Origin: Bacillota bacterium
Lineage (GTDB): Bacteria; Bacillota; SHA-98; Ch115; JABLXJ01
DNA: 52,097 bases
Assembly: GCA_012839815.1 (NCBI GenBank)
Contig: DUMQ01000072.1
Location: 1 to 52,097 of the forward strand
Direction: 5' to 3'
The notes beneath the pieces were generated by a model, which saw nothing but the letters and a program-made list of their open reading frames with translations, searched no databases and was not told where the DNA came from. Position numbers and translations under genes: made by a program. Positions 1-52,097 of this stretch are shown in pieces. Each line of letters begins with the position of its first letter. Position 1 is the stretch's first letter.

Positions 1-332
1 GGCCCTCGCGCCAAATTTCAACGGAGGCGCGCCGCAAGCGCGCCGTCCCCGGAACGCAAGCACCGGAATCCCCCTGTGACGTGCTGGTAAACAGGCACAA
101 ATTAAGGAACCTACACCCAGTCGAGCAGGCCGCTCCTTAATCTCCGGCCGAGGGCTATTGGGCCGGAGATCAAGGCCGCCTAGCGGAGGGATGCGAGACA
201 CCCTACGCGGGTGGCAAAAAGGCCAGAGATTTTTGCGCACTAACTTAAATCCCTGATGAGCAAGGGCTACATGAATTTTAGAAGAGCAGGGATCAACGTA
301 GGAACCAGAGGTCGTGGAGGGAGTCTGGTCGC
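1..332. other. gene-free leader region with hairpins and a dispersed repeat
   Basis: I see no convincing gene here. It holds a GC-rich hairpin at 26-44 (7-bp arms GGCGCGC/GCGCGCC), a perfect 10-bp hairpin at 140-170 (arms ATCTCCGGCC and GGCCGGAGAT, 11-nt loop) without a T-tract, and copy A of the intergenic repeat (about 140-250). The last 80 bases are the leader of the oxidoreductase operon. I could not identify a convincing promoter. Confidence 0.5.
140..250. repeat. dispersed intergenic repeat, copy A
   Basis: A 21-nt block at 183-203 (beginning GCGGAGGGATGCGAG) is identical to 5161-5181. The final block at 230-247 (TTTTTGCGCACTAACTTA) matches 5244-5261 with one change. The sequence between the two blocks differs. 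The copy begins with the 10-bp hairpin 140-170 and sits just upstream of an operon, as copy B does. Confidence 0.6.
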
Positions 333-536
333 GTGGAGAGAGTCAGGATTGATGTCGAAAGATGCAAGGGTTGCGGGTTGTGCAAGGAGTTCTGTCCCAA
401 GGGGATCATCAGCCTAGCGGGGTATTTTAATCGTATGGGCTATCATCCAGCCACGGTGAGCGACCAGGAGAAGTGTACAAGCTGCGCAGCGTGCGCCAGG
501 ATGTGCCCGGATGTTGCCATAGAGGTGTATAGGTAG
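333..536 (+). CDS. korD: 2-oxoacid:ferredoxin oxidoreductase, ferredoxin-like delta subunit
   Basis: This 67-residue ferredoxin-type subunit carries two [4Fe-4S] cluster motifs, CKGCGLCKEFCP near residues 11-22 and CTSCAACARMCP near residues 48-59. In four-subunit 2-oxoacid:ferredoxin oxidoreductases the delta subunit passes electrons from the catalytic core to ferredoxin. The GTG start is preceded by GGAGGGAG at 317-324. It is the first gene of a tight operon (delta, alpha, beta, gamma), the usual order of KorDABC/VorDABC enzymes. The cytoplasmic complex would interconvert 2-oxoglutarate or a branched 2-oxoacid and its acyl-CoA; the substrate cannot be fixed from sequence. Confidence 0.88.
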   Translation: MERVRIDVERCKGCGLCKEFCPKGIISLAGYFNRMGYHPATVSDQEKCTSCAACARMCPDVAIEVYR

Positions 537-549
537 GGGGGGCAGCGAG

Positions 550-1716
550 TTGGCTGGTGGGTTAGCTAATAAGGCGTCGACTGATAAGGTCTTGATGAAG
601 GGAAATGAAGCCATTGCTGAGGCCGCCATAAGGGGCGGCTGCAGGTTTTTTTTCGGGTATCCTATCACGCCTCAAAATGAGATACCTGAGTACATGTCCA
701 GGAGGCTTCCCGAGGTGGGTGGCGTCTATCTCCAGGCCGAGAGCGAAGTTGCCGCCATCAACATGGTTTATGGGGCGGCGGCTGCGGGCGCGCGGGTTAT
801 GACATCGTCTTCAAGCCCGGGGATCAGCCTGAAACAGGAGGGCCTTTCATATATAGCAGCCTGTGAACTCCCGTGCGTCGTGGTCAATATGATGCGCGGC
901 GGCCCCGGGCTTGGGGGAATCCAGCCGTCCCAGTCCGATTACTTCCAGGCGACAAAGGGCGGTGGGCACGGGGATTATCACCTGATAGTCTTTGGCCCGG
1001 CGTCTGTCCAAGAAGCGGCCGATATCACCTGCGAGGCATTCAGTATCGCAGACTACTACAGAAATCCCGTTATGATCCTCGGGGATGGGGCGCTTGGGCA
1101 GATGATGGAGCCTGTTGAGTTCAGGCCGGTGGAGGAGCCGGAGCTGCCCCCGAAAACATGGGCTACTACGGGGGCGAGAGGCCGGCGCCCTAATATTATC
1201 ACCTCGCTCGAGCTCGAGCCGGCCCTGCTCGAGGAGCTCAATCGACGCCTCGCCGCCAAGTATGAGAAGATCAAGAGGGAACTGGTTCGTTTCGATACAT
1301 ACAAGCTTGAGGATGCTCACTGGGCTATAGTCGCCTACGGGATGATGGCAAGGGTGGCGCGGGCTGCTGTCGACAAGGCGCGGGCGCGAGGGATTAGGGC
1401 GGGGCTTTTTCGTCCAATAAGCCTGTTTCCCTTCCCATATGACTCGCTGGCGAGGGTGGCGGAACAGGTTCGGGCGTTCCTGACGGTTGAGATGAGCATG
1501 GGGCAGATGGTGGAGGATGTAAAGCTGGCCGTCCTGGGCAAGCGCCCCGTTCATTTCTACGGGCGGACGGGGGGTGTAGTGCCAACGGCCCAGGAGATAC
1601 TCCAGGCGCTGGAGAGGATCATTCAAAATGAGGCCCCGCAAAATGCAAATGGGGCCTGGCAAAAGGAGGGAGACGCCGGTGCAGAAGGTTTTTGGGCGAC
1701 CGGAGGCTTTAACTGA
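550..1716 (+). CDS. korA: 2-oxoacid:ferredoxin oxidoreductase alpha subunit (KorA/VorB type)
   Basis: A protein of 388 residues of the pyruvate/2-oxoacid ferredoxin oxidoreductase alpha family. The N-terminal pyrimidine-binding-like domain shows the typical [20 protein letters not shown] start and [15 protein letters not shown], then [17 protein letters not shown]. The C-terminal third matches the domain II region, and the length fits stand-alone alpha subunits of 350-390 residues. The start is TTG, 13 bases after the korD stop, with a purine-rich GTAGGGGGG just before it. Its end overlaps the beta gene, which indicates coupled translation. Family assignment is firm; 2-oxoglutarate versus branched-chain substrate is open. 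Confidence 0.9.
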
Positions 1717-2434
1717 GGCCCCGACGCATTATTGCCCGGGGTGCACGCATGGTATAGTTCACCGCATCTTGGCCGAGGTCATAGACGAGCTTGGCGTGAG
1801 GGAGCGGACGGTGGGCGTTGTGCCGGTCGGCTGCGCCGTATTTGCCTACTACTACTTTAATTGCGATATGATCGAGGCGTCACACGGGCGCGCCCCCGCC
1901 GTGGCGACCGGGGTCAAGCGGGTCCTCCCGGGCAATGTCGTATTTTCTTACCAGGGTGACGGGGACCTCGCCTCGATAGGGACCGCGGAGATCGTTCACG
2001 CCGCCGCGAGGGGGGAAAACATCACCGTGATCTTCATAAACAACGCGATCTATGGGATGACCGGCGGCCAGATGGCGCCGACGACCCTGCCGGGGCAGAA
2101 AACCACAACATCGCCATCCGGCCGTGATACAGCCAGAGCTGGCTATCCCATAAGGGTTTGCGAGATGCTTTCAACGCTTGATGGCGCGAGCTACATTGCG
2201 CGCGTGAGTTGCACGAGCCCGGCAAATGTTGCCAGGGCAAAGCGCGCCGTGAAAAGGGCCTTCGAGGTCCAGCTATCGGGGAGCGGCTTCAGCCTGGTGG
2301 AGTTCCTCTCGAGCTGCCCCACCAACTGGGGGATGACTCCTATCGACGCGCTAAGGTGGATTGACGAGAAGATGTCCGCCTACTACCCGCTGGGGGAGTA
2401 CAAAGTTCCGGAGGGGGCGAGGCAGGGTGCTTGA
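1679..2434 (+). CDS. korB: 2-oxoacid:ferredoxin oxidoreductase beta subunit (thiamine diphosphate binding)
   Basis: The beta subunit binds thiamine diphosphate. Visible are the N-terminal [10 protein letters not shown] motif, the GDGD of the ThDP/Mg site ([11 protein letters not shown]) and [16 protein letters not shown], typical of KorB/VorB. I chose GTG 1679 because AAAAGGAGGG lies at 1661-1670 and the family normally begins a few residues before the CPGC motif; this gives 251 residues. An in-frame ATG at 1628 has no such site. The gene overlaps korA by 38 bases and korC by 8, so subunits are probably made in equal amounts. Confidence 0.9.
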
Positions 2435-2987
2435 GGAAGTGATAATCGCAGGGTTTGGCGGGCAAGGCGTGATGGTCATGGGATATCTCCTGGCGTATGC
2501 CGCGATGAGAGAGGGGAAAAACGTGTCCTGGATTCCTTCGTATGGCCCCGAGATGCGCGGCGGCACTGCCAACTGCAGCGTAGTCATCTCACGGGACTCG
2601 GAGGTTGCCTCGCCGATCGTGAGCGAGCCCACAACCCTGATAGCGATGAATCGGCCCTCACTCGATAAATTTGAGAGAATGCTGGTGCCGGGCGGCCTCC
2701 TGGTCGTAAATGCCTCTCTTGTGGACAGGGAGCCAGAGCGGCGCGATATCGATATATTGAAGGTTCCTGCCAACGACATTGCCAACGAACTGGGGAATAT
2801 GCGCGTCGCCAATATGGTTGTACTAGGCGCCTTCGTGGCCCGGAGGGGCTGCGTTGAGCCTGCATCGGTAATCGGGTCCCTCGAGAAGGTCCTGCCCCCT
2901 CACCACCACGACCTCATACCCTTGAATGAGGAGGCTTTTGCAAGGGGAGCCGGGCTCGCCTCTCTTCGCCCGTCCATGCAACCATAA
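2427..2987 (+). CDS. korC: 2-oxoacid:ferredoxin oxidoreductase gamma subunit
   Basis: The gamma subunit (POR/KOR gamma family) completes the operon. It starts with [19 protein letters not shown], the characteristic GFGGQG nucleotide-fold-like turn, and continues with [18 protein letters not shown], a signature of KorC/VorC. The GTG start at 2427 has GGAGGGGG at 2409-2416 and overlaps the end of korB. The product is 186 residues, normal for a separate gamma subunit. A GC-rich hairpin (2993-3018) follows the stop codon. Confidence 0.9.
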
Positions 2988-2992
2988 TCTTT

Positions 2993-3018
2993 GCCGGCCT
3001 GCGCGAGTCGCGGCCGGC
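2993..3018. terminator. GC-rich hairpin between convergent genes
   Basis: Arms GCCGGCC (2993-2999) and GGCCGGC (3012-3018) can pair, with a further GCG/CGC inside. It lies between the end of korC and the end of the convergent GerMN gene. Neither strand shows a good T-run, so intrinsic termination is only a guess. Confidence 0.35.
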
Positions 3019-3063
3019 GGTGGCAAATATGTAAGTATCTTGGTCACTGAACGAGCAGGCTAC

Positions 3064-3693
3064 TTACCCACTATCCCTTACCAGGCGTTCATCGCGCGTG
3101 AGCGGCTGCATGATCCCTATGTGGCCGCCTATAGTGTCGATCTTTTTGCCCTCAACCAGGATTTGAACGCTCTTTATTTCTGGAAACTGGGTGAGGGTAT
3201 TCACTATCGAATAGACCATCAATTCCTCGGTGCGGCTCCCGCCGGGGAAACGGGTTTGTATCTCCCTGCTGAAGTCTGCGTAGGCCGTATGGTCCTTTAT
3301 GCTCACTCCGAGCACCCTTGTCTCGCTCGGGAGGAGTCTCTCCAGCTTGCTTCGTGGCGATGGTCCACGGACGAGTTCCTCCAAGGCCCTTCTGGCTATC
3401 ACGGGGAGACCGGCACCCATCCCCTCTATGTCGCGTGTTTCGGTGCCGAGATAGAACTCCGTAGGGGTGCTTTGCGCAAAGTACAATACGACCTTCTTTG
3501 CAGCCAGGGACTTTAACCTCTCGTCAAGCCGTTTCGCGGTTTCGGTGGCCGCCCTGGTCTCCCGCTCAAGTTTATCTACGGTCTCTCTCAATGTTGTCAA
3601 TTCGCTTTGGACTCTCCCGAGCCTGGCAAGGGCGTAGCCTGCAATAACAAGGGAGGCCAAAATCAGCAGCAATAACGCTCTATAGCCTTTCAT
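3064..3693 (-). CDS. GerMN domain protein, membrane anchored (GerM-like)
   Basis: A 209-residue protein with one N-terminal membrane segment (about residues 5-24), a short coiled coil (about 28-62) and a C-terminal GerMN domain (about 70-200) containing LYFAQ, YADFSREIQTRFPGGS and IKSVQILVEGK. GerMN proteins take part in sporulation and germination, on the outer face of a membrane. The ATG at 3691-3693 is preceded by GAGAGGTGAG at a good distance; an upstream ATG at 3720 is less well placed. A sigma-E-like -10 (CATAGATT, minus strand, 3794-3787) lies about 95 bases upstream, with a poor -35. It is convergent with the kor operon and divergent from the DUF3866 gene. Confidence 0.75.
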   Translation of the reverse strand: MKGYRALLLLILASLVIAGYALARLGRVQSELTTLRETVDKLERETRAATETAKRLDERLKSLAAKKVVLYFAQSTPTEFYLGTETRDIEGMGAGLPVIARRALEELVRGPSPRSKLERLLPSETRVLGVSIKDHTAYADFSREIQTRFPGGSRTEELMVYSIVNTLTQFPEIKSVQILVEGKKIDTIGGHIGIMQPLTRDERLVRDSG

Positions 3694-3840
3694 ACGTGTA
3701 CTCACCTCTCTTGGGATCATGGGTTTCTCAACCAGTAGCCGGGCGTTTTCAAGGTTTTCACAGGAGTAGGGTAACCTGGTGTGGGCAATCTATGCAGGAG
3801 AAATCGGGTTTATATGGAATTACGGGAAGGGGTGAAGACC

Positions 3841-4950
3841 GTGATTCGCATGCGTACCGGCGTAGTCAAGGCCATCACTGGGAATTATAATGGAGTTACA
3901 GAAGCTGTAGTTGAGGTCGAAGGACTTCAAGAGCCCGCCGTCAACTATGACTTCCTGACAGGGCCCATCAAACCAGGGAATTGTGTCATTCTCAACACCA
4001 CGGCCACCAGGCTTGCCCTCGGGAGCGGCGGGTATCATTTTGTCATGTATGTGCTTGGTAACGAAAGTCTTGACCCACCTCCTCCTGGACATATTATAAA
4101 GCTTCGCTACACGCCGTGGCAAGTGAAGTGCCTATCAGCCGAGGAGGAAACAAGTCCCATCCGCAGGCGGCTTGAAGAGTTTGAAGGACTCGATGCCATG
4201 CCGGTTGTTGTTGCAGAACTCCATAGCATGCTGCCGGCGGCGTGCGCCGGCGTAAGGGCTGCGAGCGCCCGGGAGCTGAAGATCGCCTATTTGATGACCG
4301 ACGGTGGAGCCCTGCCCATAGCCTACAGCAAGCTCGTCAAAGTCCTGAAGGATTCCGGCTTCCTCTGGGTGACGATCACTGTCGGCAACGCCTTTGGCGG
4401 TGACTACGAGGCGATAAACATTTACTCCGGCCTGGCCATCGCCAAAACGGTTGGCGCTGATGTGGCTATAGTTGCAATGGGGCCAGGCATCGCAGGTACG
4501 GGCACGAAATATGGTTTCAGTGGGATAGAGCAGGGCCAGGCAGTAAATGCCGTGAACAGCCTCGGCGGGACGCCTGTTTTCATCCCCCGCATAAGCTTCG
4601 CGGATCCACGTCCACGGCACCGGGGCCTCAGCCATCATAGCTTGACAAATCTTCGCGAGGTGGCTGTAACACCGGCTATAGTATGCTTGCCGGATCTCCC
4701 TCGCGAGAGGTGGCTGGTGCTGCGTTCCCAGCTTGACGACGAGGTCATCAAGAAGAGGCATGTAATCGTCACTGAGGACGGGGTCCCGGGGGTGAACCTC
4801 CTCAAGGAGGAGGGGGTCCCCGCTACGACAATGGGCCGGGGTCTTGATGATGACCCCGAATTCTTCCTTGCCGCAGCAGCCGCAGGGAGCTTCGCCGCCA
4901 GGGTGGTTACGGGTTGCCGGTTTCGCCTCCTTGGCGGAGAAAGGCCTTGA
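3841..4950 (+). CDS. DUF3866 family protein
   Basis: A 369-residue protein that I recognise as the DUF3866 family, found mainly in spore-formers and without a known role. Visible stretches are IRMRTGVVKAITG at the N-terminus, AYLMTDGGALPIAYSKLVK, VGNAFGGDYEAINIYSGL and GPGIAGTGTKYGFSGIEQ. No membrane segment or catalytic signature stands out. GTG 3841 is preferred, with GAAGGGGTG at 3825-3833; ATG 3814 is an alternative. It lies next to nudF and spoIIM, and its 3' end overlaps the minus-strand MciZ-like gene by 44 bases, so antisense effects are possible. Confidence 0.75.
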   Translation: MIRMRTGVVKAITGNYNGVTEAVVEVEGLQEPAVNYDFLTGPIKPGNCVILNTTATRLALGSGGYHFVMYVLGNESLDPPPPGHIIKLRYTPWQVKCLSAEEETSPIRRRLEEFEGLDAMPVVVAELHSMLPAACAGVRAASARELKIAYLMTDGGALPIAYSKLVKVLKDSGFLWVTITVGNAFGGDYEAINIYSGLAIAKTVGADVAIVAMGPGIAGTGTKYGFSGIEQGQAVNAVNSLGGTPVFIPRISFADPRPRHRGLSHHSLTNLREVAVTPAIVCLPDLPRERWLVLRSQLDDEVIKKRHVIVTEDGVPGVNLLKEEGVPATTMGRGLDDDPEFFLAAAAAGSFAARVVTGCRFRLLGGERP

Positions 4951-5089
4951 GCGTCCCTCCAGGAGGTGATGATAGCAGGTGCTGGAGGATCGTTCTTACA
5001 TCACCGGCCCGTCCTATCGCATAGAGGGCATCTTCTTTGAATATCAGTTTGACCACGGGCAGAGACAAGGGGCACACCGTGGACCGCAT
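4907..5089 (-). CDS. mciZ: MciZ-like small protein (putative FtsZ inhibitor)
   Basis: A 60-residue protein whose middle, ALYAIGRAGDVRTILQHLL, resembles the core of B. subtilis MciZ (GVVLVGKAWEIRAKLKEYG) in the pattern G-[KR]-A-x-[ED]-[IV]-R-x-x-L. MciZ is a mother-cell peptide that caps FtsZ filaments during sporulation. As I recall, in B. subtilis it also lies beside nudF, the neighbour here. This version has about 15 extra N-terminal residues and a C-terminal tail. The start ATG 5089 has AAAGGA about 11 bases upstream (minus strand). Its 3' end overlaps the convergent DUF3866 gene by 44 bases. The family match is by eye, and the shortness limits certainty. Confidence 0.55.
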   Translation of the reverse strand: MRSTVCPLSLPVVKLIFKEDALYAIGRAGDVRTILQHLLSSPPGGTLKAFLRQGGETGNP

Positions 5090-5147
5090 CGGTAGCATCA
5101 TCCTTTCTAAGAGGGTTTTGAGCCCTATGCTTCGAACTTACACTTAG

Positions 5148-5262
5148 CCGCGTCGGCCTGGCGGAGGGATGCGAGACACCCCGGCCAGTGTGCGGCACTC
5201 ACTGTGCGGCACTGGTAGCTGTCACCTGCGAAAGGTCTGGGTATTTTTGTGCACTAACTTAG
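5148..5262. repeat. dispersed intergenic repeat, copy B
   Basis: It shares its first block (5161-5181) and last block (5244-5261, ending GCACTAACTTA) with copy A at 140-250. The middle differs and contains a hairpin (CCAGTG 5185-5190, CACTGG 5210-5215) and two copies of GTGCGGCACT. It lies between the mciZ-like gene and nudF, about 80 bases before the nudF start. Confidence 0.6.
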
Positions 5263-5344
5263 GGTGGCTATATGTGCACTATTATATGCAGTACAGGTAG
5301 GGTTTATACGTGGCACCATAGGTTTCATGGAGGGATGCGGCGCA

Positions 5345-5917
5345 ATGGATGATAATATCCTATTCGAACAGGTAAAAAGCACCAGCCCGATTTTTGCGGG
5401 CAAGATTCTCAAACTCAGGGTCGACACGGTGAAATTGCCAAATGGCAGGGAGGCTACGCGGGAGGTGATCGAACACGCCCCCGCCGTTGCCATCGTCCCC
5501 ATTACCGATGACGGGCAGGTGGTGTTTGTGCGCCAGTATCGCTACCCCGTTGGTGAGGTGCTTCTCGAGGTGCCCGCGGGAAAGCTGGACGATGGCGAGC
5601 TCCCTCACGAGTGCGCCTCGAGAGAGCTCGAGGAGGAAACGGGATTCACGGCACGCAGCATGGAGGAGGTTGGGGCTTTTTATACAACCCCCGGATTCTC
5701 CAATGAATTGATGCATCTCTTTATTGCGCGGGGTCTTTCGCGTCATGCCCCCAGGCCGGATGAGGACGAATTTATCAGTACCGAACTCATCCCCATTGAG
5801 CGCGCGCTCGACATGGCCAAATCGGGCCAGATCCGCGACGCCAAGACCCTGGCGGGCCTTTTGATGCTGGGTTGCATGCGGGATCATGTGCCCGGCTCCG
5901 CACAAAACCAGAGGTAA
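5345..5917 (+). CDS. nudF: NUDIX hydrolase, ADP-ribose pyrophosphatase
   Basis: A 190-residue Nudix hydrolase. The full Nudix box G-x5-E-x7-REL-x-EE-x-G-F is present (GKLDDGE, seven residues, then RELEEETGF), together with FVRQYRYPVGEVLLEVPAG, typical of ADP-ribose pyrophosphatases that cleave ADP-ribose to AMP and ribose 5-phosphate. Length agrees with B. subtilis NudF. ATG 5345 is chosen because GGAGG at 5329-5333 precedes it and the resulting N-terminus matches the family. It stands upstream of spoIIM, as in B. subtilis. Confidence 0.9.
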   Translation: MDDNILFEQVKSTSPIFAGKILKLRVDTVKLPNGREATREVIEHAPAVAIVPITDDGQVVFVRQYRYPVGEVLLEVPAGKLDDGELPHECASRELEEETGFTARSMEEVGAFYTTPGFSNELMHLFIARGLSRHAPRPDEDEFISTELIPIERALDMAKSGQIRDAKTLAGLLMLGCMRDHVPGSAQNQR

Positions 5918-5943
5918 TAACCGTTGCCCGTCCAACATAAACA
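5915..5943 (+). promoter_or_regulatory. possible sigma-E promoter for spoIIM
   Basis: TAATAAC (5915-5921), a 14-base spacer and CATAAACA (5936-5943) resemble the sigma-E consensus KMATATT-N14-CATACAHT, at 5/7 and 6/8 positions. spoIIM is sigma-E dependent in B. subtilis, and this site lies about 53 bases before its start, overlapping the nudF stop. The match is moderate. Confidence 0.38.
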
Positions 5944-5996
5944 TGTAGAGAGCCGAACCCCGGAGCGACGAGTTGTAGTACAAGGGGAGGTTGGAC

Positions 5997-6638
5997 ATGT
6001 TCCTTGCTGGCGGGCTATCCGATGTTATTAACATGCACTTTCGTACATACGTGCGCGTCTATGTCCTGGCCATCCTCATATTCATCATAGGTGTGGTCTT
6101 CGGCTCCCTCGCGATAAGAATCCTGACCCCGGCGCAGAAGACCGAGCTCGCCCAGTATCTGACGGGGTTTTGCAGGAGCTTCGGCAGCGTTAGCCCCGTG
6201 ACCAGGGCCGTTACCGCAAGGGACTCCTTTGCCGGGAACATAAAGACGTTGCTTATCGCGTGGTTGCTTGGGTTATCCGTCATAGGCGCGCCGCTCATAC
6301 TCGTGATCATTTTCATGCGGGGGTTCATGATGGGCTTCACCGTGGGTTTTTTCGTCAGCGAATTGATGGTCAAGGGGGTACTGTTCTCACTCGCTGCTGT
6401 ATTCCCGCACAGCATCATCGCTGTTCCCGCCATAATTATAGGGTGCACGGGAGGTATGGTGTTCGCCTCCTCGCTGGTGAGGGATCATTTTTCAAGCGGA
6501 CGGGTTGGCTTACGTGCCCTCTTTGCCACCCTCACCGCGTTTGTCGTTTCCACGGTGACCCTCATCCTTGTCGCGGCCCTGGTCGAAGCCTATATCACAC
6601 CGGTTTTCATTGCCGTGGCGACGAAATACCTTCTTTAA
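5997..6638 (+). CDS. spoIIM: stage II sporulation protein M
   Basis: A 213-residue polytopic membrane protein with about five hydrophobic segments, including YVLAILIFIIGVVFGSLAI and the conserved glycine-rich region FMRGFMMGFTVGFFV. SpoIIM is the membrane anchor of the SpoIID-SpoIIM-SpoIIP complex, which remodels septal peptidoglycan so the mother cell can engulf the forespore. ATG 5997 follows AAGGGGAGG (5982-5990). Its position between nudF and xerD matches B. subtilis except that fur is missing. SpoIIP is also encoded in this window (31576-32757). Confidence 0.9.
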   Translation: MFLAGGLSDVINMHFRTYVRVYVLAILIFIIGVVFGSLAIRILTPAQKTELAQYLTGFCRSFGSVSPVTRAVTARDSFAGNIKTLLIAWLLGLSVIGAPLILVIIFMRGFMMGFTVGFFVSELMVKGVLFSLAAVFPHSIIAVPAIIIGCTGGMVFASSLVRDHFSSGRVGLRALFATLTAFVVSTVTLILVAALVEAYITPVFIAVATKYLL

Positions 6639-6732
6639 CTTTTCGAATACACCTACCATTTGGAGGAATTCTAGTTTATGTATAGAAGTTAATGAAGAAG
6701 TTAATAATCTTCCATCCGGAGGGGTGGAATCT

Positions 6733-7620
6733 TTGAGTGCTCTTATCAAGGAGTTCCTCGCCTACCTGGCGGTCGAGAGGGGGCTCGCCGGCAACACGCT
6801 CGAGTCGTATGGTCGAGATCTCCGGCAGTTCCTCGAGTTTATCCAGGAGTGCAAGGGCATCGCCCCCGAGGAGGCTACGCAAGCCACGGTCGTGTCCTAC
6901 CTTGCTGAGCTTCGCCTTCGCGGGCGCGCGCCTGCGACGGTTTCAAGGACCCTCGCCGCCCTCAAGTCTTTTTATCAATACCTGGTCAGGGAACACGGAT
7001 TGACGCGGGACCCCACAAGCAACCTCGAGTCCCCGCGCCAGGAGAAGAGGTTGCCGCGCGTCCTGACGGTCCAGGAGGTTACGGCGCTTTTGAATGCCCC
7101 CGTGCCCCGTGATGCAGCCGGCATCCGGGACAAGGCCATGCTCGAGCTACTCTACGCCACGGGAATAAGAGTATCGGAGCTGGTTAACCTCAAGATCGAG
7201 GATGTGAATCTCACTCTGGGCTACATCCGCTGTTTTGGCAAGGGCTCCAAGGAGAGGATCGTGCCGCTTGGCCGGATTGCCGCAGAGTGCACTGAGCGGT
7301 ATATCAGGGATGGGAGGAGCAAGTTGTCGAAGCACGACAGCGGTTCATGGTTATTCTTGAATCAACATGGCCACAGGCTCACGCGACAGGGTTTCTGGAA
7401 GATATTGAAGAAGTATGCGGCGCAAATCGGGATAAAGAAGGAGATAACACCACATACGCTGCGTCATTCCTTCGCCACGCACCTGCTGGAGCGGGGTGCG
7501 GACTTGAGGTCAGTCCAGGAGATGCTGGGACACGCTGATATATCCACGACCCAGATTTATACACACCTGACCAAGGGTAAGCTAAAAGAGGTATATAACA
7601 AGACGCACCCGAGAGCATAG
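6733..7620 (+). CDS. xerD: site-specific tyrosine recombinase XerD
   Basis: A 295-residue tyrosine recombinase of XerD length. It has the N-terminal SAM-like core-binding domain (residues 1-90) and the catalytic domain with R146 (YATGIRVSEL), lysine in FGKGSKERIVPLG, H241-x-x-R244 (HTLRHSFATH), H267 (LGHADIS) and the nucleophile Y276 (TQIYTHL). With XerC it resolves chromosome dimers at dif. TTG 6733 is preferred, with GGAGGGG at 6718-6724, because the family starts just before EFLxYLAVERGL. The setting in the nudF-spoIIM-xerD-deoB block supports the host XerD rather than a phage integrase. Confidence 0.92.
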   Translation: MSALIKEFLAYLAVERGLAGNTLESYGRDLRQFLEFIQECKGIAPEEATQATVVSYLAELRLRGRAPATVSRTLAALKSFYQYLVREHGLTRDPTSNLESPRQEKRLPRVLTVQEVTALLNAPVPRDAAGIRDKAMLELLYATGIRVSELVNLKIEDVNLTLGYIRCFGKGSKERIVPLGRIAAECTERYIRDGRSKLSKHDSGSWLFLNQHGHRLTRQGFWKILKKYAAQIGIKKEITPHTLRHSFATHLLERGADLRSVQEMLGHADISTTQIYTHLTKGKLKEVYNKTHPRA

Positions 7621-7687
7621 CCCGGGGGCGTAGTGCGCTTTCCGGGCGGTAACGGGTTCAAGGAGCTGAGCAAGACTGGAGAACCAG

Positions 7688-8881
7688 GTGATTTCCCGCG
7701 TTGTGCTCATCGTCCTCGATGGTGCAGGTATAGGGGAGCTGCCCGATGCAGCCAGGTACGGGGATGAGGGCAGCAACACCATAGTTAACACGGCGAAGGC
7801 CGCTGGCGGCCTCGAACTTCCACATCTTCAATCGATGGGGCTCGGTAATATTGGATCGGAGCTCGTTGGAAGCGACATTCCAGGGGTGGTTCCTGCCAGC
7901 CCGCCCCGGGCTGCATATGGCAGGATGGCCGAGCGATCGCCAGGTAAGGATACGGTGACCGGTCACTGGGAGATCGCCGGGGTAACCCTGGACAGGCCGT
8001 TTCCTGTCTACCCACGAGGCTTCCCCCCCGAAGTCATAGAGCCCTTTGAACGCGCTATAGGCAGGAGGGTGCTCGGCAACAAGGCGGCATCGGGCACCGA
8101 GATAATCAAGGAGCTAGGCGAAGAGCATATGGTCACAGGGAGGCCGATCGTTTATACATCGGCGGATAGTGTCTTTCAAATCGCCTGCCACGAGGATGTC
8201 GTCCCCGTAGAGGAGCTCTACCGGATGTGTGAGATCGCGCGGCGACTGCTTACCGGCGAACACGGTGTGGGGAGGGTGATAGCACGCCCATTCACCGGCG
8301 GGCCCGGCAATTTCCGGAGGACCGAGAGGCGGAGGGATTATTCCATAGCCCCTCCGAGGAAAACCCTTTTAGATTTCGCCTCCGAGCAGGGCCTGGATGT
8401 CATCGCGGTGGGTAAGATCGAGGATGTCTTTTCGAGGAGGGGCATAACCAAATCCTTGCATACAACGAATAACCATGATACCCTCGACGCCATTGCAGGC
8501 TTTCTCTCCGACAAGTGGCGCGGTATCCTCTTCGCAAACTGTATAGATTTCGATATGCTCTATGGACATAGAAACGACGCACCTGGCTTCGCTCGCGCCC
8601 TTGAGGAAGTTGATGCGAGAGTCGGGGAGCTTGCGGCGAAACTCGGTGACACCGACGTGCTGGTTATAACCGCCGATCATGGCTGTGATCCCACCACCCC
8701 GAGCACGGACCATTCAAGGGAGCATGTCCCACTGCTCATCTACGGCAAGGCCATTCGACCAGGCGTATCGGTGGGGACTCGCGCGACCTTTGCTGACCTC
8801 GGTGCTACCATAGCCGCCATGCTGGGGGTAACAGCAGCCATAGACGGGACGAGCTTTTGGGAGATTTTAGCGCTACGATAG
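7688..8881 (+). CDS. deoB: phosphopentomutase
   Basis: A 397-residue phosphopentomutase that interconverts ribose 1-phosphate and ribose 5-phosphate (and the deoxy forms) in nucleoside salvage. Metal-binding motifs of the alkaline phosphatase superfamily are visible: [13 protein letters not shown] at the N-terminus, [10 protein letters not shown], and [18 protein letters not shown] near the C-terminus. Length is usual. The GTG start has GGAGAA a few bases upstream. The purine nucleoside phosphorylase gene that follows in B. subtilis is absent; dacF comes next. Confidence 0.94.
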
Positions 8882-8965
8882 AGCCATGCACCTACCCGGC
8901 CCGGGCATATTCATGTCGTCCCCGGAATATCTTTTTTAGAGAAAATGGGAGAGGGGGACGACGCT

Positions 8966-10195
8966 GTGTTCAGGAGGTTCTTTGCTATTCCTTGCCCCGG
9001 TAGGAACGTGGCATGGATTGTCTATTTGCTGTGTGTCTTAACATGTGCTGGCATCATTTCAGCGACGTCAACGCCTGTAGGTTGCGCAGGACAGCAGCCC
9101 GCACAGTCGCAGCCGCGCCTCGAGATATCAGCTCCATCCGCCATCCTGATGGATTCGAGTTCGGGTAGGGTCCTTTATGAGAGGGATGCCCATAAGAGAA
9201 TGCCCCCGGCCAGCATCACTAAAATCATGACGATGCTCCTTGCAATGGAGGCCCTTGAAGCGGGCAAGATAAGCCTGAATGACAAGGTTATTGCGAGCGA
9301 ACACGCCTGCAGTATGGGTGGCTCGCAGGTGTGGCTCGAGCCCGGGGAAGAAATGTTGATGTCGGATATGTTAAAGGCTATAGCGGTGGTATCGGCCAAC
9401 GACTGCTCGGTGGCTGTGGCTGAGCATATAGCAGGGGCCGAAGAGATATTCGTAGATATGATGAATGCCAGGGCAAAGGAGCTCGGCATGAATGATACGC
9501 ATTTCGTCAACGCTACAGGCCTTCCCCACCCCGACCACTACACGAGCGCATATGATATCGCACTCATGTCCAGGGAGCTCTTGAAACACCCAAAGGTTCA
9601 TGAGTGGTTCACCATCTGGATCGATTACCTGCGCGACGGGAAGAACATCCTCGTCAACACCAACAGGCTCATAAAGGACTACAAGGGTGCAGACGGGTTG
9701 AAGACAGGGTATACAGAGGAGGCGAAGTATTGTCTCGCGGCGACGGCAAAGCGAGACGGGCTCAGGCTGATCTCGGTGGTTTTGGGCGTCCCGGATTCTA
9801 GGACGCGGTTCAACGAGGCCGCACGTTTGCTGGATTATGGATTCAGATACTATGTGGGCGTTGAGGTCGCGAGGGCAGGGGATATTGTGACCCAGGCTCC
9901 GGTCCAGCGCGGCGTGGCCGAGACCGTTTCGGCCGTGGCAAAAGGCCCCCTTACGGCTCTTGCGCCCCGCGGAGAGGAGAAGAAGATCAAGACGGAGATC
10001 CGGCTGGATGAAAGGATCACGGCGCCTATAACAAAGGGCCAGAAGCTTGGCGAGCTCGTGGCCCTGCTGGACGGGGAAGAGGTCGCAAGGGTCGACCTGG
10101 TGGCTGGCGAGGACGTCAAGAAGGCGAATATCTTCCAGATGTTCTTCCGTATTATACGAAATCTCTTCAGGATGTTCTTAGGACGGGGCAAGTAA
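8966..10195 (+). CDS. dacF: D-alanyl-D-alanine carboxypeptidase (penicillin-binding protein, DacF type)
   Basis: A 409-residue DD-carboxypeptidase that removes the terminal D-alanine from peptidoglycan stem peptides. It has a signal sequence (residues 13-33) and the three active-site motifs SITK (S83-K86), SAN (near 143) and KTG (near 234), followed by the C-terminal PBP5-associated beta domain and a basic, hydrophobic C-terminal tail that would anchor it outside the membrane. GTG 8966 follows GAGGGG at 8951-8956; ATG 8945 lacks a ribosome site. Its place directly before spoIIAA is the same as B. subtilis dacF, hence the name. Confidence 0.88.
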   Translation: MFRRFFAIPCPGRNVAWIVYLLCVLTCAGIISATSTPVGCAGQQPAQSQPRLEISAPSAILMDSSSGRVLYERDAHKRMPPASITKIMTMLLAMEALEAGKISLNDKVIASEHACSMGGSQVWLEPGEEMLMSDMLKAIAVVSANDCSVAVAEHIAGAEEIFVDMMNARAKELGMNDTHFVNATGLPHPDHYTSAYDIALMSRELLKHPKVHEWFTIWIDYLRDGKNILVNTNRLIKDYKGADGLKTGYTEEAKYCLAATAKRDGLRLISVVLGVPDSRTRFNEAARLLDYGFRYYVGVEVARAGDIVTQAPVQRGVAETVSAVAKGPLTALAPRGEEKKIKTEIRLDERITAPITKGQKLGELVALLDGEEVARVDLVAGEDVKKANIFQMFFRIIRNLFRMFLGRGK

Positions 10196-10230
10196 TTGTG
10201 TGATAATGGTGTGGATAAGGTATGGATGGA

Positions 10231-10260
10231 GCAGGAAAACACCTGTGCGTTGGCGAATAA
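10231..10260 (+). promoter_or_regulatory. sigma-H promoter of the spoIIA operon
   Basis: GCAGGAAAA (10231-10239), 12 bases, GGCGAATAA (10252-10260) fits the B. subtilis sigma-H consensus RNAGGAWWW-N11/12-RNNGAATWW at every fixed position. It lies about 85 bases before spoIIAA. TGGCGAA (10251-10257), a match to the Spo0A box TGNCGAA, overlaps the -10. The B. subtilis spoIIA operon is likewise read by sigma-H and activated by Spo0A. Confidence 0.75.
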
Positions 10261-10344
10261 GAAAAGCATTTAGTTGAATGAATGATCTGTTGAACGATCT
10301 CTAGCAGCTATCGACCTCAAGCCCTGGGTAGATAGGGGGTATGA

Positions 10345-10689
10345 ATGAACGTGAAATTGGAGACGCACAGGTATGGAAGGAGTCTGGTGGTGCGGCTCGG
10401 GGGTGAGCTTGATTTGAAAACAGCGGGGGAATTCCGGGATGCTGTTGATCGCGAGCTTGAGCGGCATGAACAAATTCGGAATATTGTGCTCATTTTTGAT
10501 GAGGTGACATTTATAGACAGCTCTGGACTGGGCGCAATCCTGGGGCGCTATAAGCGGGCGAGCCAGATGGGAGGCAAATTGGTGGCGGCGGGGCTTACAC
10601 CACAAATCAAGAAGATATTTGAGCTATCTGGCCTTTTAAAGATAATACCCGTATGCGATTCAGAGACCCGGGCTTTGGAGCTCGTTTAA
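10345..10689 (+). CDS. spoIIAA: anti-sigma F factor antagonist
   Basis: A 114-residue STAS-domain protein. Unphosphorylated SpoIIAA displaces sigma-F from SpoIIAB. The phosphorylation-site loop FIDSSGLGAILGRYK (DSSG at residues 58-61) is intact and GGELDLKTA is typical of the fold. ATG 10345 gives the normal length. It opens the three-gene spoIIA operon, with 21 bases to spoIIAB, downstream of a sigma-H-type promoter. Confidence 0.94.
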   Translation: MNVKLETHRYGRSLVVRLGGELDLKTAGEFRDAVDRELERHEQIRNIVLIFDEVTFIDSSGLGAILGRYKRASQMGGKLVAAGLTPQIKKIFELSGLLKIIPVCDSETRALELV

Positions 10690-10710
10690 GGGTTTAGGGG
10701 GGCCGAACAA

Positions 10711-11178
10711 GTGGAGGTCAGGAATGCGTTTAAGCTCGAGTTTCCCGCGATACCGGAGAATGTTGAATTTGCACGGGTTACCGTCGCCTGCTTTGCGTCG
10801 CAACTTGGTGGCTTCACCCTTGAAGAGCTCGACGACATCCGGCTCGTAACCTCCGAGGCCGTTTCCAACGCTATCATCCATGGCTACGGTGAACACACCG
10901 GCACGATATTCATCAACGGGAGTATCTGTGATGGTGCTCTGGAGGTTATCGTTGAGGACAGGGGCAAGGGGATCGAAGATGTTGAAAAGGCCAGGCAGCC
11001 TGCGTATACTACAAGCCCTGATAGATTAGGGATGGGGCTTACAATCATAGAGGCCCTCGTAGATGAGCTCATTATCCTTTCGGAGCCTGGAAACGGGACC
11101 AGGCTTATCATGCGCAAGCGTCCCACTCATCAAGCCCATGAGGGTTCATCTACAAAGAGATGCGGGGAAGGCCTATGA
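10711..11178 (+). CDS. spoIIAB: anti-sigma F factor, serine kinase
   Basis: A 155-residue GHKL-type kinase that binds and holds sigma-F and phosphorylates SpoIIAA. The N box (SEAVSNAIIHGY), G1 box (VEDRGKGIED) and G2 region (RLGMGLTIIEALVDE) are intact. The start is GTG, preceded by AGGGGGG. Its final bases overlap the sigF start (ATGA at 11175-11178), so sigma factor and inhibitor are translationally coupled, fitting their 1:1 control. The C-terminus is slightly longer than in B. subtilis. Confidence 0.94.
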   Translation: MEVRNAFKLEFPAIPENVEFARVTVACFASQLGGFTLEELDDIRLVTSEAVSNAIIHGYGEHTGTIFINGSICDGALEVIVEDRGKGIEDVEKARQPAYTTSPDRLGMGLTIIEALVDELIILSEPGNGTRLIMRKRPTHQAHEGSSTKRCGEGL

Positions 11179-11960
11179 ACTGCAGCAGGCAGGGCTATGG
11201 AGTAAGGTTACCAGCTCAAATGGGGAATGTATTGCCCCCTGACAGGCTCGGGGAGCTTATCGCCAGGGTGAGGGCTGGTGATGAAGGGGCGCGGGACCTG
11301 ATCGCAAGCTCGAATCTCAGGCTCGTAATGAGTCTTGTCCAGCGATTCCAGGGCAGGGGGATAGACCTAGAGGAGCTCTTTCAAGTCGGCTGCGTTGGCC
11401 TTATGAAGGCTATAGATAAGTTTGATTCGTCCTACGGTGTGCAGTTTTCGACCTATGCCGTTCCGGTGATCCTCGGGGAGATAAAGCGATACCTCAGGGA
11501 TAACGGGGCGATAAAGGTGAGCCGCACAACGAGGGAGTTGGCATCCTGCGCGGCTCGGGTCCGGCAGGAGCTCGCAGCATCCCTTGGGAGGGAACCGACC
11601 ATAGATGAAATCGCCTCCACGCTTGAGGTATCAAGGGAGGAAATCGTCGAGTCTATAGAGGCCATGCGCCCTGTAATTCATATATTCGACGTCGTTTCAG
11701 ATGATGGCGAGGATGAGGATCTCCGGGTTATTGACCAGATCAGGGCAGGGGAGGATTTTGATACAAGGAGCGTGGAGCTTCTAGCGTTGAGGGATGCCTT
11801 AGCTAAATTAGACGAAATAGAAAGAAACGTTATATTAATGAGATATTTTAGAGATATGAACCAGGTTGACGTGGCGCAGGTGCTTGGGATATCACAGGCC
11901 CAGGTTTCAAGGCTGGAGAAGCGAGCCCTGAAACGCATGAGGGACTGCATGGCAATCTAA
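11175..11960 (+). CDS. sigF: RNA polymerase sigma-F factor (SpoIIAC)
   Basis: A 261-residue sigma-70 family factor, the first forespore-specific sigma. Region 2 (NLRLVMSLVQRFQGRGIDLE and FSTYAVPVILGEIKRYLRD), region 3 (TRELASCAARVRQEL) and region 4 with the helix-turn-helix NQVDVAQVLGISQAQVSRLE are all present. ATG 11175 overlaps the spoIIAB stop and has GGGGAAGG upstream; an ATG at 11160 is badly placed. A strong terminator at 12023-12047 closes the operon. Sigma-F and sigma-G are close relatives; the spoIIAA-AB context makes this sigma-F. Confidence 0.94.
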   Translation: MNCSRQGYGVRLPAQMGNVLPPDRLGELIARVRAGDEGARDLIASSNLRLVMSLVQRFQGRGIDLEELFQVGCVGLMKAIDKFDSSYGVQFSTYAVPVILGEIKRYLRDNGAIKVSRTTRELASCAARVRQELAASLGREPTIDEIASTLEVSREEIVESIEAMRPVIHIFDVVSDDGEDEDLRVIDQIRAGEDFDTRSVELLALRDALAKLDEIERNVILMRYFRDMNQVDVAQVLGISQAQVSRLEKRALKRMRDCMAI

Positions 11961-11971
11961 ACTGCGGCGGA

Positions 11972-12010
11972 CGCGGCCAGCGGCAGGCCGTTCCTGTGCA
12001 CTGACCTAGC
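11972..12010. repeat. dispersed intergenic repeat, short copy D
   Basis: A short relative of the repeat at 23136-23174: GCGGCCAG followed by GGC, a complementary GGCCG, then TGTGCACTGACCTAG. The end resembles the GCACTAACTTA end of copies A and B. It lies between the sigF stop and its terminator. Confidence 0.45.
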
Positions 12011-12022
12011 GTGAAGTTACTG

Positions 12023-12047
12023 AAAGGGAGGGAAATCCTCCCTTTTT
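12023..12047 (+). terminator. intrinsic terminator of spoIIA operon
   Basis: Nine-base arms AAAGGGAGG (12023-12031) and CCTCCCTTT (12037-12045) with a 5-nt loop, running into TTTTT. This is a classical Rho-independent terminator, about 65 bases after the sigF stop. Confidence 0.85.
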
Positions 12048-12076
12048 ATCTCGTCGTTTTAGCACGGCATTGGGGG

Positions 12077-12095
12077 GCTTTAATCGAATTAAAGC
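12077..12095. promoter_or_regulatory. perfect inverted repeat, possible operator
   Basis: GCTTTAAT-CGA-ATTAAAGC, a perfect 8-bp inverted repeat with a 3-bp centre. It overlaps the -35 of the proposed sigma-G promoter (12086-12115), so a bound protein could control the dodecin-spoVA operon. No regulator is identified. Confidence 0.4.
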
Positions 12096-12115
12096 CTGCT
12101 ATGGTGAACATACTA
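12086..12115 (+). promoter_or_regulatory. sigma-G/sigma-F-like promoter for dodecin-spoVA operon
   Basis: GAATT (12086-12090), an 18-base spacer and CATACTA (12109-12115) fit the sigma-G consensus GHATR-N17/18-CATNHTA at all but one position. A second CATACTA (12125-12131) lies in a 16-bp tandem repeat (12108-12123 and 12124-12139). spoVA is sigma-G dependent in B. subtilis. The start of the first gene lies about 130 bases downstream. Confidence 0.55.
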
Positions 12116-12139
12116 AGCCCGAAACATACTAAGCCTGAA
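12108..12139. repeat. 16-bp tandem direct repeat
   Basis: ACATACTAAGCCCGAA and ACATACTAAGCCTGAA stand head to tail with one mismatch. Each contains the sigma-G-like -10 hexamer CATACTA, but only the first has a -35 at the right distance. Confidence 0.6.
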
Positions 12140-12247
12140 GCACCTGGCGCTTATTTATTTGGATCGACCAGGTGAGAAGTTGTTTTGGTCCTTTCAGAGT
12201 TAGAGCAGTTTTGGGAGTAGGTTTAGCTGTAAAGGGGGTGAGGAAGC

Positions 12248-12454
12248 ATGACGGTCGTAAAGGTTATCGAGCTCCTCGGCGAGTCCCCGACGAGCTGGGA
12301 TGACGCGGTGAGGAGCGCGGTGCGGGAAGCTTCGAAGACCGTCCGGAACATCTCCGGCGTCGAGGTCACCAACATGACGGCCAGCGTGGAGAACGGCAAT
12401 ATAACTAAGTATAAAGCAAACGTCCAGGTGGCTTTTGCAGTGGACGGGACCTGA
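12248..12454 (+). CDS. dodecin family flavin-binding protein
   Basis: A 68-residue dodecin. The family pattern KVIELLGESPTSWDDAVRSA, then ASKTVRNISGVEV and a final VQVAFAVDG strand, is complete. Dodecins form hollow dodecamers that bind and buffer flavins (FMN, riboflavin or lumichrome). GGGGGTGAGG precedes the ATG. It is the first gene after the sigma-G-like promoter and lies 43 bases before spoVAC, with a strong hairpin (12457-12478) in the gap. This suggests forespore expression and more dodecin than SpoVA, which is inference. Confidence 0.88.
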   Translation: MTVVKVIELLGESPTSWDDAVRSAVREASKTVRNISGVEVTNMTASVENGNITKYKANVQVAFAVDGT

Positions 12455-12456
12455 TG

Positions 12457-12478
12457 GGGCGGGACACGGATCCCGCCC
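12457..12478 (+). promoter_or_regulatory. intercistronic hairpin between dodecin and spoVAC
   Basis: GGGCGGGA (12457-12464) and TCCCGCCC (12471-12478) form an 8-bp stem with a 6-nt loop, directly after the dodecin stop. No T-run follows, so it is more likely a processing or stabilising element, or a partial attenuator, than a full terminator. Confidence 0.55.
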
Positions 12479-12497
12479 ACGCTAAGGAGGTAACTAA

Positions 12498-12956
12498 ATG
12501 GCTAATAAGCTAGATGAGGAACAGCGAAAGAAGGACGCATACCAGAGGCTGGTTGCTCGAAAGAAACCCAAGCCGCGCGGGTTTCGTAACTTTGTGGTGG
12601 CATTTATCGTTGGCGGGCTGATATGCGTCGTCGGGCAGGTCGTCCTTTCGATCTTCATCGCGCGGGGGATGAGCCAGGACCAGGCCGCCGCGCCGACCCT
12701 GGCGGTGATGATATTCATAGGGGCCCTGGCCACCGGGCTCGGCATTTACGACTACCTCGGCGAATTTGCAGGGGCGGGCGCCGCAGTGCCTATAACGGGG
12801 TTTTCCAATACGATCGTGGCGGCCGCCATGGACTTCAAGCGGGAAGGATATGTGCTCGGCATGGGCGCCAAGATGTTCTTGATAGCAGGCCCGGTGCTGG
12901 TTTTCGGGATCATAACGGCAATCTTTGTGGGAGCTATACATTTACTCACAAGCTAG
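12498..12956 (+). CDS. spoVAC: stage V sporulation protein AC
   Basis: A 152-residue membrane protein with four or so hydrophobic segments (FVVAFIVGGLICVVGQVVLS, LAVMIFIGALATGLGIYDYL, MFLIAGPVLVFGIITAIFVG). SpoVAC is a mechanosensitive-channel-like component of the SpoVA machinery that moves dipicolinic acid into the forespore and out on germination. A perfect AAGGAGG (12484-12490) precedes the ATG. The set AC-AD-AE, without AA and AB, is the reduced form common in Clostridia. Confidence 0.93.
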   Translation: MANKLDEEQRKKDAYQRLVARKKPKPRGFRNFVVAFIVGGLICVVGQVVLSIFIARGMSQDQAAAPTLAVMIFIGALATGLGIYDYLGEFAGAGAAVPITGFSNTIVAAAMDFKREGYVLGMGAKMFLIAGPVLVFGIITAIFVGAIHLLTS

Positions 12957-13021
12957 CAAAGTAACTACCCAACAGCGACCTAACGATGGGATGATAATGT
13001 TAACGGTGCGGGGGTGAGAGG

Positions 13022-14029
13022 GTGGCCGCAAAGAGGGTAGGAAAAAGAACAATCAGGTTACAGAATCCACCTTTCATCATAGCGACGGGGACCATCGTCG
13101 GCCCACAGGAGGGCAAGGGCCCCCTGGCAGATGATTTTGATGTCGTATCGCCCAATTATACCCTTGGCCAGAAGACACCTGAGCAGGCTGAAATGCGGTT
13201 CCTGGAGGAGGCCGCGAAGATAGCCCTTGAGAAGGCTGGATTGCAGCCCCACCAGGTGGATTATATGCTTGCCGGAGACCTTTTAAACCAGATAATCTCA
13301 TCGAGCTTTGCAGCGAGGCAGTTGGGCATACCTTACCTGGGCCTTTATGGCGCCTGCTCGACCTTTGCAGAGGGGGTTGGCCTGGGGAGCATGATAATAG
13401 ACGGGGGGTTTGCTGACAGGGTCCTGGTGGCGGTCTCAAGCCATTACCAGACCGCGGAACGGCAATACCGCTACCCCATTGAGTTGAACATCCAAAGGAA
13501 ACTAACGGCCAGTTACACCGTAACCGGTTCAGGGGTGGCGGTGCTATCAAACCAGGGACAGGGCACAAGGGTCACCCTCGTGACGGTGGGCGTAGTACTT
13601 GATCTGGGTATAAAGGATCCCAATGACATGGGCTCCGCCATGGCGCCCGCGGCGGCGGATACGCTGTTCTGGCACTTCTCTGACACGGGGACGAGGCCCG
13701 AGGACTACGATATGATCCTCACGGGGGACCTCGGCCGGGTCGGCAGGGTAATGTTGCTGGAGGTGTTGAAGGATAAAGGCATAATCCTGGAGGATAATTA
13801 CAATGACTGCGGTCTCATGATCTACTCCGACAAGCAGAAGGTCGGAGCCGGCGGGAGCGGGTGCGCCTGCTCGGCCGTTGTCACCCTCGGCCACATCCTG
13901 AGGCGCATGCAAAATGGTGAGCTGAGCAAGGTCCTGGTCGCATCGACAGGCGCCCTCCTGAGCCCCCTTTCATATCAACAGGGGGAATCCGTGCCGGGGA
14001 TTGCGCACGCTATCGTCTTGGAAAGGTAG
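13022..14029 (+). CDS. spoVAD: stage V sporulation protein AD (dipicolinate-binding)
   Basis: A 335-residue thiolase-fold protein. SpoVAD binds dipicolinic acid on the inner spore membrane. Diagnostic stretches are IRLQNPPFIIATGTIVGPQEG at the start (quoted only to residue 26), LGIPYLGLYGACSTFAEG and VTGSGVAVLSNQG. Length matches the family. The GTG start is preceded by GGGGGTGAGAGG. It is co-transcribed between spoVAC and spoVAE. Confidence 0.93.
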   Translation: MAAKRVGKRTIRLQNPPFIIATGTIVGPQEGKGPLADDFDVVSPNYTLGQKTPEQAEMRFLEEAAKIALEKAGLQPHQVDYMLAGDLLNQIISSSFAARQLGIPYLGLYGACSTFAEGVGLGSMIIDGGFADRVLVAVSSHYQTAERQYRYPIELNIQRKLTASYTVTGSGVAVLSNQGQGTRVTLVTVGVVLDLGIKDPNDMGSAMAPAAADTLFWHFSDTGTRPEDYDMILTGDLGRVGRVMLLEVLKDKGIILEDNYNDCGLMIYSDKQKVGAGGSGCACSAVVTLGHILRRMQNGELSKVLVASTGALLSPLSYQQGESVPGIAHAIVLER

Positions 14030-14039
14030 GAAGGGGTTT

Positions 14040-14390
14040 ATGATGTATCTCATGGCATTCCTGGTAGGCGGGCTGATCTGCGGGATCGGCCAGCTGATTC
14101 TCGATTATACCCGGCTCACGCCCGGGCATATGCTCGTAGGGTTTACAGTAGCCGGCGCCCTGCTTGGCGGCCTCGGCGTATACGAGCGGTTCCTCAAGGT
14201 GGCGGGTGCGGGGGCCCTGGTCCCTGTCTCGGGGTTTGGGGCCTCGCTTGTCAGGGGGGTCCTTGTCGAATCCGGGAGGCTCGGGTGGATTGGGCTTTTT
14301 ACAGGTGTTTTCGAATTCACCGGCCTCGGGCTTGCCGCTGCGGTCTTCTTTGGATTCCTGATAGCCCTGATTTTCAACCCTCGATCGTAG
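14040..14390 (+). CDS. spoVAE: stage V sporulation protein AE (SpoVAEb type)
   Basis: A 116-residue integral membrane protein of the SpoVAC/AE family; its FLVGGLICGIGQLILDYT mirrors the SpoVAC segment, and GALVPVSGFGASLVRG is the conserved polar loop. It is part of the dipicolinate channel. The start is ATG 14040 or 14043, after AGGAAGGGG (14028-14036). It is the last gene of the spoVA operon; a modest hairpin (14400-14419) follows. Confidence 0.9.
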   Translation: MMYLMAFLVGGLICGIGQLILDYTRLTPGHMLVGFTVAGALLGGLGVYERFLKVAGAGALVPVSGFGASLVRGVLVESGRLGWIGLFTGVFEFTGLGLAAAVFFGFLIALIFNPRS

Positions 14391-14487
14391 AAATGGTTGA
14401 GCCCGGGGATGTTTGGGCTATATAGAGATGCGATATGGATGAAGGAATTTCCGTTTTAACAAAGAATATGTACAAGCGGTCGAGTTT

Positions 14488-14504
14488 ATGGAATTAAATT
14501 CCAT
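14488..14504. promoter_or_regulatory. perfect inverted repeat, possible operator
   Basis: ATGGAATT-A-AATTCCAT, an 8-bp perfect inverted repeat around one base, 32 bases upstream of the first gene of the dehydratase-like trio. It has the size and symmetry of a repressor site; no regulator is identified. Confidence 0.4.
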
Positions 14505-14536
14505 GACGTGGTCGCATCTCACGAGGTGAGAATTGT

Positions 14537-15625
14537 ATGGGCGTGACAGTAGGAGTTCCCCGCGCCCTTCTCTATTATCTTTACTACCCCATGTGGCATA
14601 CATTCTTTGAAGAGCTAGGGGCAGGCGTGGTGGTTTCTAAGGCCACAAATAAGCGAATACTGGATCTCGGAGTTAAGGCTACAGTGGATGAGGCGTGTCT
14701 GCCAGTAAAGGTGTTCCACGGTCACGTTCTCGACCTTGCGGAAGACGGGGATGTGGATTTCATCTTCATCCCGCGGATTGTCAGCACAGAGAGAAGGGCG
14801 TATATCTGTCCCAAGTTCATGGGGCTCCCGGATATGGTAAGGAATAATATAAGGCCGCTACCCCCCATCCTGGATACCTGCATCGACTTGAGCAAGGGTG
14901 ACGCGGGTTACTGGAGGGCTATATTCGACCTTGGAAGACAACTCGGTGCGCGGCCGTCCCGCGTCAGGAAGGCTTACAACCTGGCCGTCTCGAGGCTCAA
15001 GGAGTTTGATAGAGCCCTCGAGGCAGGCAGGCTCCCTGACGAAGCTATGCATTCCATGGGACTGGAGACCGGGATCGTGACCGGAACCGGAACTCGTGGT
15101 GCGGGGGCGGGTTCACCGGCGCCACAGAATGGCCTGCCGCAGGATAGCCTGCTTCGCGGCGGGCGCGCCGAGGCCGAAGCTGCCGCCGGTGGCGATGGTG
15201 ATGGTCTGTCCATTGCTGTGCTGGGCCACCCGTATAACACCTACGATAACTACATAAGTATGTCCATCATACCCAGGCTCCGAGATATGGGCGTGAGAGT
15301 CGTGACCGCGGAGATGATCCCTGAGGAGATTACGGAGGCTGCAAGTCAAAGGCTGCGAAAGAGGCTCTTCTGGACGCTCGGGCGGCGCCTTTTAGGAGCG
15401 GCCCTCCATTTTATTGAAAATGGAGGGATAGATGGCTGCCTTTATGTGAGTTCCTTTGGGTGCGGTCCGGATTCGCTGGTGGGCGAGTTGATCGAGAGGA
15501 GAGTAAAGCGTGAGGGGGCTTTTCCATTTATGATGGTTACGATTGATGAACAAACAGGCGAGGCTGGGGTTGTGACGCGCCTTGAGGCCTTTGTTGATAT
15601 GATCCGCCGGGGGCGGGCCGTATGA
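14537..15625 (+). CDS. 2-hydroxyacyl-CoA dehydratase-like / CoA activase-related protein (DUF2229-like), first paralog
   Basis: A 362-residue cytoplasmic protein of the group related to HgdB and the activase-associated DUF2229 domain. Cysteines stand in DEACLPVKVFHGHV, RRAYICPKFMGLPDMV and SSFGCGPDSLV, positions that could hold one iron-sulfur cluster. The C-terminal IDEQTGEAGVVTRLEAFVD recurs almost unchanged in the next gene, so the two are paralogs. A low-complexity, glycine- and alanine-rich insertion (about residues 180-220) separates the halves. GAGGTGAG precedes the ATG. The stop overlaps the next start (15622-15625). The substrate is unknown; radical dehydration or another low-potential reduction is possible. 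Confidence 0.7.
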   Translation: MGVTVGVPRALLYYLYYPMWHTFFEELGAGVVVSKATNKRILDLGVKATVDEACLPVKVFHGHVLDLAEDGDVDFIFIPRIVSTERRAYICPKFMGLPDMVRNNIRPLPPILDTCIDLSKGDAGYWRAIFDLGRQLGARPSRVRKAYNLAVSRLKEFDRALEAGRLPDEAMHSMGLETGIVTGTGTRGAGAGSPAPQNGLPQDSLLRGGRAEAEAAAGGDGDGLSIAVLGHPYNTYDNYISMSIIPRLRDMGVRVVTAEMIPEEITEAASQRLRKRLFWTLGRRLLGAALHFIENGGIDGCLYVSSFGCGPDSLVGELIERRVKREGAFPFMMVTIDEQTGEAGVVTRLEAFVDMIRRGRAV

Positions 15626-16764
15626 AGGTTACATTTCCTCATATGGGCAACCTCTACATACCCCTGAGGGCGCTTTTTGAAAACCTTGGCCTCACGGTGA
15701 TCGTCCCTCCAAAATCAAGCAAGAGAACCCTGACCCTCGGCACGCGCAACTCCCCGGAATTTGCGTGCCTCCCCCTAAAGGTGAACGTCGGAAACTTCAT
15801 TGAGGCGTTTGAGCTCGGCGCTGATGCCGTGGTGATGGCGGGTGGAGTCGGCCCGTGCCGGTTCGGATATTATGGCGAAGTGGAGAGGGAGATACTGGAG
15901 GACCTGGGTTACAATTTCGAGATGTTCATAATAGAGCCGCCGCAGGGAAGGTTTCGCGAGGTGCTTCACGAGTTGGGGCGGCTCGTTGGCAGGGTCACGG
16001 CGAGCCAGGTTATCCACGCAGTGCGAATCGCCTGGGAGAAGCTCTCCTCCGTGGAGGCGCTGGAGAGGCTGGCTGCCAAGGTGAGGGCCAGGGAGCTTCA
16101 AAAGGGGAGCGTGACGAAGGCGCTGGCCCAGGCCCTCAAGGATATCGATAAGGCCGAAACGCTAGGTGAGATAAGGACGGCTCGCCTGGACGGCCTTTCA
16201 ACCATCAGCGGGGTGCCCCAGCGGGAGGACTACACCCCTCTACGGGTTGGCATCGTTGGGGAGATATATGTAGTGCTCGAACCGTTTGTGAACCTCGATG
16301 TCGAACGGGAGCTCGGGGAAATGGGGGTTGAGGTGGAGAGGTCGATATACCTCGGCGATTGGATAGGCCTTCACGTGATCAAGGATATGCTGCGCTTTGG
16401 ACGGGGGAGCCTGAAGAGGGTCAAGAGGCTCGCAAGTCCCTATTTGCAGCACTTTGTGGGAGGACACGGCATCGAGAGCGTGGGCCATTCGGTTGAATAT
16501 GCGAGAAAGGGTTTCGACGGGGTCGTCCATCTTGCGCCGTTTACGTGCATGCCCGAGATAGTGGCTGAGAGCATCCTGCCGAGGGTGAGCAAGGACCTGG
16601 ATATCCCCATAATGAGCTTGATATTTGATGAGCACTCAGCGGACACCGGGGTGGTCACGCGTCTCGAGGCCTTTGTCGACCTTATATCCAGGCGACGGAG
16701 CCGCCTGGGCAACCTGGGGAAGGATACGGGGGATGTGAGTTATGCGGGGCTATATAGGCGTTGA
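15622..16764 (+). CDS. 2-hydroxyacyl-CoA dehydratase-like / CoA activase-related protein (DUF2229-like), second paralog
   Basis: A 380-residue paralog of the preceding protein. It shares the N-terminal pattern (FPHMGNLYIPLRALFENLG), ACLPLKVNVGNFIEA, a cysteine in GGVGPCRFGYYGE, one in APFTCMPEIVAES, and the C-terminal FDEHSADTGVVTRLEAFVD. The equivalent cysteines suggest each paralog binds one cluster and that the two form a heterodimer, as HgdA and HgdB do. It overlaps its neighbours on both sides (4 and 23 bases), which points to a stable complex. In many bacteria this domain is fused to the activase; here it is separate. Function is not established. Confidence 0.7.
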   Translation: MKVTFPHMGNLYIPLRALFENLGLTVIVPPKSSKRTLTLGTRNSPEFACLPLKVNVGNFIEAFELGADAVVMAGGVGPCRFGYYGEVEREILEDLGYNFEMFIIEPPQGRFREVLHELGRLVGRVTASQVIHAVRIAWEKLSSVEALERLAAKVRARELQKGSVTKALAQALKDIDKAETLGEIRTARLDGLSTISGVPQREDYTPLRVGIVGEIYVVLEPFVNLDVERELGEMGVEVERSIYLGDWIGLHVIKDMLRFGRGSLKRVKRLASPYLQHFVGGHGIESVGHSVEYARKGFDGVVHLAPFTCMPEIVAESILPRVSKDLDIPIMSLIFDEHSADTGVVTRLEAFVDLISRRRSRLGNLGKDTGDVSYAGLYRR

Positions 16765-17695
16765 TGTAGGATCTGTTAGCACCAATGTTGTTGCCATAGA
16801 CGATGAGGGAAATGTGATCGATAAGGTCTACCTGAGGACCCAGGGCCAGCCCATCAAGGTTGTACAGGAGGGCTTGAGGGCGATTGCGGCTAAATGCAGC
16901 GATATCGAGATCGCCGGAGCCGGGACCACGGGGAGCGGCAGGAGGCTGGCCAGCGTTATCGTAGGCGCTGATTGCGTTAAGAATGAGATAACAGCTCACG
17001 CAGTTGCGGCATCGCATGTAGTGCCAGGCGTCCAGACAGTGCTTGAAATCGGCGGCCAGGATTCGAAGATCATCATCTTGCGAAACGGCGTGGTCATAGA
17101 CTTCGCCATGAATACCGTCTGCGCCGCGGGCACGGGCTCATTCCTTGACCACCAGGCGACGAGGCTCAACATACCAATAGAGCAATTTGGGGATCTGGCC
17201 TTGAAGGCTGAGGTGCCCGTCAGGATCGCTGGCAGGTGCGCCGTCTTTGCCGAGTCTGATATGATCCACAAACAGCAGATGGGCCACAGGATCGAGGATA
17301 TAGTTTGCGGCCTATGTGAGGCCCTGGTGAGGAATTACCTCAATAATGTGGGTAAGGGCAAGGATATACTGCCTCCAATAGTGTTCCAGGGGGGTGTCGC
17401 AGCTAACGCCGGGATGAAAAGGGCCTTTGAGAAGGCCCTGGGGGAGACTGTCATTGTGCCGGAGCACTATAATGTCATGGGGGCGATCGGCGCGGCCATC
17501 CTGGCAGCCGAAGAGGTAAAACGCCGTGGAACGGGGACCCTCTTTCGCGGGTTTGACGTGGTGGATGAGGAGTTCGAAGCCCGGAGCTTTGAGTGTAAGG
17601 GCTGCCCAAACAGGTGCGAGGTGATCAACATCATAAGAGACGGCGATACGATAGCACGCTGGGGCGATAGGTGCGGAAAATGGGAGGCTCTTTGA
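16742..17695 (+). CDS. acyl-CoA dehydratase activase (BadF/BadG/HgdC ATPase family)
   Basis: A 317-residue ASKHA-fold ATPase like HgdC, which uses ATP to drive one electron into a dehydratase or reductase partner. Seen are the phosphate-1 loop GVDVGSVSTN, GTTGSGRRL, EIGGQDSKII, and the two cysteines that bridge a homodimer [4Fe-4S] cluster: NTVCAAGTGSFLD and AGRCAVFAESDMIH. FQGGVAANAGM is the adenosine motif. An extra C-terminal tail contains CKGCPNRC, perhaps a second metal or redox site. It overlaps the upstream paralog by 23 bases. Its likely clients are the two upstream proteins. Confidence 0.85.
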   Translation: MRGYIGVDVGSVSTNVVAIDDEGNVIDKVYLRTQGQPIKVVQEGLRAIAAKCSDIEIAGAGTTGSGRRLASVIVGADCVKNEITAHAVAASHVVPGVQTVLEIGGQDSKIIILRNGVVIDFAMNTVCAAGTGSFLDHQATRLNIPIEQFGDLALKAEVPVRIAGRCAVFAESDMIHKQQMGHRIEDIVCGLCEALVRNYLNNVGKGKDILPPIVFQGGVAANAGMKRAFEKALGETVIVPEHYNVMGAIGAAILAAEEVKRRGTGTLFRGFDVVDEEFEARSFECKGCPNRCEVINIIRDGDTIARWGDRCGKWEAL

Positions 17696-17701
17696 AATTC
17701 C

Positions 17702-17730
17702 TTGACGCTTGGGGTTTTACATGTTAGTAT
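17702..17730 (+). promoter_or_regulatory. sigma-A-type promoter for lysA
   Basis: TTGACG (17702-17707), 17 bases, TAGTAT (17725-17730). It lies just after the activase gene and about 165 bases before lysA, so lysA can be expressed apart from the upstream operon. The 5' leader shows no lysine riboswitch that I can recognise. Confidence 0.55.
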
Positions 17731-17896
17731 AGTATAGAAAATGGCGGCTTCGATCTCAAGCTTAGGCGGGTCGTGCGCACGGTCGATGGGGTCGTCGATG
17801 GACAATACCCGTTGATCGTTTTTTTATAGCGCAGGGACAGTGACAGGGTGATGGCGTCGAGATATTTAGGGAAAGGGAAGGGGCTTGAGCTTCCAA

Positions 17897-19234
17897 ATGG
17901 GTTTCTACGGCACAATGCGAATAAATGAAAAGGGACATCTCGAGATAGGGGGATGTGATACCGTTGACCTGGCCAGGGTGTATGGGACTCCGCTCTATGT
18001 CATGGACGAGGCGGCGATCCGTCAGGAGTGCCGGGCCTTTCGCAGGGCGCTGGAATCCCGGCACGCCGATAGTGAGGTAATATACGCTGGCAAGGCGTTT
18101 TCAACAATGGCCATGTGCAGGATCGCTGACGAGGAGGGGCTTGGCCTGGATGTTGCCTCGGGAGGGGAGATCGTCACAGCCCTTAAGGCGGGCTTCCCAG
18201 CCGAGAGGATATACTTTCACGGGAACAACAAGAGCAGAGCAGACCTGGAAATGGCGCTGCGTGCGCGCATAGGCCGGTTTATGGTGGATAACCTCTACGA
18301 GCTTGAGATGCTCCACGACCTCGCCAGGCAATTGAGGGTCAAGGCGCACGTGGATTTCCGGGTAACGCCCGGCGTCGAAGCGCATACACATGAGTATATC
18401 CGCACAGGGCAGCTGGACTCCAAGTTTGGACTGGGTTTGCAGAACGGCCAGGCCATGATGGCGGTCGAGAAGGCCCTGGCCATGGATGGCATAGTGGTTC
18501 ACGGGCTCCACTGTCATATCGGCTCCCAGATATTTGAGCTCGAATCCTTTAAGGTAGCTTGCGAAATAATGATGGATTTTATTGCAAAGGTCAGGCGGGA
18601 AACTGGCTTTACATGCGAGGAGCTCAACCTGGGAGGCGGCCTCGGCGTGCGCTATGTGGAGAGCGATGTCAGGGCGAGTGTTGAGGACTACGCCAGCCTG
18701 GTTATAGATGCCTTATACCGAAAGGCCCGGGAACATAATTTGCCTGTTCCGAGGCTTTTAGTTGAGCCGGGGCGTTACATCGTCGGCCAGGCCGGCACGA
18801 CTCTCTATACCGTCGGGTCGATAAAGGATATACCCGGCATCCGGAAGTACGTTGCCGTGGATGGGGGTTATACTGATAACCCCCGCGTGGCACTCTACGG
18901 GGCCAGGTATCATGTGATAGTTGCAAATAAGGCCAATTATGATCCGGTGGAACTCGTTACTATAGCCGGCAGGTGCTGCGAATCCGGTGACATGCTGGCC
19001 TGGGATGTCCGGCTGCCCAGGCTCGAGCCTGGTGACATCCTGGCCTTCCTCACCACCGGGGCTTATCACTACTCGATGTCGAGCAATTATAACCGGTTTG
19101 CACGGCCTGCGGTGGTATTTGTGCGTGACGGAGAGGCCGACCTGGTGGTGGAACGCGAAAGCTACGAGGATGTCGCGGCGCACGACCGGATCCCCCAGAG
19201 ATTGCTGAAGCACCACCTGGCCAGTGTGAGATGA
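17897..19234 (+). CDS. lysA: diaminopimelate decarboxylase
   Basis: A 445-residue PLP enzyme of the alanine racemase-like fold that makes L-lysine from meso-diaminopimelate. Seen are the PLP lysine in VIYAGKAFSTMAMC, HCHIGSQIFELESF, the glycine loop NLGGGLGVRY and the substrate motif RCCESGDMLA. ATG 17897 is preferred because MGFYGTMRINEKGHLEIGG aligns with the B. subtilis N-terminus; TTG 17885 is too close to the purine tract. As in B. subtilis the gene follows spoVA, here after an inserted three-gene operon. Its stop overlaps an ATG of the next frame. Confidence 0.94.
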   Translation: MGFYGTMRINEKGHLEIGGCDTVDLARVYGTPLYVMDEAAIRQECRAFRRALESRHADSEVIYAGKAFSTMAMCRIADEEGLGLDVASGGEIVTALKAGFPAERIYFHGNNKSRADLEMALRARIGRFMVDNLYELEMLHDLARQLRVKAHVDFRVTPGVEAHTHEYIRTGQLDSKFGLGLQNGQAMMAVEKALAMDGIVVHGLHCHIGSQIFELESFKVACEIMMDFIAKVRRETGFTCEELNLGGGLGVRYVESDVRASVEDYASLVIDALYRKAREHNLPVPRLLVEPGRYIVGQAGTTLYTVGSIKDIPGIRKYVAVDGGYTDNPRVALYGARYHVIVANKANYDPVELVTIAGRCCESGDMLAWDVRLPRLEPGDILAFLTTGAYHYSMSSNYNRFARPAVVFVRDGEADLVVERESYEDVAAHDRIPQRLLKHHLASVR

Positions 19235-19314
19235 CTGTTTGGCCGGTTTCATATACCGGCTTCGCGTCCGGAGTTGAGAAGTTCGGGATTAAGAAGAGGG
19301 GGCGGCGGGACCAG

Positions 19315-19911
19315 GTGCAAGGTATTGTTTCGATCCTGGTAACTCTTCCGATCATTCTTTTTGCGCTCACAGTGCATGAATATGCCCACGGTATGGTGGC
19401 AAACGGCCTCGGCGACCCGACGGCCCGGCTCCAGGGGAGGCTGACGCTGAACCCACTGGCTCACCTGGATGTTATCGGTACCCTGATGCTCATAGTAACG
19501 CAGAGGTTTGGCTGGGCGAAACCGGTACCTATAAACCCAGCTTACTTCAGGGACTGGCGTAAGGGCATCATGCTGGTCGGCCTGGCAGGGCCCCTGGCCA
19601 ACGTCACGCTCGCCTTTATAGCGGCGCTGCCTTTGAGATTTGGGATACCCCTGGCGCCAGCCATAAGGTTTCTCCTCGAGATGACGGTTTACATCAACCT
19701 GGGGCTCGCTGCCTTTAACCTGATACCACTTCCTCCCCTTGATGGATCCAGGGTGGTCATGGGGCTCCTGAGGGGCCGGTACTCGTATAGCTATGCCCAA
19801 CTTGAGGCGTATGGCCCGTTCATTTTAATGCTGCTCATCCTTACGGGAGCTACAGGCTATATCATCATGCCCATATGGTTTCTCTTGCGGAGACTCGTGC
19901 TGGGCTGGTAG
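19315..19911 (+). CDS. site-2 protease family (M50) membrane metalloprotease
   Basis: A 198-residue integral membrane zinc protease of the short M50/YwhC-type group. The zinc motif HEYAH stands in the first membrane segment (TVHEYAHGMVANGLGDPTA) and the third ligand is in NLIPLPPLDGSRV. It would cut within or near membranes; the target is unknown. GTG 19315 after GAGGGGG (19297-19303) is preferred; ATG 19231, overlapping the lysA stop, is an alternative that adds 28 basic residues. Confidence 0.85.
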   Translation: MQGIVSILVTLPIILFALTVHEYAHGMVANGLGDPTARLQGRLTLNPLAHLDVIGTLMLIVTQRFGWAKPVPINPAYFRDWRKGIMLVGLAGPLANVTLAFIAALPLRFGIPLAPAIRFLLEMTVYINLGLAAFNLIPLPPLDGSRVVMGLLRGRYSYSYAQLEAYGPFILMLLILTGATGYIIMPIWFLLRRLVLGW

Positions 19912-20002
19912 GTCCGGGGAGGATTGCTCGAGGTTTGAGTTCGCTGGTTAGACATATCCGCAGTTGGACATGTCCGCCATGTAGTGAGGGGGAAAGGGAT
20001 AG

Positions 20003-20986
20003 ATGGGAAAGCCACGAGTTTTCAGTGGGATGAGGCCGACAGGCAGGCTTCAGCTTGGAAATTACTTTGGCGCGCTCAAGAGCTGGGTAGATATGCAGGA
20101 TGACTATGAATGTTATTTCGGTGTCGTTGACTGGCACGCCCTTACCACGGGATACGAAGATACCAGTGAAATAAGGGAGAATACGCGGGAAATGGTCATT
20201 GACTGGCTATCTGCCGGGCTCGACCCGGAGAAGAGCGTCATAATCCGCCAGTCTGATATAAAGGAGCACGCTGAGCTTCAGTTGCTTTTTTCTATGATAA
20301 CCCCTTTAGGCTGGTTGGAGCGGTGCCCAACCTATAAAGAGCAGCTTCACCAGCTCGAAGGCCGGGATATCATGACCTACGGCTTCCTTGGTTACCCGGT
20401 TTTAATGGCTGCCGATATCCTGGCATATAAAGCCGAGGCTGTCCCGGTGGGTGAGGACCAGCTCCCGCATGTTGAGCTAACGCGTGAGATAGCTCGGCGT
20501 TTCAACTTCCTTTATAAACCCGTTTTCCCCGAGCCCCAGGCATTGCTGAACAGGGACGTCACCTTACTGCCCGGGATCGACGGGAGGAAGATGAGCAAGA
20601 GCTATGGGAACTATATCCTCATGTCTGCGGAGGCCAAGGATGTTGAGGAGAGGGTCGGGATGATGGTGACGGATCCTGAGCGCATAAGGCGCACGGATCC
20701 AGGCCATCCGGATGTATGTACGGTCTATGCTTTCCACAAGGTATTTTCCAAAGATGAGCTTCCGCAGATAGAGGCTGATTGCACAGGGGCGAGGGTCGGG
20801 TGTGTGGAGTGTAAGAGACGTCTGGCTCGAGCCTTGAACCAGGTCCTCGAGCCCATAAGGGAGAAACGTCGCGCACTGATGGCCAATCCTGACCTGGTTG
20901 AGGATATCCTCAGGGATGGTGCGCGAAAGGCGAGGGCCGTGGCTGGAAGGACGCTTGAAGAGGTGCGGAGCGCCATGAGGATATGA
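20003..20986 (+). CDS. trpS: tryptophanyl-tRNA synthetase
   Basis: A 327-residue class I synthetase that charges tRNA-Trp. It has GMRPTGRLQLGNYFGAL, containing the HIGH-type element, GVVDWHALTT, the anticodon-loop-contacting central part, and KMSKS in GIDGRKMSKSYGNYI. GGGGGAAAGGG precedes the ATG. The 91-base leader has no T-box. The cognate tRNA gene is also in the window, at 48820-48895, but not linked. Confidence 0.95.
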   Translation: MGKPRVFSGMRPTGRLQLGNYFGALKSWVDMQDDYECYFGVVDWHALTTGYEDTSEIRENTREMVIDWLSAGLDPEKSVIIRQSDIKEHAELQLLFSMITPLGWLERCPTYKEQLHQLEGRDIMTYGFLGYPVLMAADILAYKAEAVPVGEDQLPHVELTREIARRFNFLYKPVFPEPQALLNRDVTLLPGIDGRKMSKSYGNYILMSAEAKDVEERVGMMVTDPERIRRTDPGHPDVCTVYAFHKVFSKDELPQIEADCTGARVGCVECKRRLARALNQVLEPIREKRRALMANPDLVEDILRDGARKARAVAGRTLEEVRSAMRI

Positions 20987-21029
20987 CGATGGGCGTAGGT
21001 TATGGGCGGGGCGCGAAGGACGGCGATCC

Positions 21030-21884
21030 ATGCTGATGAATCTCAGGAAACCGCAGCGGGGGACCGGTGGCGTTGCCGGTAGCGAGTTGATGGACTTGCT
21101 TTCCAGGCTTGAAGCGCGGGAGGTCGATATCCTCGAGGTATCCATCTCCGATATTGCAGGCCGTATTCTCGACCAGGCAGCCATCCAGCTGGGGCATGAT
21201 ATCGATATAGACTCGTTGAGTGAGTTGCTTGTTACGCTCTCCGAATTGATGCAGTTGAAGGTGCGAAAGCTCCTCCCGCCCGATGCGCCGACGGCGCCCG
21301 GGGACGTTTCTTCGATCGTGTTGCCTCAGAATTGCCCGGAAGAGGGCACGGGCACGTACGTGGATGTGGACGGCGAGGATGGTGATCATAGCGAGGAGCT
21401 CCTGGATCGTCTTATGCAGTACCGGGTTTTTAAAGACGCCGCGGCGGAGCTTGAGAGACGCGAGGAAATCTGGAGGAATGTATATACTCGCGCGGGCCTC
21501 GCCGGTCCGGGCCCGGCCGGAAGTGAAGGAATGCACCCCCGGGCCTATCCTCAGGCTCCTGACGCGGGCAAGGGTGATGGTGTTCTTAGCAAGGACGTCC
21601 TTCTCCAGCTCCTTGATGAGCTGCGTGAGGTGCTGGATGCCGACCCCGAGGAAGCTTTGCGACATATCCCTTTCGAAGACATGTCCATTGAAGACAAGAT
21701 GGAGGAAGTGATGGCCCAGGTCGAGAAAAAGGGGGTCACCACATTCAGGGATTTGTTTTCGCCCTATTCTACACGCCTCGAGATCATCGCCACGTTTCTG
21801 GCCATTCTGGAGCTTATACGACTTATGAAGCTCAACGTATCTCAAGAGGAGCGTTTTGGGAAGATCATAATCAGCAAGGCGTAG
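21030..21884 (+). CDS. scpA: segregation and condensation protein A
   Basis: A 284-residue kleisin that bridges SMC and ScpB in chromosome condensation. The N-terminal helix region (MDLLSRLEAREVDILEVSIS) and SELMQLKVRKLLPP are typical, and the C-terminal winged helix is visible in IATFLAILELIRLMKLNV. Unusual is the loss of the normally conserved FEGPLDLLL start; here GGVAGSELMDLL stands in its place. The centre is longer and more acidic than usual. scpB follows at 55 bases, which confirms the call. ATG 21030 or 21036 may be the start. Confidence 0.85.
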   Translation: MLMNLRKPQRGTGGVAGSELMDLLSRLEAREVDILEVSISDIAGRILDQAAIQLGHDIDIDSLSELLVTLSELMQLKVRKLLPPDAPTAPGDVSSIVLPQNCPEEGTGTYVDVDGEDGDHSEELLDRLMQYRVFKDAAAELERREEIWRNVYTRAGLAGPGPAGSEGMHPRAYPQAPDAGKGDGVLSKDVLLQLLDELREVLDADPEEALRHIPFEDMSIEDKMEEVMAQVEKKGVTTFRDLFSPYSTRLEIIATFLAILELIRLMKLNVSQEERFGKIIISKA

Positions 21885-21938
21885 GTGTGCAGACGATATT
21901 ATAGGGTCTTCCGAGGAAATCCAGGGGTGTGTGTTAAC

Positions 21939-22481
21939 ATGGATGTCGATGAGGCAAGGAGGGTAATAGAGGCTCTCATCTTTGCCTCGACCCGGCCAAT
22001 CAGGGCGGAGGAGATAGCCCAGGTTATCGGGTTTGATGCCGAAACCACAACCGCTCTAATCCACCAGCTGAAATCCGAGTATGACTCGATGCGCCGTGGC
22101 ATTCAGGTTATAGAGGTCGCCGGAGGGTACCAGATGGCGACCCGGCCTGAGCTTGCACCATACATTGAGAAGGTTGAGAGGACTCCGAAAGGACAGGGCC
22201 TTTCTCGAGCTGCCCTTGAAACCCTCGCCGTGATCGCGTATAAGCAACCCATTACGCGTGGCGAGATCGAGGCGCTCCGCGGGGTGCGTGTGGATGCGGT
22301 ACTGGCCACCTTGCTTGAGCGCGGCCTCATACGCGAGGTTGGACGGAAGGAAACTCTTGGAAGGCCGATTCTTTACGGTACTACTCCAGAATTCCTTCGC
22401 TATTTCGGCATGAAATCCCTCTCCGAGCTCCCCGAGCTGAAGATGCCAGGCAGGTCGAATACCCAGCCACAGAGTGGTTAA
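21939..22481 (+). CDS. scpB: segregation and condensation protein B
   Basis: A 180-residue double winged-helix protein that dimerises and binds ScpA. The family motifs IEALIFASTRPI, SRAALETLAVIAYKQPITR, EIEALRGV and LGRPILYGTTPEFLRYFG are all present. ATG 21939 gives the usual N-terminus and has AGGGGTG at 21923-21929. It lies directly downstream of scpA. Confidence 0.93.
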   Translation: MDVDEARRVIEALIFASTRPIRAEEIAQVIGFDAETTTALIHQLKSEYDSMRRGIQVIEVAGGYQMATRPELAPYIEKVERTPKGQGLSRAALETLAVIAYKQPITRGEIEALRGVRVDAVLATLLERGLIREVGRKETLGRPILYGTTPEFLRYFGMKSLSELPELKMPGRSNTQPQSG

Positions 22482-22533
22482 ACTAGTTACAGGCCATGCC
22501 AGAAGGGATTATGCCAGAAGGGAGCTCGCCGTT

Positions 22534-23124
22534 TTGCATGTGGAGCGTGTACCTTATATCATTTTGGCGCTCCTGGGCCTCGTCATTATTCTTTCCTTCG
22601 TTCCAATTGAGCTTACCATAATTTACGTGCGAGAGCGGGGAGAGGACCGCCTTGATCTGATCCTTGGTTTATTTAAGGGCATATTCAGGTTTCGCATACT
22701 CCGTTTCCGGCAGCTTGCCCGCATCCTTGTGTGGCGATTCCTGCAACATTTCGGGCTGGGTCTCGGGCCGGTGCGTCTACCAGGAGGCGCGCCGCCGGGA
22801 GATTCAAGGGTAACACGCCTTCTCCTGGGTTTCTTCAAAGCGGGAGTTCGTCGATATGCCTTACCTTGCAGGGACTTTGAGATTAGCCTGGATGTCGGTA
22901 CAGGCGACGCAGCGCTTACCGGGATGCTCGTGGGGAGCCTTTGGGCAGCGGCCTCACCTGCAATCTTCAGCCTTACAAAATTTGTTAGATTTAGAAATAA
23001 AAAGCCAAGGATTAGCATTAGACCCGATTTTTCCGCGCGCCGGCTTGACGTGCGGTTTCGCTGCATATTAGGGATAAACGTCGGTTATATTATCTTGCGA
23101 GGTATTATTCGTCGTCTAAGTTAA
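22534..23124 (+). CDS. DUF2953 family protein (YtfI-like)
   Basis: A basic protein of about 196 residues with an N-terminal membrane segment (YIILALLGLVIILSFVPIEL) and a C-terminal hydrophobic stretch, matching the DUF2953 family. The DVGTGDAALTGMLVGSLW segment is characteristic. TTG 22534 after AGAAGGGAG (22516-22524) is preferred; GTG 22474, overlapping scpB, is possible. In B. subtilis the DUF2953 gene ytfI precedes ytfJ (gerW), and the same order is kept here. Its function is unknown, presumably in spores or their membranes. Confidence 0.75.
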   Translation: MHVERVPYIILALLGLVIILSFVPIELTIIYVRERGEDRLDLILGLFKGIFRFRILRFRQLARILVWRFLQHFGLGLGPVRLPGGAPPGDSRVTRLLLGFFKAGVRRYALPCRDFEISLDVGTGDAALTGMLVGSLWAAASPAIFSLTKFVRFRNKKPRISIRPDFSARRLDVRFRCILGINVGYIILRGIIRRLS

Positions 23125-23135
23125 TCGCCCAGCGG

Positions 23136-23174
23136 GCGCGGCCAGGGGCAAGCCGCGTTTGCGCACCAACTTAG
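23136..23174. repeat. dispersed intergenic repeat, short copy C
   Basis: Related to copy D (11972-12010): GCGGCCAGGGGCAAGCCGC forms a short stem and is followed by TTTGCGCACCAACTTAGG. The end resembles copies A and B. It lies between the DUF2953 gene and gerW, just before the gerW ribosome site. Confidence 0.5.
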
Positions 23175-23201
23175 GTCTTCTGGAAAAGGAGGTTCAGCTT
23201 T

Positions 23202-23681
23202 ATGGCGGCTCACCCTATTGAGGGTTTAATGAAGACAGCCATGGAGAGCATAAAGGAAATGGTTGATGTAAATACAATCCTGGGGGATCCGGTTGAGACG
23301 CCAGATGGCAGCGTCATACTCCCGGTCTCTCGAGTCAGTTTCGGGTTCGCGGCGGGCGGCAGCGAGTTCGTTGAAACGGGATCTACCATGGCCGCGGCGG
23401 GGGCGCCACAGGGGCAAGAGGAACAGGGAGCGCCTGGGGATATGATGGCGGCCGTACACCCCTTCGGTGGCGGGAGCGGTGCGGGGATATCTGTGCAGCC
23501 CGTTGCCTTTCTCGTAGTAGGCCATGGCCAGGTGCGTTGCCTCCCCGTTGACGGTGGTGCGATCCTGGACCGCATCATTGACCTGGCTCCGCAGCTTCTA
23601 GGGCAGCTTCAGGGCAGGCTCGGGCGCCCGAGTCCGAGGGAGGTCGTTACCCGCCCAAATGTCCAGGGTGAGGTGCAGTAG
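23202..23681 (+). CDS. gerW: GerW family sporulation protein (YtfJ)
   Basis: A 159-residue soluble protein with the complete GerW/YtfJ signature: HPIEGLMKTAMESIKEMVDV, then GDPVETPDGSVILPVSRVSF and GFAAGGSEF. In B. subtilis YtfJ is a forespore protein needed for normal germination. AAAAGGAGGT precedes the ATG by 9 bases, a near-perfect site. It follows the DUF2953 gene as in B. subtilis. Confidence 0.9.
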   Translation: MAAHPIEGLMKTAMESIKEMVDVNTILGDPVETPDGSVILPVSRVSFGFAAGGSEFVETGSTMAAAGAPQGQEEQGAPGDMMAAVHPFGGGSGAGISVQPVAFLVVGHGQVRCLPVDGGAILDRIIDLAPQLLGQLQGRLGRPSPREVVTRPNVQGEVQ

Positions 23682-23723
23682 CAACAAGTAACTGTTTGGA
23701 CCGATAACCACTAAAATTCTTAT

Positions 23724-23752
23724 TTGACAGCCATTCCCCATTATAGTATATT
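23724..23752 (+). promoter_or_regulatory. sigma-A promoter for TrkA-type gene
   Basis: Consensus TTGACA (23724-23729), 17 bases, TATATT (23747-23752). It lies 47 bases before the ATG at 23799 and rules out the longer in-frame start at 23724. Confidence 0.75.
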
Positions 23753-23798
23753 AACCTCGTTGAAGACCCGCTTAGAGAAACATACCAGGGGGATGGTT

Positions 23799-24455
23799 AT
23801 GGTAAAGCAGTTTGCTGTTATAGGTCTCGGGCGCTTTGGAGTCAGTGTTGGGAAAACCCTTATGAAGCTCGGGCATGAGGTGCTTGCTATAGATAAGAAC
23901 CTGGACAGCGTGCAGCATGTGGCGAATATTTTTACTCACGCGGTCCAGGCTGATGCAACAGACGAGGAAGCATTAAAGGCCGTCGGGATCCGAAATGTTG
24001 ACGTTGCAATTGTCGCGATCGCCCAGGATATCCAATCAAGCATTCTCGCCACCCTGGCGTTAAAGAGCCTGGGGGTCAAGTATGTTGTTGCCAAGGCCCA
24101 TGATGAGCTTCACGGTAAGGTCCTTGAAAAGGTCGGGGCTGATAGGGTCATTTACCCTGAGCGAGATATGGGCGTAAGGGTGGCAAATAACCTGGTTTCC
24201 TCAAATATCCTGGATTATATCGAGCTATCTCCGGACTACAGCATCATTGAGGTCGTTGCAATGGATGAGTTTGCAAACAAGTCCCTGCGCGAGCTCAATC
24301 TACGGGCGAAATACGGCATAACTGTCGTGGCTATCAAGAGCGGCACCGAAATCAAGGTCTCCCCCGGGGCCGATGACAAGATCCACAGGGGCGATATCCT
24401 GGTGGTGCTGGGCAAAAACGAGAATCTCGACCGGCTCCAAAAGCTGTGGCAGTGA
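23799..24455 (+). CDS. TrkA-family potassium uptake regulator (KtrA-like)
   Basis: A 218-residue cytoplasmic RCK protein: RCK-N with the nucleotide-binding turn VIGLGRFGVSVG (residues 7-18) and an acidic D at the end of the second strand (AIDKNLD), then RCK-C (SLRELNLRAKYGITVVAI). It gates a Ktr-type potassium transporter in response to nucleotides. Length equals KtrA/KtrC. No KtrB-type channel gene is nearby. ATG 23799 follows AGGGGG. Confidence 0.88.
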   Translation: MVKQFAVIGLGRFGVSVGKTLMKLGHEVLAIDKNLDSVQHVANIFTHAVQADATDEEALKAVGIRNVDVAIVAIAQDIQSSILATLALKSLGVKYVVAKAHDELHGKVLEKVGADRVIYPERDMGVRVANNLVSSNILDYIELSPDYSIIEVVAMDEFANKSLRELNLRAKYGITVVAIKSGTEIKVSPGADDKIHRGDILVVLGKNENLDRLQKLWQ

Positions 24456-24473
24456 CCGGGTGATTCAAGCTAT

Positions 24474-25217
24474 ATGGAACGCCTTCAGAAAACGCTGGCG
24501 AGGGCAGGGGTCGCTTCGCGTCGCCGCGCTGAGGAATTGATACTTGAGGGAAGGGTGAAGGTCAACGGGGAGGTTGTCAAGGCTCTTGGCGTCAAAGTGG
24601 AGCCGGGGGTGGATAAGATAGAGGTTGACGGCCAGGTCATAGCATATGATACCCCCAGGGTATATTTGGCCCTGAATAAACCTTGCGGGTATGTAACGAC
24701 AACCCGGGATCCCCAGGGCAGGCCCACAGTGCTTGATCTGATCGCAGGTGTCAAGACGCGCGTTTTTCCCGTCGGAAGGCTCGACTATGATACGGAGGGC
24801 CTTCTTCTTTTAACTAATGACGGGGATTTCGCCCATGCGCTCACTCACCCCGGGCACGAGGTCCCAAAGACTTATATCGCGAGGGTTTTAGGCTTTCCGG
24901 TCGAAGCCAGTATTGCGGCGCTGAGGAACGGCCTGGTGCTCGATGACGGCCCCACCGCCCCGGCTGATGTCAGGGTGCTGGGCCGGCATGCACGGGGAGC
25001 CATCTTGCAGATCAGCATCCATGAAGGGAGAAAGAGGCAGGTGCGGCGCATGTGTGATGCCATCGGGCATCCTGTTATAGCGTTGAGACGGGTTGCTATA
25101 GGCCCCCTCCACCTTGACGACCTGGGAATCAAGGTCGGGCACTACCGGTTTTTGACTCCCGGCGAGGTCAAGTCCCTGCTGGATACCGCACATGCTGCAC
25201 ACGTTGCGAGGCGGTGA
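24474..25217 (+). CDS. rluB: 23S rRNA pseudouridine synthase (RluB family)
   Basis: A 247-residue RsuA/RluB-type synthase. The N-terminal S4 RNA-binding domain reads RLQKTLARAGVASRRRAEE; the catalytic domain has GRLDYDTEGLLLLTNDG, where the aspartate is the nucleophile, and EGRKRQVRRMCDAIGHPV. It makes a pseudouridine in 23S rRNA during ribosome assembly. It sits downstream of scpAB as in many Bacillota. The stop overlaps the next start. Confidence 0.92.
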   Translation: MERLQKTLARAGVASRRRAEELILEGRVKVNGEVVKALGVKVEPGVDKIEVDGQVIAYDTPRVYLALNKPCGYVTTTRDPQGRPTVLDLIAGVKTRVFPVGRLDYDTEGLLLLTNDGDFAHALTHPGHEVPKTYIARVLGFPVEASIAALRNGLVLDDGPTAPADVRVLGRHARGAILQISIHEGRKRQVRRMCDAIGHPVIALRRVAIGPLHLDDLGIKVGHYRFLTPGEVKSLLDTAHAAHVARR

Positions 25218-25756
25218 TGTGTGTGAATGTCAAGGGCATCCTCGCTGTTTTAGAGAGGTGGTTCCTCAGGGCATCGATCCTGGCCTTGTTTCTATTAATC
25301 CTGTCCCAGGCTGTGCTCACATCCGATGGAACCAGGTTTTTTCTTTGCAGGGTCGAGAGATTTGAGGGGAGTCCTATAAAGTTGGAACGTATAGCCCGTA
25401 ACCAGGGTCAAAGGCTCGCGCGGGATCAGGGTCAGGATGTCTCTCAACCGGCCGCATTGCATGAGGCAACAGGCTGGATCACGCTGCGATGTATAGATCA
25501 GAAGACACCCGAGGCTGTAAAGGTCTTGGTCAACGGCCGGGCAGTTACCGACTTCGATTATGGCGATGCGGTTATCATGGTCCACCACGGTGACCTGGTT
25601 GAAATAGACGGATCCTCGAATCCACAGCCTTTATATTTTGAAGTTGCTGAGACCTCGCCCAATGTGGCGAAGCCAGCTCGCGGGACGGAGGTTTATATAA
25701 ACAAAAGTATAGAGTCCCTTGGAAACGTAAGCGTTAATCCCTTGCGAACAAGGTAA
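25217..25756 (+). CDS. hypothetical membrane-anchored protein
   Basis: I do not recognise this 179-residue protein. A signal-anchor segment lies at residues 16-34 (LRASILALFLLILSQAVLT) and the rest, about 140 residues, would be outside the membrane. The C-terminal half (ITLRCIDQKTPEAVKVLVNG to VYINKSIESLGNVSV) looks like a small beta-rich domain. It begins at the rluB stop codon and ends 110 bases before hisC. No paralog is in the window. The start may be 25214, 25217 or 25223. Confidence 0.65.
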   Translation: MCVNVKGILAVLERWFLRASILALFLLILSQAVLTSDGTRFFLCRVERFEGSPIKLERIARNQGQRLARDQGQDVSQPAALHEATGWITLRCIDQKTPEAVKVLVNGRAVTDFDYGDAVIMVHHGDLVEIDGSSNPQPLYFEVAETSPNVAKPARGTEVYINKSIESLGNVSVNPLRTR

Positions 25757-25836
25757 ATCTGTGCTAGACTAATCTTTGGTCACCTGTGGGTGAGGAGCTG
25801 GTGCAAGAGTGGAACAGTGGAAATCTGGGCGCAGTT

Positions 25837-25852
25837 CCGGATGTGAATCCGG
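25837..25852 (+). promoter_or_regulatory. hairpin in hisC leader
   Basis: CCGGAT-GTGA-ATCCGG forms a perfect 6-bp stem with a GNRA tetraloop, 14 bases before hisC. An alternative pairing GGAAC (25811-25815) with GTTCC (25834-25838) uses the same bases, so two exclusive folds exist. This could tune translation; there is no T-run or clear T-box. Confidence 0.4.
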
Positions 25853-25865
25853 GTGCAAGGTTGCC

Positions 25866-27002
25866 ATGAGAAAGGCCCTGGAGCGGATCGAACCGTATTC
25901 TCCGGGGAAGCCGATCGAGGAGGTTCAACGGGAACTCGGAATTCGAGAGGTAATAAAGCTTGCCTCCAATGAAAATCCCCTGGGCCCGTCGCCAAAGGCG
26001 ATAGAGGCTGCGCTTTCTGCATTGAGACGAGTAAGCTTCTACCCGGATTCCCGGGGACACGATCTGAAGGATGCTATTGCTCGCAGGTACGGCCTGTCGC
26101 CTGAGAACGTATGTCTCGGAAACGGGGCCGACGAGATAATCCGGATGCTCGCAGAGGCCTTCCTGGAGGAAGGTGATATAGTTCTCTCCGTAGAGCCCAC
26201 CTTTACGCAGTATAAATTCGCGGCTGACCTCATGGGACAGTCTTATATGTCTGTCCCACTGATCGATATGCAATTTGACATTGACGGTTTGAAAGATGCC
26301 ATTACCTCCCGGACGAAACTCATCTTTATTTCCAATCCCAATAATCCGACCGGATCAATCCTGCGAGGGGACCAGCTTGCCACACTCATCTCATTTATTC
26401 CCGAAACAGCTCTTCTGGTTCTTGACGAGGCCTATGCCGACTATGTCACAGATAAGGATTTCCAGAGTGGCTCTAGATATGTGGGACCTGCCTCTGCTGC
26501 ACCAAATGTTGTCGTCGTCAGGACATTTTCGAAGCTTTATGGCCTTGCCGGCCTGAGGGTCGGTTACTGCCTTGGCCACAGCCGGATTATAGCTGCTTTG
26601 GAGCGTGTGAGGAGCCCGTTTAACGTGAACCTGGTGGCTCAGGCTGCCGCCATTGCCGCCCTCGATGATCATGAGCATGTTGAAAGGACTATTGCGCTCA
26701 ACGAATCGGGGAAGTCCTTTCTCTACAGGGAGTTTGAAAGACTGGGCCTCGATTATGTGCCTACAGAGGCCAACTTCATCTTGGTTCGACTGGGCGCTAG
26801 GGCGAGGGAGGTATGCCAGCATCTCCTCAGGGTTGGCGTTATCATCCGCTCCGCACATATCTTCGGATTGAATGAGTACGCAAGGATAACCATCGGGACA
26901 GCCGGAGAGAACAAGAGACTGGTGTCCGCTCTCGAGGACGTCCTCCCGGCGGTTTACGGAGGCAATCGGAGAGAATGGCAAAGCCTGAAAAACGCCTTGT
27001 GA
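25866..27002 (+). CDS. hisC: histidinol-phosphate aminotransferase
   Basis: A 378-residue fold-type I aminotransferase. It has PYSPGKPIEEVQRELG at the start, ASNENPLGPSPKA, the FISNPNNPTGS motif, DEAYADYV, and the PLP lysine in RTFSKLYGLAGLRVGY. It exchanges amino groups in histidine synthesis and often also serves phenylalanine and tyrosine synthesis. ATG 25866 matches family starts but has only a weak AAGG; GTG 25809 is an alternative. No other his genes are in the window. The cmk gene overlaps its end by 28 bases. Confidence 0.9.
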   Translation: MRKALERIEPYSPGKPIEEVQRELGIREVIKLASNENPLGPSPKAIEAALSALRRVSFYPDSRGHDLKDAIARRYGLSPENVCLGNGADEIIRMLAEAFLEEGDIVLSVEPTFTQYKFAADLMGQSYMSVPLIDMQFDIDGLKDAITSRTKLIFISNPNNPTGSILRGDQLATLISFIPETALLVLDEAYADYVTDKDFQSGSRYVGPASAAPNVVVVRTFSKLYGLAGLRVGYCLGHSRIIAALERVRSPFNVNLVAQAAAIAALDDHEHVERTIALNESGKSFLYREFERLGLDYVPTEANFILVRLGARAREVCQHLLRVGVIIRSAHIFGLNEYARITIGTAGENKRLVSALEDVLPAVYGGNRREWQSLKNAL

Positions 27003-27658
27003 TAGCGATTGACGGACCTGCCGGGGCCGGTAAAAGCACGATCGCAAGGTTGGTTGCCGAGAGGCTGGGGTATGTCCATATAAGTACGGGATTGATGTAC
27101 CGGGCTCTCACCTTAAAGGCGCTGCGCCTTGGTATAGATGTCGAGGATGCGGGGCGGCTCACGGAGCTGGCGCGCAACACCACCATAGAGATCGTGCGGG
27201 ACCCCAGCGGGGAGATGCGGGCGATTTTAGATGGGGAAGATGTTACGGGTGATCTTACCAGCCCCCGGGTGAATATCAATGTCTCTCCCGTATCAAAAGT
27301 CGCAGGGGTTAGGACCATTCTCACGGCCCAACAACGCGAGCTCGCCCGCAGTGGCGGCGTGGTCATGGACGGGCGCGATATAGGGACCGTGGTCCTCCCT
27401 GATGCCGATGTTAAGATATTCCTCACAGCCTCTCTCGAGGAGCGAACTGCGAGACGGCTAGCGCAGTTAAGGGAGGAGGGCCGCGCGGTTGAATGGGATG
27501 ACGTATACCAGGAACTCTTGATGAGGGATAAGATCGACTCGGGGAGGGCTATCGCTCCTCTAATGCCAGCCAGGGATGCTGTTATAGTCGAAACGACCGG
27601 TAAATCAGTGGATGAGGTGCTGGATGAGGTGCTTGGCTTGATTGAGAACCGTCCGTAG
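26975..27658 (+). CDS. cmk: cytidylate kinase
   Basis: A 227-residue CMP/dCMP kinase. It has the P-loop IDGPAGAGKSTIA, the family-specific STGLMYRALTLKAL, and VVMDGRDIGTVVLPDADVKIFL. It supplies CDP for RNA, DNA and lipid precursors. It overlaps hisC by 28 bases and is followed by plsC and ispH-rpsA, the usual order cmk-plsC-ispH(-rpsA) in Clostridia. Confidence 0.94.
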   Translation: MAKPEKRLVIAIDGPAGAGKSTIARLVAERLGYVHISTGLMYRALTLKALRLGIDVEDAGRLTELARNTTIEIVRDPSGEMRAILDGEDVTGDLTSPRVNINVSPVSKVAGVRTILTAQQRELARSGGVVMDGRDIGTVVLPDADVKIFLTASLEERTARRLAQLREEGRAVEWDDVYQELLMRDKIDSGRAIAPLMPARDAVIVETTGKSVDEVLDEVLGLIENRP

Positions 27659-27679
27659 CGCGAGGGGAAGGGGCGCTGG

Positions 27680-28303
27680 ATGTTTTACTCGATCATACGG
27701 TTTATCTTTCTTATTATTCTTATGGTGTTCTTTCGCATGAAGGTCGAAGGCCATGAAAACGTGCCCGAGCGCGGCCCTGTCATACTCGTGGCGAACCACG
27801 TAAGCCTTTTGGATCCAATCGTTGTCGGGTGCGCCCTGAAGAGAAGGGTATGGTTTATGGCCAAGGCCGAACTTTTCCGCAACCGCGCATTTGGTCGGGT
27901 ACTACGATGGTTGGGGGCTTTCCCTGTGCGCCGCGGTGAGTCCGACCGGGAGGCTTTCCACAGATGTTTCCAGGTGCTTGAAGCCGGGTTGGTCCTCGGG
28001 ATTTTCCCGGAGGGCACGAGGAGCGTGGATGGGAGGTTAGGACGGTTTTCCTCCATAGCGGCGGTGCTCTCCAGCAAGACCGGGGCCCCCATCGTTCCCG
28101 TCGGGGTGCTGGGAACGGGAAGGATATTGAGACGGGGTTCATTCATCCCGAATCTCGGTCGCGTTGTCGTAAGAATCGGCCCCCCCATAGTTCTCAACCG
28201 AAAGCAAATAGACGGTATTGAATCTGAAACTAAAGATATCCAGGCCATAACCCTGGAGATAGCAAATGAGGTAAACAGGCTGATTTCCCCGGGAGGCTCC
28301 TGA
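27680..28303 (+). CDS. plsC: 1-acyl-sn-glycerol-3-phosphate acyltransferase
   Basis: A 207-residue membrane-bound acyltransferase that turns lysophosphatidate into phosphatidate. The N-terminal segment IIRFIFLIILMVFF anchors it; the H-x4-D motif NHVSLLDP and the FPEGTRSVDG motif form the active site. GAGGGGAAGGGG precedes the ATG. PlsY, the enzyme for the preceding step, is encoded at 38626-39267. Confidence 0.92.
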   Translation: MFYSIIRFIFLIILMVFFRMKVEGHENVPERGPVILVANHVSLLDPIVVGCALKRRVWFMAKAELFRNRAFGRVLRWLGAFPVRRGESDREAFHRCFQVLEAGLVLGIFPEGTRSVDGRLGRFSSIAAVLSSKTGAPIVPVGVLGTGRILRRGSFIPNLGRVVVRIGPPIVLNRKQIDGIESETKDIQAITLEIANEVNRLISPGGS

Positions 28304-28375
28304 CGAGGCCCCTGACGGGAAATTGTTTTATTAGCCTCGAGTGGGAAATACTATATTGAACGGGGAGATCGGGCG

Positions 28376-30556
28376 TTGGATATTATCCTATGTGAGCATG
28401 CGGGTTTTTGCTACGGGGTCAGGCGAGCCATTGATATAACCCTGGCTGCACTCAGGTCGCACGGCAAGGTGTATACCTTCGGCCCACTTGTTCACAATCC
28501 CCAAGCCGTGAAGCGGCTCGAGGAGAGCGGGGTAAGAGTGTGCGAGAGCCTCGAGGCGTGTGTTGATGGAACACTCATAATCCCTTCGCATGGCCTGCCT
28601 CCGCTTGTCATAGACGCCGCTAAGGAGAAAGGGCTGAATGTGGTCGACGCTACCTGCCCTCATGTCGGGCGAGCACAGCAACTCGCTCGGAAGGCGGCCC
28701 GTGAAGGCTACCAGGTTCTCATCGTCGGCGACAGGGGACACTCGGAGGTGGAGGGGCTATTGGGCTGGGCCGGGCCTCAGGCCATCGTGGTCCAAGATGT
28801 TGATGACCTGTATGGGGCGGAGATATCAAGCAAGGCAGCTATTGTGGTACAAACGACGCAAAGCTTCGACATGCTCAGGGATATTGCAGGTGCGGTCCTT
28901 GGGCGGACCAGAGAACTGGTGATATATAATACGATTTGCGGTGCTACGGAGGAGCGGCAGAACGCAGCGCGCGATCTAACATCGCGGGTTGATGCGATGG
29001 TAATTATTGGCGGGCGCGCGAGCGCAAATACAAGAAGGCTCTGGGAGGTGTGTAAGGCTTCTGGACGTAAAGCATACTGGATTGAGGATGCTGGCGAACT
29101 GGACGCGGGATGGTTTAGAGAGGTAAAGGCCGTGGGGGTTACGGCGGGGGCGTCCACGCCGAATTGGGTTATCGAGGAGGTTATACGCAAGATGAGAGAC
29201 CTGGATCAGGAGAAGTTGGATCAGGAGAAGTCGGGTGAGTTTGAGGGGGACCAGCTCGCGGCGGTGAACTCCGAGGGGGGGCCGGGTGATATGGCAGCTG
29301 GTGAGGGTGCTAGTGTGGCTCAGGCTCCGGCGGAGGGCGATAAAACGAGTGAAGGGCCAAATGGTGAGGGTCAGCAATTTGATGTATCTTCCCTCGGTAG
29401 TGCCGGAGATGTAATCGAGAAGGGGCAAATCATTAAAGGAACCGTGGTCCGGGTGGAGCCGGATCAGGTCCTTATTGACTTTGGACAGAAGTCCGAGGGT
29501 ATTATACCTATATCTGAGCTTTCAACCAGGCGCATTAATTCCCCGGCCGAGGTCGTGAGCGTCGGGGATGAGATAGATGTCTATGTTTTACAGGTCGAAG
29601 ACGAACAAGGAAACACGATATTGTCTAAGCGGAGAGCGGACCAGGAGAAGGCATGGGAGAGATTGACCAGGGCACTTACTACCGGCGAGACTATCGAGGG
29701 CACCGCAACCGCTGTGGTCAAGGGGGGCGTGGTGGTAGACGTTGGCACGAGAGGCTTTGTACCAGCTTCACATGTAGGCTTGCGGCCGGTTGCGGACCTC
29801 TCATCCATTGTGGGTACCCACATGCGTCTCAAGGTGTTGGAGGCCGATCGTTCAAGAAACAACGTCGTTTTGTCCCAGCGACTTGTCCTGGAGCAGGAAC
29901 AGGCTGAAGCGCGAGAGCGGGCGTTTGAAACCCTCAAGGAGGGGGATATCAAGGAAGGCACTGTCAAAAGGGTGGTAAACTTTGGGGCTTTCGTGGATAT
30001 CGGCGACGGAGTCGAGGGATTGCTCCACGTCTCGGATATGTCATGGGGGCGCGTAAAGGACCCGAAGGATGTAGTCTCCGAAGGTGACCATATAAAGGTA
30101 ATGGTTTTAGGTGTTGATAAGGAGAGGAGACGGATCTCCCTCGGCCTTAAACAGACGCTGCCCGACCCTTGGCTCGATATCGAGAAACGCTACCCTGTTG
30201 GGTCGATCGTCAAAGGGAAGGTCACGAAGCTAATGAATTTTGGGGCATTTGTAGAGCTCGAGCCGGGGGTAGAAGGACTTGTGCATATCTCGCAACTGGC
30301 GGACAGGCACGTCGCCAAGCCGGAGGAAGTTGTAGAGCCCGGCCAGGAGGTCAAGGTCAAGGTCGTAAGCGTCAAGCCCCAGGATCACCGCATAGGGTTG
30401 AGCATAAAAGAGGCGGAGCCTCCGGAGGAGAGGGTGGAAAAGTCAGAGAAGCAAGAAAGCCGGAACCCTCGCGAGAGTTATGTCGCCGGGGACGAAAATG
30501 AACATGGCCCGACGCTTGGGGATGTGTTCGGCGATCTCTTTGAAAAGGAAAAATAA
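28376..30556 (+). CDS. ispH: bifunctional HMBPP reductase / ribosomal protein S1 (IspH-RpsA fusion)
   Basis: A 726-residue fusion. Residues 1-275 are IspH, the last enzyme of the MEP isoprenoid pathway, with the three cluster cysteines C12 (HAGFCYGVRRA), C94 (DATCPHVG) and C188 (NTICGATEERQ). A glycine- and acid-rich linker (276-345) leads to four S1 RNA-binding domains (about 350-415, 432-500, 517-587, 603-673), the third and fourth with VNFGAFVDIGDGVEGLLHVS-type cores. Such fusions are known in Clostridia. The TTG start follows GGGGAG. The C-terminal tail is charged. Confidence 0.94.
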   Translation: MDIILCEHAGFCYGVRRAIDITLAALRSHGKVYTFGPLVHNPQAVKRLEESGVRVCESLEACVDGTLIIPSHGLPPLVIDAAKEKGLNVVDATCPHVGRAQQLARKAAREGYQVLIVGDRGHSEVEGLLGWAGPQAIVVQDVDDLYGAEISSKAAIVVQTTQSFDMLRDIAGAVLGRTRELVIYNTICGATEERQNAARDLTSRVDAMVIIGGRASANTRRLWEVCKASGRKAYWIEDAGELDAGWFREVKAVGVTAGASTPNWVIEEVIRKMRDLDQEKLDQEKSGEFEGDQLAAVNSEGGPGDMAAGEGASVAQAPAEGDKTSEGPNGEGQQFDVSSLGSAGDVIEKGQIIKGTVVRVEPDQVLIDFGQKSEGIIPISELSTRRINSPAEVVSVGDEIDVYVLQVEDEQGNTILSKRRADQEKAWERLTRALTTGETIEGTATAVVKGGVVVDVGTRGFVPASHVGLRPVADLSSIVGTHMRLKVLEADRSRNNVVLSQRLVLEQEQAEARERAFETLKEGDIKEGTVKRVVNFGAFVDIGDGVEGLLHVSDMSWGRVKDPKDVVSEGDHIKVMVLGVDKERRRISLGLKQTLPDPWLDIEKRYPVGSIVKGKVTKLMNFGAFVELEPGVEGLVHISQLADRHVAKPEEVVEPGQEVKVKVVSVKPQDHRIGLSIKEAEPPEERVEKSEKQESRNPRESYVAGDENEHGPTLGDVFGDLFEKEK

Positions 30557-30827
30557 GTCGAGGTTGGCATGTAGCCTGCTCGCTCAGGTGACCCGGGCCT
30601 GCTGTCCTAGCGCTCGGCTTCTCGGCTTCGTTGCTCAGTTCGGTCCCGCGGCAATGCGCCATCCGTGGCGCGTGCCGGGCAGGCGACCTCCTGTCGCCTG
30701 CCGGACTGAGCTAACTTGCCTCGCGCACGACAGCTACGGCCCGGGTCAATTCATTGTACTTGGCATAAATACCAGCGCCGTGAGGAAAAATAGACTGCGA
30801 GACCTGCCGCAAAGGGGGACATATGTT
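30557..30827. other. 271-base gene-free interval with three-way-junction sequence
   Basis: No ribosome site or family-like coding is seen here. The interval is GC-rich and holds the structure at 30633-30711. After it the sequence shows TAACTTG and then a weakly structured stretch to the ribosome site AAAGGGGG (30811-30818) of the next gene. Confidence 0.55.
30633..30711. repeat. Y-shaped (three-way junction) inverted-repeat element
   Basis: An outer stem GCTCAGT (30633-30639) with ACTGAGC (30705-30711) encloses two hairpins: I, CGGCA (30649-30653) with TGCCG (30673-30677), continuing as GCGCCA-TCCG-TGGCGC; and II, GCAGGCGAC (30679-30687) with GTCGCCTGC (30693-30701) around a 5-nt loop. Very few bases are left unpaired. 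No T-run follows, so it is not a standard terminator. It may be a structured RNA or a palindromic mobile element. Confidence 0.55.
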
Positions 30828-31598
30828 GTGGCTACCGGAGTTATCTTGCTGCTCGCAGTCAGCGTGCTGGTATTCCTTGGTTTAGCGCATCGCATCCTCG
30901 ATCGGATGCACCTTACGGATAAGCAAGCCCTATTAATGCTGGGGCTTATGCTTATAGGGAGTTTTATAGATATACCGATTTCGCGTTATGTGAGGCCGGT
31001 AACCGTAAACGTTGGTGGAGCGCTCGTGCCCCTTGGAATAGCAATCTATATACTTGTGAGAGCAGATACACCGACGGAGACAACTCGCGGTATCTTGAGC
31101 GCCGTGGTAACGGGAGGGGTTCTCTACGCAGTATCAAAGCTTTTCACCTTCGAGGAGGGCCATACGCTTGTTGAGCCTATATACCTCTTTGGCCTGATAG
31201 CCGGCGTGGTGGCATATATAGCAGGGAGATCCAGGCGCGCTGCCTTCGCCGGGGGGATTCTCGGCGTCCTAATAATGGATATAGCGCATCTCATAGAGGT
31301 CAGCCTTCGAAGGATCCCAACCACCGTCCACCTGGGCGGGGCCGGCATTTTCGACACCACTGTGATAGCTGGCCTGGTCGCTGTTGCCCTGGCCGAGATA
31401 GCCGGGGAGACTTTTGAGAGGATTGGCGGGGGCCCCGCGCCCAATAGAGAGCGTGTTCTGAGAGTCGACGACCCGCGGGTGGCCCTCGAGGCGGGAAGGC
31501 GAGATCAGGACCAGCAGGGTCAGGGTAATGGGATGCATGCCGGGGGTCAGGGGCAGGCCGGGGAGGGTGACGGGAATGAGCAAAATGAGAACCGGTAA
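30828..31598 (+). CDS. DUF1614 family membrane protein
   Basis: A 256-residue polytopic membrane protein of the DUF1614 family, function unknown. The marks are LAHRILDRMHLTDKQALLML, LIGSFIDIPISR, VNVGGALVPLGIAIYILVRA and the later AHLIEVSLRR. About six or seven membrane segments are visible, then a hydrophilic, glutamine- and glycine-rich tail. GTG 30828 follows AAAGGGGG (30811-30818); longer in-frame readings run through the structured intergenic element. It overlaps spoIIP by 23 bases, so it is probably co-expressed in sporulation. Confidence 0.75.
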   Translation: MATGVILLLAVSVLVFLGLAHRILDRMHLTDKQALLMLGLMLIGSFIDIPISRYVRPVTVNVGGALVPLGIAIYILVRADTPTETTRGILSAVVTGGVLYAVSKLFTFEEGHTLVEPIYLFGLIAGVVAYIAGRSRRAAFAGGILGVLIMDIAHLIEVSLRRIPTTVHLGGAGIFDTTVIAGLVAVALAEIAGETFERIGGGPAPNRERVLRVDDPRVALEAGRRDQDQQGQGNGMHAGGQGQAGEGDGNEQNENR

Positions 31599-32757
31599 GT
31601 CCAGTAAATTAGGGTTTGCTATATACGCTGTAAACCCCGGGCGACGCCATACTGTTGTTCTTATGCTTGTGGCATTCCTCATAGCCTTCCTCGTATCCGC
31701 GAGCCAGGGAGCGTATGCTGAAAACGAACGAGAAAGCGGTTATTACACTCTGACAGATGAAGGCGGTAGGGTTCTTTTCAGGACTGCCCTGCAGTTGTCA
31801 ATAGGTGATATCTTTATAGACAGTGATAACAGGGCGTATGAGGTACGGGAGATAAGCGGGGATAACGTCAGGGCGAGGTTTCTCGAGGTTGTAAAATTGA
31901 TCGATTCTATAGATTCTGCAGATTCTACAAGTTCTACAGGCATCTCACCCCCGCCTATTATAGAGGGCGAAGCCGGGGGTGGCCTCAGGGGACGCGGTGC
32001 GATCGCGATCTACCACAGCCACAGTGACGAATCATACCAGCCTACAAGCGGCACATCCAGCAAGAAGTGGGGGGATATCTACGAGGTGGGCAAGGCGCTG
32101 GCGGCTAGGTTGAGACAGAAGGGCTACGAGGTCATCCTCTCGGAAGCCAATCATAACCCGCACGATGGTGCCGCATACGAGAGATCGCGCCGGACTGCGG
32201 TTAGCCTTCTTAAAAGACAGCCTGTCGCCATTTTTGATGTCCACAGGGATGCGGTTCCACCGGAGGAATATAATGCGCGAGTCTCAGGGGAAGACGTGAC
32301 CAAGGTCACCCTTATCGTCGGGAGGCAGAATCAGACGAGAGGGACGAATATAAAATTCGCAAAGACCTTAAAGGCCGCCGCGGATCGTCAGCATCCCGGC
32401 CTCGTAAAGGGTATATTACTGGCTCAGGGGAACTATAATCAAGATCTATTCCCGCGGGCGATGCTCCTGGAATTCGGGGCTAGCACCAATACCCTTGACC
32501 GTGCCATCAGGAGTGCCGAACTTTTTGCAGATAGTATAACCCTTGCCCTTACCACAAGCGGGGTAGCTGAATCAAGGCCCTCAATCAGAGGGGGCGGGAC
32601 GGCGAGGTCCGCCTTGTGGATGATAGGGGTCGTCGTAGCCGGTGCGGTGCTTTTCATCCTTTTAAACGAGGGAAGCCGGCACCAGCTTCGGAAACGTCTC
32701 TCGCGCCTGAGGGGTTCCGAATTTCTTAACCTCTTCGGGCTGCGCCGCAGAAAGTAA
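31576..32757 (+). CDS. spoIIP: stage II sporulation protein P
   Basis: A 393-residue cell wall hydrolase, amidase and endopeptidase, partner of SpoIID and SpoIIM in engulfment. After an N-terminal membrane segment (VVLMLVAFLIAFLVSASQGA) come the catalytic-domain motifs IAIYHSHSDESYQP, FDVHRDAVPPEEY, VGRQNQ and AMLLEFGASTNTLDRA. It also has a C-terminal membrane segment (LWMIGVVVAGAVLFILL) and a basic tail, less usual for SpoIIP. ATG 31576 has GGGGAGGGTGA upstream and lies inside the end of the DUF1614 gene. SpoIIM is at 5997-6638; SpoIID is not in the window. Confidence 0.88.
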   Translation: MSKMRTGKSSKLGFAIYAVNPGRRHTVVLMLVAFLIAFLVSASQGAYAENERESGYYTLTDEGGRVLFRTALQLSIGDIFIDSDNRAYEVREISGDNVRARFLEVVKLIDSIDSADSTSSTGISPPPIIEGEAGGGLRGRGAIAIYHSHSDESYQPTSGTSSKKWGDIYEVGKALAARLRQKGYEVILSEANHNPHDGAAYERSRRTAVSLLKRQPVAIFDVHRDAVPPEEYNARVSGEDVTKVTLIVGRQNQTRGTNIKFAKTLKAAADRQHPGLVKGILLAQGNYNQDLFPRAMLLEFGASTNTLDRAIRSAELFADSITLALTTSGVAESRPSIRGGGTARSALWMIGVVVAGAVLFILLNEGSRHQLRKRLSRLRGSEFLNLFGLRRRK

Positions 32758-32795
32758 GGGGAAGCAAGTTGTAGAAAGTAAAAAGAGGTGGGCAT

Positions 32796-33704
32796 ATGCT
32801 GACTACTCTGGCGCGCATCTCCTTCGCTATTGCCATGGGGGTGCTAGCCAGATATTATATGCTACGGGTCGACTACCGGCAATATCCCAGTTACCCCCAT
32901 GGTTACGTTATCCACATGAGCCTCGGGTTGATAGCGGCAAGCCTGGGGGCCCTTGCTATCCCCGCTCTCTTGAAAAGGGATTACATGGCGGTCACTATTC
33001 TGGCCCTGGCCGCGCAGCAGTTCCGGGAGGTCCGAGACATGGAGCGCAGGAGCCTCGAGCGGGTCGAGGAGACTGAACTCGTACCGCGTGGCGCTGCATA
33101 TATAGAAGGGATTGCAAGAGTATTTGAGGCTCGTAACTACCTCGCGATGCTTGTGGGCCTGATTGTGAGCAGTGTCGTATTCCTGGCTCCATTCCATTTG
33201 ATGCTGGACCTGATCCTAGGTGGAGTCTCCGGCGTGGTATCGATGTTCATCCTGAATAAGGGGATGGTAGGCGGCCGCGTGGGGGATATAGCGGTCGTGC
33301 GCCAGGCTGAGCTCCGGTTTGCAGGATCCCTGCTCATGGTTGAGGATATAATCCTGACCAATATCGGGCTCAGGGAATCCCGGGAGAGATATCTTTCCAA
33401 TGGTCTCGCAGTCATTATAGAGCCGAAAGATGACAACGCCCGGGCTACTTTGGCCAACCTCGGCCAGCGCCAGGCTATCGCCCATGATGCGGCGACGATC
33501 ATGGGTGTGCGTCTCGACGTCTCTGAGCCGGAGTTTGTCCCGCTTGCCAGGCTGAGCACAAAAACTGGCAGGGTCGCCTTTGTTATACTCCCCATTGAAA
33601 AAGATATCGAGAGTCTCCTTGAGGCAATAAGGCGGGTTCCCGTCCTGGAAAGCGCCAAGAGGTCGCCGTTACGAACCCTCGCAGGGAGGTACGCGGAGGA
33701 TTAG
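32796..33704 (+). CDS. YIEGIA domain-containing membrane protein
   Basis: A 302-residue protein with several membrane segments at the N-terminus (about residues 5-55) and centre (about 115-155), and a soluble C-terminal half. The family name motif is seen in AAYIEGIARVFEARNY. YIEGIA proteins are restricted to spore-formers and have no assigned function. AGAGGTGG precedes the ATG. It is followed by its small partner, after spoIIP, which supports a sporulation role. Confidence 0.82.
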   Translation: MLTTLARISFAIAMGVLARYYMLRVDYRQYPSYPHGYVIHMSLGLIAASLGALAIPALLKRDYMAVTILALAAQQFREVRDMERRSLERVEETELVPRGAAYIEGIARVFEARNYLAMLVGLIVSSVVFLAPFHLMLDLILGGVSGVVSMFILNKGMVGGRVGDIAVVRQAELRFAGSLLMVEDIILTNIGLRESRERYLSNGLAVIIEPKDDNARATLANLGQRQAIAHDAATIMGVRLDVSEPEFVPLARLSTKTGRVAFVILPIEKDIESLLEAIRRVPVLESAKRSPLRTLAGRYAED

Positions 33705-33742
33705 CAGCTTCAGGGCCAAAATCAATATTATACCGGAGGAGA

Positions 33743-33946
33743 TTGAGAAGCGCAGTGGATGTAAGCATAAACGATTCTGTCCTGGCCGTCGTGACGGTCG
33801 GCAAGGAAAAGGTTGCTGGCCAGGCTCCGATATTTTATGCGAGAGACGAGGCTGAGATGGAGCGCATAGCCATCTACATCAGCCGGATAACCGGCGGCAT
33901 AGTTCACGACCTCGAGAACGGTGTTTATATTATCGTAAAACACTGA
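33743..33946 (+). CDS. small capping-complex subunit for YIEGIA
   Basis: A 67-residue soluble protein that belongs to the small family found beside YIEGIA genes (annotated elsewhere as a capping complex subunit). It has VDVSINDSVLAVVTVGKEKV and a C-terminal GGIVHDLENGVYIIVKH. GGAGGAG (33735-33741) lies too near TTG 33743 and rather far from GTG 33755, so the start is uncertain. Gene pairing with YIEGIA is the main support. Confidence 0.65.
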   Translation: MRSAVDVSINDSVLAVVTVGKEKVAGQAPIFYARDEAEMERIAIYISRITGGIVHDLENGVYIIVKH

Positions 33947-33996
33947 TGCTGAGAAATGATGATGGGCAATGAAATAGGGAAGGGGAAGGACTATTT

Positions 33997-34473
33997 TTGG
34001 ATGAAGACATGAGGATCATATATCACTGTTATGGGAGCGCTCATTCATCGGTGGTCGCTGCTGCGATTCACGTCGGGATATTGCCCTCTGATCGCGTACC
34101 CTCAGCACGAGAGATCCTTGATGTCCCGCATTTCGACAGGACTGGCTCAGACGAGATCGGGACGTGCTTTTTTATGGGGGAAGATGAGGGAGGGAACCAT
34201 GTCTATATAATGGGGATGGGGCATGCCAAGGATATTGTCAGGCGGGCCATATACAGCATCCTGGAGATATATGGGATACCAAGATCGGACTTGTTGCTGG
34301 TGAACGCCCTCCCGCAGGTAGGCCTGATAACCAGGGTCGGGGGCGTGCTCTCAAGGCGAATAGGGTTGGTTAGGGCGGGGCGACCGCTCACGATCTATGG
34401 TATTCAGAGGTCCTATCGAAACTTTGTCCGGATGGTCGCCTCGATAAAGCGCGAAATAGGTGTCGCGAAATAG
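33997..34473 (+). CDS. DUF3189 family protein
   Basis: A 158-residue protein of the DUF3189 family: MRIIYHCYGSAHSSVVAAAI at the start, VPHFDRTGSDEIGTCFFMGED and YIMGMGHAKDIVRRA. It has no membrane segment and its function is unknown; the family occurs mostly in Bacillota with sporulation genes. TTG 33997 follows GGGGAAGGA (33982-33990) at 6 bases; ATG 34009 is an alternative. Three copies of GCGAAATAGG (34451, 34465 and 34474) span its last codons and stop. Confidence 0.78.
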   Translation: MDEDMRIIYHCYGSAHSSVVAAAIHVGILPSDRVPSAREILDVPHFDRTGSDEIGTCFFMGEDEGGNHVYIMGMGHAKDIVRRAIYSILEIYGIPRSDLLLVNALPQVGLITRVGGVLSRRIGLVRAGRPLTIYGIQRSYRNFVRMVASIKREIGVAK

Positions 34474-34488
34474 GCGAAATAGGTGTTG

Positions 34489-34517
34489 TTGACAGGCCTT
34501 TAATGGTATGATACACT
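34489..34517 (+). promoter_or_regulatory. sigma-A promoter for prsA-like gene
   Basis: TTGACA (34489-34494), 17 bases, TACACT (34512-34517). It lies just after the DUF3189 stop and about 90 bases before the GTG at 34608. Confidence 0.65.
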
Positions 34518-34607
34518 GAGCTTGGCGTTTCATAGGACGTTTCATGGATTTCATGAGATTGGATTATGATAGGTGTCTTCGACGCGGAGAAGGGAGAGGG
34601 TCGGGGC

Positions 34608-35513
34608 GTGAAGCATAAGACCGGTGTGGTGATTGTGATCACCCTGGCGGTAGCATTACTGGTCGCCTGCGGCGTGTGGTATATTTATTCCGATATCAAT
34701 GCGGTAGCTAAAGTAAACGGAAAGGCCATATCCTGGTCCAGCTTCCATAAGGCTCTGGAGCATCAAGGAGGAAAGCAGGTCCTGTCTGCGATGATCCGCG
34801 AGGAGCTCATACGCCAGGCTGCTGCACGGGAGGGTATCTCAGCCAGCAAGGCCGATATTGACGAGGAAATGAGCAACCTTGTTAAGCAATTTGGCTCCGA
34901 GGCGGCGTTCGAATCTGTATTGACTCAGTACGGTATGACAAAGAAGGATGTGCTGGACCAGATAGAGGTAAGCTTGTTGCTTAATGCTCTGGCTACGAAG
35001 GACGTTACCGTGACGGATGAGGAGCTCTTGAAGTACTATAACGAGCATAAGGCTGATTTCAAAGAGCCTGAACAGGTTAGGGCCAGGCACATACTTGTGT
35101 TCGATGAAAAAGAGGCGAAGGGGATCCTGGCACAATTGAAGTCGGGCGCTGATTTCGCTAAGATGGCGAAAGAGAAGTCCAAGGATCCCGGGACGAAGGA
35201 TAAAGGCGGCGATCTGGGTTATTTCCAACGTGGTACGATGGACCCGGAATTCGAAAAGGCTGCCTTCTCCCTCGGCGTTGGCCAGACTAGCGGCATCGTT
35301 AAGTCCGCCTATGGCTATCACATAATAAGGGTGGAGGCAAGAAAGCCAGAAAGGCAATTGGCGTTTGATGAAGTGAAAGGCAGGATTGAAAAGCAGGTCA
35401 AGAGGGATAAGGCGAAGCCGGCTGGCGAGGTTATAGCCGGGCTGGCCCGAAATGCTAGGATAAAAATAAATTCCAAGAGCCTGAGGAGTGTGCTGGATAC
35501 TCTGGCGTATTGA
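34608..35513 (+). CDS. prsA: peptidylprolyl isomerase lipoprotein (PrsA/SurA-like foldase)
   Basis: A 301-residue foldase that assists secreted proteins outside the membrane. From GTG 34608 there is a lipoprotein signal with lipobox LVAC (C21), which supports this start, together with AGGGAGAGGG (34591-34600). A SurA-like N-terminal chaperone region (about 30-150) follows, then a parvulin domain (about 160-250) with VRARHILVFDEKEAKGIL, DKGGDLGYFQRG and SAYGYHIIRVEARK. It has its own sigma-A promoter and a terminator-like hairpin at 35588-35606. Confidence 0.85.
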   Translation: MKHKTGVVIVITLAVALLVACGVWYIYSDINAVAKVNGKAISWSSFHKALEHQGGKQVLSAMIREELIRQAAAREGISASKADIDEEMSNLVKQFGSEAAFESVLTQYGMTKKDVLDQIEVSLLLNALATKDVTVTDEELLKYYNEHKADFKEPEQVRARHILVFDEKEAKGILAQLKSGADFAKMAKEKSKDPGTKDKGGDLGYFQRGTMDPEFEKAAFSLGVGQTSGIVKSAYGYHIIRVEARKPERQLAFDEVKGRIEKQVKRDKAKPAGEVIAGLARNARIKINSKSLRSVLDTLAY

Positions 35514-35587
35514 GAGTACCTGCAATTGAGAGTACGTGCATGAGAGTACCAGCAAAGGCGGCATTATCAGGATGTCTTGGGTGAAAG

Positions 35588-35612
35588 AGGAGGGGTTATC
35601 CCTCCTTTCCCT
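35588..35612 (+). terminator. terminator-like hairpin after prsA-like gene
   Basis: AGGAGGG (35588-35594) pairs with CCCTCCT (35600-35606) around a 5-nt loop and is followed by TTCCCTTT. The tail is only partly T-rich, so termination may be incomplete. Confidence 0.55.
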
Positions 35613-35672
35613 TTGCAGTGAAGGAGATTCCAGCACGACCTCGAATTATCAAATGGTGGGGCGGTTTATTAA

Positions 35673-37196
35673 ATGACCAGGATGAAAACTGCAGCGAAAA
35701 CAGGGAGGGGGGCTAGAGTAGCCGCGATCAAGCCCGGGTCAGCCGCCAGCGAGGCCGGCCTGGAGGGAGGCGATATCGTCCTTGGCATCAACGGCTCTCC
35801 TATCGCTGATATTATAGATTACAGGTTCCTTGAAACGGACACACACCTTGAGCTCGAGGTCATGAAGAAAGACGGGGAGCTCTGGGTGATAGATATAGAC
35901 AAGGATTATGACGAGGACATAGGGATAGAGTTCGAGTCTGTGACGTTTGACGGGATCAAGACGTGTCGGAATAGGTGCATATTTTGCTTCATAGACCAGT
36001 TGCCGGGTGGCCTGAGGGAGAGTCTTTATGTCAAAGATGATGATTACCGCCTCTCATTTTTATACGGGAACTTCATTACCCTGACAAACATGGCCCATGC
36101 TGATCTCGAACGTATTGCACGGATGAAGCTTTCGCCCCTTTACATCTCGGTTCACGCAACCTTACCTGAGATCCGGGCAAGGCTTCTGGGCAATCGAAAC
36201 GCCGGGCGGGTCATGGATCAAATTGGCTGGCTGGCCGGTTCCGGTATAGAGATGCACATCCAGGTAGTATTGTGCCCCGGTTTGAATGACGGGCGGGTAC
36301 TGGATACTACCATATCTGACCTGGCCGGTTTCTGGCCGCGTGTGAAATCCATCGGAGTTGTCCCCGTCGGCCTTACGCGTTACAGGGACGGGCTTCACCC
36401 TCTGAGACCGGTAACGAAGCTCGAAGCTCAAGCCGTGGTTGACCAAATTGAGGGATGGGCGGCGGAATTCAGGCGGCGGTTCGGGTATTCGTTTTGTTTC
36501 GCCGCTGACGAATTCTACCTCATGGCGGGGCGTGAGGTGCCGGACGCTTCAGCTTATGAGGATTTCCCCCAACTTGAAAACGGTATAGGGCTCATCCGGT
36601 TATTCCGTGACGAGCTCGACAAGCTACGCGGGCTTCAGGCCCCAACCCGAGCTCGCGGGGGCCGGGGCCAGGGCCGGATTTCCAGGAGCATATCCGTTGT
36701 GACAGGCATTCTTGCACAAGATATAATTAAAGAGGCGGCTTCATTTGTAGAGGAGAGCCTCCCGGGGCTTAGCTTGAGAGTATACCCGGTGAGAAACCGG
36801 TTCTTCGGCGATACTATCTCGGTTGCCGGCCTTGTCACCGGGAGAGACGTTATTGAGACCCTCTCCGCACAAGGAGCACCGACAACCGGAGGGATAGCAA
36901 TCCCGTCAGTAATGCTGAAAGCGGGCGAGAACGTCTTCCTAGACGGGATGAGCACGGGAGATATTGAAGCGGCTTTACATGGGCCGGTACACGTAATAGA
37001 GCCGACGCCGGGGGCGCTGTTTAAACTGGCGTGCGAGATCATGGGGGAGCGGGTCAGCGACGCGCGGTCCGGCCGCCCCGAACTCGACCCGGCAACGGCA
37101 GGGCATGGAGAAAGGCGGGTTAAGATCGGTGGTGAATACGCCGGTTGTAGCGATAGTGGGAAGACCCAATGTGGGGAAATCTACGCTATTCAATAG
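35673..37196 (+). CDS. PDZ and radical SAM protein, DUF512 family
   Basis: A 507-residue protein with an N-terminal PDZ-like domain (about residues 12-75, IKPGSAASEAGLEGGDIVLG), a radical SAM-like cysteine motif C98-x3-C102-x2-C105 (CRNRCIFCFIDQLPGG), and the DUF512 C-terminal domain. The function of the family is not settled. In many Clostridia the gene lies directly before der, as here, with a 68-base overlap to the chosen der start. A short low-complexity arginine/glycine stretch (ARGGRGQGR) lies near residue 330. Confidence 0.88.
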   Translation: MTRMKTAAKTGRGARVAAIKPGSAASEAGLEGGDIVLGINGSPIADIIDYRFLETDTHLELEVMKKDGELWVIDIDKDYDEDIGIEFESVTFDGIKTCRNRCIFCFIDQLPGGLRESLYVKDDDYRLSFLYGNFITLTNMAHADLERIARMKLSPLYISVHATLPEIRARLLGNRNAGRVMDQIGWLAGSGIEMHIQVVLCPGLNDGRVLDTTISDLAGFWPRVKSIGVVPVGLTRYRDGLHPLRPVTKLEAQAVVDQIEGWAAEFRRRFGYSFCFAADEFYLMAGREVPDASAYEDFPQLENGIGLIRLFRDELDKLRGLQAPTRARGGRGQGRISRSISVVTGILAQDIIKEAASFVEESLPGLSLRVYPVRNRFFGDTISVAGLVTGRDVIETLSAQGAPTTGGIAIPSVMLKAGENVFLDGMSTGDIEAALHGPVHVIEPTPGALFKLACEIMGERVSDARSGRPELDPATAGHGERRVKIGGEYAGCSDSGKTQCGEIYAIQ

Positions 37197-38487
37197 AATC
37201 ATAGGGGCCAGGGTGGCTATTGTTGAAAAGACGCCCGGCGTAACCAGGGATAGGATATATGAATGGGCGGAGTGGCGAGGCAGGCGCTTCCTGCTTGTAG
37301 ATACCGGTGGGATTGACGTGACCCCGGAGAAGGCCAGGACCGGAACCCGGGAGGATGACCCGGAGATCATAGAGAAGACGCGGCGCCAGGCCGAAATCGC
37401 CATAGCCGAAGCGGACATTATATTGTTTGTTGTCGACGCCAGGGACGGCGTTACGCCAGGTGATCATGATATCGCCGGTATCCTTCGACGCTCGGGGAAG
37501 CCGGTCCTCCTCGTCGCTAACAAGCTCGAGGGTGGAGGGAGACTTGAGGCCAGGCATATGGAGTTTTACGAATTAGGCCTTGGCGAGGCCTTCCCAATCT
37601 CGGCCATGCATGGCGAGGGCGTGGGGGATCTCCTCGATGCCGTAACGGAAATCATTGGAGGGCCGGGAGGTGCCGCTGAAGATGAAGGTGCCGGAGATGC
37701 TATAAAAATGGCCGTGGTCGGGCGCCCGAATGTTGGGAAATCCTCCCTTGTCAATAGAATCCTTGGCGAGGAAAGGTTTATAGTGAGCGACGTGCCCGGG
37801 ACGACGAGGGATGCCATAGATACCCTATTTCGTCATGGGGACCAGCTGTTTGAAATCATTGATACGGCGGGAATCAGGCGTAAATCAAGGATCAAGGACC
37901 AGCTTGAAAGGTATTCCGTTGTCAGGGCGCTCCGTGCAATAGATAGATGTGATGTCGCCGTCCTCGTTCTGGACGCCGTTGAAGGAGCGACTGAGCAAGA
38001 GACAAAGATAGGGGGGTACATCCATGAGGCAGGACGCGGCTGCATAATCGCGGTAAATAAGTGGGACCTGGTTAAGGAGCGCGAAGATGTTGCGTCGGAG
38101 CTTGAAAGTGATATACGGAACACCCTCGGTTTCCTGGACTATGCCCCCATTGTTTTCACATCGGCCCTTACCGGTAAGGGGGTGGCAACGCTTCTCCGAA
38201 GGGTAAAGGACGTCTTCACCGGTTGGAGCTCCAGGATACAAACCTCAGCCCTGAACCAGGTGATCCAGGAGGCTATAGTGAGGGTCGAACCCCCTTCACA
38301 TAAAGGAAAGGAGTTAAAGGTATATTATGGAACCCAGGTCAGGTCCAGGCCGCCGGCTTTTGCGATATATGTAAATGATCCTGATTTGATGCACTTCTCT
38401 TATGAACGGTATCTCGAGAATGAGATACGGGAGGCTTTCGGTTTTGAGGGCACGAAGATAGAGCTATGGGCGCGCAGGAAGACCTGA
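37129..38487 (+). CDS. der: ribosome biogenesis GTPase Der
   Basis: A double-GTPase protein of about 452 residues needed for 50S subunit assembly. Both G domains are complete: VGRPNVGKSTLFNRIIG with DTGG, then VGRPNVGKSSLVNRILG with DTAG and NKWD. The first domain has NKLE in place of the usual NKxD. The C-terminal KH-like domain ends the protein. GTG 37129 or 37132 after AAAGGCGGG is preferred; ATG 37105 also lies in frame inside the DUF512 gene. Confidence 0.95.
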   Translation: MVNTPVVAIVGRPNVGKSTLFNRIIGARVAIVEKTPGVTRDRIYEWAEWRGRRFLLVDTGGIDVTPEKARTGTREDDPEIIEKTRRQAEIAIAEADIILFVVDARDGVTPGDHDIAGILRRSGKPVLLVANKLEGGGRLEARHMEFYELGLGEAFPISAMHGEGVGDLLDAVTEIIGGPGGAAEDEGAGDAIKMAVVGRPNVGKSSLVNRILGEERFIVSDVPGTTRDAIDTLFRHGDQLFEIIDTAGIRRKSRIKDQLERYSVVRALRAIDRCDVAVLVLDAVEGATEQETKIGGYIHEAGRGCIIAVNKWDLVKEREDVASELESDIRNTLGFLDYAPIVFTSALTGKGVATLLRRVKDVFTGWSSRIQTSALNQVIQEAIVRVEPPSHKGKELKVYYGTQVRSRPPAFAIYVNDPDLMHFSYERYLENEIREAFGFEGTKIELWARRKT

Positions 38488-38625
38488 ATAAACAGCGCCG
38501 GCAATGGAACGAGGTTACGACGGCGGTGAAGCTACAGGCCGGCTAAGGTACAAGCCAAGGTATAGAAAAAGCACAAGAAGAGATGTTAGAGGAAAACTTA
38601 AGCTGGGATAGGGGGCAGGGGAAGC

Positions 38626-39267
38626 GTGGGGACGGCTGATATTGGTGCAGGGACAATTGCTGTATCTGTAATTATGAGCTACATCATTGGGTCAATCCCA
38701 TTTGGTTATGTCGTGGGGAGGTTGCACCGGGGGGTTGATGTTAGAAAGTACGGGAGCGGCAATATTGGAGCAACTAATGTTTTGCGCGTCCTGGGGCCGT
38801 TTCCTGCCTTTTTGGTCCTCCTGGGCGATTTCGCAAAGGGTGCCGTTGCGACAGCCTGGGGGTTTAAAATCGGCGGGCCCCTTATGGCTACCGTATGCGG
38901 CGTCGCCGTGGTGCTTGGAGGGCACTGGTCGGTTTTTCTCAAGTTTGGCGGCGGGAAAGGCATAGCCGTAAGCACAGGAGTGGTAACCGTTTTGATGCCC
39001 AAGGCCGTCGTTATACTCGCAGTTGTCTGGGTTGTCATAGTAGCCCTTACGCGGTATGTCTCCCTTGGATCTGTACTTATCGCGGTTCTTTTCCCGTTTA
39101 TCGCGTGGGCCCTGGGCGGGCCTCGCGAGTATCTCCCCACGAGCGTTTTGATCGCACTCCTTGTGATTTATAAACACAGGTCGAATATTAAGAGATTGAT
39201 TGCCGGGACAGAATACAAGCTGGGTCAAAAGGTAAACTCGGCTCATGGTAAGGACAACAATGCGTGA
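38626..39267 (+). CDS. plsY: glycerol-3-phosphate acyltransferase PlsY
   Basis: A 213-residue membrane enzyme that moves the acyl group from acyl-phosphate to glycerol 3-phosphate, the first step of phospholipid synthesis. Motifs 1-3 are present: SIPFGYVVGRLHRGVDVRKY, GSGNIGATNVLR, GGHWSVFLKFGGGKGIAVSTG. Five or so membrane segments are seen. The start is GTG after GGCAGGGG. It follows der by 138 bases; gpsA, the frequent next gene, is absent. Confidence 0.93.
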   Translation: MGTADIGAGTIAVSVIMSYIIGSIPFGYVVGRLHRGVDVRKYGSGNIGATNVLRVLGPFPAFLVLLGDFAKGAVATAWGFKIGGPLMATVCGVAVVLGGHWSVFLKFGGGKGIAVSTGVVTVLMPKAVVILAVVWVVIVALTRYVSLGSVLIAVLFPFIAWALGGPREYLPTSVLIALLVIYKHRSNIKRLIAGTEYKLGQKVNSAHGKDNNA

Positions 39268-39357
39268 GGAAGGGCCTGAAGAAAAGAGATCGCGTGTGAA
39301 ATCGTGTAAAATTATTGAAGGAATATATAAAGATATAATTTGTGGGAGGGAGAAACC

Positions 39358-39711
39358 GTGAAGAACAATTTAATAATGCTGGGGTTAAGCTTGGGTATAT
39401 CAATACTTGTCGCGATTTGGGCCTACCGGGATGCCCGGACGCGCGATTCCAACCCATTTTTGTGGAGCGCAGGAGCTGTGATCGGTGGTTTGATGTTGCC
39501 ATTTCTCGGCGCGCTTCTGGTACCGGTGCTTTATATAATTTTCAGGCCAAAGGGCCATCTCAACACGTGCCCGCATTGTAATAGGAAATACATTAATTAT
39601 CTGGCCTTCTGCCCTCATTGCGGCAAACCAGTCAAGAAAGAATGTCTGAGATGTCACGAGAATATGGAGCTCGATGCGACAGAATGTCCCTATTGTCGGA
39701 TGAAGGCATAA
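39358..39711 (+). CDS. membrane protein with double zinc ribbon
   Basis: A 117-residue protein with two N-terminal membrane segments (about residues 5-23 and 40-63) and a cytoplasmic tail holding four CxxC pairs: CPHCNRKY, CPHCGKPV, CLRCHENM and CPYCRMKA, that is two zinc ribbons. GTG 39358 has GGGAGGGAG upstream. The upstream 80 bases are AT-rich (39295-39340). Function unknown; such proteins are often regulatory or scaffolding. Confidence 0.75.
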   Translation: MKNNLIMLGLSLGISILVAIWAYRDARTRDSNPFLWSAGAVIGGLMLPFLGALLVPVLYIIFRPKGHLNTCPHCNRKYINYLAFCPHCGKPVKKECLRCHENMELDATECPYCRMKA

Positions 39712-39835
39712 GCGAACCTCGCCGCCACCCGGGGATGGAGATACTCGGGCAAAAATGAAGATGGGGGAAGGATTTACTCGCCGAGTGTCGAAAAGCTAAC
39801 TATGTTATTCTGATATCCTTACGGGGGGAGCGGGG

Positions 39836-40717
39836 GTGCTCGATAAGCGCGGGAGGATAGAGAACCTCATTGAACAGCTTACTGCTTTGGAGAAAGACCT
39901 CGAAACCCTCGATGAGAAAATACGCGATAAGGCGAGCGACCAGATGGTCCGTGCGCGCGAGGAGATAATTGACCTCCTCCTGGTGGCGTTGAAGGAGGGT
40001 GATGTTACGGCGCGCCGCGGGGCTGCATACGGCCTTGGTAAACTCCGGGACCAGAGGGCTGTCCAGGCATTGATTTATGCGCTAAATGATGACGATGACT
40101 CGGTTCGCGGTTGGGCGGCGGAAGCCCTGGGTCTTCTGGGGGATAAAAGCGCGATACGCCCCTTGATCCTGGCGTTGAAGGACCCGAATCCGTATGTTGG
40201 TTACAGCGTCTCGTCTTCGCTAAAACGTATAATTGACGAAAAGGATATCATGTTCCTCATCGAAGCATTAAGAAACCCCGAGCGTAACATACGCCGGAGA
40301 GTGGCGAAGATCCTCGGGGAACTGCGAGATGACAGGGCTGTCCCGGCTCTTATGGCCCTTGTCGGAGATGAGGACAAGGGGGTTCGGTACGAGGCCGTCG
40401 AGGCGCTGAGAAGGATCGGCGATCACAGGGCCGTTGATTCCTTGATTACAGCCCTTAGTGATGAGTGCCGAGATATCCGCTATAGCGCTATTCAGGCCTT
40501 GCGTAGTTTCGGGAACAGGAGGGCCGTTGAACCCCTCGTCCGGTTATGCTTTGAAGATGAAGACCTGCGTTTCCATGCCCTACATGCCTTGAAGGCAATC
40601 TGTGGCGATGACGCTGTGCGTCCTGTCGTCAACGCCCTTGAAGAGGTCCGGAATCTTGTCAGTATTACGGCTGCTCGCGTCTTGGCCCAGGGAGAGCTTC
40701 ATAGGGCGAGCGGGTGA
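39836..40717 (+). CDS. HEAT repeat protein (PBS lyase-type repeats)
   Basis: A 293-residue soluble protein made of an N-terminal coiled coil (about 1-50) and six or more HEAT repeats of about 31 residues, such as RRGAAYGLGKLRDQRAVQAL, VRGWAAEALGLLGDKSAI and VRYEAVEALRRIGDHRAV. HEAT repeats bind other proteins; no enzyme motif is seen. The start is GTG with a G-rich tract upstream. The gene is monocistronic with a terminator at 40799-40819. Confidence 0.8.
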   Translation: MLDKRGRIENLIEQLTALEKDLETLDEKIRDKASDQMVRAREEIIDLLLVALKEGDVTARRGAAYGLGKLRDQRAVQALIYALNDDDDSVRGWAAEALGLLGDKSAIRPLILALKDPNPYVGYSVSSSLKRIIDEKDIMFLIEALRNPERNIRRRVAKILGELRDDRAVPALMALVGDEDKGVRYEAVEALRRIGDHRAVDSLITALSDECRDIRYSAIQALRSFGNRRAVEPLVRLCFEDEDLRFHALHALKAICGDDAVRPVVNALEEVRNLVSITAARVLAQGELHRASG

Positions 40718-40798
40718 AACGCGAGCGCGGACCGGGAGATGCACTGTTGGCCTGCAAAGGGGGCCGGGTGAGACTAAAGATACGCCGAAAGGCAAGAT

Positions 40799-40819
40799 AC
40801 GCCGGAAGGCGTCTTTTTT
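40799..40819 (+). terminator. intrinsic terminator after HEAT gene
   Basis: ACGCC-GGAA-GGCGT (40799-40812), then C and six T. The preceding 17 bases (AGATACGCCGAAAGGCA) are a near copy of the arm and loop, so the element looks like a tandem duplication of the hairpin. Confidence 0.75.
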
Positions 40820-40949
40820 CACATATAAACATATTAAACATATAGATTGAAGAGGATAAGCTATAAAAAAGAAGATAAGCCAAGGGAATACCTGGATTGT
40901 TTAGGCATATGTTATACATAATTATTTATTGAGGGGAAGTTGAACTGTT

Positions 40950-41621
40950 ATGTCGACGGGGATAACGCAGGTGGAGGTCGTATGGCGGCTTGCCCTTGCC
41001 TGTCTTCTCGGCGGGCTTATAGGGCTTGAGCGCGAAAGCCATAGAAGACCGGCCGGATTTAGAACCCATATACTGGTCTCGGTCGGCTCGTGCCTTGTGA
41101 TGATTCTTTCCATCCATGGCTTCAGCGAATTTACGACCGTAACGCGTGACCCTGCGCGGCTCGCGGCCCAGGTGGTAAGCGGCATAGGCTTCCTGGGGGC
41201 AGGCACGATCTTCAGGGAAGGCCTGACAGTCAAAGGCCTGACCACCGCAGCGAGCCTCTGGGTTGTGGCAGGGATAGGGCTTGCCGTCGGTAGCGGGGCG
41301 TATCTCGCCGCAACGGTCACCACTGCCATGGTTGTCGCCGTCTTGATAGTCCTGGACAGAGTTGAGAAGAACCTTATTTATACAAAGCAAAATACGCTTT
41401 TTGTCGCGGCATCCGACAAGCCCGGCCAGCTCGGGGCGGTCGCAACGACGCTCGGGCGTTTTGGGGTAAGCATTAAAGGGGTCGACATGGAGTTTGTTGA
41501 GCAGGACAATGAGGCCCGCATCCACCTGTCCCTGGAAGTACCCTCGAATGTGCCACGGGAGAAGCTCATAGAGGAGATATCGCATCTTCCCGGCGTTCAC
41601 GAGGTGAAATACGGCCACTAA
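40950..41621 (+). CDS. MgtC/SapB family membrane protein with ACT-like tail
   Basis: A 223-residue protein. The N-terminal half has about four membrane segments with the MgtC core LLGGLIGLERESHRRPAGFR, VSGIGFLGAGTIFREG and VKGLTTAASLWVVAGIG. The C-terminal half (LFVAASDKPGQLGAVATTLG) is an ACT-like sensor domain. MgtC proteins modulate ATPases or magnesium-related adaptation; the partner here is unknown. GAGGGGAAG lies upstream of the ATG. Confidence 0.87.
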   Translation: MSTGITQVEVVWRLALACLLGGLIGLERESHRRPAGFRTHILVSVGSCLVMILSIHGFSEFTTVTRDPARLAAQVVSGIGFLGAGTIFREGLTVKGLTTAASLWVVAGIGLAVGSGAYLAATVTTAMVVAVLIVLDRVEKNLIYTKQNTLFVAASDKPGQLGAVATTLGRFGVSIKGVDMEFVEQDNEARIHLSLEVPSNVPREKLIEEISHLPGVHEVKYGH

Positions 41622-41671
41622 ACTAAATTGAAAAATTGAAAAAACGAAAAATCTATTAGGTGAGTGAGTTA

Positions 41672-42430
41672 ATGGTAGTGCTTGTTACAAACGATGATGG
41701 TATATACTCTGACGGACTTCGTGCAGTTGTTAGGGCCTTGAAGGATATATCAAAGGTTGTAGTGTGCGCTCCGGACGGGGAAAGAAGCGCCACGGGGCAT
41801 GCTATAACAGTGTTCCGTCCCCTGCGTGTCGAGAGCGTTACCTTAGCGGATTTAGATGTCGAGGCGTGGATGGTCGACGGAACTCCATCTGATTGCGTTA
41901 AGCTTGCATGTGAGGTCCTGTTGGCTGAGCCGCCTGATGTAGTGGTATCGGGGATTAACCGTGGTCCGAACCTCGGTATGGACGTATTGTATTCAGGGAC
42001 GGTATCCGCCGCAATCGAAGGAGCTATTATGGGAATACCCTCAGTAGCCGTTTCCGTCGCTGCTTTCGAGGAATGCAATTATTCGGGTGCCTCGGCGTTC
42101 ACGGCACGCATGGTCAAGAAGATTGCGGAGGGAACCCTCCCGGCCGGCATCCTTCTTAATATTAATGTTCCCTCGATGGAGGATTCGGAGATTGCAGGTG
42201 TTGCCATAACCAGACTCGGGACCCGGAAATATAAGGACGTTTTCGATAAACGGATAGATCCGCGGGGGAGGACCTATTATTGGCTTGCTGGAGAGGTAGT
42301 TGAATGCGACGAATGCGATGATGTTGACGCAGTCGCCATCAAGAATAATATGATCTCTGTTACACCCATACATTTCGACCTCACCCGGTATGAACTCCTG
42401 GATGAGTTGAGGAAGCTCGATCTCAGATAA
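41672..42430 (+). CDS. surE: 5'-nucleotidase SurE
   Basis: A 252-residue metal-dependent phosphatase for nucleoside monophosphates. It has the metal-site start VLVTNDDGIYSDGL, APDGERSATGHAITV and VVSGINRGPNLGMDVLYSGT, all diagnostic. ATG 41672 follows AGGTGAG (41657-41663) at 8 bases; GTG 41660 is less likely. Confidence 0.94.
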   Translation: MVVLVTNDDGIYSDGLRAVVRALKDISKVVVCAPDGERSATGHAITVFRPLRVESVTLADLDVEAWMVDGTPSDCVKLACEVLLAEPPDVVVSGINRGPNLGMDVLYSGTVSAAIEGAIMGIPSVAVSVAAFEECNYSGASAFTARMVKKIAEGTLPAGILLNINVPSMEDSEIAGVAITRLGTRKYKDVFDKRIDPRGRTYYWLAGEVVECDECDDVDAVAIKNNMISVTPIHFDLTRYELLDELRKLDLR

Positions 42431-42534
42431 CCACCTAACCGCCATAATGGCACACTCGTGAGCTGGCATCTGGTGCACATGGTGCATATGATATCTATGC
42501 GAACCAGCAACCAGCGGACTTGGAGGGTGCCGTC

Positions 42535-42759
42535 GTGGAAGGGCATTACCCGGTTTTACCATTTGTTCTAATCGCGACCTTCATTTCATTTGTATGTATC
42601 CTTGAGATCGGGTTCGGGCTGTTTTTTGAGATTACAGGTGGAATGTCGTATAAGATCATGAGAATATGGGCAAAGGTGATCTTCGTTACAACCTGTGTGT
42701 ATGCTTTATCGATTTTGAGTATAGCTATATATATGCTGGCGGGGCTTATGGCGAGGTGA
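42535..42759 (+). CDS. small two-segment membrane protein
   Basis: A 74-residue protein, not recognised. Two membrane segments (FVLIATFISFVCILEIGFGL and VIFVTTCVYALSILSIAIYM) are joined by a short polar loop. GTG 42535 has GGAGGGTG (42522-42529) at 5 bases; TTG 42520 lies before that site. It lies between surE and ddl on the same strand; no function is proposed. Confidence 0.6.
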   Translation: MEGHYPVLPFVLIATFISFVCILEIGFGLFFEITGGMSYKIMRIWAKVIFVTTCVYALSILSIAIYMLAGLMAR

Positions 42760-42870
42760 AGGTTAAGGCAGGAATAGGGGTAAGAAAAATAGAATGAATA
42801 ATGAATAGGGAGTAAGGATAATAGGATTTAAAGAAAGCCAATAAAGCATGGCAAATTGGGGGACAATGGG

Positions 42871-43836
42871 TTGAGCAAAAAGGTTGCCGTCATCATGGGT
42901 GGTCGTTCGAGTGAACGGGAAATATCGCTCAAGACTGGGGAACAGGTGGCAAAGGCACTCGAGGCAAAAGGCCATGAGGTGGTAAAACTTGATCTCAATG
43001 AGCATCTTGTAATGGATTTACAGAGTGCCGACCCCGACGTGGTCTTCATCGCTCTTCACGGGCGCTACGGCGAGGATGGGTGCATCCAGGGGATGCTTGA
43101 GATACTAGGGATCCCTTACGTTGGGTCCGGTGTGCTGGCAAGCGCTCTAGCCATGGATAAAGAGATGTCCAAGAAGATATTTCGTCTCGAGGGTATACCT
43201 ACGCCTGCGAGTTATTGCGTGGAGAGACGGACTTACCGAGCGCTGAAGGAGACTCCAAAGGTAAATGATATCGTGACTACCCTGGAAAAGAGGTTTAAAT
43301 ACCCCTTCGTAGTCAAACCAAACAGCCAGGGTTCGACCATTGGGTTAAGTGTGGTGGCTGAGCGAAGCGAGCTTCTTGCGGCACTCGAAAACGCCTTTGA
43401 ATATGATTCAAGGGTGCTTATTGAGGAGTATATAAAGGGGATAGAGATAACCGTAGGTATAATTGGAAACGAAAACCCCAGGGCCTTGCCCGTGATCGAA
43501 ATAGTTCCCCTGACAGGTTTCTACGATTATAAGACCAAGTACACCAAAGGTTTGAGCGAGCACATCATCCCCGCCAGGATAGGTGAGCATGCGACCAAAA
43601 AGGCGAAAGACCTTGCACTTCGCGCCCACTGCGCCCTCGGGTGCAGCGGAATGTCGCGAGTTGATATGATAGTAAGCTCTGAGGGTAACCAGAATGAGGT
43701 ATATGTCCTGGAGGTTAACACCATACCCGGCATGACAGAAACTAGCCTTGTACCTGACGCGGCACGGGCTGCAGGTATAGAATTCCCTGAGCTCGTTGAT
43801 ATGTTGATCGGTTTTGCGCTTGAGAATAGTCATTGA
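42871..43836 (+). CDS. ddl: D-alanine--D-alanine ligase
   Basis: A 321-residue ATP-grasp ligase that makes the D-Ala-D-Ala end of peptidoglycan precursors. Seen are VAVIMGGRSSEREISLKTG, ALHGRYGEDGCIQGMLE, the ATP-grasp lysine region YPFVVKPNSQGSTIGL, and the metal-binding LEVNTIPGMTETSLVP. TTG 42871 follows GGGGGA (42858-42863). The fixed YGEDG loop points to D-Ala-D-Ala rather than D-Ala-D-Lac specificity. Confidence 0.93.
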   Translation: MSKKVAVIMGGRSSEREISLKTGEQVAKALEAKGHEVVKLDLNEHLVMDLQSADPDVVFIALHGRYGEDGCIQGMLEILGIPYVGSGVLASALAMDKEMSKKIFRLEGIPTPASYCVERRTYRALKETPKVNDIVTTLEKRFKYPFVVKPNSQGSTIGLSVVAERSELLAALENAFEYDSRVLIEEYIKGIEITVGIIGNENPRALPVIEIVPLTGFYDYKTKYTKGLSEHIIPARIGEHATKKAKDLALRAHCALGCSGMSRVDMIVSSEGNQNEVYVLEVNTIPGMTETSLVPDAARAAGIEFPELVDMLIGFALENSH

Positions 43837-43878
43837 TTATTATGGGGTTCATTCTCTACCCTGCAGCCAGAGGTTAGG

Positions 43879-43909
43879 CAGGCCGGGACCGGGCTAAAAC
43901 GCCGGCCTG
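43879..43909. terminator. GC-rich hairpin between ddl and convergent 3D gene
   Basis: CAGGCCGG (43879-43886) pairs with CCGGCCTG (43902-43909). The right arm lies in the last codons of the 3D-domain gene. Without a clear T-run it is a weak terminator candidate. Confidence 0.35.
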
Positions 43910-44241
43910 ACCTGCCAGATATTTAGCTCCTTGATGCCGAATTTTAATGCTTCCTCGTGGGAGTGCATGAAGATATCTATCCGGTGACCTTTTATTGCTG
44001 ATCCTATATCTTCAGCTCTGTATATTCCCATCCCTTCTATATAAACCCAGGTCCCAAGCGGTACTATCTCCGGGTCAACCGCGATCGTGTGATCCGCCTC
44101 AGCAAAACGCCCGGATGCCGTTACTCCGAAGGCGGGGTGATCTTCGCTCTTTCCTGTGCATTTGGGACAGGCATCATACGCCGTAGCTTTAACGCGAATC
44201 GGGTTTTCAGGGGCTAGATACTCCGGGGACATGGGCGACAT
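43894..44241 (-). CDS. 3D domain protein (main part, downstream of in-frame UGA)
   Basis: About 115 residues with a complete 3D domain: RVKATAYDACPKCTGKSEDH, GRFAEADHTIAVDPEIVPLG, then YRAEDIGSAIKGHRIDIF with the three conserved aspartates. These domains act on cell wall glycan like lytic transglycosylases (MltA-type fold). The likely start, ATG 44241 or 44232, has no ribosome site. The same frame continues upstream through one UGA (44272-44274) into a segment with an ATG, a ribosome site and a membrane anchor (44275-44373). The gene therefore looks split by a nonsense codon or by readthrough. Confidence 0.7.
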   Translation of the reverse strand: MSPMSPEYLAPENPIRVKATAYDACPKCTGKSEDHPAFGVTASGRFAEADHTIAVDPEIVPLGTWVYIEGMGIYRAEDIGSAIKGHRIDIFMHSHEEALKFGIKELNIWQVRPAF

Positions 44242-44373
44242 GGAAGTCGCTACAGCGGCCTGTGCCGCATTTCAACTTAAAGAAGTCAAATGTAATGTAC
44301 CAAGCAGTATTCCTATAGTGCTTATAGCTATTACAGCCTCAAGCCCTTCTATAAACCTTAGAGAGTATATCAT
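44242..44373 (-). pseudogene. N-terminal membrane anchor of the 3D protein, separated by UGA
   Basis: Reading from ATG 44373 the product is 33 residues with a hydrophobic segment (AVIAISTIGILLGTLHLTS), then UGA at 44272-44274, then eleven more sense codons to the ATG at 44241 of the 3D part, all in one frame. GGGAGG lies about 14 bases before the ATG. An anchored 3D protein is a common layout, so this seems to be the original N-terminus. Confidence 0.5.
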
Positions 44374-44500
44374 ATTATTTATCTGACCTCCCTGCATTGA
44401 TGCTAAATAGACTTAAGGTTCGTAGTTTAGGTTGCCCAAAGTAGAGAGTAAGCTAACCATTAAAGATATGTGAAACCTGGATGGTAGTGGGGGTGGCTGC

Positions 44501-46054
44501 ATGTTTAGGTATGACGTACAGCTACAGGAAATATCTCAAAATTTAAAAACAATTATTGATAACATCGGTGAAGGAATACATGTGGTCGATGCCGACGGGA
44601 GGCTGGTCTTTATAAATGAGACGGCGCGAAGCCTGTTTCATCCGGGGAATTTTGACGTAACCGGCAAACACATAATGGAAGTGTTTACCGGGAACCGGTC
44701 GAAGGGAGAAGCTCTGCTTGAAGCTTTGAAGACCGGCCGGGTCATCGTCGAAAAAGAGGAGACCCTCTTTAGAGATGACGGCAGTATCCTCACCATCTCA
44801 TCCAGAAATATACCCGTCAAATTGGGGAGCCGGATCATCGGCGCGGTCAAAATCTCTCGCGATGATGCGGTTGTAGCGGAACTAACGCGGAGGCTTATCG
44901 ATCTCCAGACCGGTCTCTATAAATCAGTAGGTGCCGGGGAAAGGGCGGAGACGAAGCAGGTTGATCAATTCCTATTACCACCGGCCGGCATTGAGAGTAT
45001 CGTTGGGATAAGCGGGGCTATAACCCAGTTGAAGCATGACCTGCAAAAGATCGCGGCAGTGGATGACCCCGTGGTGCTTTGTGGCGAGCCGGGCGTCGGG
45101 CAGGAGCATGTTGCAAGAACTATACATGCGGAAAGCAGTTCTGCCAGGCGCCATAGCCCCTTTATCTATCAGAGCATCAAGGCTATACCCGGAAGCATGG
45201 TGGAGGAGGTCTTATTCGGCAGGCAATCCCCGGGAGGAGTAGATGCTCGTGAAGATGGAGAACAAGGGTGGCAGGGGATAATTGGTCTCGCCGATGGTGG
45301 TACCCTATTTCTCAGGGATATAGATGCTATGCCCGGAGAACTCCTGGCGAGGCTTGTAGCGGCCATGCGTGAACGGCGGATCTATAGGGCTGGTGGCCCG
45401 GTGCCTAAAGGGGTTGATGTAAGGTTTATAATTGGAATATCCATATCCTCTGCCGCGGCTGGCGATGGGGAAGGCTCAGCAGGCGAGGACCTATCCAAGG
45501 CATGGGAGGACGCGCACAAGGATCTCTGCTCAAAGGTTGGGGCTATCCCCATCTTTATCCCACCCCTCAGAGACAGGAGGGAAGACATCCCGCACCTGGT
45601 AGCGCACTTCATCTCTGAATTCAATAGCAAGTTTGGAAGGCATTACAGGGGCATATCCGAGGCAGTGAGTATTATATTTCAGAATCATAGTTGGCCGGGA
45701 AATGTAAGGGAACTCAAATACACAATTGAGCGGGCAATGCTCTTGTTCGAGGATGATTTGATAAGGGTTGAGCATCTAACGCCCAATTTACAGCACATTG
45801 CCGATAAACTCGGGCTGTCAGAGAGCAGGCTCCCGGCGACCGGGCCAGCACCTTCGAGCAAAGCCGGGCCATTGATCTCGGGCCGCCCGCTCCGCCTCGC
45901 CGTGGAAAATCTTGAGATAGAGATGATGAATGAGGCAATAAAAAAGGCCGGGGGTAATATCTCAAGGGCAGCCAGACTCCTCGGTATTCCCCGGCAGACG
46001 CTTCAATACAGGTTGAAGAAATACAGCAATCTAATAGCGCGTTCTACATCTTGA
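44501..46054 (+). CDS. PAS / AAA+ / Fis-type regulator with degenerate ATPase (NtrC-like)
   Basis: A 517-residue protein with an N-terminal PAS domain (about 15-130), an NtrC-type AAA+ domain (about 165-405) and a C-terminal Fis-type helix-turn-helix (GNISRAARLLGIPRQTLQYRL). The ATPase core is damaged: Walker A reads GEPGVGQE with Q201 for lysine, Walker B reads TLFLRDID instead of TLFLDEI, and GAFTGA is missing (LFGRQSPGGVDA). The later RDRREDIPHLVAHFI and SWPGNVREL remain. It probably binds DNA and a signal but does not drive sigma-54. GGGGGTGG precedes the ATG. Its 3' end overlaps the convergent chemoreceptor by 11 bases. Confidence 0.82.
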   Translation: MFRYDVQLQEISQNLKTIIDNIGEGIHVVDADGRLVFINETARSLFHPGNFDVTGKHIMEVFTGNRSKGEALLEALKTGRVIVEKEETLFRDDGSILTISSRNIPVKLGSRIIGAVKISRDDAVVAELTRRLIDLQTGLYKSVGAGERAETKQVDQFLLPPAGIESIVGISGAITQLKHDLQKIAAVDDPVVLCGEPGVGQEHVARTIHAESSSARRHSPFIYQSIKAIPGSMVEEVLFGRQSPGGVDAREDGEQGWQGIIGLADGGTLFLRDIDAMPGELLARLVAAMRERRIYRAGGPVPKGVDVRFIIGISISSAAAGDGEGSAGEDLSKAWEDAHKDLCSKVGAIPIFIPPLRDRREDIPHLVAHFISEFNSKFGRHYRGISEAVSIIFQNHSWPGNVRELKYTIERAMLLFEDDLIRVEHLTPNLQHIADKLGLSESRLPATGPAPSSKAGPLISGRPLRLAVENLEIEMMNEAIKKAGGNISRAARLLGIPRQTLQYRLKKYSNLIARSTS

Positions 46055-48236
46055 ATTTCGCTACCAGACTCTGCAGGCCTTTAGCCATTTCGGAAAGAGA
46101 ATCTGCGGATGCCGACATCTCCTGGATAGATGCGTTCATTTCCTCTGTTGACGCCGATACCTGCTCGGCGGCGGCTGCGCTTTGCTCGGAAACGGCCGCC
46201 ACATTATCTATGGACTTCCTGACACCCTCAGCGCTCGCCGCCATCGTCTTAGTCGCCGCGGTGTTCTCGTCGGCTATGGCCACTATCTCATTGATGGCTT
46301 TTTCCACCTTCAAGCTGGCATCCTTAAGCGCCCTAGATGATAGGATCAATTCAGATACCATCCTCTCGGCCCCAGTTGCCGCCTGGAATATCTCATTAAG
46401 AGTCTTGCCTGCTTCTTGGGCTACCTGGCTCCCGTTTGCTACTTCCTTTATTCCCTCATCTATCGCGGTTACTGCTTTCTCCGTTGCTTCCCTGATGTTT
46501 CCGATGAGGGCCGCTATCGCCTTGGTCTCCCTAGAGGAACGTTCGGCGAGCTTTCTCACCTCATCGGCGACCACCGCAAACCCCCTGCCGTGTTCACCAG
46601 CCCTTGCGGCTTCAATCGCGGCATTTAGAGCTAGCAGGTTGGTCTGCTCGGCTATGTCGTTTATAACCTCCAATATCTTTCCAATCTCCTGCGAATGAGC
46701 ATCCAACTCTCTTATCCTATCAGCGACCTCTTGCGTAGTTGTCCGTATGCCTTCCATGCTTGCAACGACATTTTCAGCGGCCTGGCTACCCTTGGCTGCA
46801 GCCCTGGCATTATCGCTAGATGTCGAGCCTACGGTTTCCAGCATATTCATGGCTTTATCCAGGGAGTTGTTCATCTCGCTCACTGCATCGGATGCCACAC
46901 GTATACTCTTGACCTGGGACTCAGCGCCCCTGGCGACCTGCCCGATTAACTGGCTGAGTTGGTCCACGGAGGATGCGCTACTTGCAGCGCTTGTGCTCTG
47001 TTCTTGGGCACCGCTCGCTACCTGGTTTACTGTCTCTGATATCTGCAGGATGGCTTTTGCTGATTCCCGCGCACTCGATGAAAGCTCCTCGCTTGTTGAG
47101 GCTACCTGCTCGGCCGAGGATCTGAGCTGCCCGACAAGATTGCGGAGACCTGTGACCATTTGGGAAAACGCCTTTGCTACAGTCTCAACTTCATCCCCCG
47201 TACTGATCCGTGGCACCTCAACAGAGAGGTCTCCCGTCGCCACAGCCTGGGCGATGTCAGCTACGCGACTCAGAGGCCTGGCTATGCCCCTTGAGATGGT
47301 TATCGCCAGGATTATAGCTATTAGTGCGATCACTAGGATAGCAGATATAGAGATATTCCTAAGGCCTGTGACCGGGCCATAAAGCTCCGATGCCGTAAGG
47401 GAGATGCCCACGCCCCAGCCGTTACCTTTATAATCCCCATGCCCTGTAAGTGGCGTGTAGACGAGGACCCGTTTTTCCCCGTCCGATGATGTATAGCTCA
47501 CGACTCCTTCCTTACCAGCGATCATATCTTTAACTGCAGCCGCCAGCCCTCGACTCTCGGACTTCAGCAGCTGTTCATTCAGGATCTTATTCTGGTCAGG
47601 GTGGGCGATTACGACGCCGCTCCTATTTACAAGAAATGCATATCCTGACCCGCCTGAAGCCTTTTCAGTTGCGGCGACCTCATCCACTATAGCCTGGATT
47701 GCGGACATATCTATTTCTTCCAGGACCGCGCCCATGAACATATTGCCGCTTGCCATTATCGGCGAGGCTATTTTAATTGTCGGTCGCCCGAGAACCTCGC
47801 TCACCTCGCAGTCTCCGCAGTAGAGGTTTCCGGATTGGACAGCCGCAAACCACTCATCGTTCGCCATATTCCGGTCAGTCTGGGCTCCAACTGATGTGAG
47901 GACGCTTCCGGTGGCGTCAACGTAGTATGCCGCTACGATTCCGTTCCCCAGGACATTGGAGAGGGCCTGGGCGTAAACAGCCTGTTTTGTAAGGGATTCG
48001 AGGTCTTTCATTCGTTCCTCGATAAAACGGTCAACCTGGCTGCCAAGAGTCTTGGCCTGGGCAAGGCGGGCATTCTTGAGTTGGTCTGAAAGGGCCACAG
48101 TGCTGTTTCTATAAGATATCAAAGCAATAAAGGCTGAAGGTATTATGGAGAGGATAAGAAACCAGATAAGAAGCTTGTTTTGAAGTTGAAGCTTGACCGC
48201 GTATTTTAACATCCGTTTTGCCATTAGATTTACCAC
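46044..48236 (-). CDS. methyl-accepting chemotaxis protein
   Basis: A 730-residue transmembrane chemoreceptor: membrane segment (about 21-41), an extracytoplasmic Cache-type sensor (about 45-290), second membrane segment (ISAILVIALIAIILAITI), HAMP (about 318-370) and the long cytoplasmic signalling rod with the conserved tip EQTNLLALNAAIEAARAGE. GTG 48236 has AGGAG at 5 bases; ATG 48224 is also possible. A sigma-28-type promoter lies about 100 bases upstream. The ligand is not predictable, although the Cache fold often senses small organic molecules. No che genes are in the window. Confidence 0.92.
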   Translation of the reverse strand: MVNLMAKRMLKYAVKLQLQNKLLIWFLILSIIPSAFIALISYRNSTVALSDQLKNARLAQAKTLGSQVDRFIEERMKDLESLTKQAVYAQALSNVLGNGIVAAYYVDATGSVLTSVGAQTDRNMANDEWFAAVQSGNLYCGDCEVSEVLGRPTIKIASPIMASGNMFMGAVLEEIDMSAIQAIVDEVAATEKASGGSGYAFLVNRSGVVIAHPDQNKILNEQLLKSESRGLAAAVKDMIAGKEGVVSYTSSDGEKRVLVYTPLTGHGDYKGNGWGVGISLTASELYGPVTGLRNISISAILVIALIAIILAITISRGIARPLSRVADIAQAVATGDLSVEVPRISTGDEVETVAKAFSQMVTGLRNLVGQLRSSAEQVASTSEELSSSARESAKAILQISETVNQVASGAQEQSTSAASSASSVDQLSQLIGQVARGAESQVKSIRVASDAVSEMNNSLDKAMNMLETVGSTSSDNARAAAKGSQAAENVVASMEGIRTTTQEVADRIRELDAHSQEIGKILEVINDIAEQTNLLALNAAIEAARAGEHGRGFAVVADEVRKLAERSSRETKAIAALIGNIREATEKAVTAIDEGIKEVANGSQVAQEAGKTLNEIFQAATGAERMVSELILSSRALKDASLKVEKAINEIVAIADENTAATKTMAASAEGVRKSIDNVAAVSEQSAAAAEQVSASTEEMNASIQEMSASADSLSEMAKGLQSLVAKFKM

Positions 48237-48567
48237 TCCGTCTCCTGTGATCTTCCGGCTTACTATCTACGCTTACCAACCCGGCCCCGCCATGACTTCC
48301 TCCGGGGTATCGACCTGGTACCGGCCTATTATATATTTATCGGGCGTTTGCTCAGGAAGTTTATATGCCCGGGCCATCTTACTTCTTTTCGCAACTCCTT
48401 TTCACACCTGGGAGCCGGGGCACATACTATGTAATGCGAGGAGGCAGAGGTGTAAAATCTGTCTCCTTCTCCCCTGGGAGTGAGGTTGGTCCACCCCAGG
48501 GGTGATGTAAACAGTCCTATGAATCGCCTGCTTTGCAGGGCGATGGCTTCCAGGGAGGTGAAACCAC
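48237..48567. other. 331-base gene-free divergent interval
   Basis: It separates the chemoreceptor (minus) from a small membrane protein gene (plus). It holds the sigma-28-type promoter on the minus strand (48337-48363), a palindrome CACCCCAGGGGTG (48492-48504) and a further inverted repeat CTCCC-CT-GGGAG (48470-48481). I see no gene here. Confidence 0.5.
48337..48363 (-). promoter_or_regulatory. sigma-28 (flagellar) promoter for chemoreceptor
   Basis: On the minus strand TAAA (48363-48360), a 15-base spacer and CCCGATAA (48344-48337) match the sigma-28/sigma-D pattern TAAA-N15-GCCGATAA at 11 of 12 positions. Chemoreceptor genes are classic members of this regulon. Confidence 0.7.
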
Positions 48568-48681
48568 ATGGCAGAAACCGCTGACGTCAAGACCCTCGGA
48601 AGTAGCAGTAATCCCTGGTGGATTTGGGTAATCATCCTGGCGGTCTTCACTATCGCAGTGCTCAGCGTTTGGTTCTTCTAA
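48568..48681 (+). CDS. 37-residue single-span membrane protein
   Basis: A short reading frame with a strong ribosome site (AGGGAGGTG, 48553-48561) 6 bases before ATG. The product has a polar N-terminus (MAETADVKTLGSSSN) and one membrane segment (WWIWVIILAVFTIAVLSVW) ending in two phenylalanines. A strong terminator follows at 48747-48786, so the unit is complete. It resembles small spore or cell-envelope peptides in layout, but I recognise no family. Confidence 0.65.
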   Translation: MAETADVKTLGSSSNPWWIWVIILAVFTIAVLSVWFF

Positions 48682-48746
48682 CCTTGCAAGCTTTGCAAAC
48701 GAGATCCAGGATAACCACCACCCTAATTGAGGGCACAAGAGACGCT

Positions 48747-48786
48747 AAAGCAGGGGATGGTAGCCTCTACCTTACCCCTGCTTTTT
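48747..48786 (+). terminator. terminator after small membrane protein gene
   Basis: AAAGCAGGGG (48747-48756) pairs with CCCCTGCTTT (48775-48784), 10 bp, loop of 18, with T continuing to 48786. It could also stop transcripts coming from the tRNA on the other strand. Confidence 0.7.
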
Positions 48787-48819
48787 GCATGACTTAAATT
48801 TTAGCAGCCCAAATAAAAA

Positions 48820-48895
48820 TGGCAGGGGAGACAGGACTTGAACCCGCAACCTACGGTTTTGGAGACCGCCGCTCTGCCAGTTGAGCTACTCCCCT
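48820..48895 (-). tRNA. tRNA-Trp (anticodon CCA)
   Basis: A full cloverleaf on the minus strand: acceptor AGGGGAG/CTCCCCT, D arm GCTC/GAGC, anticodon stem GCGGT/ACCGT with loop CTCCAAA (anticodon CCA), T arm with TTCAAGT, discriminator G and encoded CCA. A T-rich run follows the 3' end. In many Bacillota tRNA-Trp stands before secE-nusG; here those genes are not adjacent. Confidence 0.95.
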
Positions 48896-49043
48896 TGATA
48901 TTCCTGCATTTCTCCTGGTGGTCTATTCTTGGTACCGGCGGTTTGCATTTATGCATCAGCTTATGCATAAAGAAAGACCGTCGGTGTTCTTTTTCCAGCG
49001 GCATGTTTGACGCCGAATCCAATGTAGTATTAGACATCCGCTT

Positions 49044-49658
49044 TCAGAGTTCCTTCTGAAGTTGTAGGATTCTTGGCGGGCGGCCAGGAGGACGGTAGAG
49101 ACCCTGGGCTTTCTTTTCTTCTCTCTCCCGTGCACGCTGCCTTCTCTTCTTCATCCTTTCACGGCAGAGATCAGAGCAATACACTTGGTTCCTTTTTATC
49201 GCTATGAAATATAGACCGCAGGCCGGACAACAGTAAACCTTCTTCCTTCCTGTAAGATCGAGAAACATCTGTAACCAAAAGCAAGATAGCAGAGAATCAT
49301 AACGCCAGACTATGGCATTTTCCTTTAGGGACAAAAATGGTCTCACCCCTGCTAAATGGCGTGCGAAGTTTAATTCAACAAGATCGGTCCCCCATTCTAT
49401 CGTTCCCTCCGCCTGGTTGGGATTCTGTTTTGCTAGTTCACGAAAGATAGCGAAGCTAACAGGGTTCAAGGGATCATTAACCTTGCGGGGCTGATTTAAC
49501 AGGGAATCGAGCTGATTGACCATGTCTTCAAGAGGCATGCTCATCTTTTTCTTGTTCCGCAGACAGTTATACAGGTCAAGAGTTAACTTCATTTCACGCT
49601 GGCTTTCTTCGATGGCCGATAATGGCTCCCCAAGATAGTATCCTGTAATAGCGTCCAC
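49044..49658 (-). CDS. C-terminal part of a frameshifted zinc-finger protein
   Basis: About 204 residues ending in a C4 zinc finger, CCPACGLYFIAIKRNQVYCS followed by DLCRERMKKRR, and a very basic tail. The finger resembles the CGNR-like or HNH-adjacent fingers of DNA- or RNA-binding proteins. The frame stays open upstream of 49658 to about 49780 (RDIFSRYGPLGIVPLGYESP), where it meets the -1 frame of the N-terminal part (49727-50050). The two halves together give one protein of about 330 residues. Its function is not recognised. It lies in the accessory region after tRNA-Trp. Confidence 0.6.
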   Translation of the reverse strand: MDAITGYYLGEPLSAIEESQREMKLTLDLYNCLRNKKKMSMPLEDMVNQLDSLLNQPRKVNDPLNPVSFAIFRELAKQNPNQAEGTIEWGTDLVELNFARHLAGVRPFLSLKENAIVWRYDSLLSCFWLQMFLDLTGRKKVYCCPACGLYFIAIKRNQVYCSDLCRERMKKRRQRAREREEKKAQGLYRPPGRPPRILQLQKEL

Positions 49659-49726
49659 ACCCCAAGCATGGAGCCTGTCAAACCAGGAGGAATGGACTCC
49701 CCACGGCGATTCATACCCTAGCGGAA

Positions 49727-50050
49727 CTATCCCCAGCGGACCGTACCTGCTAAAAATGTCTCGACTCCCGCTATGTCGTTAAGATTAAGGTTCAAAAAAA
49801 TCTCATAGGGAGCAGCCAATGCACCCTTTTGAGGGTCTTCTACAGCTTTTATCTTATGTTCCCTATATTCCTTCATCGGGTCATAACGCTGAAAATCTAC
49901 AAACTCAGGGGCCTCCTCGTAGCCTTCATCCTCCGGATTTCCTCTGAGCTTATGCCTCCCCCCGGGAAGCATCACCGGCCTGACATGACCATCTTCCACC
50001 TTCACCTTGAATCTCACCCAGTTTGTGCCTTCAAGCAAGACCGCACGCAT
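49727..50050 (-). CDS. N-terminal part of the frameshifted zinc-finger protein
   Basis: A 107-residue frame (MRAVLLEGTNWVRFKVKVED at the start) without a known domain. It ends at TAG 49727 in the overlap with the C-terminal part, which is in the -1 frame. The shift must occur between about 49743 and 49780; ACATTTTTAGC (minus strand) at 49763-49753 is the natural slippage spot. No coding gap remains if one base is skipped back. A mutation or sequencing error is the simplest cause. Confidence 0.55.
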   Translation of the reverse strand: MRAVLLEGTNWVRFKVKVEDGHVRPVMLPGGRHKLRGNPEDEGYEEAPEFVDFQRYDPMKEYREHKIKAVEDPQKGALAAPYEIFLNLNLNDIAGVETFLAGTVRWG

Positions 50051-50182
50051 TGAGCCTTCACCTACCTAAATTCTGTCCCCGGGGTATGGGACTATGTGGG
50101 CACCTGGCTTTATTGTAGAGTAATGTCGGTCGAAAAGAGAAACAAACCCTGAATTCATTTCTACAAAGGGAGGGCGATAAAG

Positions 50183-50533
50183 ATGAAAGTGGCCCGTTTA
50201 TTAAGCCCGCGTGCCGCGAAGCTGGCTATAGCTTTGGAATGCTCATTATCAGGCGGAAGAGGGGTCGTTACTTATGAAACGCTTGGTCAAATGACCGGTT
50301 TCGGTTCGTCCGCGACAATCTCTGCCGCCTTGCGGGAATTGGAAGCCTTTGGGATTATTGAGGTTAAACGAAAACACGGAGTGAAGGGGTGGTTAGAGGG
50401 GCTGGAAATAAATTTAAAACCCGTGCCGGAAACCCCGCCTCCCGCCGCTATCGCCTTGGGGCGAGCCAGGCTGGCCCGACGACGAAAGAGGCTGGAAGAG
50501 GAGGAGAGGGCTTGGGAGGCGGCGGGAAAATGA
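50183..50533 (+). CDS. winged-helix/helix-turn-helix protein of an accessory element
   Basis: A 116-residue protein with a winged helix-turn-helix (TYETLGQMTGFGSSATISAA, then LRELEAFGIIEVKR) and a charged C-terminal helix (RRRKRLEEEERAWEAA). Such small proteins accompany replication genes of plasmids and prophages. GGGAGGG lies 9 bases before the ATG. Its stop overlaps the next start (ATGA at 50530). Confidence 0.65.
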   Translation: MKVARLLSPRAAKLAIALECSLSGGRGVVTYETLGQMTGFGSSATISAALRELEAFGIIEVKRKHGVKGWLEGLEINLKPVPETPPPAAIALGRARLARRRKRLEEEERAWEAAGK

Positions 50534-50874
50534 GGCTGTTTTGTAATTATCTGGGGCGTCGGGTATTAGCCGGGGAGATCGTGGATGGGATTTTCCGGAA
50601 GTATGTTAAATCCTGGCAAAAGTTGTATGTGCTGGATGCTTATGGTCTAGATAAATCTTACATCGATGAATTGGAGAAACATGGATGCCACACCATTGAA
50701 TTACATGAGATTGATACCGGGGATGTATATACCATTGATCTCCAAAAATTCTACGACCTGGCTATTCCAAAGGCTTTGGGGAAATTTGGAATCCGCTACT
50801 ACCTACCATTGCGATATTGGAACAAACTGCCAGGCACGAGCCTGGCAAGAGGTGATGCGACATATGCCGTCTGA
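50530..50874 (+). CDS. hypothetical protein of accessory element
   Basis: A 114-residue soluble protein, not recognised. It starts MRLFCNYLGRRVLAGEIVDG and contains YVLDAYGLDKSYIDELEKHG. It overlaps the winged-helix gene by 4 bases and the primase gene by 11, so the three form one translationally coupled unit, probably of a phage or integrative plasmid. A replication accessory role is a guess. Confidence 0.6.
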   Translation: MRLFCNYLGRRVLAGEIVDGIFRKYVKSWQKLYVLDAYGLDKSYIDELEKHGCHTIELHEIDTGDVYTIDLQKFYDLAIPKALGKFGIRYYLPLRYWNKLPGTSLARGDATYAV

Positions 50875-52097
50875 GAATATTTTACAGCAAATGGCCTTAA
50901 ATTATTACAGGCTGGGCTGGTCGATTATTCCTCTCCAGCCAAAAAATAAGAAACCTGCCGTTCCTTCCTGGGAGTCGTATCAAAAGAGCCGGGCGGCAGA
51001 GGAGCAGATAAAACGCTGGTGGGAAGGAGATTCTTCCTTCAATATTGGGATCGTCACCGGAGCTATCAGCGGAATCGTTGTTTTAGACATTGACGGCGAC
51101 GAAGGCAAGGCGAGTGTGAAAAGCCTCTCTTTGCCCGCTACTCCTGTAGCTGAGACAGGCAAAGGGTGGCACTACTACTTCAAGCATCCTGGCGGCCAGG
51201 TGCCAAACGCTGTAGGCCTGCTCCCACACGTGGACCTCCGCGGTGACGGAGGATATGTTGTCGCCCCGCCAAGCATCCACCCGAGCGGGCGGCAGTACCG
51301 CTGGGTAGATGGATTATCCCCGGATGATGTTGATTTTGCCCCCTTGCCAGACTGGGTTTTAGAAAGATTGGGGAATCGTCCAAGGGTGGCGAGGGAGGTC
51401 TTGGCGGAGCCTATCCCCGAAGGATGGCGGAATGCCACGTTAACCAGCATAGCAGGGAGCCTGCGAGCCAGGGGTGCCGACGAAGCGACGATTCTCGCAA
51501 CCCTTCGAAGTGTAAACCAAGAACGGTGTCAGCCACCATTACCGGATGATGAGGTCGTCGGTATCACAAGAAGCGTCTCCTCCTACGCGGTGACGGAAAA
51601 CCTTTCGGACCTCGGAAATGCAAAGCGGCTGGTCTCCCTGCACGGCCAGGACCTCAGATATTGCCACCCATGGAAAAGATGGCTCGTGTGGGACGGGACG
51701 CGGTGGAAAGTCGACGGGACGGCAGAGGTAATCCGACGAGCAAAGAACACCGTTCAACAGATTTACGCAGAGGCTTCCCGCGAACAGGAGGGGGATAGAC
51801 GGAAGGCACTTGCAAAACACGCTTTGAAGTCTGAGGCCGAAGCCAGGATTGAGGCAATGGTTGGCCTCGCAGCGAGCGAGCCGGGGATTCCTGTGCTGCC
51901 GGAGGACTTGGATCGTGATCCGTGGCTGCTGAACGTGATGAACGGAACGTTAGATTTGCGGACCGGAGAGCTAAGCCCATTTTCCGCAGTAGGGGGAGGT
52001 TCAATTAGGAATTCATTGTGGCCATTTTTTACGTGGCTACGGTTGAGGTGGTCGATATTCACCGATCAGAAGCCCGAGCTTTTGCAGGGTTCGGTAA
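50864..52097 (+). CDS. bifunctional DNA primase/polymerase, partial and probably interrupted
   Basis: A mobile-element replication protein. The N-terminal archaeo-eukaryotic primase/polymerase domain (residues 10-165) shows GWSIIPLQPKNKKPAVPSWE, GIVTGAISGIVVLDIDGDEG and GKGWHYYFKHPGG; the metal-binding DID is intact. A primase C-terminal domain (about 180-245) and the start of a D5-like region (WLLNVMNGTLDLRTGEL, about 360-375) follow. After about 51985 the frame stays open but no longer resembles the family, and the DNA changes character, so an insertion probably begins there. The gene also leaves the window. AGAGGTGA precedes ATG 50864. Confidence 0.75.
   Translation, partial: MPSENILQQMALNYYRLGWSIIPLQPKNKKPAVPSWESYQKSRAAEEQIKRWWEGDSSFNIGIVTGAISGIVVLDIDGDEGKASVKSLSLPATPVAETGKGWHYYFKHPGGQVPNAVGLLPHVDLRGDGGYVVAPPSIHPSGRQYRWVDGLSPDDVDFAPLPDWVLERLGNRPRVAREVLAEPIPEGWRNATLTSIAGSLRARGADEATILATLRSVNQERCQPPLPDDEVVGITRSVSSYAVTENLSDLGNAKRLVSLHGQDLRYCHPWKRWLVWDGTRWKVDGTAEVIRRAKNTVQQIYAEASREQEGDRRKALAKHALKSEAEARIEAMVGLAASEPGIPVLPEDLDRDPWLLNVMNGTLDLRTGELSPFSAVGGGSIRNSLWPFFTWLRLRWSIFTDQKPELLQGSV
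51985..52097. mobile_element. possible left end of an insertion sequence (IS21-like) in the primase gene
   Basis: From about 51985 the D5-type sequence stops. The DNA then shows related G/T-rich segments: GGTTCAATTAGG (51998-52009), GTGGCCATTTTTTACG (52018-52033) and GGTGGTCGATATTCACC (52047-52063). Repeated GTCAATTT-like subunits near an end are a habit of the IS21 family. No transposase is in view, so this is tentative. Confidence 0.3.

Follow-up and report, generated by a model that had tools for sequence, protein, structure and literature searches.

The window, the whole stretch of 52,097 nucleotides that was analysed, carries three overlapping genes on the + strand, here called DhA, DhB and Act, whose composition and position are those given in the original prediction: two paralogs and one HgdC-type ATPase, with which the family matches agree, situated between spoVAEb and lysA. 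Successive ORFs overlap by 4 and 23 bases, and the trio is co-oriented with spoVAC-spoVAD-spoVAEb on its 5' side and with lysA on its 3' side. DhA is separated from spoVAEb by 146 bp in the window, so the trio could have a promoter of its own here. A DUF2229 profile search of the B. subtilis control returned no match, in agreement with the earlier statement that this slot lacks such genes in B. subtilis. The features of the locus are as follows.

14001..14390, + strand: spoVAEb, end gene of the spoVAC-spoVAD-spoVAEb block, 5' of the trio (Pfam PF03862, 3e-30)
14537..15625, + strand: DhA, Red1/PlsA-like reductase subunit, DUF2229 with an HGD-D C-terminus; predicted cluster ligands C54, C91 and C309
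15622..16764, + strand: DhB, Red2/PlsR-like reductase subunit, DUF2229 in the N-terminus; predicted cluster ligands C49, C79 and C309
16742..17695, + strand: Act, HgdC/BadF-type ATPase activator (Pfam/TIGR00241); bridging C127 and C166
14696-14698 (C54), 14807-14809 (C91) and 15461-15463 (C309), + strand: DhA codons, invariant and common to PlsA-like Red1
15766-15768 (C49), 15856-15858 (C79) and 16546-16548 (C309), + strand: DhB codons, invariant and common to PlsA-like Red2
17120-17122 (C127) and 17237-17239 (C166), + strand: Act bridging codons, invariant in 68/68
17594..17674, + strand: Act C-terminal four-cysteine module, C285-x2-C288-x3-C292...C311, invariant in 68/68 trio activators and also present in PlsA-like Act2

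Fold and predicted clusters of DhA and DhB

DUF2229 spans the full length of DhA (Pfam, E 9e-57), which ends in an HGD-D match, and is also recognized in the N-terminus of DhB (Pfam, 3e-11). Profile-profile comparison aligns the two proteins with E 1.5e-35 over 316 columns, identifying them as paralogs over nearly their full length; the motifs they had been said to share (ACLP[VL]KV, a late C-P motif and a GVVTRLEAFVD identical in both) are all present. Among homologs from public genomes, C54, C91 and C309 of DhA are invariant in 70/70 and C49, C79 and C309 of DhB in 81/81, giving exactly three invariant cysteines per paralog. DhA and DhB occur fused as one ORF of 716–753 aa in 11 sampled genomes, which supports a DhA-DhB complex.

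AlphaFold2 models of both proteins, built from window-plus-locus alignments (mean pLDDT 90 for DhA and 91 for DhB), were compared with the PDB using Foldseek. For both subunits the top matches belonged to the BCR/HAD/DCCP superfamily only (E 1e-4 to 1e-11, probability 1.00); DCCP ranked first for each, and HadBC and BCR were also matched. A PlsA entry was not seen in a sequence search of the PDB, hence none competed with DCCP in the fold ranking. By these models, DhA and DhB would be subunits of the HadBC/BzdNO/DCCP fold in the BCR/HAD radical enzyme superfamily. The cysteines of the trio and its modelled fold are demonstrated or strongly supported.

The BzdN double cubane is bound by six cysteines (Cys36/73/100/263/293/327), and the aqua-[4Fe-4S] site ([4Fe-4S]-OH2) of BzdO by three (Cys95/128/380; PMC11971306). 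DhA and DhB have three cysteines each, as in BzdO, not six, and therefore each is predicted to hold one single [4Fe-4S] cubane with an open iron site, in line with the single [4Fe-4S] cluster originally proposed for each paralog. A class I benzoyl-CoA reductase was rejected on the same count, there being no six-Cys double cubane, and a DCCP-type double cubane on this count and because the trio has two diverged subunits rather than a homodimer. That the trio is a relative of the double-cubane-cluster protein engaged in small-molecule reduction (acetylene, hydrazine), as the first rank of DCCP for both subunits could suggest, is scarcely credible against three invariant cysteines per subunit where the BzdN double cubane has six.

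The activator and kinship to PlsA/PlsR and Ger

Act matches BcrAD_BadFG (4e-48) as well as TIGR00241, and its homologs among solved or known activators are 1hux, 4eht, MbdQ and DCCP-R. Both bridging cysteines attributed to the ATPase were recovered, C127 and C166 being kept in 68/68 homologs. An additional C-terminal set, C285, C288, C292 and C311, passed over in the first reading, is equally invariant (68/68) and lies outside the region of Act that can be aligned with solved activators; from its sequence, this four-cysteine module probably binds an extra Fe-S cluster and is probably an electron entry point. Act is not adjacent in 18/96 spore-locus DhA-DhB pairs; all 12 of the 12 checked genomes whose pair has no Act beside it keep a full-length Act (520–572 bits) elsewhere, and thus no DhA-DhB pair was encountered in a genome lacking an activator. 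Some copies have an NfnAB-like pair nearby.

Long fused DUF2229 proteins of about 975–1490 aa occur in many Firmicutes, and DUF2229 is present as well in two of the control genomes, Lactococcus lactis and Thermotoga maritima. Nine fused proteins with the domain order Act1-Act2-Red1-Red2, a layout that has been published (PMC12838417), were extracted; these comparators are called PlsA/Ger by architecture and named controls, none being itself a tested enzyme. Act matches their Act2 at about 2e-57 to 7e-67, Cys4 module included, and DhA matches Red1 at about 2e-30 to 8e-40. For DhB against Red2 the best per-domain value is 3e-18, and the whole-protein values run from 2e-15 to 3e-25. All twelve trio cysteines are conserved in the fused proteins (six in Act2, three in Red1 and three in Red2). 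HadBC gave weak profile matches (E 0.008 for DhA and 0.39 for DhB) where DhA with Red1 gave about 1e-38, in databases of different size. Some genomes split the fused protein into about 980 + 450 aa (e.g., G349), like plsA-plsR of C. perfringens. The genome of the window has no other DUF2229 protein, so the trio would be its only such system.

Expression of Lactococcus cremoris PlsA in E. coli gives plasmalogens, looked for by Schiff stain (PMC12838417). PlsA homologs that carry two activation domains in Thermotoga, the gene for which was first noted in PMC8788747, are reported to be validated ester reductases (Ger; PMC13274423). A single activation domain has been reported for homologs in plasmalogen-making Bacillota, and the same lipid paper of 2026 describes Bacillota PlsA homologs without an activation domain whose role was left unclear (PMC13274423); DhA and DhB fit the latter and are set beside them by description only, and the trio may explain these proteins. 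Judged by sequence and architecture, the nearest characterized relative of the trio is the anaerobic plasmalogen synthase/glycerol ester reductase PlsA/PlsR, Ger. The trio appears to be this enzyme divided over three genes and equipped with a single activator, since Act, DhA and DhB match Act2, Red1 and Red2 and keep every cluster cysteine; it thus possesses the Act, Red1 and Red2 parts with common cluster cysteines but lacks the second activation domain, its single Act matching Act2. That the trio is a low-potential radical enzyme driven by ATP and belongs to the PlsA/Ger branch can be stated with high confidence.

The dehydratase-type layout of the original prediction therefore stands in part: an HgdC-type activator and a two-subunit dehydratase/BCR fold are there, but a 2-hydroxyacyl-CoA dehydratase proper is not supported, HadBC being weakly matched and the closest kin, PlsA/Ger, acting on phospholipid esters. 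Alternatively, the trio might use ATP to inject electrons into a protein cofactor, or into an oxidized enzyme in need of repair, while spores form or germinate, in the manner of known low-potential activators, and the NfnAB-like pair near some copies hints at a ferredoxin-driven supply of electrons; a lone activator needs no Red subunits, however, and both show conservation with PlsA-like proteins near the cluster sites, which makes this very improbable.

Gene order and distribution among sporulators

The order spoIIAA-spoIIAB-sigF-spoVAC-spoVAD-spoVAEb-(spoVAEa-spoVAF)-DhA-DhB-Act-(lysA/S2P/trpS/scpAB) is found in diverse anaerobic Firmicutes; the gene order of the trio is far beyond chance and recurs across dozens of them. 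Cultivable carriers of the trio include Heliobacterium mobile (locus L064) and Desulforamulus aeronauticus (L061). A spoVA gene lies directly 5' of DhA in 83/94 spore-locus copies (spoVAF in 59, spoVAEb in 13, spoVAEa in 11), the gap being mostly <100 bp and ≤50 bp in over half, and in one family the trio interrupts the spoVA block, with spoVAEa on one side and spoVAF on the other. From this layout we infer co-transcription with spoVA and forespore timing. In a promoter scan, with shuffles that kept single-base composition only, a sigma-F/G-like signal was clear 5' of spoVAC and weak just 5' of DhA; given such shuffles, the scan carries little weight. Copies away from the spore locus have no constant partner, their neighbors being dusB-greA-lysS, the NfnAB-like pair, fumC/manA, methionine gamma-lyase, dinG and whiA.

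The original prediction linked the trio to spores or to lysine/dipicolinate metabolism. Its first half is borne out by the spoVA linkage and the bias to sporulators described below; its second is weakened, lysA being immediately 3' of the trio in 19/96 loci, and lysine/dipicolinate was dropped as the main reading in favor of the constant neighbor, spoVA. A spore-linked ATP-driven low-potential enzyme could nevertheless act on a non-lipid substrate, a CoA ester or other metabolite as in classical 2-hydroxyacyl-CoA dehydratases, perhaps one tied to lysine or dipicolinate. The fold matches HadBC and BCRs, lysA does follow in those 19 loci, and SpoVA moves dipicolinate. In sequence and domain order, however, the trio comes closest to PlsA/Ger; lysA is next in so few loci, S-type copies (defined below) persist far from it, and the step from dihydrodipicolinate to dipicolinate is an oxidation that requires no low-potential donor. 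We regard a non-lipid substrate as unlikely.

A survey of 399 genomes from the phylum found DhB in 263/338 SpoIVA-positive and 16/61 SpoIVA-negative genomes (Fisher p 1.5e-14). Three of these 16 carry SpoVAD and were counted as probable sporulators whose assemblies have gaps, which results in classes of 341 sporulators and 58 non-sporulators. Because raw DhB presence, found in those 16/61, was rejected as too loose a spore marker, a DhB tree separating subfamilies was made. In this tree of 182 proteins, which is unrooted, so that S and N are the two sides of a split, and which excludes G041 and G277, two highly divergent copies from non-sporulators, clade N comprises 34 rows (SH-aLRT 91; 33 rows at 97) and S is the remainder. 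Clade N holds 0/96 spore-locus copies; of the 12 copies placed in the tree that come from genomes lacking sporulation markers, it holds 10. A copy outscoring every clade N member seen is carried by 161 SpoIVA-positive genomes; among 62 sampled from the remaining 102, the tree places an S copy in 54, 23 of which have it only away from the spore locus.

The S subfamily, which includes the gene of the window, is therefore found in at least 161/341 sporulators vs. 2/58 non-sporulators (G399 and G232), the odds ratio being 25 (p 5e-12) when the 161 only are counted, and since the genomes are related these p values overstate independence. Contrasts within families are mostly concordant (f62, f12 and part of f20), G399 and G232 being the exceptions. 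An equal frequency in non-sporulators, which the original prediction had named as the finding that would speak against it, was thus not seen for the spore-locus subfamily, and the spore link of the trio is strongly supported. Two loci of S, both away from spore genes, come from MAGs that are labelled Actinomycetota (L074, L077). Many sporulators are without the trio (75/338 SpoIVA-positive genomes have no DhB, and B. subtilis has no DUF2229), and it is therefore not needed for sporulation in general. Among genomes without DhB, DUF2229 is matched in 35/45 without SpoIVA and 46/75 with SpoIVA, mostly in fused PlsA-like proteins; fused-type DUF2229 proteins have no sporulator bias.

That last distribution, together with the finding that clade N members are carried by non-sporulators or are additional copies lacking a constant neighbor, would suit a housekeeping plasmalogen/ether-lipid enzyme of anaerobes that has no spore role and stands beside spoVA only through old gene order. 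Non-sporulators almost entirely lack the S subfamily, however, which stays with sporulators when off the spore locus (the 23 sampled genomes), and a trio inserted between spoVAEa and spoVAF likewise argues for a spore role, so we consider a purely housekeeping function decidedly unlikely.

Proposed mechanism and comparison with known systems

We propose that the trio encodes a radical lipid-ester reductase powered by ATP, which is produced in the forespore together with SpoVA and gives rise to ether lipids in the spore membrane, a proposal to which we assign an even chance. DhA and DhB would pair as a heterodimer belonging to the benzoyl-CoA-reductase/2-hydroxyacyl-CoA-dehydratase superfamily, and each would bind, through its three cysteines, one putative [4Fe-4S] cluster whose iron site is open; Act would be an ATPase homodimer bridged by a [4Fe-4S] cluster. 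Electrons may pass from ferredoxin to Act, possibly via the extra C-terminal cluster, and Act would then deliver single electrons of very low potential into the heterodimer. The heterodimer most likely reduces an ester bond in a membrane glycerolipid, by way of a radical intermediate, and so yields a vinyl or alkyl ether. Since the trio is encoded with spoVA, this is predicted to occur in the forespore, where the spore inner membrane would gain ether lipids. A membrane-lipid ester is the most economical reading of the substrate; DhB is only about 20% identical to PlsA-like Red2, and therefore the substrate could have changed.

The fold and chemistry are those of a known superfamily; the sporulation-linked split subfamily is the new part as far as the open-access papers searched are concerned, in which no such subfamily was described and DUF2229, COG3580/3581 or activase combined with sporulation returned nothing relevant. 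To our knowledge, spore membranes are known mainly from Bacillus. The trio suggests that membrane lipids are reworked while many oxygen-avoiding spore-formers make spores; if it is of the plasmalogen-synthase type, many anaerobic spore-formers would remodel membrane lipids by radical chemistry during sporulation, with a bearing on spore resistance, germination and dormancy. With somewhat less than even expectation, we suggest further that anaerobic Firmicutes possess a dedicated forespore ether-lipid synthase, that their spore inner membrane contains vinyl- or alkyl-ether phospholipids made only in sporulation, and that this is an old, unrecognized part of sporulation absent from B. subtilis.

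Each known system shares some of these traits. DCCP/DCCP-R provides the best structural match to each subunit and has a separate ATPase reductase, but DCCP is a homodimer with a double cubane per monomer, whereas the trio has two diverged subunits with three cysteines each. Class I benzoyl-CoA reductases (BzdNOPQ/MbdONPQ) share the fold, a BadF-type activator and, in BzdO, the three-Cys [4Fe-4S]-OH2 site; they differ in the six-Cys double cubane of BzdN, the cysteines of which are absent from DhA and DhB, and in having two different activator subunits. HadBC, the (R)-2-hydroxyisocaproyl-CoA dehydratase, resembles the trio in fold (TM about 0.55), separate activator and three genes, but its sequence is recognizable mainly in the C-terminal stretch, HAD substrates are CoA esters, and one HAD subunit has a [4Fe-5S] cluster (PMC11971306). 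Ger of Thermotoga and Desulfatibacillum, which makes alkyl ethers (PMC13274423, PMC8788747), has the PlsA-like architecture seen in the trio, but with two activation domains within one chain where the trio has one, on its own gene. PlsA/PlsR of Clostridium perfringens, Enterococcus and Lactococcus has, like the trio, a bridging-Cys activator with the C-terminal Cys4, Red1 and Red2; the cluster cysteines of PlsA-like proteins are all common to the trio, and in C. perfringens the system is likewise split, into two genes (plsA-plsR). The trio differs in comprising three genes, in having one activator domain rather than two, in its 18–33% identity per domain and in its ties to spoVA and to sporulators.

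A low-complexity stretch and gene fusions in the Red1-like and Red2-like subunits

DhA, the Red1-like predicted partner of the Red2-like subunit DhB, contains a Gly/Ala-rich low-complexity stretch (window 15080-15200, approximately residues 182-222), where model confidence is partly low and the alignment is poorly conserved. DhA and DhB are fused into a single gene of 716-753 aa, followed by the HgdC/BadF-type ATPase activator Act, at 11 loci from other genomes (L206, L207, L208, L210, L211, L212, L214, L215, L218, L219, and L220), all of which lie outside the spore locus in genomes positive for the sporulation marker SpoIVA.

Surroundings of homologs in other genomes

Copies of the sister subfamily (clade N of the DhB tree) lie close to dusB, greA, and lysS in L107, L129, L130, L132, and L150, accompanied by two conserved unknown genes (~190 and ~300 aa), the scanned members of which gave no Pfam matches; the gene order in L129 is DhA, Act, M20 peptidase, DhB. 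An NfnAB-like pair, consisting of an FAD/NAD-binding protein and a GltA-like subunit, is found close to DhA-DhB-Act copies in L074 (12711-15447), L077 (5502-6362), L126, L128, and L190, the first two from MAGs labelled Actinomycetota.

Other genes in the window

A Der-type GTPase (window 37105-38487) adjoins a protein with PDZ, radical-SAM-like, and DUF512 domains (window 35673-37196). At window 28376-30556, four S1 RNA-binding domains are fused to IspH (LytB), an arrangement known from Clostridia.
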